Source: Owenia fusiformis (lineage: Eukaryota > Annelida > Polychaeta > Sabellida > Oweniidae). From it: a DNA stretch of 64,000 nucleotides. Below are positions 1-64,000 of this stretch, in pieces. The stretch is from assembly GCA_903813345.2 (NCBI GenBank), contig CAIIXF020000001.1:33252866-33316865 (forward strand). Direction: 5' to 3'. Both the position numbers and the translations under genes were made by a program. The notes under the pieces are model-generated. The model was not told the origin of the DNA, searched no databases, and worked only from the letters and a program-made list of their open reading frames with translations. Positions within the stretch are counted from its first letter, which is position 1; each line of letters begins with the position of its first letter.

Positions 1-381
1 GGGTCGTCAGACATCGGATTGGCCGCCATATTTGAAATGAAAATATCACTAAATAAAGGTCTGGGCATGTGTCAACATTTCGACTGTTTTTATTTGAATT
101 AACCACATTTCCGTTTTCATTTTTATTCAAGGTCCAATTATAACTCATTGGCAATGTAAGGCTATCAGAAGGTTCTAGTTTCCTGATCGCTGCACCCTTG
201 GCAAACCATTGTTTCACGGATTATCTGGGCATTGTTTTATGAGATGCATTTCACTTTTACATATAAAACACATCCGGTTATGCTGACACTCTGAAAACAC
301 ATGACCCCATTCGCCGTAATTTTGACAAGCAATCTCGTATTTACCCCTCTATCCCCTAGGTTTCCATCCCTGTGGATTATA

Positions 382-1441
382 AGCTCACATGGTGAGCTTT
401 TGCAATCGTTCACTTGTCCGTCTGTCTGTCCGTCAACAAAAGTGGCACGTTTTAAAACCTCTGTCCATAGGATTCCTGTTTTAAGATATTTCTGTTCAGC
501 ATTAATACAGAAAACTCCCCTATGACTCCTGGTTCAAAAGCTCGCCTATTTTCAAAATGGCCGCCATTTTTGTCTCGCAAAGTTCACTTTTGACCCATTT
601 CCTAGCTTTAGAAATAATTTCAGGTGTCCTACATTGTAAAAATCGTATGAAATCATAATGTATGAAATAATTTTGTTACGAAAAATCAGCGAAAAATTAT
701 TTCCATTTTTTTATTTTCAGCCATTTTAGTTAACATTGATTTGTCCATCTGTCTCGCAAAATCCACTTTTGGACCATTTGCCTTAAACCCTCTGTTGATA
801 GGATTTCTGTTTAACATCAATATGACTCCTGGTTCAAAAGCTCGCCTATTTTCAAAATGGTCGCCATTCTGGTCTTGCGAAATTTACTTTTGGCCTATTT
901 CCTAGCTTTACAAATAATTTCAGCTGTCCTGCATTGTAAAAAGCCATGTCACTGTAAAGAGTAGTTGTATGAAATAATTTTGTTACAAAGATCAGCAAAA
1001 TATTATATCCGTTTTTTATTTTCAGCCATTTTAGTTAACATTGATTTGTCCATCTGTCTCTCAGTCAGTCCAAAAAAGTTGCAAGTTTTAAAACCTCTAG
1101 CGTCTGTCAACACTTGGCTCTTTTTAAATCCTCTAGATAGGATTCCCGATTTAAAATATTTTTGTTCAACATCAATAAAGAAGAAAAACTGTGACTCCTG
1201 CTTTAAAATCTCACCTTTTTTTAAAATGGCCACCATTTTTGTCTCGGGAAATTCACTTTTGGCCCATTTCCTAGCTTTACAAATAAGTTCAGGTGTCCTG
1301 CATTGTAAAAAGCCATGTCTTTGTGAAGAGTAGTTGTATGAAATAATTTTGTCACAAAAAATCTGCAAAAAATTATATCCGTTTTTTTTTCACTTTTGAG
1401 CAACACCATGTGAGCCCAGTACCCACGGTACTAATTTTTTT
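382..1441 (+). mobile_element. Family A inverted-repeat element, copy A1
   Basis: It begins AGCTCACATGGTGAGC at 382 and ends with the inverse ACCATGTGAGC at 1405-1415, followed by a conserved tail to about 1441. Between the ends are about three degenerate 300-340-bp tandem units, each with a CCTCTGTCGATAGGATTCC-like block, a CAAAATGGCCGCCATTTTTG-like block and a TTGTCCATCTGTCTCGC block. It has no coding capacity. Other copies are at 45659-48093 and 60424-61643; partial ends are at about 62325 and at the window edge. The inverted ends indicate a non-autonomous DNA element. Superfamily is not assigned because no clean target duplication was found. Confidence 0.7.
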
Positions 1442-1759
1442 GTGAGCTTGCATTGGAAAACGTGTTTCTTTTGATTATGTAAATGGCTGTGCTACACAAT
1501 TATTTTGGGGGTTGTAATACACTGGTGGTCAGGGGACATACATATTTGCTGACTGCATTATCTGCCCGTGTGGCATCATTTGATTAACCGATCCCTAACC
1601 TTGAATTACCTGATCTTGACCTATTTGTTGCAATTTACGCTCAATTCTGTCTAACCTGTTATCCGTATTTTGATCAAGTGAGGCCTGCTTTATCGCATTC
1701 AAATAACCTGCGCCTTTCCGACTTTCATGAAAATTTCATATTTGACTCGTCATCCTATC

Positions 1760-3714
1760 TGTTACATTGTGAAACAATTTTAAATTGTGTTGAGAAATCA
1801 TTGAAACTAGAACTTCCGTCATAAATACCGATCTTTGCGTCCTTTCTTTCCGTCCATCCATCCAGGCAATAACTCAAATACCGTTGGCCCCATTTTGTAC
1901 ACATATACCCAATGGGAGTAGAAGTTCTGCTCGATAACTGATTTTCAAAATGGCCGCTCATTTAAAAATGGTGGCCATTTTAGTGCCGATTTTACAGTAG
2001 TTTAGGTACTGCATATAAAACTGTAATAGCAATATGTTTTAAATGTAAAAAGGTTATATAGGACATTGATTTAGCTAGAAATGTAAATACAGAAGAAATA
2101 CATGGCAGTCATCTTGAAAAAGGGCTGCCTTTGCACATCATTTTGTGATTTTTGCTGTAACTTGAAAAGTAGTGAAGCGATTTTGTTCATATTTGGTATG
2201 TGAATACTTTAAGCATGGCACAATGTCTAATGACATTTTTGGGTAGTAGGTGGCCATTTTGAAAAACGGCCGCCATTTTACGCCATTTTTTTACTTGTGT
2301 TATTTTACATTTTTTACTATCTCAAAAAGTAGAAGAGCAATTTTGTTCATATTTTATATGTGAATACTATAAGCATGGCGCACTGTCTAATGACACTTTG
2401 GGTAGTAGGCGGCCATTTTGAAAAATGGCCACCATTTTTTATGTTTTTACTATAACTTGAAAAGTACCCAAGTGAAAAAAACAGCTTGCCATACTACTCT
2501 AATAAACCACTTATAGACTACTAATACTCAACTAGTAGAACATGATCTTTTAGTGATTTGTTAGTGGTCATTTTTGTTAACAGATCACTTTTTGCCATTG
2601 ATGTAACAGGTGATTTATTAGTTGAAAAAATTACCATGCAAATGAGGTAAAGTTATTGACCAATCAGAGAGCAGTGTAATACACTACTAGTAAATCACTA
2701 GTCATGCTAATACCCTACTTATAGATCACTCTTGAAGTCTGTAATAAGCCACTAATAGACCACTTCCAGAAGTCTTATATACCACTAATACACCACTACT
2801 AGTCTAATAGACAACTAACAAATCACTCCTAAAATCTCAGAATTTTATACATTCATAATGTACAAAATCTCTAAAGTGCTAAATTCAGGGAGAAATTATG
2901 AATAAGATTCAACATGTACATCTTCTACATACCTTTATGAATATTCTGAGCAAGATTCAATAAAGTCCATTCACCCCTCTAGTTGTAATGCTACATTTCA
3001 TTGGAGAATTAATTCCCTCACATTTTAACTATTTCTGCCATTTAAAAGGGGTTTCTCATTCTAAATCAAGGATCAGTTTAATACACAACTAACAAACCAC
3101 TCCACCTAAAAAACCTTACAGTGGTTTATTAGCTGAGTATTGCCAGTTTTAATACATAACTTATAAACCACTTTACTAGATCACTTTTCATGGTGTATTG
3201 GTGATCTATTGGTGATGTATTAGTGGTATATTAGATTTCTTTTTTACTTGGGTAGTGAAGCGATTTTGTTCATATTTGATACGTGAATACTTATGAGCTT
3301 TGCACACTGTCTCATGACGCTTCGCGTAGTTGGTGCCCATTTTTAAAAATGGTGTCATTTTTACATTTTTTATGTGTGTTATTTTACATTTTTTCAATTC
3401 AAAAAGTAATGGAGCGATTTTGTTCATATTTGATATGTGAATACTTGTAAGGATTGCATACTGTCTTATGACATTTTGGGTAGTAGGTGGCCATTTTAAA
3501 AAATGGCCAGCATTTACATATACATGTATGTGTGTGCGATTTTTATATGTGGCATATTACTTCTTCAGATGACAACTTTGCTAGTGAGCAACCATTTTGA
3601 AAATGGTTGACTTTCTTATGGGTGTTATTTTATGATATTTGCTATATATTTTGTCTGTAAAAATGCCAGTTTGATATGATATGCTACACTTTGGTGTTGC
3701 CGTTGTTTTGGTTC
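1760..3714 (+). mobile_element. Family B-related repeat, copy B3
   Basis: It opens with a CCGTCCATCCATCC stretch followed by GGCAATAACTCAAATACC, like the left part of copy B1. It continues as tandem units of about 150-170 bp carrying GAGCGATTTTGTTCATATTTG, TGTGAATACT and GGTGGCCATTTT blocks, and ends with GTTGCCGTTGTTTTGGTT near 3695-3712, which matches the right ends of copies B1 and B2. The left terminal repeat is not recognisable, so the left boundary is approximate. It is split by the 786-bp element at 2467-3252 and appears to interrupt the older LTR fossil. Confidence 0.45.
2467..3252. mobile_element. 786-bp TA-target inverted-repeat element
   Basis: The ends are CCCAAGTGAAAAAAAC (left) and TTTTTTACTTGGG (right), inverted with one gap. 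It is flanked by TA at 2465-2466 and 3253-3254. Removing the element and one TA restores the repeat CTTGAAAAGTAGTGAAGCG seen in the neighbouring tandem units, so the insertion is precise. The TA target suggests a Tc1/mariner-type non-autonomous element. The interior has many variants of AATAAACCACTAATAGACCAC in both orientations and no coding capacity. Confidence 0.8.
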
Positions 3715-5275
3715 GGCTTGAAATCGTTAACCTCTGGTTTGCGTTGACCTCAGAATATTTGTCTGATAATTAGACAATTGAGTTTGCGGGACACCTGCAT
3801 TAAGTATTTGTTGGGAATATCCCATGCTTTCATTGACCCAGTCACGTAGGCCAAATGGTACGCTAGTGTTTGACACCGCCGGAGGCAAAACTTGCCTTTG
3901 AATACCCTCATGAAACTGATTGACATGATTTTTTGCATTTTTCATCATTTTGCATGCTCATTTGTTCTACCGTTTCATTAAATTGTAACCTCTGTTTCGG
4001 TGTTTTCGGACGAGCATCTTGATTTTTTAACCTTTGTAATTCACCACTGTCTACCTGTTCACCACTAGGCTGTTACAACACATTTTTACCTGACAATTTT
4101 GCGGACGCATTTCCCGTAATTTCAGTATTATCCAGATCAAGATCAAAGTCGGACTCCATACATAGGTTGAGTCAAGGGGCTTTAATGTAGCCAACCCACT
4201 ATCAGGCGCACCGCCAAAAGATACATCTACATCTTTACATACCTCAGAAGACCACTACCTCGACCTTTACCTGAAAATTGAGGCAGTGTCACACCCGGTT
4301 CTACACCTTCCGAAATACTTTTTTCGCCATTTGTTTACGCTTTTTTTCACAGATACGAGACGAACACAGTAATAACATTTCTACCTATTTGATAAAAACA
4401 GACGCATAGACAAGGGAACCTAATATTATTACACAATTTACTCGGACTACCCTAATTTTAGTTGAAATGGAGCACCGAATTGCGCCAAATACCATTAATT
4501 AATTACGCTTAAGTATCAACTCTTAAAATTGTTGTACGGCCTATACGGAATCGACTACCCTAATTTTAGCCGAAATGGAACATGGAATTGCGCTAATACA
4601 ACCAACATATAATTTCTAATAAGTTATTACGCTCATAATTGACAATGACTGATATCGTTGTACGGCCTATATGGAATGGACTACCCTGTTTTAGCCGAAA
4701 TGGAACATGGAATTGCGCTAATACAACCAAGTAATTACATAAATAAAAACAAATCAACCTTGACAAACACACTTTTTAAATCCTGCTGACTGCGCCAAAA
4801 TTTATGTAACGACCCACCGTAGGCAGGCGTAAGGGGTTGGATTAATTAAAGTGTGTTGGAGAAAGTTATTTGTCAGACAATGAATTTAGAAAGTAATTAA
4901 GGGAGTCTGACTCAACTATGATGGAATAAAACAATATAAATCAAAGTCTTTAAATGTTTACTAAAACTATTTAATAGAATACAAAGATGTGTTCACAAAC
5001 TTACAATAAGACAATACCAGTCATTATAACATGTACTCTGCTAACTACTATAGCGTCCAATGCAATGTGTGAATATCAAACATATAAACAATATAACAAT
5101 GAATCAATGCAATTAAAACAATCAATCAATTAATAACTCACAAATACTTCAGTGCACTAACGGGTTCAATATAATATATCCTATTCCTAGATGTACTTTC
5201 TATATATCCTAAACTATCCTATCCTACAGTATGAGTCTGCTGATTAGCAAGAGAGAAGCGGAAACGCGAAAACCG

Positions 5276-5476
5276 TTAGTTTTTTTTGGCGTTCGGTTTT
5301 GTGCTGTATCCTCAATCATTTTTTGAAGTTTTTCTACAGGAATATTTTTGCTTGACAATAATCAGGTAAAATGCGTATTTGCGTGACATATTCTGTCATG
5401 CAAAAATAACTGGCGTGACTTCAAATTATCCAGCAAATGCGTGACAAATACGCAAATTGCGGGACAGTTGGAAGAC
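5276..5476 (+). mobile_element. Family F fragment (5'-truncated)
   Basis: The stretch contains GGCGTTCGGTTTTGTGC, TTTTTGCTTGACAATAATCAGG and CAAATTGCGGGACAGTTGG. It aligns by eye with the right parts of the elements at 15339-15785 and 21145-21645. The left terminal repeat is missing, and the right end is degraded to GGAAGACCTG. It is non-coding. Confidence 0.55.
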
Positions 5477-5683
5477 CTGCACAGGTGTTCAATAGAGTAG
5501 ACTCACATGTTCACTGAAGGGATGTTCATTATGACAGTTTTACTGTACTGAAATCACTGGCTGCGAATTGGTGTTCACTATACACAGGTGTTCAAAATAG
5601 TAGACGAATGTGTTCACTGGGCACAGATCTTCACTAAAGAGGTGTTCATTAATATGACAGTTTTACTGTACCGAAATCAATCC
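5477..5683 (+). repeat. GGTGTTCA-type repeat, left part
   Basis: Two units of about 118 bp contain GGTGTTCA, TTCATTATGACAG and TTTTACTGTACTGAAATCA. The right remainder continues at 6653-6700 after the inserted element. A related GGTGTTCAGATTAGCC-rich stretch lies at 33770-33958. It is probably an inverted-repeat element relic; no gene is visible. Confidence 0.5.
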
Positions 5684-6643
5684 AGGTTTGTGTAAAAAAC
5701 CGGGTAACCGGGTAACCGGGTACCCAGTCGACCGGGTACCTAACGTTCCTAGCAGGGTTACGAACTTTCAAAGTTCCACATTTCCCCCGATATATAGTAG
5801 CGAATTGACTTGACAGACTTAGCCTACCGAGTGCACTGCTGTTCGATATTTTTACCCTATACAAGACAGAGCACTTTTTAAAATAATTGATCCAGCAAAC
5901 AGTGACGTCCATGTCACGTTGCTCATAAGTAGCATATAAGTTCCTAGAAGACGTTGCACATTTTCGTTCTTTACACATCGAGGCAATGTAAACAATAGAC
6001 ATCTATTGATGGTATAAAATGAACGTTGTTGTAACGGGTTCGTAAAGTTCGTTAGTGTGGAAAACATAACAAACTGGAATGTTTGATTTTTTACTACATT
6101 GGTCCATATGTGACGCAACCAAACGTTAAAATTCAACGTTGCCAAAACAGGCTTTTAATATTTGTTGGTGGAAAAAAACATGACAAAAACTTTGTGTTCT
6201 CACTAAGTCGGTTCATTTCCGACGTATTGTTAACGTTAAAATTTAATGTTGTCGAAACGTTTTTTCGATTTGAAATAACCTCAAAACGTGGCGTCAATAA
6301 TGACGTTCATGGACCGTATTGATCTGACGTTATTCAAGCAAAACGTCGATGGATGGTTGAATATCAACATTTTGGAAATGGCTTCAAAATATTTGTGAGT
6401 TAAGGAAACGTTACAAAGACGTCAATATGTTCTCACTAAATCGGTTCATTACCGACGTTATTTTAACGTTAAAAGTTAACGTTGTCAAAACGTTCTTACG
6501 ATGTGAAATAACCTCAAAACGTGACGTCGGAAATAACGTACATGTATCGTCCAGATCCAATGTTATAAATAAAAAAAATTCCTAACCCTGCTAGGAACGT
6601 TAAGTACCCGGTCACCCGGTTACCCGGTTTTTTACACAAACCC
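5684..6643. mobile_element. 960-bp long-inverted-repeat element with 9-bp target duplication
   Basis: The ends are inverted copies of about 70 bp: GGTTTGTGTAAAAAACCGGG at the left and its inverse at the right. Each carries repeated CCGGGTAA units and a CTAACGTTCCTAGCAGGGTT block. AATCAATCC flanks it at 5675-5683 and 6644-6652, giving a perfect 9-bp target duplication. Long terminal repeats with 9-bp duplications fit a Mutator-like non-autonomous element. The interior holds degenerate repeats of about 235 bp (about 6196 and 6429) rich in AACGTT and GACGTT and no credible protein. Confidence 0.8.
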
Positions 6644-6942
6644 AATCAATCCTGGGAATTCACTATATACAAAATTGAAATGTGTGTATCATGCCACCCC
6701 TGAAAAATAATTGACTCGCCCACTTGGTCTCTTGGATCCACTTGCAAAATATATATAACCGTATTAATATAACATATGCAACATATTGATGTTTTGTGGA
6801 TAAGATTTTTTACAGCAAATTATAGCAAAATACTAGTTTCTTAAGCTTTTTGACTTAAACTATAGTTTCTACCCCAAATGTACACATTTGTGCATATTTT
6901 TGCAAGGGTTAAAATTGTTAAGCTCACTTGTATGTGTTGTAG
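6644..6942. other. Non-coding stretch before candidate exon 1
   Basis: After the 9-bp target duplication, the remnant of the GGTGTTCA-type repeat runs to about 6700. The rest is AT-rich sequence with no recognisable element. Its last bases (TTGTATGTGTTGTAG) serve as the splice acceptor of the exon that starts at 6943. Confidence 0.5.
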
Positions 6943-7107
6943 AGCCTCCAACCTCCAGACAATGGCAACCAGTCCTGTTCCAGTTTAGTTGACACTCAAC
7001 ATGATGTGGAGAGTCCCCACATCCGTAAACGTATTCAGCTCCATCTGTCAAAGATTTATGAAGTGACCAGACGAAGAAGTGAAGCTGAAGTTTTGAGTGT
7101 GGCTAAG
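6943..7107 (+). CDS. Candidate internal host exon 1 (55 codons, phase 0-0)
   Basis: A 165-bp block is open throughout and lies between a pyrimidine-rich acceptor ending TTGTAG and a GTACAGTATG-type donor after AAG. It encodes 55 residues: a Ser/Gln/Asn-rich first part, then a basic, probably helical part (IRKRIQLHLSKIYEVTRRR) ending SEAEVLSVAK. Base composition is visibly richer in G and C than the flanks. Phase 0 at both edges lets it join the exon at 35479 in frame. The gene is not recognised. Weak points are the short length and the lack of any homology test. Confidence 0.6.
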
Positions 7108-7602
7108 GTACAGTATGTAATGCATAGAAACTCATTTTTGACTCACATATGGAGAGCCCATAACATGTTTGAGGATAGTGGTCAGCATTCGGTGGTAACG
7201 GTATCTGTAACAAATGACAGGTGGTGACATTTTGCATGCTAACTGCTTAGGTAGAATTCGCTATTACTTAGAAATTGCTAAAAAGTATGGTAACATGATA
7301 CTTTATTAGATCCAAATATAATTTGTGCTTTTGAAATTCCTAATTAATCTATGTGAAAAATATTCAGATATATAACAAAATATGTGAAATTTGAAAGATT
7401 GAGGGCTTCATTATTTTTAAAAATATATTTAAATTAAACATGGGTTTCACCCTTATGAAAAGTCCAGGGGGCATTTGGGGGCAGTCACCAGTAAATGCCA
7501 ATGTCAATCTAGTAGAGAACAAAAGATTACTGGGGTCATTTGCCCCCGTCTTGGGGACATGTTCAACTCTCATTGACTTTTAGATTGCCGGGGTTGGTTG
7601 CC
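7108..7602. other. Intron-like stretch without gene
   Basis: AT-rich DNA follows the donor of candidate exon 1. At 7440-7600 there is a locally GC-rich stretch (GGGGGCAGTCACC, TTGCCCCCGTCTTGGGG) that continues on the far side of the inserted element at 16408. No open frame looks real. Confidence 0.45.
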
Positions 7603-7610
7603 GGGTACAC

Positions 7611-7725
7611 CCCAGTTGTCCGAAACCCAGTTGTCCGAAACCCAGTAGTCCGAAACCCAGTAGTCCGAAACCCAGTTGTCCGAAACCCAATTCTCCAAAA
7701 CCCAGTTGTCTGAAACCCATTACTC
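7611..7725 (+). repeat. 15-bp minisatellite in the left terminal repeat
   Basis: Seven to eight units of CAGTTGTCCGAAACC occur with small changes (GTAGTCC, TTCTCC). The inverse array is at about 16312-16395. Equivalent arrays are at 33981-34065 and 35117-35210 in the sister element. Confidence 0.85.
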
Positions 7726-10700
7726 TGAAAAATATAGTCATACTTTACCAGAGAAAGGGGGGACGTACTTAAGCTTAGGCCAGTTTCATGCCATGTATTT
7801 GGCCAAATTTATGGGATGGACGCATTTTGATGTCCATAGATCTCTCCCCTCACTTTGAATTGCATCCATTACGGCATTACCAGAATGGCAGGAACGGGGG
7901 ATTTATTTTACATTGTGATTCTAATAAAAGGTTATTAAAACACAATATATATTATGGAACAGTTTATCTTATCTTATCAGATCTCTTTTATATAGGCAAA
8001 ATAAAATGAAACATTTTGAAACAGATAAAATAAGTTAACGCATAGAACTTTAAGAATAAAACAGTATACATATTCTGTTGTCAAAATATTTCGTCACATT
8101 TAATTTCTAACCCCCCTATCACACCAAACTAGTTCTTAGCCGTTCTTGCCAGTTCTATGAAAACATCGTAAAACGGGCTCAATCTAGCTGTGGTCGGGAA
8201 ATATGTCTAAAATAATTAGCTACTTCGTTCATAAACAGTCTTCAATACGTCCATCTCATTCGCAGTTCATTCAGGTCGCACCACATTGGTGTGCAACGTC
8301 GATAACGCGTCCCTTAGTCTAGAAGGTCATCATGACCTGATTACAGAACGGTATGGTCACCATCAAATTTTGAATCGATTCAAAATTCTTAATCACATTC
8401 CCTGTCCAGGAAAGTCCATGAAGTTCGTAAACAGACCATAGAACGTTGTAGCTACGTTCATTCCGTTCGCACAAGGTTTAAAACCAGTTTTGAAGAACGC
8501 AGTGGCAACTTGCTTGGTTTGATTGCTATATTTTTGCTAGCCCGTTGATAAATACGTTCTTAATCAGTTTTAACCCGTTTGTAATTATTTCTACCTCGTT
8601 CTCAATACGTCCTCAGACAGTTCAACTTGTTGTAAAAACGTCCCTAGTAGGATTGAAGTACGACGGTTCTGTTCGTAGTACGTCCAGCTCGTCGTTAGTT
8701 GGTTGTCACTCATTCTAATTGTAAAACGTGACGATGAGTACGTTCAATGAAGTTTGTAAATAGACCCCAAACGGTTCTAAGTATGTCCAGTCCGTTCGTA
8801 CACACACAACGAGAAACACTATATAATAAACATCAATACGACGAGATAATAGATTAATTATCCAAATTGAATAATAACCAATAAGATCAGTTACTGTTGA
8901 ATAACATTCTGCCGGGATTTGTTATTAATCATATAGAAATGTCTTATCCGAACAGCTTACATGTACGTATTATCCGTTGCGGCCATTAACAATTTTACAT
9001 ATTATCTAATTAGCTAAGTAAATAAACATGCGTCGACACAGTCGCAGTTGACTATGAAAAGCTCAATCATCAATCTTATTTTTATTTTCTTGATTTAAAG
9101 ATTTATTATGTTTAAAAAAGAAAATGTTTGATTTTTAAGCTCAACCTTTAATTCTTATTATCAAGAACGCGCATGCAAATTCGCCAACCATGTACATTGT
9201 TTGCAGTCTGAGCAATTTAATGTAAATCATTGTATATTTTTCGATATACTGTAATACTATTCATTATTTGTAAAATTAAACCGAATATAATCTAAAATTA
9301 ATCAGCTTTAAATACATTATATTTCATAAAAGTTGCCTTAAAACAATACAATTCGAGCGTTTGTAAATGCTCTAAAGCCCCGCTAGTATATGAACGAATC
9401 CTAAATAGAAATGAGTAAAATTCGTTCCCATTAGTGTGTACACGTTCTACACCGAGACTTCTCCTTTAAATCAAATCAGTCCACTAGTATGAGTTAAGAA
9501 TGGACAGAGGGACGGATGGCTTCATTCAATGGGATAATTAAGATATTTCAAAACCAGTGTCATTCTTCTATGCATACATCACTCAAATCATTAAACAAGC
9601 TGTTTATTTTAAAACTATTCTTTACGAATTTATGATAAGTGTATAATGTTCAATCATACAAATCGCAGTCAGTGATTGTTCTCCACACTCACCCCTCCCC
9701 CTTCCTGACATGAACTATTTTGTAAAACCATTGACAGTGTGGAAAGGATTTTTACACTCGAGTGTCAAGGGGGGGGGGGCAGTTACAGAAATATACAAGG
9801 CGATGGTTCAAATTGGACAATTTTCAAAACTGCTCAACATGGTGAAAACTTCACGTTTTTAAAGAATGCTTGCCCGGCGAGTGGTTTGCTCTGGATTGCG
9901 AGAGAACAAAAACTTTGAGTTAGGATTTTTCCTAATACTATCTATACCACCCTTGGTATACGCAGCTAACGAAAATTGACCGGTACGGGTCAAAAGCTGG
10001 ACCGGTACGGGTTAACGGTTTTATTTGAATTTAAAACAGCCATAACTTGCTCAATATTGACTTCCTCGTGTCTAATTTGAAATATATGATGCCTCCCGAT
10101 GCTTTTAAGTACCCCAATTTTTACAGATTTTTAAACGGACCAAAACTCTCTAAATGCGCATTTAGAATGTTCGTTTCTGTGCCCCCCCCCCTGTCCATGG
10201 CCAGTATATATCTGTATAAAACCAGATGCAGGCATAGACATTGACAAGGCGAGGGGATTTAAATATAAAAATAGTCTTGTTTTTGGCTCCGACTTATATA
10301 TTTTGGCACTGTTTAACGAAGCCGGTTTAAGGAATGAGAGGCAGAAATAATTCCTAGAAATAAGATGGCCTCATCGCGATAGCCGCGACCCCTTTGTCTT
10401 TATCCTTCCACAATCGGCAGATAAGAGTGGCTCTGGCATACCAGAATGAGATGGCCTGTCTCTACCGTAATCAAGATATGGTACCTAACCGCAGTTATTT
10501 TGGTTTTATAACGGGGATATTGCTCGAGCTTGAATAACAAATAAAAGGCATGTTCTTATTTCTGTATTCTGACCTTTGATTGTGTATTAAGTTGAGCTGC
10601 ACGCCAAACGTTAAGATTGTTAAAATGCTGAAAATAAAACTTTATTCCTCTCAATTTACATAAAAATGAAACAGATTAGATTCGAATCTCAGTCACACCA

Positions 10701-12224
10701 GCACCACTGGTCAAAGGAAGTACAAATATCTATATTAATCAAATGTCTGAGAATTTGATAACTGTCTGGGATCAAATGTTAATTTTATTGAAGCAAACTA
10801 AGAAAAGATGAATTTTAAACGTTTAGAGGGAAAAGTCAAATATGCATTGTAACCCTAAAAATAATTCATTAAAGTGTCGTACACATTTTATAACATTTAT
10901 ATAAATAAAACAAATAAAGCACAACCCTAATGCCCTATAATGAATTCATATCGGCGCCAAATGGCCCTTGAAATAAAAACGCATCGAAGCAGGGAATGCT
11001 TGGAAAATTCTTCCGAGACTGACTTTTGTTATTTTAAAATTGAAATATGCCTAATTCCTATGAACACGCGATCTTTTTCCCTGGGTTTTACTCTATTTTA
11101 GATTTACTAGAAAAATGTTTATATGATGATTGCGTTTGCTTCTCACGAGTTCATTGAAACGTTCAGTCGTAAAACTTTAGAGATCAAAAGACTAATTAGG
11201 CACCTGATTGCGAAAGTTTGATTGCATTTCGATCGCCGGGATTTTACAAACGTATTGTTTAAGTAGCGATCGTGTTCTTGGGATCTTGATAACTTCCTAT
11301 TTTAAGTTTTGGGTTGAAAGCAATGAGTATGTCGGACTTTCTCAAGTCCACATAATGAAACAATATCCCTTTATATTAGTCCAATCGGAATTTGCATAAA
11401 CATACCAGTTTTATATTGCAAAAAGAACTGTAATTAATAGCCTACATAATAGCATCATGATAAATAAAATATTAAAGCATATATAAAGCCTTTTGTTATC
11501 GCAGCCATCGCACCCCCCCCCCTCCTGGCTACGCCTATGGATATTTTGGCAACTTTCACGTTTACCCCGCCCCCTAATAATTCTTGCGCCCCCTCTAAAT
11601 ATCAGACCCGTCAGGCGTTGAGGCATGGATCAGGATACCCTGACTCCCAAGCTGTGCGACTTCTGGCAACCGCTACACCTATATTCCCGGGGAAAACGCT
11701 TTTAGAAAAATTGTCAAATATGGTCGTGTGTGGGCAAACACGAGGAGGAGGAGAGGGGTGCGTGCATTGTGTGCGACCCTTCATCAGTTGTGTACCTTAT
11801 TTTTTGTATGAATTTCTTCCGAATAGTTATGCTAGAGGGGTTCTGATATTTATTTCTGTTTTCAAATTAAATAATTTCACCCTTGCCCGACTGACTTGTA
11901 GATAATGCACGAATCAAATAGCATGGAGATCAGATAATCAGATTGATTGATTTTCGCAATCAGATGAATTAACTTATTGTTTTCTCTGATTAAAAGGCGG
12001 TTTGAAGCTACTTTTACAGGATTTGTAAATTCGCAATCAGACTAGCTTATTTTAATATTTAGTCAGTGCAAGAGGAGGGGACTATAATGTAGAAAATTGT
12101 TTTGGTTTCGACTCTAACTGAATAATTTATCACAATTGTTAAATAAGCAAACAGAAACAGGTTTAAAAATGAGAATAGAGGCAAAAAAGTCTATACATAA
12201 AATGTAATCAAAACCCGGGAATTA

Positions 12225-12900
12225 AAAGCAATTTTAGACTGTTAGATGATCTCTTCTGTAATCAAGGTGATGTTGGTACACTTCCGCCGTTAGAAAAACA
12301 AAGACTAAGACAAAGACTATATAGCAATTAATCCTTTTGTAATCATTAAATGTTAGATTCTTATTATTTTGTTGGACAATGTTCAGACTTCTGACCAAGA
12401 TTAAATCATTTATGTTTGTATTTAAAAATAGTATTTCAATCAGACAGACGTTCTAATGAGTTAGAAAAATACATTTGTCCATTTCCTCTCAAGAAGTTTT
12501 CAAAGGTAATCAAGTCGATTTGTTTGAGTGTTTAGCATTGTTTTTCATAACTTGACGCTTCCATGAACAGAATGACTTTGAAATGAGTTTTTATAATTTT
12601 AGCTTTTATACGGACATGCTTATTGTATATTTCTATATGAACGTTGTAGTTATGTGATGTAACATCGCCCCCCCCCAATTACAGGTATACAAATTTTGGT
12701 CGGAATGCATTAACTTGCAATTAAAAGCAATTTTAGACTGTTAGATGATCTCTTATGTAATCTAGGTGATGTTGGTACACTTCCGCATTTAAGAAAACAA
12801 AGACTAAAACAAAGAGAACTAAGCAATTAATCCTTTTGTTATCATTAAATGTTAGATTCTCATTTTTTATTGGACAATATTAAGACTTCTGTCTCCGATT
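12225..12900 (+). repeat. Internal direct repeat of about 180 bp
   Basis: Two copies, about 12222-12400 and 12719-12897, share ATTTTAGACTGTTAGATGAT, GTGATGTTGGTACACTTCCGC and CATTAAATGTTAGATTCT. Both are preserved in the second element copy, at about 54318-54495 and 54820-54997, so the duplication predates the split of the two copies. Confidence 0.75.
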
Positions 12901-13314
12901 GTTATGCAGGTATGTGTATAAAATCATGTGAACAACATTATCGTGGAAACTCCCATATTCATTCTCATAATGTCTTACAGCTATTTCGCAAATGACATAA
13001 TCCTAAACAACATATGGAAATAATAGTGCAGAACTGAGCGAAAAGAAAGGTGGAACAAATCAGATTAAGATATTTTATTTTTGAAATGCACAGAGGGCAA
13101 CAGTTGAAGAACAAAAGTTAAAGGCGTTGTGAAATAGATCGTGCTTTTATATGATCCCCTTCTATAGTACCCTACCCTTTGCATTCGTTCGACTTCACTT
13201 CTCTAATGAGAGTTTCGTCTTCTCGTAGTTTATAATTAGACTCTGCACACAGCGTAATAGTTCCCCTATTATCCATGTTCATGTTCTCATTTGATTTTTC
13301 ATCAGTTATGACTT

Positions 13315-13442
13315 GGTAACATTTGTTCCGATTTTCATTACGGCGCCCGGCCGATTGAGTATTTTGTTCAGAATTGAATACAATTTTGAACAAAATACTC
13401 AACTGCCGGGCGCCGGTGCTGAAAATCTGAGCAAATGTGACC
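13315..13442. repeat. Long imperfect hairpin with GC-rich block
   Basis: Two arms of about 62 bp are inverted around 13378. The left arm reads GGTAACATTTG, then GGCGCCCGGCCG, then TTGAGTATTTTGTTCA; the right arm is its near-complement. The counterpart at 55417-55544 keeps the hairpin. It could be an old foldback insertion or a structure used by the element. Confidence 0.75.
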
Positions 13443-14605
13443 ACGGCATTATAAAAGCATACTCTTTAATACACGAACAGATTCAAAATGAGACTTTATC
13501 TATCAGAGAAATAAAAATGGAAAATTTGTATTCTGAAAATATTAACTGATGCATTGGTTAGTATTAAATATTAAGTTTTACAGTCGGAAACCTCAAGGGG
13601 CGGGAAATTTGATTAAACAAAACGCCGGATTAATATGTGGACAACTTGCAAATGAAATGTAAGTAACATGACAGAACGAGTATGTACGCCCAATAAATAC
13701 TTTTATAGTTTTAATGTGCATTCAAAGGACCCCGTTTGTAAAATTGATAGAAATGAATAGTTTTATTACCGGAAAAAACTGAGAAATATCTACCCGATTC
13801 GCCAGAATAGTCATCATCATATCAGTGCGAAAAATTAGCTATATTTATTTTCTATGCGATATACACCTGATATTGATAGACTTCCACGATCATGGTCCGT
13901 TGACATCATCAACCTTGTGATTTGCCATAAGTGATTAACCAACATTTTAAAACAATTTAAAGTCGGGGTTGACGTTTCTTCACTTTTCACACTGACATCC
14001 AAACAAAACATAATTTGAAAATAAAAGGCATAAAATGGCCATTAAAAGTACATTTTTGAACAAAAGTATCAACTTATATTACACTGCACGCAAATACAAA
14101 GTGAAAAGAACGTCTTCCCGGAGATTGAAATACGGATCGGTAAGTCAACAAATCTAACTGTTAAATAAACAAGCTTAGCCTATGTCTGCGATTGTTTGTC
14201 TGAGTGGCCAGATGTTATCCGTTTCGGATAATAAATTTCTGAGAATACTACTGATATCTAGAATACATCTTCCGTGATATTTTTCATAAAACTACCCTTT
14301 GCATTCGCTTGACTTCACTAAAAGAGAGCTTCGTCTTAGTGTAGTTTAACTAGACTCTGCACGCAGGGTATCGTAAAACAGGCATCTTAGCTGCAATTTT
14401 GAATAATAGCGTAATTCATAGCACAATATAAATTAACCCGCCTCTGTTTAATTCAAATATGCATTACCCTTAAGAATCATATACTTAGACACCTTTTCAT
14501 TCTTGATTCGAATTTTTATCTTGTCTTCATCTAAATTTGTGGATTAATAACAGTTTTTAGTCTACAAATTGAACATACAAAATGTAGCGTATTGATTACA
14601 CGTTA

Positions 14606-14858
14606 CAGTGGCGTAGCCAGCTTTCAGTCGGGGGGAGGGGGGGGGGGGGGTGCGATCGTGGCATAAAAAAATGTTTTTGAAGATTTGTTTTGAATTTTAC
14701 AAAAATTGGTGCAACTTCGTTCAAAATCGAGCTAGAAGCTTCAAATAAAAAGTTTTTTAAGACTTTTTTCTTCTATCTAATGGTTCTATTTTCATTGGTT
14801 ATGGAGGGGGGGGGGGGGGTGCGATCGCACACATCGCATCCCCCTGGCTACGCCTATG
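14606..14858. mobile_element. GGCGTAGCCAG inverted-repeat element with G-runs
   Basis: The left end is CAGTGGCGTAGCCAG (14606-14620) and the right end is CTGGCTACGCCTATG (14844-14858), sharing an inverted 11-bp core. Long G-runs follow both ends, next to TGCGATCG. Copies lie at 56643-56883 and, more diverged, at about 57253-57420; a lone end is at about 11505-11540. It is non-coding, and no target duplication was identified. Confidence 0.6.
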
Positions 14859-15338
14859 CGCTATATTAATATAACAAGGTTATCATATCATGCCAATAGT
14901 TATATGGTTAACTAATATTAACACAAAATAATAATACACGATAATTAAAAAAATAAACCTCGGTATTCGGGCCTAAAATCCAAGGATACGTGTACCATTA
15001 CTTAAGTGTAAGCTGCAATACCATATCGAATACCTGTACCATTACTCAATAATAACCACTAGTAAGACCATAATAACAAGCTTAATAACTAGCTTATCGC
15101 AAATTATTCCATACGATTTTGTCTTGTGACAGTTGAAGCCCGTTTTCAAGAACGTAGTGAGAACTAGTTTGGTGTGATAGTAGGGTTAGTCTCTGTGTCT
15201 TATCAAATTGTAAAAGAACAAAACATTCTAAACTTAATCACTTGGGATTTATTTTTTGGCATTCATTTCTGGCATTTGATATTTGTTTGACAATAATCAA
15301 AGAAAGTGCGTATACGTATAAATTTGCATTGCATATTC

Positions 15339-15785
15339 CCTTGGGACCACCTAATATGAGTGACTTACAAATGTTGGACACCTAAGTCCAAATCTGAACA
15401 CTTTTGTCCAAATTTTGAACACCTTTGGCCAACTTTTAAACACCTTTGGCCAAAGTTTGAGCACCTCTGCAAAACTTTGATCACCTCAAATTTTTCGGGG
15501 GGGGAGGGGTAGGTATGAAATTTTCCAATTAACATGCGTGACATATACGGGATTTGCGTGACAAATCTGAACAAATTGCGTTCGGTTTTTTCCCACGTTC
15601 GTATTTTTACCGTATCGTAAACATATTTTGAAAAATTTTCTACAGACATATTTTTGCTTGACAATTACCAGGTAAAATGCGTATTTGCCTGACATTTTCT
15701 GTCACGCAAAAAAAACTGGCGTGACTTCAAATTCTTCAGCAAATGCATGACAAATACGCAAATTGCGGGACAGTTGACAGGCCTG
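15339..15785. mobile_element. Family F element, left-truncated, with 6-bp flanking repeat
   Basis: The body matches the complete element at 21145-21645, including a 21-bp TCCAAATTTTGAACACCTTTG-like minisatellite and the right end AGTTGACAGGCCTG. ATATTC occurs at 15333-15338 and 15786-15791. The left terminal repeat is lost. It sits inside the Mutator-like element, and the sister copy near 34560 lacks it. Confidence 0.65.
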
Positions 15786-16398
15786 ATATTCTGTCACGCA
15801 AACAAACGGGTGTGACTTCAATTTCTTGTCTGTCTGAGGATGTATTAGGAACGAGGTAGAATTAAAGAATTCTTATGAAAGAGTCATGCAAGATACTAGA
15901 ACTAGTAAAGTAATGTATTGGATAAGTTAATTTCTGATGGATTTTGATAAAATATGTTTCAAAACTTTGTCAACAATATAGATAACTACATTTAGGCAGG
16001 TATAGTATCTTGATATATTTGGCTATCATGCGTTTAAAGTACGTTCCTAAAACTATGAAGAGGTTAGGTGAGAAATATTGCTATTGTACGTTCGAAAAGT
16101 ATTTGGTTGTATTTTGTAGTTCTCAAGTTACCCATGAACTTTCGTAGGCTAAACATTAAATAATTAACATCTTGACTTAGCATATTTAGCCTAATTTTGC
16201 AATGATGTCAACGTGATTCCAATGTTATGTTGTTGTGATTCGCAGAGGTTGCGACAAGATTCGTTTTAAGACATTGTATTTTTAGATAAGATCCCCTAAT
16301 TTTCAGAGAACTGGGTTTCGGACAACTGGGTTTCGGAAAACTGGGTTTCGGAGAATTGGGTTTCGGACAGCTGGGTTTCAGACAACTGGGTTGACCCC

Positions 16399-17220
16399 TT
16401 GGTTGCCCCCACTCCCCCGACACACCCAGAATTTCTTCCAAAGTTGATGCCCCCGGCTTCCCATCGGCAAGCCCTTGTCACTGAATAATTCTTTTGCTTG
16501 TGTATAGAGGGCAATGCTAGTTAGGGTTTGGAAATACAGTTACAATTATTCTATTCCTATTATGAGAATTTTGACGTCTTGTTAACAGTGTTTTGAAAAT
16601 ATCTGCCCATAATTTTATTATCAATATCTCACCACAGCTATGACATATTGTGGTTATATCCCAAATAATCGTAATGTTTTAAATTCATAAATACCTGAAT
16701 GAGAAAATATATTTTTTAGAATTAAATAAATTGCACAATTCAGATTCTTTTAAAAAGAAATTGTGATCATTCTATGGGAAACCAAAATCATTTGAAAAAA
16801 TATTAATGAAAATTCACTTGAGAAAAAACACTTTGAATATTATGAATCAGGAAGAAAATATTATTATCCCATTGTATATAATGACTCATATTGCCAGAAA
16901 ATGTCTTGATAGAGTCTGTCATATAATAGGAGAACAAGGAAATGGGTTGTGGATGGTTAAAAATGAAATAATAAAAATTCTGCCGGGTTTTTAGCTCACT
17001 CTAGGGATTTAAAAACTTTAAATTCCCGGTATAAAATAACTGATTGTGCCACGCAGCATTTGATCACTCAAAAGAGATTTTTCAAATCAGCAATTGTCTT
17101 TGTAATTTATTCAGTTCTCGTTTTTGGCATTTAAAATGCACAAACTGACTGTGCAATGGACAGTGAAGTTCTACCTTAACTCAAATACCAGTTGACAGAT
17201 TTGGTTCAAGTTTCATAGTC
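16399..17220. other. Stretch without recognised gene
   Basis: After the 9-bp target duplication the sequence is locally C-rich (to about 16470) and continues the flank broken at 7602. From 16500 it is AT-rich with no credible coding block. A short open frame at 16806-16994 looks like chance. Confidence 0.4.
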
Positions 17221-18535
17221 TGCCTTATGGGCATAGGACATCTTTATAGTGACTATGTTGAAATACTAGACAAAAAGTATGATTTTCTTTCCTGGATAAA
17301 AGTAAACATTCCAAACAATGATCCCATTTTGATAGCCACTGTTTATTTTCCCCACAAGAAATCATGCTTCAATATACTTGATGTTTTTGAAATTCTTGAA
17401 ACTGAAATAGCAATAGCACAAAGCAGAACCTCAAACATTTATATATGTGGAGATTTTAATGCAAGAACTGTGAAAAAGGCAGATTATGAAATTCAAGTTT
17501 TTGGTTGTGACAGTGAACTTAGTCATTTCTTGCCTATACTCAATAACATGTCACTCCTTATAGATAGAGCATCGAGGGATAAAAATAATCAGGAAATACA
17601 AAGAACAAATGGCAAAGAACTTTTAGAATTATGTAAAACAGCAAATATGCAAATAGCAAATGGTAGGGTAGGAGCAGACAAAAATATTGGTAAATACACC
17701 TGCATCAGAACCAATGGAGCAAGTGTAGTAGACAATATAATTGGGTCAAGTAAACAGCTTTAAAATTCAGTCAAAATTACCAGAATCAGACCATTGTCCC
17801 ATTTCATTTTCAATTCTGGTTCCAAATCTATCATCTTTTTGTGAGTCAAATAAAAACTGTTTAACAGATTTACATACTAACTTTACTAAATTTAAATGGG
17901 AGGAATCCAAATCAATTGCTTTTCTATCAAATCTTAAAGCACCATTTTGCAAATCAATACTTAATGAAATACCACTTGATCTTAAAGACAAGGGTTGCCA
18001 AATAGAACATATAGTAGATAAACTAAATATGAGACTCTCACTTGCAGCAGAAAATGTATTTGTCCTAACAAAAGTAACAAATAATAAAATTACTGAGTTC
18101 CCTGCAAATAAATGGTTTGATGACAATGTAAAAGTCTGAAATCGAAAATTCACAAAGCGGAAGCATTAGGTGTTGAAACAAGTGCTCTTCATAAAGAATA
18201 TAATAGTCACAAGCAAAAATGTAAGCGCCACTTCCACAATACTATGTATAATGACCTATTAAACAGCCTAAATGATAACCCAACTTAGTTTTGGAATATA
18301 CTCAACTCAACCCGAGAAACTAACAAAGAATGTGTTAAAATACTTGGAAAAATATTTGAAAGTGTCCTTCATAATAGACTTGAATATTATACGGTATCTA
18401 ACAAAAAACAAGACAAACTATAAGGTGCATATGAACAGTTAAGTAGAACAGCTGATAATCTGTTTATTTTAAATAATTTAATAGAAAATTATTTATTGAT
18501 CTAAAAAAGCATTTGACTTATATATTGATAGATAG
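17221..18535 (+). mobile_element. LINE fragment: endonuclease and start of reverse transcriptase (broken)
   Basis: The frame at 17227-17763 encodes an APE-type endonuclease segment with ICGDFNAR and a following VDNII. After a frame change it continues at 17741-18139 with LPESDHCPISF, the SDH motif of the family. The downstream text has several stops but still shows NLFILNNLIEN and DLKK-type sequence near 18470-18525, which belongs to the reverse-transcriptase palm. It is truncated at the 5' side near 17221 and interrupted at about 18536. The thumb at 18976-19440 probably belongs to the same element. Clade is not assigned. Confidence 0.75.
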
Positions 18536-18975
18536 AAACCACGGTATATAACCCAAACGCTCCTACATGCACGACGGAGCGTTACATTTACGCGGAAACG
18601 CTCCGGAGCGAAATAAAATGGCGGCTAGTGAAGACTCTACTATGACAGTAAGTATTGTTTCTCTCGTTTCTCTTACATATCATATGTCATGGTGAAATAT
18701 TATGTACCATTCGATGAACAATACCGTGAGCAAAGATCTTATTTATTCAACTTCTGGTGGTAAACTGTTATTTGCTTGATCAAAGTATATTCTCATTTCC
18801 TAAAATCCCAGTCCAAATCCATTACTTGTTCTCGAGAAATCGCTTATTTTCCTCGAAACGCTCCGTCGATTTAGACCACAATTTTAGAAACGCTCTTACC
18901 ATTTTGTTTTGATATCATTTTCAGATTATTAGAGAAGAGTTCCGAATCGAATCTATCTCTCAAAAAAAATTTCAT
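18536..18975. other. Segment replacing the LINE palm domain
   Basis: A segment with several AAACGCTCC/GGAGCGTTT repeats and a CpG-rich start (18556-18620) stands where the reverse-transcriptase core should be. It includes AAAATGGCGGCTAGTGAAG followed after 30 bases by a GTAAGT donor-like site. No clear terminal repeats or target duplication were found. It may be an insertion, or a short host segment joined by rearrangement. Confidence 0.4.
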
Positions 18976-19440
18976 ATTCAATCCTCAATCAAATAATTGA
19001 AGAAGTCTCAGAGTATAAATATCTAGGCTGCATTCTTTCTGACAAAAATCACAAGTCAAACTCAAACCACTTGACCCAAAAAGCAACCAAAGCCATTTTT
19101 AAACTAGTAGGTTACTACAAGGTACTTGGCAATCTACCAGTAGATGTAGCACTAAATCTGTTTGATAAGTTGATTCTACCAATTTTGGAATATGGTAATG
19201 AGGTACTTGCACAACCTAAAACCTTTGATATTATAGAAAAGTTACAATCGCGATTCTTAAAAGAACTCTTACATGTTAAAACACAAACTTCAAATCTGGC
19301 AATACTTGGTGAGTTTGGAAGATACCCCCTTACTATAAGAATGAAAGTTCAGAAAATAAAATACTGATGTTGACTACTTACACTTCAATCTCAACATAAA
19401 CTGGACATATCACGTGATATAATGGAGTAAAGTAAAAAAA
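18976..19440 (+). mobile_element. LINE fragment: reverse-transcriptase thumb
   Basis: The frame shows IIEEVSEYKYLGCILSD, then KATKAIFKLVGYY and LFDKLILPILEYGNEV, ending near KVQKIKY at 19367. YKYLG followed by the LPILEYG-type block is the usual order after the palm in APE LINEs. It is probably the continuation of the element that starts at 17221, after loss of its palm. Confidence 0.7.
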
Positions 19441-19599
19441 TTGAGACCCTGAAATGGCAGATTTATGATGTAAATTGAACAATTCGGGCTATATGAACTA
19501 AACACAGAGCGATACGAAAACATATTGGATTGGAGATATCTACACACAAATTAGGCTAAAATACAAACATGAGCGTACAAAATCTAACCCAGAAGGATA

Positions 19600-20560
19600 T
19601 CAAAAGTTTCTTTGTCAACGAAATCCAAGATGGCGCCGAAAAAATTCAAAAAGTAATGAACGGGAAACTCAACCAAAAAAGCGTCGATATGTGAGCGCAT
19701 GCGATTCAAGATACAGCGAGCATAATAATCAAACAATGGAAGCACAAACTACTGATTCTGAACTGTCTATGGACGATGAAATGTCGACGGCGTAATTTCC
19801 AAAACCTGCTCTGAAGATGAGCAAACTATCGTCAGACGTCCAGATGATGATGTTGGTGCCATAACTAAAAGTTGGATGTTGAAAATGTTTGCTGCACAAG
19901 AGAAAGCCATGGAAAAGAAAATGAAGTCGACTGTCAGTAAAGCTGTAGCCAGGGCTATCGGGGCCACAAATAGAAGGCATATAGAAAACGAAAATAAGAC
20001 TCTGAAAAGTGACGTACATCTCCTTTATGATAAGATAAATCAACTGACTGAAGACTGTAATCACAACGCTCAGTATTCACGAAAGAATACAGTGAGAATA
20101 CTTGGTATACCCGAGCCAGATGCCCGCAACGTTTCCAGAGAAGACTGCAAAATATCTGTCTGTCAGAATCCCAATATTCTGGAGAAAATTCCCGGAGTGA
20201 TCTCACCAGACGACATCGAGGTAATGCATAGGCTGGGTACATATTCGGAGTCTAGTAGATACCCCAGACCCATCATCGTGAAGTTCAAATTCCGTGGTGC
20301 AAAGGACAACTTGATACAACGTCGCAGAGGACTCAAGGGTACGAATGTAATCATCTACGAAGACCTGAGCCCTTGGAATAGAAAACTACTATACGACCTA
20401 AAACAAAACCCTGAGATAGATCAGGCATGGAGCGCCAATGGCAAAATCCTAGGTAAAGAGAGGTGATATAGCAAACTTGACAGTAACCAGTGACATTGAC
20501 TCTGTCATCCAAGCCAGGTTGAGGGTACCTAGGGATCGTAATGCCAGATGAATGAATGCC
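19600..20560 (+). pseudogene. L1-like ORF1 protein relic
   Basis: The open part (19876-20466) has a coiled-coil-like stretch (ENENKTLKSDVHLLYDKINQL), then YSRKNTVRILGIPEP, then an RRM-like region with RPIIVKFKFRGAKDNLIQRRR and NVIIYEDLSPWNR. This order is that of L1-type ORF1 (Transposase_22) proteins, which bind the element RNA. An N-terminal piece in another frame ends near 19795 (PKKRRYVSACDSRYSEHN). After 20456 the frame changes and continues as RGDIANLTVTSDID. At least two frameshifts disable it. No matching ORF2 follows directly. Confidence 0.75.
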
Positions 20561-20566
20561 AGATAA

Positions 20567-20813
20567 TGAACAGATTCTTTTGAATTTTTCAGAAAATGTG
20601 CCCAACATATTGCTGTAAATAATACAATCTTTGAAAATTTGATATCATTCATGGAAAAAGAAAAAAAAAGAAAAAAAAGATTTGAAAAGCGATTTATTTT
20701 CCTTTTTATGACTGCCATTTTTGTTTGAGACAATTTTCTAAAATTTCAAAGATTGTATCAGTTACAGCATTATATTGGGCACATTTTCTGAAAAATTCAA
20801 AAGATTCTGTTCA
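20567..20813. mobile_element. 247-bp foldback element
   Basis: Two inverted arms of about 75 bp (TGAACAGATTCTTTTGAAT..., CAGAAAATGTGCCCAA, TACAATCTTTGAAA) flank an A-rich centre with a GAAAAAAAAAG run. No flanking duplication was recognised. It is non-coding. Confidence 0.75.
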
Positions 20814-21144
20814 GTGACTTTCCCTTGCCCCTACTTTTAGCTTTTTTTCAGTCACACTTTCAAAGGGCTAAAAAGGTTAGTTCCTCATGTTTAGGGTCAT
20901 TCTGACCCTGCACATTGTGATCCTGGACCTGTAAATGGTATTTGGAACTAGTTGAATTGACTGGAGGTCAAAACAGAACTTTGTTCAAAAAATGTCTAAA
21001 AATGCACAAAAAATTGTCACTTCCTGTTTTGTCATTTCCTGTTAACTTCCATAGCACCTTAATAGATTTAGAGCTGGTCTGATTCTAAAATCTCATCTAC
21101 ATATGTATATGCCCATAACTTTGCGACAGTAAATGACCCATTTT
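20814..21144. other. Stretch without recognised gene
   Basis: AT-rich DNA with two short echoes (CACTTCCTGTTTTGTCATTTCCTG). It is neither the LINE text expected to precede 21652 nor a match to another repeat in the window. Confidence 0.4.
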
Positions 21145-21645
21145 CAGGCCTGTCAACTTGGGAACACCTAACATGAGTGACTTGGAAATGTTGAACACCT
21201 CCCCTCAAAATGTGGACACCTTGGTCCAAATCTGAACACCTTGATCCAAATTTTGAACACCTTGGTTTAAATTTCATTACATCTTGCCAAATTTTGAACA
21301 CCTCAAATTTTTCGCGCTCGTCGCGCTCGAGTTTCAAACATCCATCAACGGGGGGGGGGGGGGGGGGGGGTGGTACGAAAAATTTCGAACGGAATGCGTG
21401 ACATATACGTAATTCGCGTGTAAAGTCCGAACGAAATGCGTACATTTTTTTCCGGCGTTCGTATTTTTGCTGTGTAGACAATCTTTTCTAGAAATTTTTC
21501 TACAGAAATATTTTTGCTTGACAATTACCAGGTAAAATGCGTATTTGCGTGACATTTTGTGTCACGCAAAAATAACTGGCGTGACTTCAAATTCTTCAGC
21601 AAATGCGTGACAAATACGCAAATTGCGGGACAGTTGACAGGCCTG
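21145..21645. mobile_element. Family F element, complete 501-bp copy
   Basis: The inverted ends are CAGGCCTGTCAACT and AGTTGACAGGCCTG. CATTTT lies on both sides (21139-21144 and 21646-21651). The interior has a 21-bp minisatellite (CACCTTGGTCCAAATCTGAA), a 20-base G-run near 21351-21370 and GACAATTACCAGGTAAAATGCG. It is non-coding. Confidence 0.8.
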
Positions 21646-21651
21646 CATTTT

Positions 21652-22065
21652 GTATATGTGGTGCTAAACAGCAAACAACATATCACTTTTTCTTAAACTG
21701 CCCTCTGCTGCAACAAGAAAGATGCACTCTCCTAGCAGGACTAAAAACCTTAGGATTTCTCAACAGTTTCCAAAACTTTAACTCCAATGAAAAAATTCAA
21801 TTTTTATTATTTGGAGAGAGAAATCTAACAGTAATGGAGAATGAACAAATTATTCAAATAGTTAGCCATTACATCTGTTTAGCTCTTGATATTTTAGATT
21901 AAACCCCCCCCCCCCAAAGGCCTCTAACATTTTTCACCATCCATATTGCTGACCAAATCTATTGTATTTCCAATATTTCCAGTTTGACATGTTTTGTATA
22001 TTGCCGACAATGTTGAAAAACTTAGGCAATAATATTGTATTGTATTTTTATATATTATATATGGA
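21652..22065 (+). mobile_element. LINE 3' fragment: C-terminal zinc-binding motif and tail
   Basis: The frame ending at 21901 encodes FCICGAKQQTTYHFFLNCPLL, a C-x-C...H...C motif near the end of many APE-LINE ORF2 proteins, then about 60 residues to the stop. The 3' region has a C-run and ends in TATTGTAT-rich sequence. It may be the tail of the LINE begun at 17221, but intervening insertions prevent proof. Confidence 0.65.
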
Positions 22066-22069
22066 ATAA

Positions 22070-23290
22070 ATGAGAAATGGAAAAAAGCAAAAAAAACATA
22101 AACTTAATAAATCATATCAACAGAACCTCCAAATCTATCATTGCGGTGGTAAATCGTGGGTGTCCCAAATCTATAATATTCACAAAGAATGTGATTTCCA
22201 AGACATGTGGGACAATCATAATAAGGCTGTCATTGATATTCAATCATATTTAAGTTTACCTGGAAAAGTATCTAATAAACTAAGATATCTTTATAAAAGA
22301 AAGGATTATCTGTCAAAAAAAGCTTCCAAAATGACTGGTTACATGAGGTATACATTAGCCAAGCATAACAATGTTAACAGGCTTAATTTTGGACAAAGTA
22401 TTTACAGAACCATGGTTCTCCCAGCTCTGACACATGGCTGTGGTGTCTGGCTGGTCAATAAAACTAGTAAGCAAGTCCTTAAGTCAGCTCAATATAACCT
22501 TGCAAGAGCACTCCTACAACTTCGATGTAAACCAGCCACAAATGCCCTTTTTGGTGACTTGGGCTGGACACCAATCATGCGTGAAATTGAAGACAAACAA
22601 ATTGAATATTTCACATACCTCAAGATGAACACACGAAACAGCCTTTTAAATGTAGTTTTTCAAAGTATGCTTCAATGTCATAACCAAGGCAAAATATTAT
22701 CTTGGAAATATATGAATAATGTGCATGATATTTTAATGGACAGGGGTCTTGAAGGTGTTATGTTCCGAAATGATGTGGATTGGGTCCATTCATATAAGGT
22801 CATTTCGGATGATCAAGATATCTTTAATTTTCAAGAAAAGATTGGAACCCAGTCTTCACTTAGTTTTTATAAGGATGTCAAACAACACCCTGGTATGGAG
22901 CTATATATGAACAATAAAAATGATTTTTACCTTACCCAGCTTAAATTTAGAGCCAGGACTGGCTGTTTTATGTTACAGGCTGATTTAGAAAGATGGGGCA
23001 AAGGAACTGGCATTTGTCTATTATGCAATGATGAATGTAGGGATGACCTACGTCACAGATTGCTTAGATGTCATTTTTTCATTCCTGAACGCCTTGCCCT
23101 ATTCAATGATTTTAAATCAACACTTCCATCTCCTGTATGGAATGAATTTTTAACCTTACCAGAAGACTCAAAACTACATTGGCTGCTTGGTAATGATGTA
23201 TTTTTGAATTATGGGCATGAAATTGGTTTTAAATTTGATTCTCTTACCAAGAGATTTTTAAACAAAGTTTATATTAAATTGAAAGATTGA
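22070..23290 (+). CDS. LINE ORF2 C-terminal half (406 codons, intact frame)
   Basis: The open frame covers the thumb region (FGQSIYRTMVLPALTHGCGVW, about residues 106-126) and a C-terminal zinc motif (CLLCNDECRDDLRHRLLRCHFF, about residues 323-344), as in APE-type LINE proteins. Endonuclease and catalytic palm are absent, so this is a 5'-truncated insertion with no catalytic function; the first ATG is incidental. The 3' UTR is about 80 bp and ends in an AATAATAATAA tail, which is the site of the next insertion at 23370. The uninterrupted frame suggests a younger insertion than its neighbours. Confidence 0.75.
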   Translation: MRNGKKQKKHKLNKSYQQNLQIYHCGGKSWVSQIYNIHKECDFQDMWDNHNKAVIDIQSYLSLPGKVSNKLRYLYKRKDYLSKKASKMTGYMRYTLAKHNNVNRLNFGQSIYRTMVLPALTHGCGVWLVNKTSKQVLKSAQYNLARALLQLRCKPATNALFGDLGWTPIMREIEDKQIEYFTYLKMNTRNSLLNVVFQSMLQCHNQGKILSWKYMNNVHDILMDRGLEGVMFRNDVDWVHSYKVISDDQDIFNFQEKIGTQSSLSFYKDVKQHPGMELYMNNKNDFYLTQLKFRARTGCFMLQADLERWGKGTGICLLCNDECRDDLRHRLLRCHFFIPERLALFNDFKSTLPSPVWNEFLTLPEDSKLHWLLGNDVFLNYGHEIGFKFDSLTKRFLNKVYIKLKD

Positions 23291-23369
23291 TTGTAAAATG
23301 TTTTATATATGTAAAGCACCCTTTTGAGGTGTGCCACCGTTATAAAGGTGAATAAAATAATAATAATAA
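23291..23369 (+). other. LINE 3' UTR with AATA repeat tail
   Basis: The text GTAAAGCACCCTTTTGAGG, GTGCCACCGTTATAAAGGTG ends in an AATAA(TAA)n tail, typical of LINEs that end in a short tandem repeat. Confidence 0.65.
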
Positions 23370-25184
23370 CTAGAGGTTTAAGATTGCAAGCAATCTTAAG
23401 GAGGCCCCGTAGGCTTTTTTGAACATTTAAAGGTCAGCCAAAGGTCAAATCTTAAATACAAGGTCATAAATGAACTTCAGGCATCTTGTTGATGATTTTT
23501 TAAAAAAGTTTGGTCAATTTGAAGCAATGTGAAATTTGACCTTGAAAAATTTCAACATTAGACCTTTTTCAATTTTTGAGGTCCAATATCTCAAAACTGG
23601 TGCAGAATTTTAATAGATAATCAATTGTTAATATGTGTAAAACCTTTAGAGGAATATATATCCTGACTATAATTAAAAAAATATTGACTTGTAGTCACAA
23701 ACTTTGAGAAACTTAGAAAACACAGTTTGTGATCTTGTTTGATGACCTTGACCTTTGACCTTGAAAATTTTACTTTTTAGACCTCAGTATATCTTTTCTG
23801 ATTGAATAAACCTAAATTTGAATCCAGAAAATCAATTTGAAAAATCAACTTTTTTGACCTTTCGAAGGTCACTGAAGGTCAACTAAAGGTCATAGGTCAA
23901 AACTAAGGTCAGATTTGAGTTCCTGAGATCTTGTAGATGCTTTTTAAAAAAAGTTTGGTCAATTTAGAGCAAGTTGAAATTTGACCTTGAAAAATTTCAA
24001 AATTTGACCTTTTTTCAGTTTTTGAGTTCTAATATCTCAAAACTGGAGCAAAATTTTAATAAATAGTCAATTGCTAATATGTGTAGAGCCTTTAGAGGAA
24101 TATATATTCTGACTTTCAGTAAAAAAAATTGATTTGTAGTCTCCAATTTTGAGAAACTTAGAAAACACAGTTTGTGATTTCGTTTGATGTCCTTCACCTT
24201 TGACCTTGCAAATTTTACTTTTTTAGACCTCAGAAGGTCTTTTGTGAATGAATATACCTAAATTTGAATCCAGAAAATCGATTTGAAAAATCAACTTTTT
24301 TGACGTTTCGGAGGTCACTGAAGGTCAACCAAAGGGCAAAGGTCAAAAGTAAGATCAGATTTGGAATCCTGAGAACTTGTAGATGAGTTTTAAAAAAAAT
24401 TTGGTCAATTTGAAGCAAGTTGAAATTTAGCCTTTAAAAGTTTCGAAATTTGACCTTTTTTCAGTTTTTGAGTTCTAATAACTCAAAACTGGTAGAGAAT
24501 TTTAATAAATAGTCAATTGCTAATATGTGTAGAACCTATAGAGGAATATATATCCTGACTTTTATGAAAAAATATTGATTTGTAGTCACCAATTTTGAGA
24601 AACTTAGAAAACACAGTTTGCGATTTAGTTATATGACCTTGACCTTTGACCTTGCAAATTTTACTTTTTTAGACCTCAGTGGGTCCTTTGTGATCAAATA
24701 TACCTAAATTCGAATCCAGAAAATCAATTTGAAAAAACAACTTTTTTAACCTTTCGAAGGTCACCGAAGGTCAACCAAAGGTCGGAGGTCAAAAGTAAGG
24801 ACATATTTGAGTTCCTGAGATCTTGTAGATGATTTTTAAAAAAAAATCTGGTTCATTTGAAGCAAGTTGAAAAATGACCGATTTTTGCCGATTTTTGACT
24901 TCAAATATCTCAAAAACGGTAAAAAATTAACGCGTACATATAGTGAGCAATTTGTAGAGAATGCTTATATCTAGTTACATTTTAATTCATCGCAAGAAAT
25001 AATGAAGTATAAGGACGAAATCTGAGAAACTTAAAAAAAACTTTGATTTGACCTAGATTTTGACCTTTGACCTTGACCTAGATAAAAATTCCTTTCCACC
25101 CAAGTTCAGCCAAGGTCCCTGGTAGGTGCATGAAGGAGATGGTTAAAAGTTAGTTGGAAGTAGGAGAAAAGGGTTTAGGAAGAA
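23370..25184 (-). mobile_element. Helitron-like (HINE-type) unit 1, 5' end missing
   Basis: Read on the minus strand, the 3' end is CTAG followed by T-rich target (23370-23373). It is preceded by the hairpin AGATTGC-TT-GCAATCT (23381-23396) and, just inside, GGGGCCTCC. A hairpin a few bases before a CTRR-type end is the Helitron hallmark. The body is degenerate repeats with dense TGACCT/AGGTCA. The terminal GGAGGCCC hairpin expected at the other end is absent; unit 2 starts directly. Confidence 0.6.
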
Positions 25185-27097
25185 CTAGACTTTTGAAGAT
25201 TGCAAGCAATCTCACGGAGGCCCTCTTAGGCATTTTTGACAATTTGAAGGTCAACTAAAGGACAAATATCAAATCTGAGGTCAGATGTGAACTCCTAAGA
25301 ACTTGTAGATGATTTTGAAAAAAACGATTTTGTCAATTTGAAGTGAGTTTAAATTTGACCTTAAAAAATTTCGAAAGTGACCTTTTTTCAACTTTTGAAC
25401 TCTTATATCTCAAACTGGGACAAAATTCTATTAGATAGTCAATTGCTAATATGTGTAGAACCCTTAGAGGAATGTGTATATTTCAACTTCGGATTAAAAA
25501 TATTGGTTTGTAATCTCGAACTTTGCAAAACTTAGATAGCACAGTTTGTGACCTAATTTCATGATCTTGACCTTTGACCTTGAAAAGTTTTACTTTTTTA
25601 GACCTCAGTAGGTCTTTTGTAATTAGGCTGACCTAAATTTGAATCCAAAGACTCAATTTGAAAAATCAACTTTTCTTACCATTCGAAGGTCATTGAAGGT
25701 CAACTAAAGGTCAAAGCTCAAATCTGAGGTCAGCTTTGGATTCATGGGAAGTTGTAGATGATTTTTAAAAAAAAATTGGTCAGATTGAAGCAAGTTGAAA
25801 AATGACATTTTTCGACCGTTTTTTGACGTCAAATATCTCAAAAACGGTAAAAATTTAATGCTGACATCTAGTGAACAATTTGTAGAAAATACTAAAATGT
25901 AGTTTCAGTTAAATTCATAGCAAGAAATAATGAAGTATAAGGACAAAGTTGAGAAACTTAAAAAAAAAAAAGATTTGACCTAGATTTTGACCTTTGACCT
26001 AATTTGATAACCTTGACCCTTGACCTTGAAAATATAACTGTTTTAGAGCTCAGTAGGTCTTTTATGCTTAGGCTAACCCTAAATTTGAATCCAAAAACTC
26101 AATTTGAAAAATCAACTTTTCTGACCTTTCGAAGGTCACTGAAGGTGAACTAAAGGTCAAATGTCAAATTCGAGGTTAAATATGAACTCCTGAGAAGTTG
26201 TAGATGATTTTTAAAAAAAAGTTTGGTTAATTTGAAGCAAGTTAAAATTTGACCTTGTAAACTTTGAAAAATTGACCTTTTTCAGTTTTTGAGCTCTTAT
26301 ATCTCAAAACTTGGACAAAATTTTAATAAATAGTCAATGACTAATATGTGAAGAACCCTTAGAGAAATGTATATCTTGACTTTCAATTAAAAATATTGAT
26401 TTGTAGTCTTGAATCATGAGAAACTTAGATAGCACAGTTTGTGACCTAATTTGATGACCTTGACCTTTGACCTTGAATTTTTTACTTTTTTAGACCTCGG
26501 TAGGCTTTTTGTAATTAAACTGACTTAAATTTGAATCCAAAGACTCAATTTGAAAAATCAAATTTTCTGACCTTTCGAAGGTCACTGAAGGTCAACTAAA
26601 GGTCAAAGGTCAAATCTGAAGTCAGATTTGGACTCCTGGGAACTTGTAGATGATTTTTAAAAAAAAATTTGGTCAGATTGAAGCAAGTTGAAAAATGACC
26701 TCTTTTGACCGTTTTTTGATGTCAAATATCTCAAAAACGGTAAAAATTTAATGCTGACATATAGTGAACAATTTGTAGAGAATACTTAAATGTAGTTTCA
26801 GTATAATTCATCGCAAGAAATAATGAAGTATAATGACAAACTTGAGAAACTTGAAAAAAAGCTTAGATTTGACCTAGATTTTGACCTTTGACCTTGACCT
26901 AGATAAGAAATATTTTCCCATCAAGATCAAACCAGGTCTCTAGTAGGAGCATATAGTAGAAAGTTGAAAGCTAGTTGAAAGTAGGAGAAAACTGCTTTGA
27001 TAGAATAATAAGAAGAAGAATAAGAATAAAGAAGAATAAAGAAAAGCTACAAAAGCTATAGGAGGCCCTTTCAGGAGGGCCTCCTAATAAAGAATAA
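25185..27097 (-). mobile_element. Helitron-like (HINE-type) unit 2
   Basis: The minus-strand 3' end is CTAG at 25185-25188, with its hairpin at 25197-25212. The 5' end is the palindrome AGGAGGCCC...GGGCCTCCT at 27060-27085. Between them are repeats of TTTGAATCCAAAGACTCAAT, TCTCAAAAACGGTAAAA and AGGTCA-rich blocks. The 5' palindrome arm recurs inverted just inside the 3' hairpin, the asymmetric layout described for Helentron-type elements. No Rep/helicase coding is present. Confidence 0.65.
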
Positions 27098-29363
27098 CTA
27101 GAGACCAAGATTGCAAGCAATCTTTAGGAGGCCCCGTGATTGCCCAATTAAATGACCTTGACATGGTCACCATTTTGCTCAATTAGGCAAGAATATCACA
27201 ATTCACATTTCAATGTATCTAAATATAACATATGAACAAAATCGCTTCATTACTTTATGAGTTAAAGGGGAAAATGTAATGTGAGATAAAATTAGGCGCC
27301 ATTTTTCAAGATGGCTGCCATATTCATGAAAAAGTCAAAAAGATCATCAGTCTTGTTTCCACATAACCTAAATATAAAATATGAACTAAATTTGTTTCAT
27401 TTCACTTTTTTGAGTTATAGTAAAAAACGTAATGTAAGACAAAATGGGCACCATTTCCAAGATGGCCACGTTTTGGTCAATTCTTGACTTTTTCTATGTA
27501 TTGTATGTAAGAATCAGAAATACATTTAGCTGCATTTAAACTACATTAATATAACACACAAGAAACAAAGACTGGGGGCCATTTGAGGAGATGTTTGATG
27601 GGATTTGGTATGCCGTGGTATTGCAGTTTTCTAGTTGTGGTATTAACAATTGAAAATTCTTTGATTTTGGTGAACATGCATTTGTTATTTTATTAGGTTT
27701 GAATTTAATTTCAGACTGAGCTACACGCCCAAGATGTGTAGAACATTTAAAGGAAGATATATCCTAACTTTCATCCAACAATATTGATTTATAGTCACAA
27801 ACTTTACCTTAAAAAACAGAGTTTGTAATTTGATTGGATGACCTTGACCTTTGACCTTGCGAATTTTACTTTTTTGACCACAGTAGGTCTTTTAATAATT
27901 AAGTATACCTAAATTTGAATCCAGAAAAACAATTTGAAAAATCAACTTTTTTGACCTATCCAAGGTCACTGAAGGTCAACCAAAGGTCAAAGGTCAAAAC
28001 CAAGGTCAGATTTGAACTCCTGACAATTTGTAGATGTTTTTAAAAAGAAAGTTTGGTCAATTTAGAGCAAGTTAAAATTTGACCTTGAAGAATTTCGAAA
28101 TTTGACATTTTTTCAGTTTTTGAGTTCTAATTTCTCAAAACTGGTGCAAAATTTTAATAGATAATCAATTGCTTATATGTGTAGAACCATTAGAGGAATA
28201 TATATCCTGACTTTCATTCAAAAATATTGATTTGTAGTCACAAACTTTGAGAAACTTAGAAAACACAGTTTGTGATCTTGTTTGATGACCTTGACCTTTG
28301 ACCTTGCGAATTTTACTTTTTTAGACCTCAGTATGTCTTTTCTGATTAAATACACCTAAATTTGAATCCAGAAAATCAATTTGAAAAATCAATTTTTTTG
28401 ACCTTTCGAAGGTCACTGAAGGTCAACTAAAGGTCATAGGTCAAAATTAAGGTCATATTTGAGTTCCTGAGATCTTGTAGATGCTTTTAAAAAAAAAGTT
28501 TGGTCAATTTAGAGCAAGTTGAAATTTGACCTTGAAAAATTTCGAAATTTGACCTTTTTTCAGTTTTTGAGTTCTAATATCTCAAAACTGAAGCAAAATT
28601 TTAATAAATAGTCAATTGCTAATATGTGAAGAACCTTTAGAGGAATATATATTCTGACTTTCAGTAAAAAAAATTGATTTGTAGTCTCCAATTTTTAGAA
28701 ACTTAGAAAACACAGTTTGTGATTTCGTTTGATGACCTTGACCTTTGACCTTGCAAATTTTACTTTTTTTGACCTCAAGAGGTCTTTTGTGAATAAACAT
28801 ACCTAAATTTGAATCGAGAAAATCGATTCGAAAAATCAACTTTTTTGACCTTTCGGAGGTCACTGAAGGTCAACCAAAGGTCAAAGGTCAAAAGTAAGGT
28901 CAGATTTGGAATCCTGATAACTTGTAGATGAGTTTTGAAAATAAATTTGGTCAATTTGAAGCAAGTTGAAAAAAGACCTTTTTTGACCTTTTTTTGACCT
29001 TCAATATCTCAAAATCTAGGCAAAATTTCTCTAGACGGCAAAAGGCTAAGACTAATAGAATACTAATATCTATCTGTATGCAAAAATTCAGCCAAAAATA
29101 TTGAAGTGTAGTGTCAGGATTTGAGAAACTTGAAAAAAACTTAGATTTGACCTAGATTTTGACCTTTGACCTTGACCTAGATAAGAATTCCTTTCCCGCC
29201 AAGTTCAGCCAAGGTCCCTAGTATGACTATGTAAGAGCTAGTTGAAAGCTAGTTGGAAGTAGGAGAAAAGGTCCCGGGAAGAATAAATAAAGAATAATAA
29301 AGAATAATATCTACAAAATTAATAGGAGGCCCCTGCCGGGGGGCCTCCTAATAATAATAATAA
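27098..29363 (-). mobile_element. Helitron-like (HINE-type) unit 3, hybrid body
   Basis: The 3' end is CTAG at 27098-27101 with its hairpin at 27108-27123; the 5' palindrome is at 29324-29349. The stretch 27125-27735 is unlike the other units. It carries GTGAATAC/GATGGCTGCC-type text related to family B in reverse, and GATGGGATTTGGTATGCC near 27598, like a family B right end. From 27735 the AGGTCA-rich body resumes. Confidence 0.62.
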
Positions 29364-31313
29364 CTAGACTTTTGAAGATTGCAAGCAATCTCACGGAGGC
29401 CCTCTTAGGCATTTTTGACAATTTGAAGGTGTGAACTCCTGAGAACTTGAAGATGATTTTCAAAAAAAGATTTTGTCAATTTGAAGCGAGTTTAAATTTG
29501 ACCTTGAAAAATTTCGAAATTGACCTTTTTTCAACTTTTGAACTCTTATATCTCAAACTGGGACAAAATTCTATTAGATAGTCAATTGCTAATATGTGTA
29601 GAACCCTTAGAGGAATGTGTATATTTCAACTTCGGATTAAAAATATTGGTTTGTAGTCTTGAACTTTGCGAAACTTAGATAGCACAGTTTGTGACCTAAT
29701 TTCATGATCTTGACCTTTGACCTTGAAAAGTTTTACTTTTTTAGACCTCAGTAGGTCTTTTGTAATTAGGCTGACCTAAATTTGAATCCAAAGACTCAAT
29801 TTGAAAAATCAACTTTTCTTACCTTTCGAAGGTCATTGAAGGTCAACTAAAGGTCAAAGCTCAAATCTGAGGTCAGCTTTGGACTCATGGGAAGTTGTAG
29901 ATGATTTTTTTTAAAAAAAATTGGTCAGATTGAAGCAAGTTGAAAAATGACATTTTTCGACCGTTTTTTTGACGTCAAATATCTCAAAAACGGTAAAAAT
30001 TTAATGCTGACATCTAGTGAACAATTTGTAGAAAATACTAAAATGTAGTTTCAGTTTAATTCATCGCAAGAAATAATGAAGTATAAGGACAAAGTTGAGA
30101 AACTTAAAAAAAATTAGATTTGACCTAGATTTTGACCTTTGACCTAATTTGATAACCGTGACCCTTGACCTTGAAAATATAACTGTTTTAGAGCTCAGTA
30201 GGTCTTTTTTGCTTAGGCTAACCCTATATGTGAATCCAAAAACTCGATTTGAAAAATCAACTTCACTGACCTTTCGAAGGTCACTGAAGGTCAAGTAAAG
30301 GTCAAATGTCAAATCTGTGGTAAAATATGAACTCCTGAGAAGTTGTAGATGATTTTTAAAAAAAATTGGGTGAATTTGAAGCAAGTAAAAATTTGACCTT
30401 ATAAACTCTGAAAAATTGACCTTTTTCAGTTTTTGAGCTCTTATATCTCAAAATTGGGACAAAATTTTAATAAATAGTCAATTGCTAATATGTGTAGAAC
30501 TCTTAGAGGAATGTATATCTTGACTTTCAATTAAAAATATTGATTTGTAGTCTTAAACTATGAGAAAGTTAGATAGCACAGTTTGTGACCTAATTTGATG
30601 ACCTTGACCTTTGACCTTGAAATTTTTACTTTTTTAGACCTCAGTAGGCTTTTTGTAATTAGACTGACCTAAATTTGAATCCAAAGACTCAATTTGAAAA
30701 ATCAACTTTTCTGACCTTTCGAAGGTCACTGAAAGTCAAATAAGGGTCAAAGGTCAAATCTGAGGTCAGATTTGGACTCCTGGGAACTTGTAGATGATTT
30801 TTTAAAAAAAATTTGGTCAGATTGAAGCAAGTTGAAAAATGACCTTTTTTGACCGTTTTTTGACGTCAAATATCTCAAAAACTGTAAAAATTTAATGCTG
30901 ACATATAGTGAACAATTTGTAGAGAATACTTAAATGTAGTTTCAGTTTAATTCATCACAAGAAATACTGAAGTATAAGGACAAACTTGAGAAACTTGAAA
31001 AAAAACTTAGATTTGACCTAGATTTTGACCTTTGACCTTGACCTAGATATGAAATATTTTCCCATCAAGATCAAACCAGGTATCTAGTAGGAGCAGAAAG
31101 TTGAAAGCTAGTTGGAAGTAGGAGAAAACTGCTTTGATAGAATAATAATAAGAATAAGAATAAGAAGAAGAATAAAGAAAAGCTACAAAAGCTATAGGAG
31201 GCCCTTTCAGGAGGGCCTCCTAATAATATCTATAAAATTAATAGGAGGCCCCCCGTTTGGGCCTCCTAATAATATCTATAAAATTAATAGGAGGCCCCCC
31301 GTTGGGGCCTCCT
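29364..31313 (-). mobile_element. Helitron-like (HINE-type) unit 4 with tripled end hairpin
   Basis: The 3' end is CTAG at 29364-29367 with its hairpin at 29376-29391. It is nearly the same as unit 2 but lacks about 40 bases near 29428. The 5' palindrome is present three times, at 31196-31221, 31243-31267 and 31289-31313, spaced 46-47 bp. Repeated terminal hairpins are known in rolling-circle elements. Confidence 0.65.
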
Positions 31314-32614
31314 AATAAAAGCCAATGGTTTGCCCTTATAAACAACCACTCTAAAAGCCCGTGCCTTAGAACATACTCAATATTTGAATTAGCCTTTAAG
31401 AAAGAACCATTTTTAATGATAAAAAATGGCAAACTTAGAAATATATTAGGTAAAATAAGAAAGGTCAACATAAAAAGAAAAATGGACAAAAAATGCAATT
31501 AGAGGGGGTAAAAAGTCATGAAATATTATGTAGGTTTGGTGGACATGGCAGATTTGCCATTAGACAGAATTTGCTTACAATGTAACATGAACCAAATTGA
31601 AGATGAATTGCATTTAATTTTTACTGCCCTGCCTGTTCAAGCCAAAGATCAATATTTTTCAAAACACTAGCCCAATAAATCTCAATCAGTAATACACCCC
31701 CCAACATTTTAATAAAAGAAATCATGAACAGCAAAATTAAAATACTGAAAGAACTTATAATAATAAGATCATAATATGTACAGGGTGTCCCGAAAGTATG
31801 GGGCCCCCCTAGGCAGACATATACCAGTGCGTCATAGTATGTGTCATATATTATTTTAAAGCTTATCCAAAGTTATATTATGGTTCAACTCTCAAATGTG
31901 AAAAAATTACAGGCATTTCAAAATTTGGTGTTTGGTCAAAATTAAGTTCAATTTTACACCAAATCACTAGTCAATGTGTCCTCCCGGGCCATCTTAACAG
32001 CAGCAATTCTTTTCGGGTCGGAGGGATATTGAGTTGGAAAAAGAGAACGGTGAGGGTAGAATCTCTAAGGAAACTCTTCTAAAGTTCCTTAACAGGTTTT
32101 AAGAGGGTTATAAAATTCCACACCCCTATTTGAAGGGCTTTTAAGGTCATATCTGAAAATAATTGCTGCTGTTAACATGGCCAAGGGGGGACACATTGAC
32201 TAGTAATGTGGTGTAAAATTGAACTTTATTTTGACAAAACACTAACTTTAAAATGACTGTAACTTTTTCCCATTTGGGAGTTGAACCATGATACTTGGCA
32301 AATCAATGTAACTTTGTATAAGCTTTAAAATGATATATGACACATACTATGAGGACACTTGAATATGTCTGCCTAGGGGGGGGGCATACTTTCGGGACAC
32401 CCTGTATATAATGTAACAATTTTTGTAAGTCTATGGTACCATTATCTTAATAACATATTTGGTGTAACTATTTTCATAGTTTTACATATGACTGATGACT
32501 ATTATATACTGTACACAAAAATAAAACATGTAAAAACTGTATAGTGACCCATATGTCGGAGAAACTGACATGTTTCAAAGTCAATAAAAGATATATATAT
32601 ATATATATATATAA
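31314..32614 (+). mobile_element. LINE 3' fragment with TA-repeat tail
   Basis: Near 31570-31650 the frame encodes ICLQCNMNQIEDELHLIF, a C-terminal zinc motif of APE LINEs. Upstream, a frame at 31330-31500 gives KSPCLRTYSIFELAFKKEPF. The 3' end is (AT)n at about 32588-32614. It is broken by stops and frame changes, and split by the element at 31781-32404. It belongs to a different family from the one at 22070 (different zinc motif and tail). Confidence 0.65.
31781..32404. mobile_element. 624-bp palindromic mariner-type element
   Basis: The ends are CAGGGTGTCCCGAAAGTATG and its inverse. TA flanks at 31779-31780 and 32405-32406. The inversion continues inward for over 200 bp on each side (CATTTGGGAGTTGAACC, CACCAAATCACTAGTCAATG, TTAACAGCAGCAATT), so the whole element folds back with a loop near 32020-32150. 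Ends of the type CAGGGTGTCCC with a TA target are typical of Tc1/mariner relatives. It is non-coding. Confidence 0.85.
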
Positions 32615-33110
32615 TAAAATTTAAATAAAAACACAAGATGACTTCATTTCGTTGCAACTAGTTTCTTCAAATCTTCAGGCAACTGACAGATAATCGCAGG
32701 ATGACGTAATTATAATTATAATTAATGTCGTCATAAAATATATACCTGTGCAGGTATAATTATTATTTATGTATGACGTCATTAATTTTACATAAGAAAC
32801 CAATGTTTCATTTTGTTGACTGACAACGAGAGAGGGATTTTTTATTTTAAATATATATATATATGCTCAAGAAGAAATTTCAATATGGCCTCTCAATTCA
32901 AAGTGGCCACCATTTTTCATACACCAGATGATTGATTTAGTTCAAATTTCTTATGCCTATGCCTTATTGGCATAGAACCTCAGTTTTAGAAGGAATTTTC
33001 AATATGACCATGTAATTCAAAATGGCCACCTTTTCGATAAATCTTGTCATCACCATTTTCGGAAAACCACTCATCAGATTTTCTGCCTTGTCACTCCCTA
33101 TTTTAATATA
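32615..33110. other. Repeat-derived stretch without gene
   Basis: It contains TA repeats (about 32850-32866) and a family B/42140-type text (AATATGGCC..., AAATCTTGTCATCACCATTTTCGG) at 32880-33080. No coding block was seen. Confidence 0.45.
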
Positions 33111-33114
33111 GTAT

Positions 33115-33530
33115 AATATGTTTGTATGCGTACTGATGCCCTTTTAGGGCCAAACATACATCCAACATACAATTTTCAATAACAGTAAAAATAAAGTAAA
33201 ATAAAGTAAAATAGGATAACATTCTTCAAATGACGTATAAAATGTTCCCTTGATATAAGGATCTTGTCTCTACCACGCATTAGATAATTTATCATGTCAG
33301 TAGATTCTTTTAATATGTTCCCCTTATCGTCAATAGAAAACTTGTCTTTTGATGGTCATTCATGTTTTTAAAATTACTACACAGGTTTTCAAGTTTTTCA
33401 ATATGAGTTTTTCTCATATACTCCAATTGTTTACATTTGAATAAAAAGTGTGTTTAATCTTCTATAACCAAGTCCTTACATATTTTTCAAAATCAACTAA
33501 TTAGATCAGTAATGGGTCTTGTACATGTAC
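33115..33530 (-). mobile_element. LINE C-terminal fragment on the minus strand
   Basis: The minus strand reads VIED-x-THFLFKCKQLEYMRKTHIEKLENL, then after a frame change SIDDKGNILKESTDMINYL and RGRDKILISREHFIRHLKNV before a stop. These are the final zinc-motif region and tail of an APE-LINE ORF2. The 3' end carries GGCCCTAAAAGGGCATCAG. It is 5'-truncated, with at least one stop and one frameshift. Confidence 0.65.
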
Positions 33531-33769
33531 ATTGGCCTCTCTCTATCTCTAGATTGTGGGCGCTTTTATACGTAATCAAGTGAGATGTTTAGCATTTCGT
33601 TTCTGAAAGGTATTGTTCAAATCCAAAGTGCGTTTTTAGTTGTTTAAATAATCTAAGTATGAAAGTTTAGAAAAGAAATGTGAACACACTCTGTAAATAT
33701 TCCCAAAGTTTTGATATCATGACAATATTTGAGCAATTTTGTATGAAATATCAGAAATTTTATGAAAAG

Positions 33770-33958
33770 TGTTCAGATTAGACAGGTGAATTTTTCAAAT
33801 ATGACTGTTCACTGTTCAAGTTAGGAGGTGTTCACATTTCGAAGGTGTCAATGGGAGGAAAAAATGGGACTTAAAAAACGTGTTCAGATTGGGAGGTGTT
33901 CGGATTAGCCAGGTGTTCAGATTAGCCAGGTGTTCAGATATACAGGTTCTACTGCATG
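33770..33958 (+). repeat. GGTGTTCA-rich repeat
   Basis: Several copies of GGTGTTCAGATTAGCCA and related text end in ACAGGTTCTACTG, resembling the repeat at 5477-5683. No coding. Confidence 0.5.
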
Positions 33959-33970
33959 GCTATATTAAAC

Positions 33971-35217
33971 AGGGTAAACCCAGTTGTCCAAAACCCAGTT
34001 GTCCGAAACCCAGTTGTCCGAAACCCGATTCTCCGAAACCCAGTTCTCCGAAACCCAGTTCTCCGAAAATTAGGGGATCTTATCAAAAAATACAATTTCT
34101 TAAAACGAATCTTGTCGCAACCTCTGCGAATCACGACAGCATAACATTTGAATCATGTTGACATCATTGCAAAATTAGGCTAAATATGCTAAGTCAAGAC
34201 GTTAATTAGCCCACGAAAGTTCATGGGTAACTTGAGAACTACAAAATACAACCAAATACTTTTCGAACACACAATAGCAATATTTCTCACCTAACGTCTT
34301 CATAGTTTAATTTAGGAACGTATTTTAAACGCATGATAGCCAAATATATCAAGATACTAATGAAGTTATCTAGTGTTGACAAAGTTTTGAAATATATTTT
34401 ATCCAGATCCATCAGAAATTAATCCAATACATTACTTTACTAGTTCTAGTATCTTGCATGACTCGTTCATAAGAATTCTTTAATTCTACCTCGTTCCCAA
34501 TACGTCCTCAGACAGACAAGAAATTGAAGTCACACCCGTTTGTTTGTGTGGCATATTTATACGTATACGCACTTTCTCTGATTACTGTCAAACAAATACA
34601 TTTCAGGAGAAGAACATAAAAAACAAATGCCTGAAACGAATGCCGAAACATAAATCCCAAGTGATTAAGTTTAGAATGTTTTATTCTTTTACGATTTGAT
34701 AAGAGACCGAGACTAAGAAATTAAATGCGACAAAATATTTTGACAACGTAATTTGTATACTGTTTTATTCTTAGACTTAAAGTTCTATGCGAACTTATTT
34801 TATCTGTTTCAAAATGTTTCATTTTATTTTGCCTATATAAAAGAGATTGAAGAAGATAAGATAAACTGTTCCGTAATATATATTGTGTTTTAATAACCTT
34901 TTTTAGAATCACAATGTAAAATAAATCTCCTGTTCCTGCCATTCTGGTAACGCCATGCAATGGAGAGAGAGAGAGAGAGAGAGAGAGATCTATGAATATC
35001 AGAATGCGTCCATGTCATTAATTTGGCCAAATACATGGCATGAAACTGACGTAAGCTTAAGTAAGCTACGCCCCCCCCTTTCTCTGGTAAATTATGACTT
35101 TATTTTTCGGAGTAATGGGTTTTGGACAACTGGGTTTCGGGGAATTGGGTTTCGGACAACTGGGTTTCGGAGAACTGGGTTTCGGACAACTGGGTTTCGG
35201 AGAACTGGGGTGTACCC
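33971..35217. mobile_element. Mutator-like foldback element, 1.25-kb copy
   Basis: The terminal repeats GGGTAAACCCAGTTGTCC and the inverse of GGGTACACCCCAGTTC each contain the 15-bp minisatellite. ATATTAAAC flanks at 33962-33970 and 35218-35226 (9-bp target duplication). The interior matches the two non-cargo parts of the 7603-16398 element in reverse order, without its nested insertions. A (GA)n run at about 34962-34988 is private to this copy. It has no transposase. Confidence 0.85.
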
Positions 35218-35226
35218 ATATTAAAC

Positions 35227-35478
35227 TGAAATCAAGGGTATATTATGTTTGTCAGCTATTTTCATATTAAATTTTAAAAATTCAAAATGGCCACTTTAAC
35301 TCTGAATCGGGGGTAATTCTGAACTTTCACCCGAAGTACATGTATGCCTTTTTATATGCATATCAAGTTGCCACTCTGGGGAGTTGCTATTTTCTAGTTT
35401 ACTTAGTCTTTATAATTTCCATCTAATAATTGTGAGAGTGAGATATAAATGCTTCTTATTTTAACATTTTTTGTACAG
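35227..35478 (+). other. Intron-like stretch before candidate exon 2
   Basis: It includes a short AAAATGGCC repeat piece and a GAGTTGCTATTTTCTAGTTTA block like a family B right end (about 35381-35401). It ends in the polypyrimidine-type acceptor TTTTTTGTACAG. Confidence 0.45.
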
Positions 35479-35654
35479 ACAAGCACAGGGATAGAGGGTC
35501 TGACAAATCGAAGTCACCGTAGCAACAGCATGACATGTGCAGGGGAGCGGATAGAACCAAAACCAGAAATTGATCATCTACGTCGACCAAACCAGCTTCT
35601 GATTGGCCCACGAATTAAAGTCACCCCAGACTCACCTTCTATGGAGCGAAGCAG
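35479..35654 (+). CDS. Candidate internal host exon 2 (176 bp, phase 0-2)
   Basis: An open block lies between TTTTTTGTACAG and a GTAGGT donor after GCAG. It encodes about 58 residues: TSTGIEGLTNRSHRSNSM, then EPKPEIDHLRRPNQLL, IGPRIKVTPDSP and SMERSR. It is Ser/Arg/Pro-rich, with no transmembrane segment and no catalytic motif, so it is probably a flexible cytoplasmic or nuclear region. Composition is more GC-rich than the flanks. It starts in phase 0, matching the end phase of the exon at 6943-7107; it ends after two bases of a codon. The gene is not recognised. Confidence 0.65.
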
Positions 35655-37178
35655 GTAGGTTTCTATGTATAGGTACCTGTATACACAGGATGCTTGGGTC
35701 AAATCATAATCCCGATACCATAATTAAATCAGACAAACATAGTCTTTTGTCTTATTATGTCACCATGTTATAGCACATTTGACATATTACATATACTTAA
35801 GTATTATGTCTGTGAGTGTAACTGCCTGCATAACTGCTCTGACTCCCCACCTTGCCTGTTTATGTGAAAAAAGGTTGCCTGCTTACCTTCAGACATGTGG
35901 AAATAAACAAACGTCCTCCATTTGCAACTTCACTGTAGCTTGTAATCTAATACGAGAAATGACACATCTTGACTATAATATTTCCGAAGAGAGGCAATGA
36001 TGGCTAGGTTTGAAATAAAAGGCAGAAATTAGAATTTGTGTTCATAAGTTGTTAAAGGGAGGATTGTTAATCAGGAGACACCAGGTGTGAAAGACAAAAC
36101 CTATTATCTTTATTGAAACAATTCTTAGAATTGCAGATATAGCATTTGCACAATAGTGTTTTGTTGTGTGGATTTTCTCAAGAATACACACTTCATAAAT
36201 TGATCACAAGAGATAGAATTTCAAAGCCACAAAGTAATTTTGAACTTTAAGTTCTTTAAGCCTTCTGCTATTCAGCTTTCTGAAATAACATACAAAAATA
36301 TAGAACTGCTCAAAGTGCTCATGTCCTAGACTTTTATAAAGGAACAAAAAGAAATTGCATAATGTAAGACCCATTTATTCAATATCCTGTTCAAGATTAA
36401 TACCTATGCCTTTAATTCTAGAAATGTGCGGCGATCAGATAATTAGGTGCATCCTTGACATTATACTTTACACTATTGCATGTGGATGAAGTATCTGGGG
36501 ACATCCTGATTATTTTATTTTATTGAACAGTTATGACCACATGTTTTGTTTGATACTGATAATTGAGAAGAACAAGTGAATCCTTTTACAGATTATTTTC
36601 ATATTTGGTAAATCCAAATAAAATGTAAGGCATGGTTTATGCTATATCACGCCTGGTGATCGTACAAAATGGATGGAGGGGATAGTAGGCGATTTCTGCA
36701 AGAAAACTCAACAAATTTGGAAGATTTATTTTTTCAAGAGAAAATTTACAACTGAATTTCCGAATGAATAGGTGCAGTGCATGGCAAAATATGTTAGGTC
36801 TTCTAGTATTTTTTTTGAACTGATACGCTTCTAAGATATGAGATCTATTAAAAAAGGTGCATCACCAACATGCAAAAGTCAATGTTTTTGCTATAAATCA
36901 TGCAACAATGGTCTACACGACCTGTAATAAATAGGTATATGGGACGTTATTATCACAACACTAATGACATTGCTCACTTTTTAAAGTTAGTTTCCATGTG
37001 TTATACAAAAAATAATCGAAATAAATTAATATTGGATGGAGGAGGGGAGTGGATGGAGGGTGGGAGTTATATGTCTTTACCATGGGACAAATTTAAAAGA
37101 ACTCATGTATTTGAAAAAACTAAACTCAGTACCCCAGTAAGAAACTGGATATTATATCTCTGGAGAATGAAAAATGAG
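35655..37178. other. Intron-like or intergenic stretch without recognised gene
   Basis: AT-rich DNA follows the donor of candidate exon 2. Open frames at 35779-36000 and 36900-37289 show no family motif, lack exon-like borders, and the second runs into the element at 37179. I see no repeats shared with the rest of the window. Confidence 0.45.
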
Positions 37179-37572
37179 AAAGGACGATTCTCGGTTTGGA
37201 GAACAATCTCCTGGGCTAATTTTTTTTTCATGAAAAATATAGAAATATTACCCAAATTAAACTTTGAATATTCAAAAGAGAACATTTAAATCTACAAGAT
37301 GTAAAAATAACAAATTGGTCTGAAGCAGGGATAATGCTCAATTAGACCGATTCAATAAAATACAAGTCTCGATTTGGGGAAAGAAGTTCAATAGTGTACT
37401 GCGCTATAATTTTTTTTGCGAAAAATCTAGAAATATTACCCAAATTAAATTATGACTATTCAAAAGAAAACATTCAAATCTATATTATGTGAAAAAATCA
37501 AATTTGTCCGAAGCAGGGATAATGCTCATTTAGATTGATGAACTTCGTTCTCCAAACCGAGAATCGTCCTTT
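37179..37572. mobile_element. 394-bp element with perfect 26-bp inverted ends
   Basis: AAAGGACGATTCTCGG begins a 26-bp block at 37179-37204 whose exact inverse is at 37547-37572. Inside are two direct repeats of about 130 bp (about 37215 and 37405) sharing AGAAATATTACCCAAATTAAA and AGCAGGGATAATGCTCA. It is non-coding and has no obvious flanking duplication. Confidence 0.75.
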
Positions 37573-38249
37573 GGAGTTTTAAGAATTAATTCAAGTAGTA
37601 TGTACACGTTGCTCCCCCCTTGCACATTAAAGTTTAAACCAATCAGATTATTTGATTATTTTGCGCACATGGATTATATGCTTCTGAGCACTTACCATAA
37701 AAGCTAACCACAATAAACATTCCTGGCGGAGATTACCCTTACTTCATTTCATTTTAGCGAAATTTCAGCTCAAACAAATGCATTATGCATACGTTGGTAT
37801 GAAGCCTTGGAGACACTCATTTTGGTAAATATGATATACGGTATATATTTTTTCGCAGTTTATGGGAGTTTGGGACATTAAATGTTAGAAATGTTAGAAA
37901 GAAAATATGCCAATTATACGACTCGAATGTGTTTATATTCATAATCATACATGTTTACTTTGATATTGTTTACTTTGTTTATTATTCGCGTGTGAATACC
38001 ACTCGCGAACAGCGCAAAATTACATGCACGCGAATGTGTTTCACAGTATATGATTTAAAGTTGGATTCAAATTCAGGTATATTTAATCTACTGAGGTCTA
38101 ATAAAGCAAAAGGGGTGCGAGTTGTTAGTAGAATGAATTAGGGGAGTTTTTTCATGCATCGTAACTTCACCAATTTATAATATATCGAAGATCTTTTGGG
38201 AGATTTTGTATTTAGTACAAGATCCTCGTTACAAAAAAGTATCATTTTG
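37573..38249. other. Stretch without recognised gene
   Basis: AT-rich DNA. A chance frame at 37929-38141 has no recognisable motif. No repeats shared with other parts of the window were seen. Confidence 0.4.
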
Positions 38250-38955
38250 TTCGTTGATCTGCAGATATCCCCTCATAACTTTTGCTGTAGTGCATTAATG
38301 GGTATGAAAAAAATCGTCAACCTTGCTCAAGTATCATTTGATAGAGTCCAAAAGTATGACAGTGATTAGTCTAATCAATATGAAGATTAAAAATCCCAAC
38401 AACCCTACCCCTTATTCAACAGTGGAGTGGGGGTCAATATGAAAAAATATTTTGTGAGTACATTATTTATGCAAATTGTTTTTTATCCTGCCTAAGATTG
38501 TCAATTAGTATGAAGTTCACTATTTATTAGACATTTTGCAGTATGTTTGGAATTAATTTGTGATTTTAAGCATTTTACTACCCCCAATTCAATTTTGAGT
38601 ATATCTAATTTGAAGAACATTCCCTCATAAATTTTGTTGTAGTTCATAAATGCCTCTGACAAAATTCCAAAAGCTTGCTCAAGTATCACTTGGTAGAGCC
38701 AGAAAGTATGACAGCAATGTGTTGAATTAATATGGAGAGAAAAAATCCCAACAGCCCCACCCCTGCTTCAACAGTGGGGTGGGGATCAATATGAAAAAAT
38801 ATTTTGTGAGTTCATTATTTATGAAAATTCTTTTTTATCGTTTATATGTATATTATACATTTTGCTGGATATTTGGAATTTATTTGTGATTTTAAGCTTT
38901 TTACTACCCCCTAATTCAATGTTGTGTTTGCCTATTAAAAAGAATATTTACTCAT
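38250..38955 (+). repeat. Family C satellite-like repeat, about 350-bp units
   Basis: Two units (from about 38274 and 38625) share TTGCTGTAGT-x-CATAAATG, TGCTCAAGTATCA, CAACAGTGGGGTGGGGATCAATATG and TTTGTGATTTTAAGC. Related arrays are at 39690-40160, 59054-59865 and 61940-62170. It is non-coding. Confidence 0.75.
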
Positions 38956-39420
38956 AGATTTTTATCGCACACTGAGGTGCTATATTATAATCAGTTTGCC
39001 GGGCGGTTGGGCTGGCGGGTGTCCCAAATAATCTTGTCTACAGGTTTCCAGCCAAGCCGTTTGAGGGATTCATTTGAAATTCTCAGGAATATTTCTACCT
39101 ATGAAAGTTTAGAACCGATTAGTTTTTCGGCATTCTGGGTAGATGTTAAGGCGACCATTTTGGATTTTCCGTCCTAAAATCTTGTCTGTCAAGGCTTGTC
39201 TACAGGTTGCCAGCCAAACCGTTTGAGGGATTCATTTGAAATTCTCAGGGATGTTTCTACCTATGAAAGTTTAGAACTGATTAGTTTTTCGGCATTCTGG
39301 GTAAATGTTAAGGCGGCCATTTTTTGGATTTTCTGTCCTAAAATCTTGTCTGTCAAGGCTTGTCTACAGGTTTCCAGTCAAACCGTTTGAGGGATTCATT
39401 TATTGTTTAGTGAACATTCA
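38956..39420 (+). repeat. Tandem repeat, about 167-bp units
   Basis: Nearly three units share GTCTACAGGTTTCCAGCCAA, TTTGAGGGATTCATTTGAAA and TTTTTCGGCATTCTGGGTA. The array starts after CACTGAGGTGCTATATTATA near 38972 and TTTGCCGGGCGGTTGGG at 38995, which looks like the left end of an element. The GCGGCCATTTT motif recurs in each unit. The right limit is uncertain. Confidence 0.7.
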
Positions 39421-39689
39421 AGGCTATATCTCATTTATGACAAGATCATTCGCAAATATTCCAGCAGCTACAAAGTATCTACAACCTCTATTTTGCATTT
39501 GGACACCATTTATACATCATTATACTTAAGATTCCCATATTCCTGATCCAAGCATAGGTTGAAATCCCCCTACCAGTTATCCCTGATGTGTGCAAAATTA
39601 TTACAATTTTCTACACAATTACTATAATATTGACAAACTTTCGTGTATTAACACTATCTTCTGTTCAAGGGTGCAATATTGTTCACTGT

Positions 39690-40160
39690 GTGTCTTATTT
39701 TGTATCACATTGATACCAATGGAAAAATTCAACAACATGGCTCATGTATCATTTTATAGATCCAGAAAGTATGGCAGTGATTTGTCAAATAATTGTGAAG
39801 AAAAATAATCACAAGAACCTCACCCCTTCTTTAACTGAGGGTAGGGGGTTATTTTGAAAAAATATTGTTCAAGTACATGATTTGTGCAAACTCTTTTTTA
39901 TCATGCCTAATATGGTTAATTGATTGAAAATTCGCTATTTAATAGCATTTGGCATGATATTTTCAATTAATTTGTGATTTTAAGCCTTTTACCATCCCCC
40001 AATTCAATGTTGAGTATACCAAATTTCAAAAGTATTTTCTCACAACTTTTTTTTGAGTGCATGGATGTCTATGAATAAATTCCACAATATTGCTCAAAAA
40101 TCATTGGACAAATCCAGAAGGTATGACAGAGATGTGTCTATGTTATGTTATGTTATTTTA
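39690..40160 (+). repeat. Family C repeat, second array
   Basis: It contains CCAATGGAAAAATTCAACAAC, GATCCAGAAAGTATGGCAG, GAGGGTAGGGGGTTATTTTG and TTTGTGATTTTAAGCC, as in the array at 38250-38955. It ends at the family B element, which starts in a TTATGTTATTTTATTA run. Confidence 0.7.
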
Positions 40161-40948
40161 TTATCCCAACGAACGAAGTTCGTTAGGGATATAGTGAAGC
40201 CCTCCGTCCGTCCGTCCGTCAGTCCGTCCGTCCATCCGTCTGTCCGTCAGTCCGTCAGTCCGTCAGTCAGTCAGTCCGTCCGTCTGTCCGGAAGATAACT
40301 CAAATACTAGTTGACAGATTTTCTTCATATTTAGTGGAAAGATGTATATTGGTGAATAGTTTTACGCAAAAAATTTTTTCAAGATGGCCGCCGCTTTAAA
40401 AATGACGGGACTTTTTCGCAAAAATCATAAATTTTTCATTCTAAACCAAAGTAATTAATATTATTGTTTGAAATTTTGGTAGTGTATTCACAACATTTAT
40501 CTATTTCACATATATTCCGTGTTTTTCATCCTGACCCCCAGGGGCCATGTATGGGGGGACAGGAAAACAAATTTTCGCTTATTTTTAGATCTTTCTGAAG
40601 TATAGCTTTATTATACTCAAATGAAAGGCAATTAAGAGTAGATTGCAAATATTGTATCTTTTTTCTGATTCGAGCCTCGTAAAATTCAAAATGGCCGTCT
40701 AATGTACGATTTCGCAATAATTTTTCGATCCCTTCAAAGTATGGCTATATTATACTCAAATTGAAGGAATTTTGGAGTAGATCACAATTATGGTATTATT
40801 TTTCAGATTTGTACCTCAGAAAATTCAAAATGGCTGCTTTGCAGGAATTTTCAACCAAAGTAATGAGTATAATTGATTGGAATTCGGTAATTGATATTTT
40901 GTTCGTTGGGATTTGCTACTCCGCGGAGTTGCCGTTATCTAGTTTACC
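40161..40948. mobile_element. Family B inverted-repeat element, copy B1
   Basis: ATCCCAACGAAC at 40163-40174 is exactly inverted at 40911-40922. To its right a conserved end, TTGCTACTCCGCGGAGTTGCCG, runs to about 40948. After the left end come CCGTCCGTCCGTCAGTCAG-type low complexity (40203-40290), GATAACTCAAATACTAGTTG and two units with AAAATTCAAAATGGC. It is non-coding. Copy B2 at 59866-61930 has the same layout. Confidence 0.75.
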
Positions 40949-42117
40949 ATCTACAAGATTAGTACATATACATAAATATGTTACAAAAATAAATATACGA
41001 AAAATACTACAAGTTATAGGTATGTTAGATGAGCAAAATTAAAATGCTCATATGTCAGAGCATGCTATTATTTACAAGGATTTAAAAAGTAATCCCTTCT
41101 TTTGGGCATTCTTTTGGGCATTATTTCAGGATCATAATCACTCCCTCCACTGAAAATGAAACATATGAATTCACAAAAGTTGTTGACTCCTAGTTTATAT
41201 AATTCACTAAATAGATTGTATCTTATATCTATATACGCTGGGTACAATAGTAATAAATGCTGTATGTCTTCAGTGACATTTAAATTGCATAGTAAGCATA
41301 CTCATTCAGACATTGGTTGTCCGTAATTACATATCCTGTATGTTCCTGATATCATTTTCATTATAACGTTACATTGTGGTAAGCGTCTTGGAAAACGCCT
41401 GGCAACTTCCCACCATAAAAGTGGTTTTAAAACAGTGAAACATCTCAATATTGGTCTCAGTGTTGGATATAAGGAGCTAAGAACGAAAAAGCGTCTCATC
41501 TCAAATGACTTGACAACGTTCATGACTTTTCTCTTCCAGACACATTTGAGTGGTGTCTTAGCAGTAGTTATCATATTCAAAACATCCCCATGTAGGTCGT
41601 ATTTCATTGTTGTTTCCCACATTGAGACCAATGGAGATTTACTTGAGCGATAGATTCCAATGTGGATCATACTCAACAGTCGATAAATGCATACAATTTT
41701 ATAGATACATTGTACCGGTAACGATAAGATGAACCAGATGAACATAAGGCGATCTACATCGATTCGCGCTTGAACTGAAAGCCATTCGAGTGGTTTTATC
41801 GCCATCGGGTCAGGGGTATTTACTGGGAAGCTTTGTATTCTCTTGCAAATGGATCTATGTGTATCCTCCATAGACTCAATTTCGGTTATTGAATATTGCG
41901 TTACAGAGCTGCCATACGTCATTGTTGGGAAGCAAAAACTCCAGTATAACTTGGACGCTATCAGATTCAAGCCTCCTACATTTGCTCCTAAACCAAGCAG
42001 AGAAAAGAATTTTCTTTTGCTGCGTGAAATCAAATTTGATACATGCTCTGAACTTTTGCCTAAAGGTATGCCAACATGTGTAGCAACTTTTTCTACTTAA
42101 TTTAATATTTTTATCAC

Positions 42118-42736
42118 ACCATCGGTGGGATATAGTCGTCATACTGGTCGTGGTCGTGGTCGTGGTCGTGATCGTGGTCGTGATCGTCCCGCTTTTTTGT
42201 CATCGCCGTTTAAGGAAAACAGCTCATCAGATTTTCTCCAAATTCGCAGAGATGATAGAGCATATGAAGTACTAGAGCTGATTAACTTTTGGGTGGCCAT
42301 CTTGTTTTCTGGCGGCCATTTTGAAGGTTTTTCGAAAAATCTTGTCATCGCCATTTCAGAAAATCCGCTCATAGGATTTCCTTCAAATTTACACACATGT
42401 TAGAGGATATCAAGTACTAGAGCTAATTAACTTTTGGGTGGCCATCTTGTTTTCTGGTGGCCATTTTGAAGGTTTTTCGAAGAATCTTGTCATCGCCATT
42501 TCAGGAAAACCGCTCATCGGATTTCCTTCAAATTTACACACATGATAGAGGATATCAAGTACTAGAGCTGATTAACTTTTGGGCGGCCATCTTGTTTTCT
42601 GGTGGCCATTTTGAAGGTATTTCGAAAAATCTTGTCATCGCCATTTCAGGAAAACCGCTCATCGGATTTCCTTCAAATTTACACAAATGATAGAGGATAT
42701 CAAGTACTAGAGCTGATTAACTTTTGGGCGGCCATC
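42118..42736 (+). repeat. Tandem repeat inserted in the LINE, about 140-bp units
   Basis: Three full units and parts of a fourth share GATATCAAGTACTAGAGCTG, TTAACTTTTGGGCGGCCATC, TTTTCTGGTGGCCATTTTG and CTTGTCATCGCCATTTCAGG. A run of GTGGTC (42145-42180) precedes them. Related text is at 32880-33080. It splits LINE ORF2 after motif C. Confidence 0.75.
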
Positions 42737-43020
42737 TTGTTTTCTTGTTCTTGAAATTTGTAAACATAATAGGAGAACAGTTTTCCTGGTTCATAGTATC
42801 GCCTATTTGATGGTGTGATCTCGTTCATGTCCTGTGCCTTGTCTCCTAATTTCCATTCACAAAAAGCATTTTCGTTTGGACCAAACCTAAGCACTACACA
42901 TTTTCCTGGATGGAACTCAAACCTCAAACCAATTAAGGCAATATCATCAGAGTATGCCGGACATGCTACAGACGTTTCACCATTTCTTACTCCTGTAGCC
43001 GAATCTACCATTTGTTGCAA
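42737..43020 (-). pseudogene. LINE ORF2: reverse-transcriptase motif C and beyond
   Basis: It shows VACPAYSDDIALIGL, where YSDD holds the two catalytic Asp residues, and FHPGKCVVLRFG. A short deletion between them is likely. It stops at the inserted tandem repeat at 42735. Confidence 0.75.
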
Positions 43021-43024
43021 AAGG

Positions 43025-43351
43025 TCACGTGAGGTCTGCTATAAAGAACTGGTAGAGAAACATAGAACATATCCCACCCTGGTGAACACCTCTATTAACA
43101 GGAAAAGTATCTGATAAAATACCATTTACAAAAACCTTACATTTATACTTGTTGTATGATTGATACAAGAGCCTCCAACATAAACCATTTATACCACAAT
43201 TATATAACTTATGGAACAGGCCTTGTATCCATGTACTGTCGAAGGCCTTTTTAATGTCCATTAACGCCATAATTGTGCCATTTTCTTGATGAGATATGGC
43301 TTCTTGCACTATTAGAGATGTTTGCAAGGATGAGCAACCTTTAATAGACAC
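43025..43351 (-). pseudogene. LINE ORF2: reverse-transcriptase motifs A and B
   Basis: The frame has ALMDIKKAFDSTW (motif A with the catalytic Asp) and GVHQGGICSMFLYQFF (motif B). It follows the 43341-44645 frame after one frameshift and precedes the motif C frame (43020-42737) after another. Confidence 0.8.
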
Positions 43352-44645
43352 ACCTTGTTATTTGCGGTATGCGACCTTGCAGTACACCAGTAATTTTCCA
43401 AAGAACAATATTATCAAAAATCTTACGAAAAATTGTCATAAGGGTTATCCCACGGTGGTGATCCTTATTAAGAGAATCTTTGTTACCAGATTTGAGCAAT
43501 GGCAGTAAAATCCCTAAGCAGAAGTTCTCAGGTATATATACATTTGCGATCATTGCATTAAATAAAATGGTGAGCAAAGACACAATATTTTCACCAGCGT
43601 ATTTTACATGTTCAGAATTGATACTGTCGTGGCCAGCTGCTTTTTTCATATTTAGTGTCCCTATTGACTTCTGAACATCACATTCAGATATACCATTATC
43701 AAAAATGCCATCAAAATTATTCACACAATTCAATTCCATCCTTTTAATATCATCATTTACATTTTGTTCAAAGTCTGAATTAAAGATGTCTCTTTTGCCG
43801 TAAGAAGCTAGTAGACTAAAATAAGATTTCCATTCTTGACATACTTCTACTGGATCCGTAATTACTTGACCATTATCATTTATGATTGATTTACCCGATT
43901 TTTTAACATATAATCTACTTTTGTTTACAAGGTGCCAAAACATATTCTGATCTAAGTTATCAGCATAGTACAAGTTGTCGAGCTGTGCCAATTCATACTC
44001 ATTTTTCATTAGATTATACAATTTTGAAAAGGCACGTTTCGCATTTTTAAAAGCACGTCTAAAAACATTTGAGCAATCTCTGGGCCTACCAGCCCGAACC
44101 CATTTGCGCCAAGCAAGCTTCATTTTACGCACAAGTTCAGTAAGCTCCACATTCCAGAAGGGTTTCTGGTGCTTGCAAAATTGCTTAATTGGCACGTATA
44201 AGTTTGACTTCTCTAATAAGAGATTTTCTAACCTGGAAAAGTAGGCATCAATTACTGCCTTATCGATAACATTAAGCTTGGAAATATCACTAATTAATCT
44301 CTTTACCTGAGTATCGACATCATTTGTGTAGTCACCCTTTAATTGATCTGTTAATTTATGCCAAGCAAAACTTGGCTTGATTGACGCACAAGGAGAACTT
44401 TTTTGCATTAAAATAGATGGCAGATCAATTTCAGATTCTATAGCAAGATGACCACATCCAATTGTAAAACTATCTGCCAGTACTTTACAGCTTAAACATG
44501 CAGGTAGTAGTTCTTCGGACACCAGTATATGATCTATATATGATTTGTACCCAGTACCTGATTCATATGTATAGCAAGGGCTGCTTGTTCGACTTTGCAA
44601 ATCAAGAGATGTTAACCCATTACGTAACATACAATTATACATCAT
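43341..44645 (-). pseudogene. LINE ORF2: end of endonuclease to reverse-transcriptase start (434 codons)
   Basis: This is the longest open frame in the window. It carries the endonuclease DHILV and CGHLAI motifs in its first 100 residues, a basic linker (WRKWVRAGRPRD, FKNAKRAFSKLYN) and the first reverse-transcriptase blocks (KKAAGHDSINSEH, LLPLLKSGNKDSLNKDHHRGIT). Its last dozen residues are out of frame with the true continuation, which is in the frame at 43025-43351. It is non-functional alone. Confidence 0.8.
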
Positions 44646-46164
44646 TTTACCATTTACAGTGCATGTACCGTGCGCTCTTTTGGTTTGAAATAAGTTTCCA
44701 AAATTCGCATTTATATCTCCAAGTAAAATTACATAACCCGTATCTACACATTTATATATACAGTTTTCTAAATAAATAACAACATCCTCAAAGCTCTAAT
44801 TTTTACACGATGCCTAAGGCAGATATACCGAAAAGACATACAGAGGCGTATCACCTTCAATTTTCATGCATGCAATTCTAGCCGTGCAGAATTCTCGCAC
44901 TGGCGATATGGCATTTTTAAACGCTTTACGCCAAAAAAGCGCTATTCCGCCATGTCCCCAGCTAATTCCACAATTCATAGGGTAAAGTAATGAGCTACTA
45001 TATGCTAAGCACTCAAAATCACGATCAATTTCATTAAGCTTTTTTAGATTACATTCATATAAGCGATGTTCTGACACTGCGACAATATCACTTCTTTTTA
45101 GCAATTCACGCAAATAAATCTCTGATGAGTGTATACCATTTGCATTCCATTGGGTAAAAATTACCATTATTAATATACATGTACAGTATAGAATGATCAG
45201 GTGTTTCATTGTGATTTTTTGATATTTAGCGTTTATTGATCATAGGCATTAAAAGTTCCACCTCTAATCCTTCGATATTCATTCCAGTTTTGCCATTCCC
45301 TACAGACAATAGGATCCGGCCAATCAATAATCATAGTCTGTTGAAAGTTGGACTACAGCAATTTTACATCCCACATGGGTATAAGACATTCTATTGTGGA
45401 CCACATGACAGTACATTATTGTAACACCGTGTTCATAGCCAAATTTTATGACATCATCACAGATGTCATGTTCATCTTGAAAAACATTTTCCAAATAGAG
45501 ATATTTATAGCGTTCAAACTGTTTTCCTTTTATAGTTCTCTTGGAGTAGACATTGTTGTCTACAGGTGCACCTCATAGAGCTCTTGCGTTTTGTGATTGT
45601 GGGGCTGGTTGAGTAGATGGTGAGACGTGAGCAGTTTTTGCGGCAATTTTCTGTTTTTAGCTCACATGGTGAGCTTTTGCAATCACTCACTTGTCCGTCT
45701 GTCTGTCCGTCTGTCCGTCCGTCCATCCGTCTGTCTGTCTGTCCGTCAACAATAGTGGCACGTTTTAAAACCTCTGACGATAGGATTCCTGTTTTAAGTT
45801 ATTTCTGTTCAACATCAATACAGAAAACTCCCCTATGACTCCTGGTTCAAAAGCTCGCCTATTTTCAAAATGGCCGTCACTTTCGTCTCGAGAAATTCAC
45901 TTTTGATCCATTTCCTAGCTTTGCAAATAATTTCAGGTGTCCTACATTGTAAAAATCCATGTCAATGTAAAGAGTAGATATATGAAATAATTTTGTTACA
46001 AAAAATCAGCGAAAAATTATATCCATTTTTTTATTTTAAGCCATTTTAGTTAACATTGATTTGTCTATCTGACTCGCGAAATCCACTTTCCGTCAATAAC
46101 AGTAGCACGTTTTAAAACCTCTGAGGATAGGATTCCTGTTTTAAGTTATTTCTGTTCAACAATA

Positions 46165-47037
46165 GAGAGATTTCGCACATACGTGAAAGTCAACTTATAA
46201 CGTATACTTATACTTATAGGTAAAGGTACAAGGTGTTTCATAATGTGTGCTTTTTGTCAGGAAAGATCTTCTTGGACTGTAATAAATAAAGGTCAAAGGG
46301 ATGCCATTTGTACTTTCTTGAATTGTAGCATGTTTAGTTGATCCAAATGTGTTTGTCTAGAATAAAATAGGCTCATATACGAGTACATATGTTATAGTAC
46401 ATATGTTATAGACCCATCTCTTCTAAAATTGGCTTTTTGGAGATGTTCGTTATGAAACACCCTGTATGTCATTTGTTGAGCTACTGAATGGATCGTTTCA
46501 AGTAATTGCTAGAACCTACTGGTTTGATTGGTGTTTCAAATTGATGTTTAAAGTATTTGATTGGATACTGTTCACACTCAGCCAATTAATTTAAAAAAAT
46601 GCTTGCGGTCAATTGTTCCACACACATGTAGGTAAAGCTTTATACGGAGATCCAACTGTATACGTTTATCATCTCGTATATACCGTTTTGTAAGTTCATT
46701 GAACTTATACTGATCATGAAAACTTTGAAATAATCAACTTGTTTATGTAATGACTCACTCTAAAGGATCATGAGTCACTTTAAAGGATCATGTTTATAAT
46801 ACACTACAACTACTAGGACACGGAAGCAAGCATTTAATTATAACTTTGCATAATCTACACGTGCAGATGACAGTGCATTCACAGTCTCTAGTTGATGGAG
46901 CTTTTCTATATCGGGAATAGTTATGTTCCATTAAGTGCAATTTAAAATTGATTTTAGTAAATATAATAGTTCGACATGACCCTTTAAAGCATACGTATAC
47001 GTATAAGTTGTACTTTCACCTATGTGCGAAATCTCTC
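46165..47037. mobile_element. 873-bp TA-target element inside copy A2
   Basis: The ends GAGAGATTTCGCACATA, GTGAAAGT and CAACTTATA are inverted over about 43 bp. TA lies on both sides (46163-46164, 47038-47039), so a Tc1/mariner-type target is likely. It is non-coding. It holds a smaller element at 46229-46464. Confidence 0.8.
46229..46464. mobile_element. 236-bp TA-target element nested in the 873-bp element
   Basis: The ends CAAGGTGTTTCATAATG and the inverse of CAGGGTGTTTCATAACG are flanked by TA at 46227-46228 and 46465-46466. The CAGGGTGTTTCATAA end type with a TA target fits a mariner-derived non-autonomous element. Confidence 0.75.
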
Positions 47038-48093
47038 TAATAATACAGAAAACTCCCCTATGACTCCTGGTTCAAAAGCTCGCCTATTTTCAAAACGGCC
47101 GCCATTTTTGTCTCACGAAATTCACTTTTGACCCATTTCCTAGCTTTACAAATAATTTCAAGTGTCCTACATTGTAAAAATCCATGTCAATGTAAAGAGC
47201 AGATGTATGAAATAATTTTGTTACGAAAAAACAGCGAAAAATTATATCCATTTTTTTTATTTTCAGCCATTTTAGTTAACATTGATTTGTCCATCTGTCT
47301 CGCAAAATCCACTTTTGGACCATTTACCTTTAACCCTCTGTCGATAGGATTCCCGTTTTAAGTTAATTTTGTTCAACATCAATACAAAAAACTCTCCTAT
47401 GACTCTTGGTTCAAAAGCTCGCCCATTTTCAAAATGGTCGCCATTCTTGTTTCGCAAAATTCACTTTTTCCCCATTTCCTAGCTTTACAAATAATTTCAG
47501 CTGTCCTGCATTGTAAAAAGCCATGTCACTGTAAAGAGTAGTTGTATGAAATAATTTTGTTACAAAAAATTGGCAAAATATTATATCCGTTTTTTTATTT
47601 TCAGCCATTTTTGTTAACATTGATTTGTCCATCTGTCTCGCGAAATCCTCTTTTGGACCATTTGCTTAAAACCTCTGTCGTTAGGATTCCAGCTTCAAGT
47701 TATTTTCATTCAACATCAATACAAAAACTCCCCTATGACTCCTGGTTCAAAAGCTTGCCTGATTTCAAAATGGTCGCCATTTTTGTGTCGCGAAATTCAA
47801 TTTTGGCCCATTTCCTAGCTTTACAAATAATTTCAGGTGTCTTGCATTGCAAAAAGCCATGTTACCACTGTAAAGAGTAGTTGTATGAAATAATTTTGTT
47901 ACAAATAATTGGCAAAAAATTATATCCGTTTTTTTTCAGCCATTTTACTTAACATCGATTTTTCCATCTGTCTCTCAGTCAGTCCAAAAGTGGCAAGTGG
48001 CTTGAAATAATTTTGTTACAAAAAATCAGCCAAAAATTATATCCGTTTTTTTCTGTCACCATGTGAGCCCAGTACCCACAGTACTAATTTTTT

Positions 48094-49426
48094 ATACGTT
48101 TGATTGCTTGCCCATACCATCCATTCTTTTCCTGGTAGTTGACTGGCATTGTCCGATACATTAGATGGCGAAGTTAACACCTAACTGAACGTTGAAGGGG
48201 TTTCTTTGATTGTCTTGGACTGGGAAGAGGTCTTGTTGGTCCCTGGGACTTCGGTGGGCGTTGAATCGGTTATAACATATAACTATGTATTATGTGGATC
48301 GGGCGCTATTGCTGGGGTCGGATGATCAGTCTAGAATATTTTCAAAATAAAAGCCTCTAGAAAGAGAGAGTTCTTACATTTTGGCGAGCACCCTAGAGAC
48401 CTGTATCAAAATAATCCTTTATATCTTACAAATGATTGGTGAGATTTGCCAAAGTGAATGAGGTGTCGAAAGGCACTAATTAGACGATTAATTAGTATAG
48501 CATTCCTCATTTCTTAACTAGTTCAATCAATACAACCAGTGCTGATCACCACATAAATGCCAAAACAGCAATGGTCAATGTGTCAATTGTTTCATGCTGG
48601 ACATGTGCCAGTGTTTTGAAAAATCCATAGATTACAGTACTCAATCTGCTTTGATTGATTTTACTGAACTAGTAAACCAATAATCAGAATCACACTACAG
48701 CATTGCAGCATTGTCTGCTCCTCAGATTCTCTCAGAAGAGAGCTACTGTATTTATAAGTCTGTTATCACGTAAAAGTACAGGCTTAATTGATATACCAAA
48801 TGGTTATTTTACTATACTGTAAGTAAACCCATAATCAAGTCACGTTGTATTATGTGTTAAATAAGGTAGTCTTAGCTTCAAGCCTCTCTGACCCCTCCCC
48901 CTCTATTTGAGTAAACATCTTCTCACACATAGCCTGAGCTAGACACACAACAGTGCAATTAAGAAGGGATATTTTGATGTACCAAGCTAAGAGGATACTT
49001 GGTCTTGATCTTGACTTATGTGCTAAGACTGTAACAAAGAGTTGTTCGTAACATGCATGATATTTAAAATTGATGGTACCAATGAAATTACAGTCAATAA
49101 ATAAATGAGAGTAATTATGAAATAGAAGATGAAGGTGCAAATCAGATTAAAATATTAAAATATATGTCAGATATACTTGTATTAATCATGAGTTCTACAT
49201 TCATACCAGACATACACTGCACAATGGAATTGTTAACATTAAATACTATTTGAATCAACAATTAACATTGTTAATGGTGATGCTTTCATCAGTGTTAGTG
49301 ATAATTTGATTGAGAGAAGTATTTTAAAGATAATTTTGTATCAATAGTATGATCAATTTTTACAAATTTCATTGACCACGTATCTTCTTGTAATAGAGGA
49401 TACATTAAAATATTCATTGTAGATAT
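48094..49426. other. Stretch without recognised gene
   Basis: I see no host gene here. Around 48200-48420 the sequence is more GC-rich, with an AATAAA and a TTTTGGCGAGCACCC segment. The remainder is AT-rich unique-looking DNA up to the CAC-ended element, with no credible coding frame on either strand. Confidence 0.4.
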
Positions 49427-49593
49427 CACAACGAGAAACACTATATAATAAACATCAATACGACGAGATGATAGATTTATTATCCAAATTGAATAATAAC
49501 TAATAAGATCAGGTACTGTTGAATAACATTCTGCCCGGGATTTGTTATTAATCATATAGAAATGTCTTATCCGAACAGCTCACATGTACGTAT

Positions 49594-50166
49594 TGAAGCG
49601 GGAACGTTCGCCCGGTTCTTATATTGAGACTGGGAGAGGAGAATAGTATAGCGGGAGGGGTTAACAAGAGTAATTTCTACCAACTTTAAAAGTCAGACTC
49701 ATGTAGCATACCTTCCACATATACTTACATTCGACAAACTAATCCAATGTGTTTCAATAATATATTTCCAGTATAATTAATTCCTTTAGTAAATTAGTAC
49801 AATACAGCTTTGTACATCATATCTCCGGTAAATCTGAATGCTCATAAAATATAAATCTGTAGAACGTGTAGAGAGTTGTAAAACTGTGTAAATCTTGTAA
49901 AGGCTAAAATCTGTTCTAATCTTGTCAAATCTGTTCTCTCGCACCTAGTGATGACATTTTATACTGTATTTTCCTACCCTTATGAGCCAATCATGTCCAT
50001 TCTCAGTCGAACGGATCATGATTGACAGCAAAGGGCAGTCTTAACCATATAAAATGTCATCCCAAAGGTGCTCACTGACCAGGTCACGTGTCCGTAAGAT
50101 GATGAACTAATGGAACGTTAATTAAAAGAAACACAGTAATGAAAACTATATGATCGTTCTGCTTCA
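49594..50166. mobile_element. 573-bp element with 4-bp flanking repeat
   Basis: It is present only in copy 2 of the CAC element. The ends TGAAGCGGGAACG and CGTTCTGCTTCA are inverted with mismatches. GTAT is at 49590-49593 and 50167-50170, and copy 1 has a single GTAT at 8967-8970. It is non-coding. Confidence 0.8.
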
Positions 50167-50826
50167 GTATTATCCGTTGCGGCCATTAACAATTTTACAT
50201 ATCTAATTAGCTAAGTAAATAAACATGCGTCGACACAGTCGCAGTTGACTATGAAAAGTTCAATCATCAATCTTATTTTTATTTTCTTGATTTAAAGATT
50301 TATTATGTTTGAAAAAGAAAATGTTTGATTTTTAAGTTCAACCTTTAATTCTTATTATCAAGAACGTGCATGCAAATTCGCCAACCATGTACATTGTTTG
50401 CAGTCTGCGCAATTTAATGTAAATCATTGTATATTTTTCGATATACTGTAATACTATTCATTATTTGTAAAATTGAACCGAATATAATCTAAAATTAATC
50501 AGCTTTAAATACATTATATGTCATAAAAGTTGCCTTAAAACAATACAATTCGTGCGTTTGTAAATGCTCTAAAGCCCCGCTAGTATATGAACGAATCCTA
50601 AATAGAAATGAGTAAAATTCGTTCCCATTAGTGTGTACACATTCTACACCGAGACTTCTCCTTTAAATCAAATCAGTCCACTAGTATGAGTTAAGAATGG
50701 ACAGAGGGACGGATGGCTTCATTCAATGGGATAATTAAGATATTTCAAAACCATTGTCATTTTTCTATGCATACATCACTTAAATCATAACATAAAACAA
50801 GCTGTTTATTTTAAAACTATTGTTTA

Positions 50827-51145
50827 CACCCCATTTGTCGCACGGCGGCCGCAAGTCGACCACAGAACAATTAAATCGGTGAATTTCTGCGGCGAGCGTA
50901 GAAAAACTACGCTCGCCTTGTGGCCTCCGTACGGCGTATGCAGATTTTTACAGGCCGCAGGGAAGGCGTAGAAATTATAACTTGGAGTTATTTATCAATA
51001 TAAATTTAAAATTCACTGTGCGGCTGCCGTGGGAAATGTGACTGCAAAAGTATGAGAGCGCAGAAATTCTGCGGCGAGCGTAGAAAAGCTACTGGCCTCA
51101 GAAATGATAGACCGCAAGGTCGCCGTAGGAAATGTGACTGGGGTG
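50827..51145. mobile_element. 319-bp TTA-target element
   Basis: The ends are CACCCCA and TGGGGTG. TTA is on both sides (50824-50826, 51146-51148), and copy 1 keeps the empty site (CTTTACGAATT). The interior is GC-rich with repeated CGGCGAGCGTAGAAAA. The TTA target suggests a PIF/Harbinger-type non-autonomous element. Confidence 0.8.
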
Positions 51146-52657
51146 TTACGAATTTATGATAAGTGTATAATGTTCAATCATACAAATCGCAGTCAGTGAT
51201 TGTTCTCCACACTCACCCCTCCCCCTTCCTGACATGAACTATTTTGTAAAACCATTGACAGTGTGGAAGGATTCTTACACTCGAGTGTCAAGGGTGGGGG
51301 GGGGGCAGTTACAGAAATATACAAGGCGATGGTTCAAATTGGACAATTTTTAAAACTGCTCAACATGGTGAAAACTTCACGTTTTTAAAGAATGCTTGCC
51401 CGGCGAGTGGTTTGCTTTGGATTGCGAGAGAACAAAAACTTTGAGTTAGGATTTTTCCTAATACTATCATTAATCTAAACAACTTTTTAAACCGTCTCTG
51501 ACTACATATCATGCCAATTAATACCATTATTGTGTTGACAGGATTAAATATGATATCTATGGAATTATAATTTAATGAACTCAATAGTCTAAATGATAAT
51601 AAGTTCATAATTTAGTCTTGGCTGACTAGTCTTGCATCATCAGAGTTGGATTGCAAATACCTCCCTAAATCAAATATTTAAAATTTACAAATTTACTAGT
51701 GTACGGGGTGGGGAAACAAGTCTCCATCCAACCACTAAAGTTTAAAAGGAAGACTATAGTGTCCCATGAATTCATTATAATTATCTTAGACAATAGTGAA
51801 GCGGTACAATCATTGGAGTGTTAATTAATCGGAATGCAAGTTTGATTTAAAATAACTCCTTTGGATCAAATATTTAAATTCTACTAGAATGCGGGAAGTG
51901 GAAACAAGTCTCCATTCAAGTGCTAAATATCAAAAGAAAGATTTCAATACCCCTTAACTTCACTCCCGGACTTCACTATTCACCACCACCCCTCCCCCTT
52001 CCCCAAGTATCCCTTATGACCCCAGAATGTTCGTTTCTGTGCCCCCCCCCCCCCTGTCCATGGCCAGTAAGTAATCTATGTGTATATTGGCTCCCTCCCA
52101 AAGGTGGGAAAACCAGATGCAGGCATAGACATTGACAAGGTGAGGGGATTTAAATATAAAAATAGTCTTGTTTTTTGCTCCGACTTATATATTTTGGCAC
52201 TGTTTAACGAAGCCTGTTTAAGGAATGAGAGGCAGAAATAATTCCAAGAAATAAGATGGCCTCATCGCGATAGCCGTGACCCCTTTGTCTTTATCCTTCC
52301 ACAATCGGCAGATAAGAGTGGCTCTGGCATACCAGAATGAGATGGCCTGTCTTTACTGTAATCAAGATATGGTACCTAACCGCAGTTATTTTGGTTTTAT
52401 AACGGGGATATTGCTCGACCTTGAATAACAAATAAAAGGCATGTTCTTATTTCTGTATTCTGACCTTTGATTGTGTATTAAGTTGAGCTGCACGCCAAAC
52501 GTTAAGATTGTTAAAACGCTTAAAATAAAACTTTATTCCTCTCAATTTACATAAAAATGAAACAGATTAGATTCGAATCTCAGTCACACCAGCACCACTG
52601 GTCAAAGGAAGTACAAATATCTATATTAATCAAATGTCTGAGAATTTGATAACTGTC

Positions 52658-53041
52658 TGGGATCCAATGTTAATTTTATCGAAGCAAACTAAGAAAAGTA
52701 TAAAGATGAATTTTAAACATTTAGAGGGAAAAGTCAAATATGCATTGTAACCCTAAAAATAATTCATTAAAGTGTCGTACACATTTTATAACATTTATAT
52801 AAATAAAACAAATAAAGCACAACCCTAATGCCCTATAATGAATTCATATCTGGGATCCAATGTTAATTTTATCGAAGCAAACTAAGAAAAGTATAAAGAT
52901 GAATTTTAAACATTTAGAGGGAAAAGTCAAATATGCATTGTAACCCTAAAAATAATTCATTAAAGTGTCGTACACATTTTATAACATTTATATAAATAAA
53001 ACAAATAAAGCACAACCCTAATGCCCTATAATGAATTCATA
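52658..53041 (+). repeat. Tandem duplication of about 190 bp in copy 2
   Basis: CTGGGATCCAATGTTAATTT to ATGAATTCATAT occurs twice in a row. Copy 1 has it once (about 10767-10952). The two units are almost identical, so the event is recent. Confidence 0.85.
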
Positions 53042-56000
53042 TCGGCGCTAAACGGCCCTTGCAATAAAAACGCATCAAAGCAGGGAATGCTTGGAAAATT
53101 CTTCCGAGACTGACTTTTGTTATTTCAAAATGGAAATATGCCTAATTCCTATGAACACGCGATCTTTTTCCCTGGGTTTTACTCTATTTTAGATTTACTA
53201 GAAAAATGTTTATATGATGATTGCGTTTGCTTCTCACGAGTTCATTGAAACGTTCAGTCGTAAAACTTTAGAGATCAAAAGACTAATTAGGCACCTGATT
53301 GCGAAAGTTTGATTGCATTTCGATCGCCGGGATTTTACAAACGTATTGTTTAAGTAGCGATCGTGTTCTTGGGATCTTGATAACTTCCTATTTTAAGTTT
53401 TGGGTTGAAAGCAATGAGTATGTCGGACTTTCTCAAGTCCACATAATGAAACAATATTCCTTTATATTAGTCCAATCGGAATTTGCATAAACATACCAGT
53501 TTTATATTGCAAAAAGAACTGTAATTAATAGCCTACATAAAAGCATCATGATAAATAAAACATTAAAGCATATATAAAGCCTATTGTTATCGCACCCATC
53601 GCACCCCCCCCCCCCCCCTCCTGGCTACGCCTATGGATATTTTGGCAACTTTCACGTTTACCCCGCCCCTAATAATTCTTGCGCCCCCTCTAAATATCAG
53701 ACCCGTCAGGCGTTGAGGCATGGATCATTATACCCTGACTCCCAAGCTGTGCGACTTCTGGCAACCGCTACACCTATATTCCCGGGGAAAACGCTTTTAG
53801 AAAAATTGTCAAATATGGTCGTGTGTGGGCAAACACGCAGGAGGAGGAGAGGGGTGCGTGCATTGTGTGCGACCCTTCATCAGTTGTGTACCTTATTTTT
53901 TGTGTGAATTTCTTCCGAATAGTTATGCTAGAGGGGTTCTGATATTTATTTCTGTTTTCTAATTAAATAATTTCACCCTTGCCCGACTGACTTGTAGATA
54001 ATGCACGAATCAAATAGCATGGGGATCAGATAATCAGATTGATTCGTATTTTCGCAATCAGAAGAATTAACTTATTGTTTTCTCTGATTAAAAGGCGGTT
54101 TGAAGCTACTTTTACAGGATTTGTAAATTCGCAATCAGACTGGCTTATTTTAATATTTAGTCAGTGCAAGAGGAGGGGACTATAATGTAGAAAATTGTTT
54201 TGATTTCGACACTAACTGAATAATTTATCACAATTGTTAAATAAGCAAACAGAAATAGGTTTAAAAATGAGAATAGAGGCAAAAAAGTCTATACATAAAA
54301 TGTAATTAAAACCCGGGAATTAAAAGCAATTTTAGACTGTTAGATGATCTCATCTGTAATCAAGGTGATGTTGGTACACTTCCGCCGTTAGAAAAACAAA
54401 GTCTAAGACAAAGACTATATAGCAATTAATCCTTTTGTAATCATTAAATGTTAGATTCTTATTATTTTGTTGGACAATGTTCAGACTTCTGACCAAGATT
54501 AAATCACTTATGTTTGTATTTAAAAAATAGTATTTCAATCAGACAGACGTTCTAATGAGTTAGAAAAATACATTTGTCCATTTCCTCTCAAGAAGTTGTC
54601 AAAGGTAATCAAGTTGATTTGTTTGAGTGTTTAGCATTGTTTTTCACAACTTGACGCTTCAATGAACAGAATGACTTTGAAATGAGTTTTTATAATTTTA
54701 GCTTTTATACGGACATGCTTATTGTATATTTCTATATGAACGTTGTAGTTATGTGATGTAACATCGCCCCCCCCCCCAAATTACAGGTATACAAATTTTG
54801 GTCGGAATGCATTAACTTGCAATTAAAAGCAATTTTAGACTGTTAGATGATCTCTTATGGAATCTAGGTGATGTTGGTACACTTCCGCATTTAAGAAAAC
54901 AAAGACTAAAACAAAGAGAACTAAGCAATTAATCCTTTTGTTATCATTAAATGTTAGATTCTTATTTTTTATTGGACAATATTAAGACTTCTGTCTCCGA
55001 TTGTTATGCAGGTATGTGTATAAAATCATGTGAACAACATTATCGTGGAAACTCCCATATTCATTCTCATAATGTCTTACAGCTATTTCGCAAATGACAT
55101 AATCCTAAACAACATATGGACATAATATTGCAGAACTGAGCGAAAAGAAAGGTGGAACAAATCAGATGAAGATATTTTATTTTTGAAATGCACAAAGGGC
55201 AACAGTTGAAGAACAAAAGTTAAAGGGGTTGTGAAATAGATCGTGCTTTTATATGATCCCCTTCTATAGTACCCTACCCTTTGCATTTGTTCGACTTCAC
55301 TTCTTAAATGAGAGTTTCGTCTTCTCGTAGTTTATAATTAGACTCTGCACGCAGCATAATAGTGCCCCTATTATCCATGCTCATGTTCTCATTTGATTTT
55401 TCATCAGTTATGACTTGGTAACATTTGCTCCGATTTTCATTACAGGGCCCGGCCGATTGAGTATTTTGTTCAGAATTGAATACAATTTTGAACAAAATAC
55501 TCATCAGCCGGGCGCCGGTGCTGAAAATCTGAGCAAATGTGACCACGGCATTATAAAAGCATACTCTTCAATACACCAACAGATTTAAAATGAGACTTTA
55601 TCTATCAGAGAAATAAAAATGGAAAATATGTATTCTGAAAATATTAACTGATGCATTGGTTAGTATTAAATATTAAGTTTTACAGTCGGAAACCTCAAGG
55701 GGCAGGAAATTTGATTAAACAAAACGCCTGATTAATATGTGGACTTAATGTGCATTCAAAGGACCCCAGTTTGTAAAATTGATAGAAATGAATAGTTTTA
55801 TTATCGGAAAAAACTGAGAAATATCTACCCGATTCGCCAGAATAGTCATCATCATATCAGTGGGAAAAATTAGCTATATTTATTTTCTATGCAATATACA
55901 CCTGATATTCATAGCCTTCCACGATAATGGTCCGTTGACATCATCAACCTTGTGATTTGCCATAAGTGATTAACCAACAATTTTTTAATTAAAAGTCGGG

Positions 56001-57152
56001 TTTGACGTTTCTTGACTTTTCACACTGACATCAAAACAAAACATAATTTGAAAATAAAAGGCATAAAATGGCCATTAAAAGTACATTTTTGAACAAAAGT
56101 ATCAACTTATATTACACTGCACGCAAATACAAAGTGAAATGAACGTCTTCCCGGAGATTGAAATACGGATCGGTAAGTCAACAAATCTAACTGTTAAATA
56201 AACAAGCTTAGCCTATGACTGCGATTGTTTGTCTGAGTGGCCAGATGTTATCCGTTTCGGATAATAAATTTCTGAGAATACTACTGATATCTAGAATACA
56301 TCTTCCGTGATATTTTTCATAAAACTACCCTTTGCATTCGTTTGACTTCACTTCTTAAAAGAGAGCTTCGTCTTAGTGTAGTTTAACTAGACTCTGCACG
56401 CAGGGTATCATAAAACAGGCATCTTAGCTGCAATTTTGAATAATAGCGTAATTCATAGCACAATATAAATTAACCCGCCTCTGTTTAATTCAAATATGCA
56501 TTACCCTAAGATTTATATACTTAGACACCTTTTCATTCTTGATTCGAATTTTTATCTTGTCTTCATCTAAATTTGTGGATTAATAACAGTTTTTAGTATA
56601 CAAATTGAACATACAAAATGTAGCGTATTGATTACACGTTACAGTGGCGTAGCCAGCTTTCAGTCGGGGGGAGGGGGGGGGGGTGCGATCGTGGCATAAA
56701 AAAAGTTTTTGAAGATTTGTTTTGAATTTTACAAAAATTGGTGCAACTTCGTTCAAAATCGAGCTAGAAGCTTCAAATAAAAAGCATTTTAAGACTTTTT
56801 TCTTCTATCTAATGGTTCTACTTTCATTGGTTATGGAGGGGGGTGCGATCGCACACATCGCATCCCCCTGGCTACGCCTATGCGCTATATTTATATAACA
56901 AGGTTATCATATCATGCCAATAGTTAGATGGTTAACTAATATTAACACAAAATAATAATACACGATAATTAAAAAAATAAACCTCGGTATTCGGGCCTAA
57001 AATCCAAGGATACGTGTACCATTACTTAAGTGTAAGCTGCAATACCATATCGAATACCTGTACCATTACTCAATAATAACCACTAGTAAGACCATAATAA
57101 CAAGCTTAATAACTAGCTTATTGCAAGTTATTTCATACGATTTTGTCTTGTG

Positions 57153-58105
57153 TATCCGCTTCACCACAGATAATTATATGGTGTTTTCATTAACTAATGT
57201 ATGAACTGGAATATACATAAAACAAGGGGTATACATAGCAGGGCTGAAGCCCGGTTTCAACCAGCTGAGGGGGGGGGGGTGCGATCGTAGTATTTTAACA
57301 ATTGGTGCAACCTCCTTCAAAATTGAGCTAGAAACTTCAAAAAGCATTCTAAATCTCTCATCTCTTTTTTTGGTTGTATTTTTGGGTGGGGTTGAGATCA
57401 CACCTACCGCAACCCCCTTAACTCCTTACAGTAATGTTAATTCAAGTGCCTTTGAATTTGCAAGATACAAACCACAAGACAATACCTCAAACAGCTTCGA
57501 AAATCTCTCAAAATTGATAACAAATAGTTGTTCTCACTTCTTTTATAATCAATCTGACTATATTTGTTAAAATTTAATTTCAAAAAAGATATTTAAATTT
57601 TTGAATTTCTCTTGTAAAAACGCATTTCACACAAAGCACATTTTGACACCTATTTCATCTTGGCAAATCTCAGTATCAACAAAGGGACCCTTTACCTTTC
57701 AATTATATACCATGATTGAGCTGCTCGTCAAAATATGTTAATGGTGTCATCATGTTTTGAACACACTCGTTTAGTCGATATTGCATGCAAATCACAGAGA
57801 AAAAATTATTAAGCTCCCAAAATCGCCCCAGTTGATTAAACATGGTATATATTGACTTTTGAGAGTCAACTAGACTGTATTTTATATAATAAGTTTTCAA
57901 AAATATTTTTTATTAATTTAAAAAAAAAGTTTGCAAAAAACACATTTTTTACCCAAAAACTCACTTCGACACCTTTTTCATCTTGGCAAATCTCAGTATC
58001 AATAAAGAAACCCTTTACCTTTCATTTGATAACCATGGTTAAGGTGCTCGTCAAAATGTAAGATGTCATTTTATTTTACACATACCTATTCTAGACTATT
58101 AAAAT
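57153..58105. other. Stretch without gene; diverged G-run element
   Basis: At about 57253-57420 a diverged relative of the GGCGTAGCCAG element occurs (G-run, TGCGATCGTAGT, TTGGTGCAACCTCC, GAGCTAGAAACTTCAAA). Then two echoing blocks near 57630-57720 and 57960-58035 share CATCTTGGCAAATCTCAGTATCAA and CCCTTTACCTTTCA. Confidence 0.5.
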
Positions 58106-58106
58106 T

Positions 58107-59026
58107 ACCATGGTATTTTGCTTTAACAGATGATGCGGGTTTATTAGGCGTGCTGGCACCCGTTACACTATTAATAACAGTTTCATTAAGCGACAAAAAT
58201 GAGTCGTTTGTTTCGGGATTAACAGTCTGGACTTGGAGACTTTGGCATTATTGACTTCATTAACGCTTTGTTTGGCAAAATCGAGCATTTGTTGTTCACT
58301 CACTATTTCCTCGAGAGTAGTCGCCTTACTAATTGGGATTGTTTGTGGCTTGGAATTGGCTTGGATCAGGGGTTTTGGCAGAAGACCAGTTACTGGCACC
58401 TCGGATTGTTTACATGTACATGTACATGTTTTGACGAAATTTGTCACATCGACCTGAAGTTTCGAAAGTTTCGAAAATAGTGTTCCTACCTCATCTTTCA
58501 AGTCCATCTCCTTTTTATGGCTAACTCTATCTGCTTCAAGTTCCACAATTCGCTGGGTTAGCATTGTTATGTTTATGTCCACTGTTGCATTACGCTCGTT
58601 GCGATACGCATTTTGACGCAATTCCTTATTGCTGATGACATCGGGAAGGAAACTGTTTGTACTGAGTATAGATCTGGGGAAGCTTTTGTTGTCCTTTATG
58701 AATACATGTAGATCCGAAATATCATTTAAAAGCGTGATCTTTCTATTTTTTCCTTTTCGCAGCTTTGGTTGTAAGTTTATAGGAACCTGATCTTCCTCTC
58801 GATCAGCAAGTACGCCATAGAGATTATCACATAACTCAGATACTTTTACCTTCCCCTTTTGGAACAGATAATCCCTGAGAACATCGCACTCATCTTCCTC
58901 AAGCTCTCGATCTAACTCTTCTATTACGTCCGCTCTTGGGCCTTCAGTCAGCAGCTGAAGCGTTTGCTCAATATTGGCTAAATCCTCCCCGCTAAACGGA
59001 GCTGTTGATTTCACGTCCAACGCCAT
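58107..59026 (-). CDS. Unrecognised coiled-coil frame (about 287 codons plus shifted tail)
   Basis: From the ATG at 59026 (TTTCAATGGCG context; upstream codons lack an ATG) the frame runs to 58163. The N-terminal 80 residues are acidic and helical (LANIEQTLQLLTEGPRADV, ELDRELEEDECDVL), then comes a basic patch (LQPKLRKGKNRK), then a coiled-coil-like stretch (NITMLTQRIVELEADRVSHKK, FSKLSKLQVDVTNFVK), then a Ser/Thr/Pro-poor tail. Past about 58245 another frame looks more protein-like (NPETNDSFLSLNETVINSV, NFNSLE), ending near 58107, which suggests a frameshift. No catalytic or zinc motif is seen. It may be a LINE-type ORF1 or a single-exon relic; function is unknown. Confidence 0.45.
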
Positions 59027-59053
59027 TGAAACTGGAAGCAGTAACTCAATCAA

Positions 59054-59865
59054 TAAGAAAAAAATTATAACAACCCTACCACTTCTTCAACAGAGGGTAG
59101 GGGGCAAATATGAAAAAATATTTTGTGAGAATATAATTTGTGCTCACTCTTTTTTAGCATGACTAAAATGGTTGATTAACATACAATTTACTATTTATTA
59201 GACATTATGCAGGTTATTTGGAATCTATTTGTGATTTTAAGCTTTTTTACTAATCTCCCATCCCATGTTTAGTATTATCTTATTCCAAGAAATTCCCTCA
59301 TAGTTTTTTTGTATTGTATTGATGCAAATGAAAGAATTCCACACCATTGCGAAGTATGGCATTGATGTGTCCAGTTGTTGTCGAGAAAAAAACACAAGAA
59401 CCCCACCATTTAGTGAATACAATATTTGTGCAAACTCTCTTTTATCATGCCTTATATGGTCAATTGATATTGACATTTGCGATCTATTAGATATTTTCAA
59501 GATATTAATATGTGATTTTAAGCCTTTTACTGCCCCTTCCACTCCAATTCAATGTTGAATATATTTAGTTGCAGGAGTTTTCTCGCATTAGTTTTTATTG
59601 TAGTGCATCAAACCCAATGAAAAAATTCAACAACATTGCTTCAATATCATTTGAAAGATCCATAAAGTATAACAGTGATATGTCAAATAGGTATGGAGAG
59701 AAATATTTATAATAACCCTACCCCTGCTTAAACAGAGTGTGGGGGTCAATGTGAAAAATATATAGAGTAAATTATTTGTGTAAATTCTTCTTTATCATGC
59801 CTAAGATGGTCAATTGATATGAACCTTATTGATTATAAGGCATTTTGCAGGATATTTAGAATTTA
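59054..59865 (+). repeat. Family C repeat, third array
   Basis: More than two units share CAACAGAGGGTAGGGGGC, TTTTTAGCATGACTAAAATGG, GGATATTTGGAATTTATT and TTTGTGATTTTAAGC. It is interrupted at 59866 by a family B element and resumes at 61940. Confidence 0.75.
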
Positions 59866-60423
59866 TTATCCCATCGAACGAAGTTAGTGGAGCGATTTTG
59901 TTCATATTTGGTATGTGAATACTTTAAGCATGACACAATGTCTAATGACATTTTTGGTAGTAGGTGGCCATTTTTCAAAATGGCCGCCATTTTTACGTGT
60001 GTTATTTAACATTTTTTACTGTAAGTCAAAAAGTAGATGAGTGATTTTGTTCATATTTGGTATGTGAATACTTTAAGCATGGCTGAATGTCTAATGACAT
60101 TTTGGGTAGTAGGTGGCCATTTTTCAAAATGGCCGCCATTTTTACGTGTGTTATTTTACATTTTTTACTATAACTCAAAAAGTAGTAGAGCGATTTTGTT
60201 CATATTTTATATGTGAATACTATAAGCATGGTACACTGTCTAATGACACTTTGGGTAGTAGGCGGCCATTTTGAAAAATGGCCACCATTTTTTACGTTTT
60301 TTACTATAACTTGAAAAATAGTGGAGTGATTTTGTTCAGATTTGATATGTGAATACTTATGAACCTTGCACACTGTCTCATGACACTTCGCGTAGAAGGT
60401 GGCGATTTAGAAAAATGTTTTTT

Positions 60424-61643
60424 AGCTCACATGGTGAGCTTTTGAAATCGCTCACTTGTCCGTCTGTCTGTCTGTCCGTCTGTCCGTCAACAATAGTGGC
60501 ACGTTTTAAAACCTCTGTCTATAGGATTCCTGTTTTAAGTTATTTCTGTTCAACATCAATACAGAAAACTCCCCTATGACTCCTGGTTCTAAAGCTCGCC
60601 TATTTTCAAAATGGCCGCCATTTTTGTCTCGCGAAATTCACTTTTGACTGGCACGTTTTAAAACCTCTGTCGATAGGATTCCTGTTTTAAGTTATTTCTG
60701 TTTAACATCAATACAGAAAACTCCCCTATGACTCCTGGTTCAAAAGCTCGCCTATTTTCAAAATGGCCGCCATTTTTGTCTCGCGAAATTCACTTTTGAC
60801 CCATTTCCTAGCTTTACAAATAATTTCAGGTGTCCTACATTGTAAAAATCTGTGTCAATGTAAAGAGTAGATATATGAAATAATTTTGTTACAAAAAATC
60901 AGCCATTTTAGTTAACATTGATTTGTCCATCTGTCTCGCAAAATCCACTTTTGGACCATTTGCCTTAAACCCTCTGTCGATAAGATTCCTGTTTTAAGTT
61001 AATTTTGTTCAACATCAATACAAAAAACTCTCCTATGACTCTTGGCTCAAAAGCTCGCCTATTTTCAAAATGGTCACCATTCTTGTCTCGCGAAATTCAC
61101 TTTTGGCCCATTTCCTAGCTTTACAAATAATTTCAGCTGTCCTGCATTGTAAAAAGCCATGTCACTGTAAAGAGTAGTTGTATGAAATAATTTTGTTACA
61201 AAAAATCGGCAAAATATTATATCAGTTTTTTTTTTTCAGCCATTTTAGTTAACATTGATTCGTCCATCTGTCTCTCAGTCAGTCCAAAAAAGTGGCAAGT
61301 TTTAAACCTCTGTCAACACTTTTTAAATCCTCTGTAGATAGGATTCCCGATTTAAAATAATTTTGTTCAACATCAATAAAGAAAAAAAAAACTGTGATTC
61401 CTGCTTCAAAATCTCGCCTAATTTCAAAATGGCCACCATTTTTGTCTCGGGAAATTCACTTTTGGCCCATTTCCTAGCTTTACGAATAAGTTCATGTGTC
61501 CTGCATTGTAAAAAGCCATGTCTTTGTAAAGAGTAGTTGTACGAAATAATTTTGTCACAAAAAATCTGCAAAAAATTATACCCGTCTTTTTTTCACTTTT
61601 GAGCAACACCATGTGAGCCCAGTACCCACGGTACTAATTTTTT
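60424..61643 (+). mobile_element. Family A element, copy A3, nested in B2
   Basis: It begins AGCTCACATGGTGAGC, and the inverse end ACCATGTGAGC is at 61608-61618. About four internal units occur, including two perfect AAAATGGCCGCCATTTT palindromes (60608-60624, 60760-60776). It is non-coding. Confidence 0.75.
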
Positions 61644-61780
61644 TATTAGAGCTTCGCCAGATCTTAATATTATCTGGACAGGACTTTCTAGCCTGGGACA
61701 AAAAGTCGGGTGTGCGTTTATTAGAGAGTGTGCGTTTAATAGAGATAATACGGTACTTAAAAGCATATTTCTTCTTCTGA
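61644..61780. repeat. GTGCGTTTATTAGAGAG-type short repeat
   Basis: The text GGGTGTGCGTTTATTAGAGAG, GTGTGCGTTTAATAGAG, ATAATACGG resembles the end of a short inverted-repeat element type that I recall from other marine invertebrates. No second end was identified here. Confidence 0.4.
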
Positions 61781-61930
61781 TGACAACTTGGCTAGTGAGC
61801 AACCATTTTGAAAATGGTGGTCTTTCTTATGTGTGTTATTTTACGATATTTGCTATATATTTTGTTTGTAAAATGCCAGCCATTTCTGTTCGATGGGATT
61901 TGCTACGCTTTGGCGTTGCCGTTGTTCTGG

Positions 61931-62170
61931 TTTATGATATTAATCCTTTTGCCCCCCCCCTCCAAATTCAATGTTGAGTTTATCTGATTTTCAAATGTAG
62001 TTCTCTCATAACTTTTGCTGTAGTTCAGGGAAGCCAATGAAAAAGTTTTCAAATTAAATTACTGGAATATCTTTTACTAGATCCAGAAATTATGGCAGTG
62101 ATGTATCTAAATATATGGATGAAAGATCACTCCATCCCCTTCAACCCCTTTTGGAGGTGATTTAATATTG
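61931..62170 (+). repeat. Family C repeat, right remainder
   Basis: It contains CCAAATTCAATGTTGAGTTT, CATAACTTTTGCTGTAGTTC, TAGATCCAGAAATTATGGCAG and a degraded CCCCTTTTGGAGG block, continuing the array at 59054-59865 on the other side of B2. Confidence 0.65.
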
Positions 62171-63700
62171 ATTCATACAATAAATACATTATCCTTATTA
62201 TTGCATCAACCATAAGATTTATTTTACTATTATTAAGTATGTCTATTAACATTTTGTTCATATAAAAACTGAGCCTTGTAGGGGGAAGGAGGGAGAAATG
62301 TACAAAACATGATTTTTAGCTCACACAGTGAGCATATGGGATTTGACTAGTTACCATTTATAGACCATGATCTTCCAAGGTATTTTATGCTCATAGATAT
62401 GTCATCCTACACGATGGTCAATCATGATATCAGTCTATCTTATGGTGTATTTAAACAATTGATTCATCCTTCTGGCAATTAAATAATATGGTAACAGTAT
62501 TTTTATGGTAATTATGGTAGTCTATGAAAAAACAACAACCTCAAAATGCCATGTAATGCTACATATTAAGATAAAGCCATAAGCACACTGTTTTACTATA
62601 ATTAAGGCCGTGAGAGGAACAGTACATGCATAATTTAAGGTACATTTATGGTAAATTGCAAATTTCCAGGGTACTAGCATGTAGTTTGCTGTTTATTTTT
62701 CATAATAGATATTAGTTCTTTCAAGTTTGCTAGAATTGATAAACTCGCTAGCTCGAATCGATTAAAACAAGTTTCTTTAAAATATCTTCTCAGTTATCCC
62801 CATCTCTGTCTTATTACATGAGGAAAATATTAGTTAACCAGTTATTATGAAATTATTTCAAGACAGTCAGGGAGAGTTTGTTAGCCCTCCCCCTCCCTCT
62901 GCCACCCCCCCCCCCCCCCTCCGCCCACACACACACACACACACTGAAGAGGCAAAATACTTTTTCTCCATCATTGATATTTTTTATAATTTGAAATTAA
63001 TTTGGACATAAAGATTCACAGAAAAACGTTATCCCTGATTTTTCTTCACTAAATATCAAAATATCTTAGAATACTGATATAAAATCCTCAAAGTCAATGT
63101 TAACAAAATTTGAAAATGTGGATATTAAAAGGGTTAAAATATCAATTTTGCAAGGTAACAATGAAAAATAAACATCTACAATGAATATAACATAATAGTA
63201 GCAGTTATTTCACGAAAATTGGGAAAGAGTTTGCTCAGAATATTTACTTTTATTTTATCCACCAAGGGTGGGGGGTAAAACAAAAATTTTGGGACAAAAA
63301 GTGACTGAGAAACTTGCTTGGGTTGATTTTTCATTTAAAATCAAAACATTCATGAAATATTAATGGCTTAATTTCTGCAGTGATTCTAACAAACAAAAAA
63401 GATGAAGATCCTGGACTTAACCCCCCCCCCATCTTGCTTGATTTGAAATTCATTGAACTTATAGAGTGATATAAAAGCTCTCTTCCTGAATTTTGTCATC
63501 AAAAAATATGAAAAGAACTTAGAATTATGACAAAATATCTTCAAAACCCATGTTACCAACATTGAGCATCACTGGACATTAAGTGATTAAAATAATTTTG
63601 CAAGGAAATATTAATAAAAAACATTGAAAACAATTTTTCGTTATATCTGCTGATTGTATAACTTATTTTATGGTGGCATATGAAGAACTGTCCTTAAAAT
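62171..63700. other. Stretch without recognised gene
   Basis: AT-rich DNA holds an isolated family A-like end (TTTTTAGCTCACACAGTGAGC, about 62325), a C-run followed by (CA)n at about 62905-62944, and two loosely similar blocks (about 62980-63290 and 63330-63640) sharing CAAAAT-rich text and GCAAGG-x-AA. There is no credible coding frame. Confidence 0.45.
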
Positions 63701-64000
63701 ATTTTTATGTCCCCAGCACATAGTGTGGGGCCATATTGTCGGCCAAGGCCCATCTGACTGTCTGTCCCTCCGTGTGTCTGTCCGTACGTCCGGGGGTTTT
63801 CTCCAAAACCACTACAGATATCTCCTTCAAATTTTCAGGGATAACTTATGAGTGCCTATAGATGTGGATGAAAAAAATTGAACTCGAAACCTACTTCCTG
63901 TCGGCCATTTTGAAGTCAAATGCTAAAATCCTTTTCTGCAAACTTTAAGAAAAACGGCTTCACAGTTGCTTTTAAAACTTTAACATCTTGTTCAGCTCAC
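63701..64000 (+). mobile_element. Start of a further GTCCGTCC-type repeat
   Basis: TATGTCCCCAGCACATAGTGTGGGG, then GTCTGTCCGTACGTCCGGGGG, then TCCTTCAAATTTTCAGGG and TCGGCCATTTTGAAG. It has the layout of families A and B (short inverted start, CGTCC low complexity, GGCCATTTT motif) but a different terminus. The other end is outside the window. Confidence 0.5.

What the first reader, a model, noticed from the sequence alone, without database searches (positions are those of the whole stretch)
23370..31313. Transposon array saturated with nuclear-receptor half-sites
Seen: in one 170-bp sample (28733-28902) there are ten perfect AGGTCA/TGACCT hexamers, including two one-base-spaced direct repeats, and similar blocks recur through about 7.9 kb. 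Known: AGGTCA is the half-site for nuclear receptors, and the one-base direct repeat is bound by RXR, HNF4 and COUP-TF types. Inference: each copy of this mobile family could spread receptor sites or act as a sink for receptors.
Basis: partly seen in the sequence, partly recalled or inferred. Interest (0 to 1): 0.75.

Follow-up and report, generated by a model that had tools for sequence, protein, structure and literature searches.

The report
Helentron-type transposons packed with receptor half-sites
Four copies of a non-coding rolling-circle transposon carry 137 copies of a DNA word that hormone receptors recognise, and related transposons have spread that word in close pairs through the animal's genome; whether receptors really bind there is untested.

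Summary
23370-31313 has 137 perfect AGGTCA/TGACCT against 3.9 in dinucleotide shuffles. Redundancy does not explain it: one 445-bp consensus unit has 11 against 0.21, without an excess of one-mismatch sites.

The region (23368-31319, minus strand) is four head-to-tail copies of an element with the plan of a non-autonomous Helentron (HINE). Genome-wide, AGGTCA pairs with spacing 0-8 number 48,685 against 1,307 for the reversed control. Of 28 pair loci looked at, 20 belong to related families. DR1, DR4-5 and everted repeats are strongly enriched, DR2-3 hardly.

Between two diverged families a block of three half-sites is 90.5% identical, its flanks 44-48%. The within-family test for constraint is only suggestive (p 0.02 to 0.08), and substitutions inside half-sites do not favour receptor-tolerated ones. 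A hairpin role found no support. The genome encodes HNF4-, ROR- and RXR-like DNA-binding domains.

Most likely the half-sites serve the element, perhaps by recruiting host receptors. Binding, sink action and gene effects could not be tested. New variant of a known kind.

The parts
23368..31319 (-). Head-to-tail array of four HINE-like element copies
   Evidence: recurrent ends and junctions; 137 half-sites in 23370-31313
23368..25182 (-). copy 1, 30 half-sites; lacks the 5' hairpin module
25183..27095 (-). copy 2, 35 half-sites
27096..29361 (-). copy 3, 38 half-sites; 27140-27730 inside it is sequence unlike the repeat unit
29362..31319 (-). copy 4, 34 half-sites
23380..23407 (-). 3' palindrome AAGATTGC/GCAATCTT and 3' subterminal repeat GGGCCTCC of copy 1; the same in copies 2-4 at 25196-25223, 27107-27134 and 29375-29402
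   Evidence: 4 of 4 copies
31197..31312 (-). 5' module of copy 4: three hairpins GGAGGCCC-loop-GGGCCTCC (31197-31220, 31244-31266, 31290-31312); one each at 29325-29348 (copy 3) and 27061-27084 (copy 2)
   Evidence: 3 of 4 copies
29148..29178 (-). 5'-proximal block of four half-sites in 31 bp (DR6, DR1, DR0); the same 31 bases at 25049-25079, 26870-26900 and 31014-31044
   Evidence: identical in 4 of 4 copies; part of it conserved between families

Best explanation
The region is four head-to-tail copies of a non-autonomous Helentron-like element (HINE) on the minus strand, presumably moved in trans by Helentron or Helitron proteins. Its tandem core and a block near its 5' end are built around AGGTCA half-sites that tend to be kept while the families diverge. 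I infer that the half-sites serve the element: host nuclear receptors (candidates: HNF4, RXR, COUP-TF, ROR and ERR types) bind them and bring open chromatin or transcription in the cells where the element is copied; spreading receptor sites through the genome is a by-product. Shown: anatomy, copy spread, half-site excess, conservation of the block between two families. Inferred: the binder, the step it helps, any host effect.
For: Half-site excess without redundancy, 11 against 0.21, with 4 one-mismatch sites against 3.7 expected, so no halo of decayed sites in F1. The F1 x F2 block is 90.5% identical in flanks of 43.9% and 48.4%; half-site columns 99.0%, other block columns 77.3%. The triple AGGTCANAGGTCAN6AGGTCA occurs 3,610 times against 0 control. 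Pooled intact fraction of half-sites exceeds control hexamers in 5 of 5 divergence bins. Tree-based internal/terminal comparison: odds ratio 1.53, p 0.024. HNF4-, ROR- and RXR-like domains are encoded. Mammalian receptors bind half-sites and many spacings (PMC6555819, passages). HINE plan.
Against: No binding data. With masks that also include sites present in only some units the constraint test weakens to odds ratio 1.36 (p 0.079) and 1.35 (p 0.061). In the 15-25% divergence bin the median half-site (0.37) is below the median control (0.40). Substitutions inside half-sites do not favour RGKTCA: 16 of 142 single-change cells, against 2 of 18 types. F3 does show one-mismatch sites in excess, 5 against 1.3. 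No single spacing dominates. Rolling-circle elements that encode nothing have no obvious need of a promoter. One autonomous Helitron locus examined (of 58 matches) shares no end.
Confidence: 0.45

Rival explanations
1. Passive satellite: the HINE core descends from an AGGTCA-rich sequence that rolling-circle copying and unequal exchange amplified and homogenised; receptors play no part.
For: HINE cores are known to be satellite-like (PMC7492417, passages). The constraint tests are weak under inclusive masks. The spectrum of changes does not fit receptor tolerance. F3 has an excess of one-mismatch sites.
Against: The hexamer has sharp edges over 26 sites: largest flank value 0.79 bits. F1 and F2 show no one-mismatch excess. 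The half-site block survives between families whose flanks no longer align well.
Confidence: 0.33
2. The half-site is a landing site for a Helentron-encoded protein or for a host DNA-binding protein other than a nuclear receptor.
For: Position in related elements and conservation between F1 and F2 would fit a cis-signal of transposition; 58 Helitron_like_N matches exist.
Against: The one autonomous locus examined has no half-site cluster next to its open frame: 3 half-sites in 7,001 bases (L094), 0 in 3,001 (L096), and the 30 of L095 lie in or near a separate F1 piece. A second, unrelated repeat carries the palindromic form.
Confidence: 0.15
3. The copies have been taken over by the host as receptor sinks or enhancers.
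For: Large numbers; an F3 copy lies beside a RAR-like exon (L051).
Against: Private changes in half-site columns of F1 copies are not depleted (0.591 against 0.309 per column) and the terminal-branch rate is only a little lower (1.14 against 1.44), so little sign that single copies are kept by the host.
Confidence: 0.05
4. The inverted half-sites form a hairpin that is the real feature.
For: TGACCTTnnnAAGGTCA is common: ER0-8 13,355 against 152, spacer 5 in 93 of the 100 places listed.
Against: Of 243 alignment cells in which an F1 stem pair departs from the consensus, 0 restore pairing. Direct-repeat pairs, which form no such hairpin, are more numerous.
Confidence: 0.02

Closest known systems
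HINE / DINE-1 non-autonomous Helentrons (PMC4067079) and Cg_HINE of Crassostrea gigas (PMC7492417)
   Same: Subterminal inverted repeats, inverted copy beside the 5' one, microsatellite, satellite-like core, 3' palindrome, no target duplication seen, head-to-tail copies
   Different: 8-bp subterminal repeat instead of 11-13 bp; core saturated with AGGTCA, which the passages I read do not mention; autonomous partner not found
Alu-DR2 retinoic acid response elements (PMC1785376)
   Same: A transposon family multiplies consensus receptor sites genome-wide (108,582 DR2 in human, 90% in Alu; abstract)
   Different: One DR2 motif that arose largely by CpG decay, with ChIP support for several elements; here 11 half-sites in a 445-bp consensus unit, several spacings, DR2-3 near background, no binding data
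Satellite DNAs that bind transcription factors (recalled, no call)
   Same: Tandem arrays with repeated factor sites, proposed sinks
   Different: Dispersed through a transposon rather than in pericentromeric blocks

Membership tests
HINE (non-autonomous Helentron) | subterminal inverted repeats near both ends | tested here: met
   GGAGGCCC at the 5' end (3 of 4 window copies) and GGGCCTCC at the 3' end (4 of 4); only 8 bp, shorter than the 11-13 bp described
HINE (non-autonomous Helentron) | inverted copy of the 5' subterminal repeat a few bases on, then a microsatellite | tested here: met
   GGAGGCCC-7 to 8 bases-GGGCCTCC, then TTATTCTT-type repeats
HINE (non-autonomous Helentron) | palindrome at the 3' end | tested here: met
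   AAGATTGC/GCAATCTT in 4 of 4 window copies
HINE (non-autonomous Helentron) | no target-site duplication, insertion at TT | tested here: inconclusive
   no duplication at 4 loci with both outer flanks read (window, L069, L012/L013, L034); the T after CTAG was part of the search pattern; empty sites not sought
HINE (non-autonomous Helentron) | autonomous Helentron partner with the same ends | tested here: inconclusive
   58 Helitron_like_N matches; 1 locus read towards both ends, no shared end
nuclear-receptor response element | AGGTCA half-sites in receptor-type pairs above chance | tested here: met
nuclear-receptor response element | changes limited to receptor-tolerated RGKTCA | tested here: not met
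   16 of 142 single-change cells, no more than the 2 of 18 types; most changes may lie in dead copies
nuclear-receptor response element | occupied or bound by a receptor | not testable with these tools
   no chromatin or binding data

The most novel reading that the evidence does not exclude
A group of HINE families depends on host nuclear receptors as a cis-acting aid for its own multiplication, keeps half-site arrays under selection on the element, and has thereby laid down thousands of receptor platforms that shape receptor availability in this animal.
Probability: 0.2. Interest if true: 0.8.

Novelty: new variant of a known kind. Interest (0 to 1): 0.5.

Why it matters
Transposons that carry transcription-factor sites are usually seen as accidental donors. 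Here the motif looks like the best-kept part of a fast-changing non-coding element, which makes it testable whether a DNA transposon uses host hormone receptors to multiply, and whether tens of thousands of decoy sites can buffer a receptor. It also warns that motif scans for receptor targets in such a genome will often return transposons.

Tried and rejected
Rejected: redundancy of one array as the cause (the single consensus unit keeps the excess); a hairpin role (0 of 243 cells compensatory); a DR1-only reading; the autonomous Helitron at C1:21.11 Mb as partner (no shared ends; the F1 piece some 9 kb past its open frame starts in mid-unit and looks like a separate insertion).

Considered: a retroposon, because copies end in AATAAT-like tails and the array abuts a LINE-like region; the repeat-palindrome plan and lack of duplications fit HINE better. 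Species: the assembly size and 12 large contigs recall the annelid Owenia fusiformis; that is recall, and no call identified the organism.

Literature: searches listed no paper on half-site arrays in an invertebrate transposon; the library is open-access only. I saw passages of PMC4067079, PMC7492417, PMC6555819 and PMC1785376, and search listings for all others.

Limits: the 28 pair loci are not a random sample (the first 8 DR1 places listed and 20 picked from the first listed DR0-8 places, all on C1). The 30 unit loci are the best matches to one window unit. I dropped L009, L014, L015 and L028 as duplicates of the window or L069; L012/L013 and L024/L025 still overlap, so some of the 136 full units are counted twice; one search removed identical rows (123 left). 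One search's bins hold 274 of 298 hits (shorter ones, under 60 aligned positions, left out). CpG columns and A/T runs outside half-sites were left out. Genome counts are copies, not events.

Full report
Observation. Across 23370-31313 there are 137 perfect half-sites against 3.9 in shuffles; the pair classes seen (DR0, 1, 4, 5, 6, 7 and ER5) have shuffle means of 0.007 or less. The rest of the window has 0.39 and 0.18 per kb. In 175,222 bases not chosen for half-sites (30 receptor-gene loci, 6 Helitron pieces, the rest of the window) AGGTCA occurs 75 times against 69 for the reversed word; in the receptor loci alone 57 against 39.

What it is. End motifs recur four times. Read on the minus strand, copies 2-4 have one or more 5' modules GGAGGCCC-loop-GGGCCTCC behind TTATTA, then a TTATTCTT-type microsatellite; copy 1 lacks both. 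All four have a core of about 446-bp tandem units, then GGGCCTCC, the palindrome AAGATTGC/GCAATCTT and an end CTAGTT. This is the plan published for HINEs, the non-autonomous Helentrons (PMC4067079 and PMC7492417, passages), which also have satellite-like cores and can stand head to tail. The 8-bp subterminal repeat is shorter than the 11-13 bp described. At the four loci where both outer flanks were read no duplication is visible. The genome has 58 Helitron_like_N matches, many in long open frames, so an enzyme source exists; the one locus read towards both ends shares no terminus.

How widespread. A search with one unit gave 325 matches, a lower bound, since 40 of 1,736 candidates were scored. 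Genome-wide counts on both strands, with the reversed pattern as control: AGGTCA 371,059 / 221,124; DR0-8 48,685 / 1,307; DR1 7,059 / 122; DR2-3 939 / 525; DR4-5 24,278 / 313; by subtraction about 16,400 / 350 for DR0 and DR6-8; ATCTAGGTCA 11,129 / 677; the triple AGGTCANAGGTCAN6AGGTCA 3,610 / 0. Everted and inverted patterns are their own reverse complement, so one strand is given: ER0-8 13,355 / 152, IR0-8 2,721 / 150. Copies are counted, not independent events.

Families. Of 28 pair loci, 20 align to the window element or its relatives and 8 do not: L006, L071, L076, L083, L084, L085, L087, L088; L083 and L084 match L077 only beside its half-site part. From reading I call the window type F1; F2 has the 5' hairpin AGACTCCAGAT..ATCTGGAGTCT (L001, L003, L007, L008, L074, L081; L080 and L082 by similarity); F3 has TGTCACCACC..GGTGGTGACA and 135-148-bp units (for example L002, L005, L077, L086). 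I did not sort every one of the 20.

Are the half-sites kept? (a) The F1 consensus unit has 11 perfect and 4 one-mismatch sites, shuffles 0.21 and 3.7; one F2 copy 7 and 5 against 0.40 and 6.7; one F3 unit 4 and 5 against 0.07 and 1.3, so F3 shows a halo of near-sites. (b) Over 26 sites of these sequences the flanks carry at most 0.79 bits, mainly A after the site. (c) In F1-type hits the pooled intact fraction exceeds control hexamers in 5 of 5 divergence bins (0.940 / 0.777 under 5%; 0.367 / 0.166 at 25-45%), but single sites vary widely and in the 15-25% bin the median is lower than the control's. (d) Variants shared by six or more of 136 units are rarer in half-site columns (0.364 against 0.812 per column) while private ones are not (0.591 against 0.309); that count is biased where shared variants use up the possible states. 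(e) The tree-based version gives odds ratio 1.53 (p 0.024) and, with masks that include sites present in only some units, 1.36 (p 0.079) and 1.35 (p 0.061). (f) Between 4 F1 and 6 F2 sequences a 29-column block is 90.5% identical amid flanks of 43.9% and 48.4%; half-site columns 99.0%, other block columns 77.3%. One F2 row, L081, has lost part of the block. Together: constraint on the half-sites while the elements multiply is likely, not proven.

Who binds? The genome has 66 zf-C4 matches, many of them exon pieces. Best PDB matches are HNF4-alpha for L041, ROR-gamma for L039, and an EcR-USP construct followed by RXR-alpha chains for L046. COUP-TF, ERR, FTZ-F1, RAR, TR and NR4A-like domains among the translations are named by recall. 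Mammalian type II receptors bind half-sites and many spacings, and prefer A in a DR1 spacer (PMC6555819, passages); 94 of the 100 DR1 places listed have A there. But changes inside half-sites do not favour RGKTCA. Nothing here shows binding.

Verdict. A real and non-random feature of a known kind of transposon.

Noticed in passing
L097-L101 (C1, near 576.0, 603.8, 734.1, 990.0 and 1562.0 kb): Perfect palindromes AGGTCAnnnTGACCT (IR3, the estrogen-response-element form by recall): IR0-8 2,721 against 150 control, spacer 3 in 33 of the 50 distinct places listed. Of 6 places read, 5 lie in one dispersed repeat that does not match the HINEs.
   Followed up: partly
window 7611-7719, 16301-16392, 33976-34068, 35105-35209: Four separate arrays of similar 15-base units (CCCAGTTGTCCGAAA type), on both strands.
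   Followed up: no
window 17227-23367: LINE-like region directly beside the array: a 178-aa frame with a near-threshold endonuclease match (PF14529, 27.0 bits, cut-off 27.4) and a 406-aa frame without a Pfam match; its A/T tail ends where the first HINE copy begins.
   Followed up: partly
window 27140-27730: Stretch inside HINE copy 3 that is unlike the repeat unit, with 1 half-site; parts resemble the GGCGGCCATTTT-type repeats at 59890-60417 by eye.
   Followed up: no
L051 about 612-1123: An F3-type copy (80.7% to L086) beside an exon that I read as RAR-like by recall; 4 of 30 receptor-gene loci have three or more half-sites within 100 bp.
   Followed up: partly
L059 1597-1644: Four AGGTCA just after an ERR-like DNA-binding exon (named by recall), including a DR0; no match to the HINE set.
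   Followed up: no
L076 and L088: A further repeat with 7 and 17 half-sites in 1.5 kb, 60% alike to each other, no match to the HINE set.
   Followed up: partly
G000:C1:49229-49576: AGGTCA every 38 bases ten times in a row, probably a short satellite (listing).
   Followed up: no
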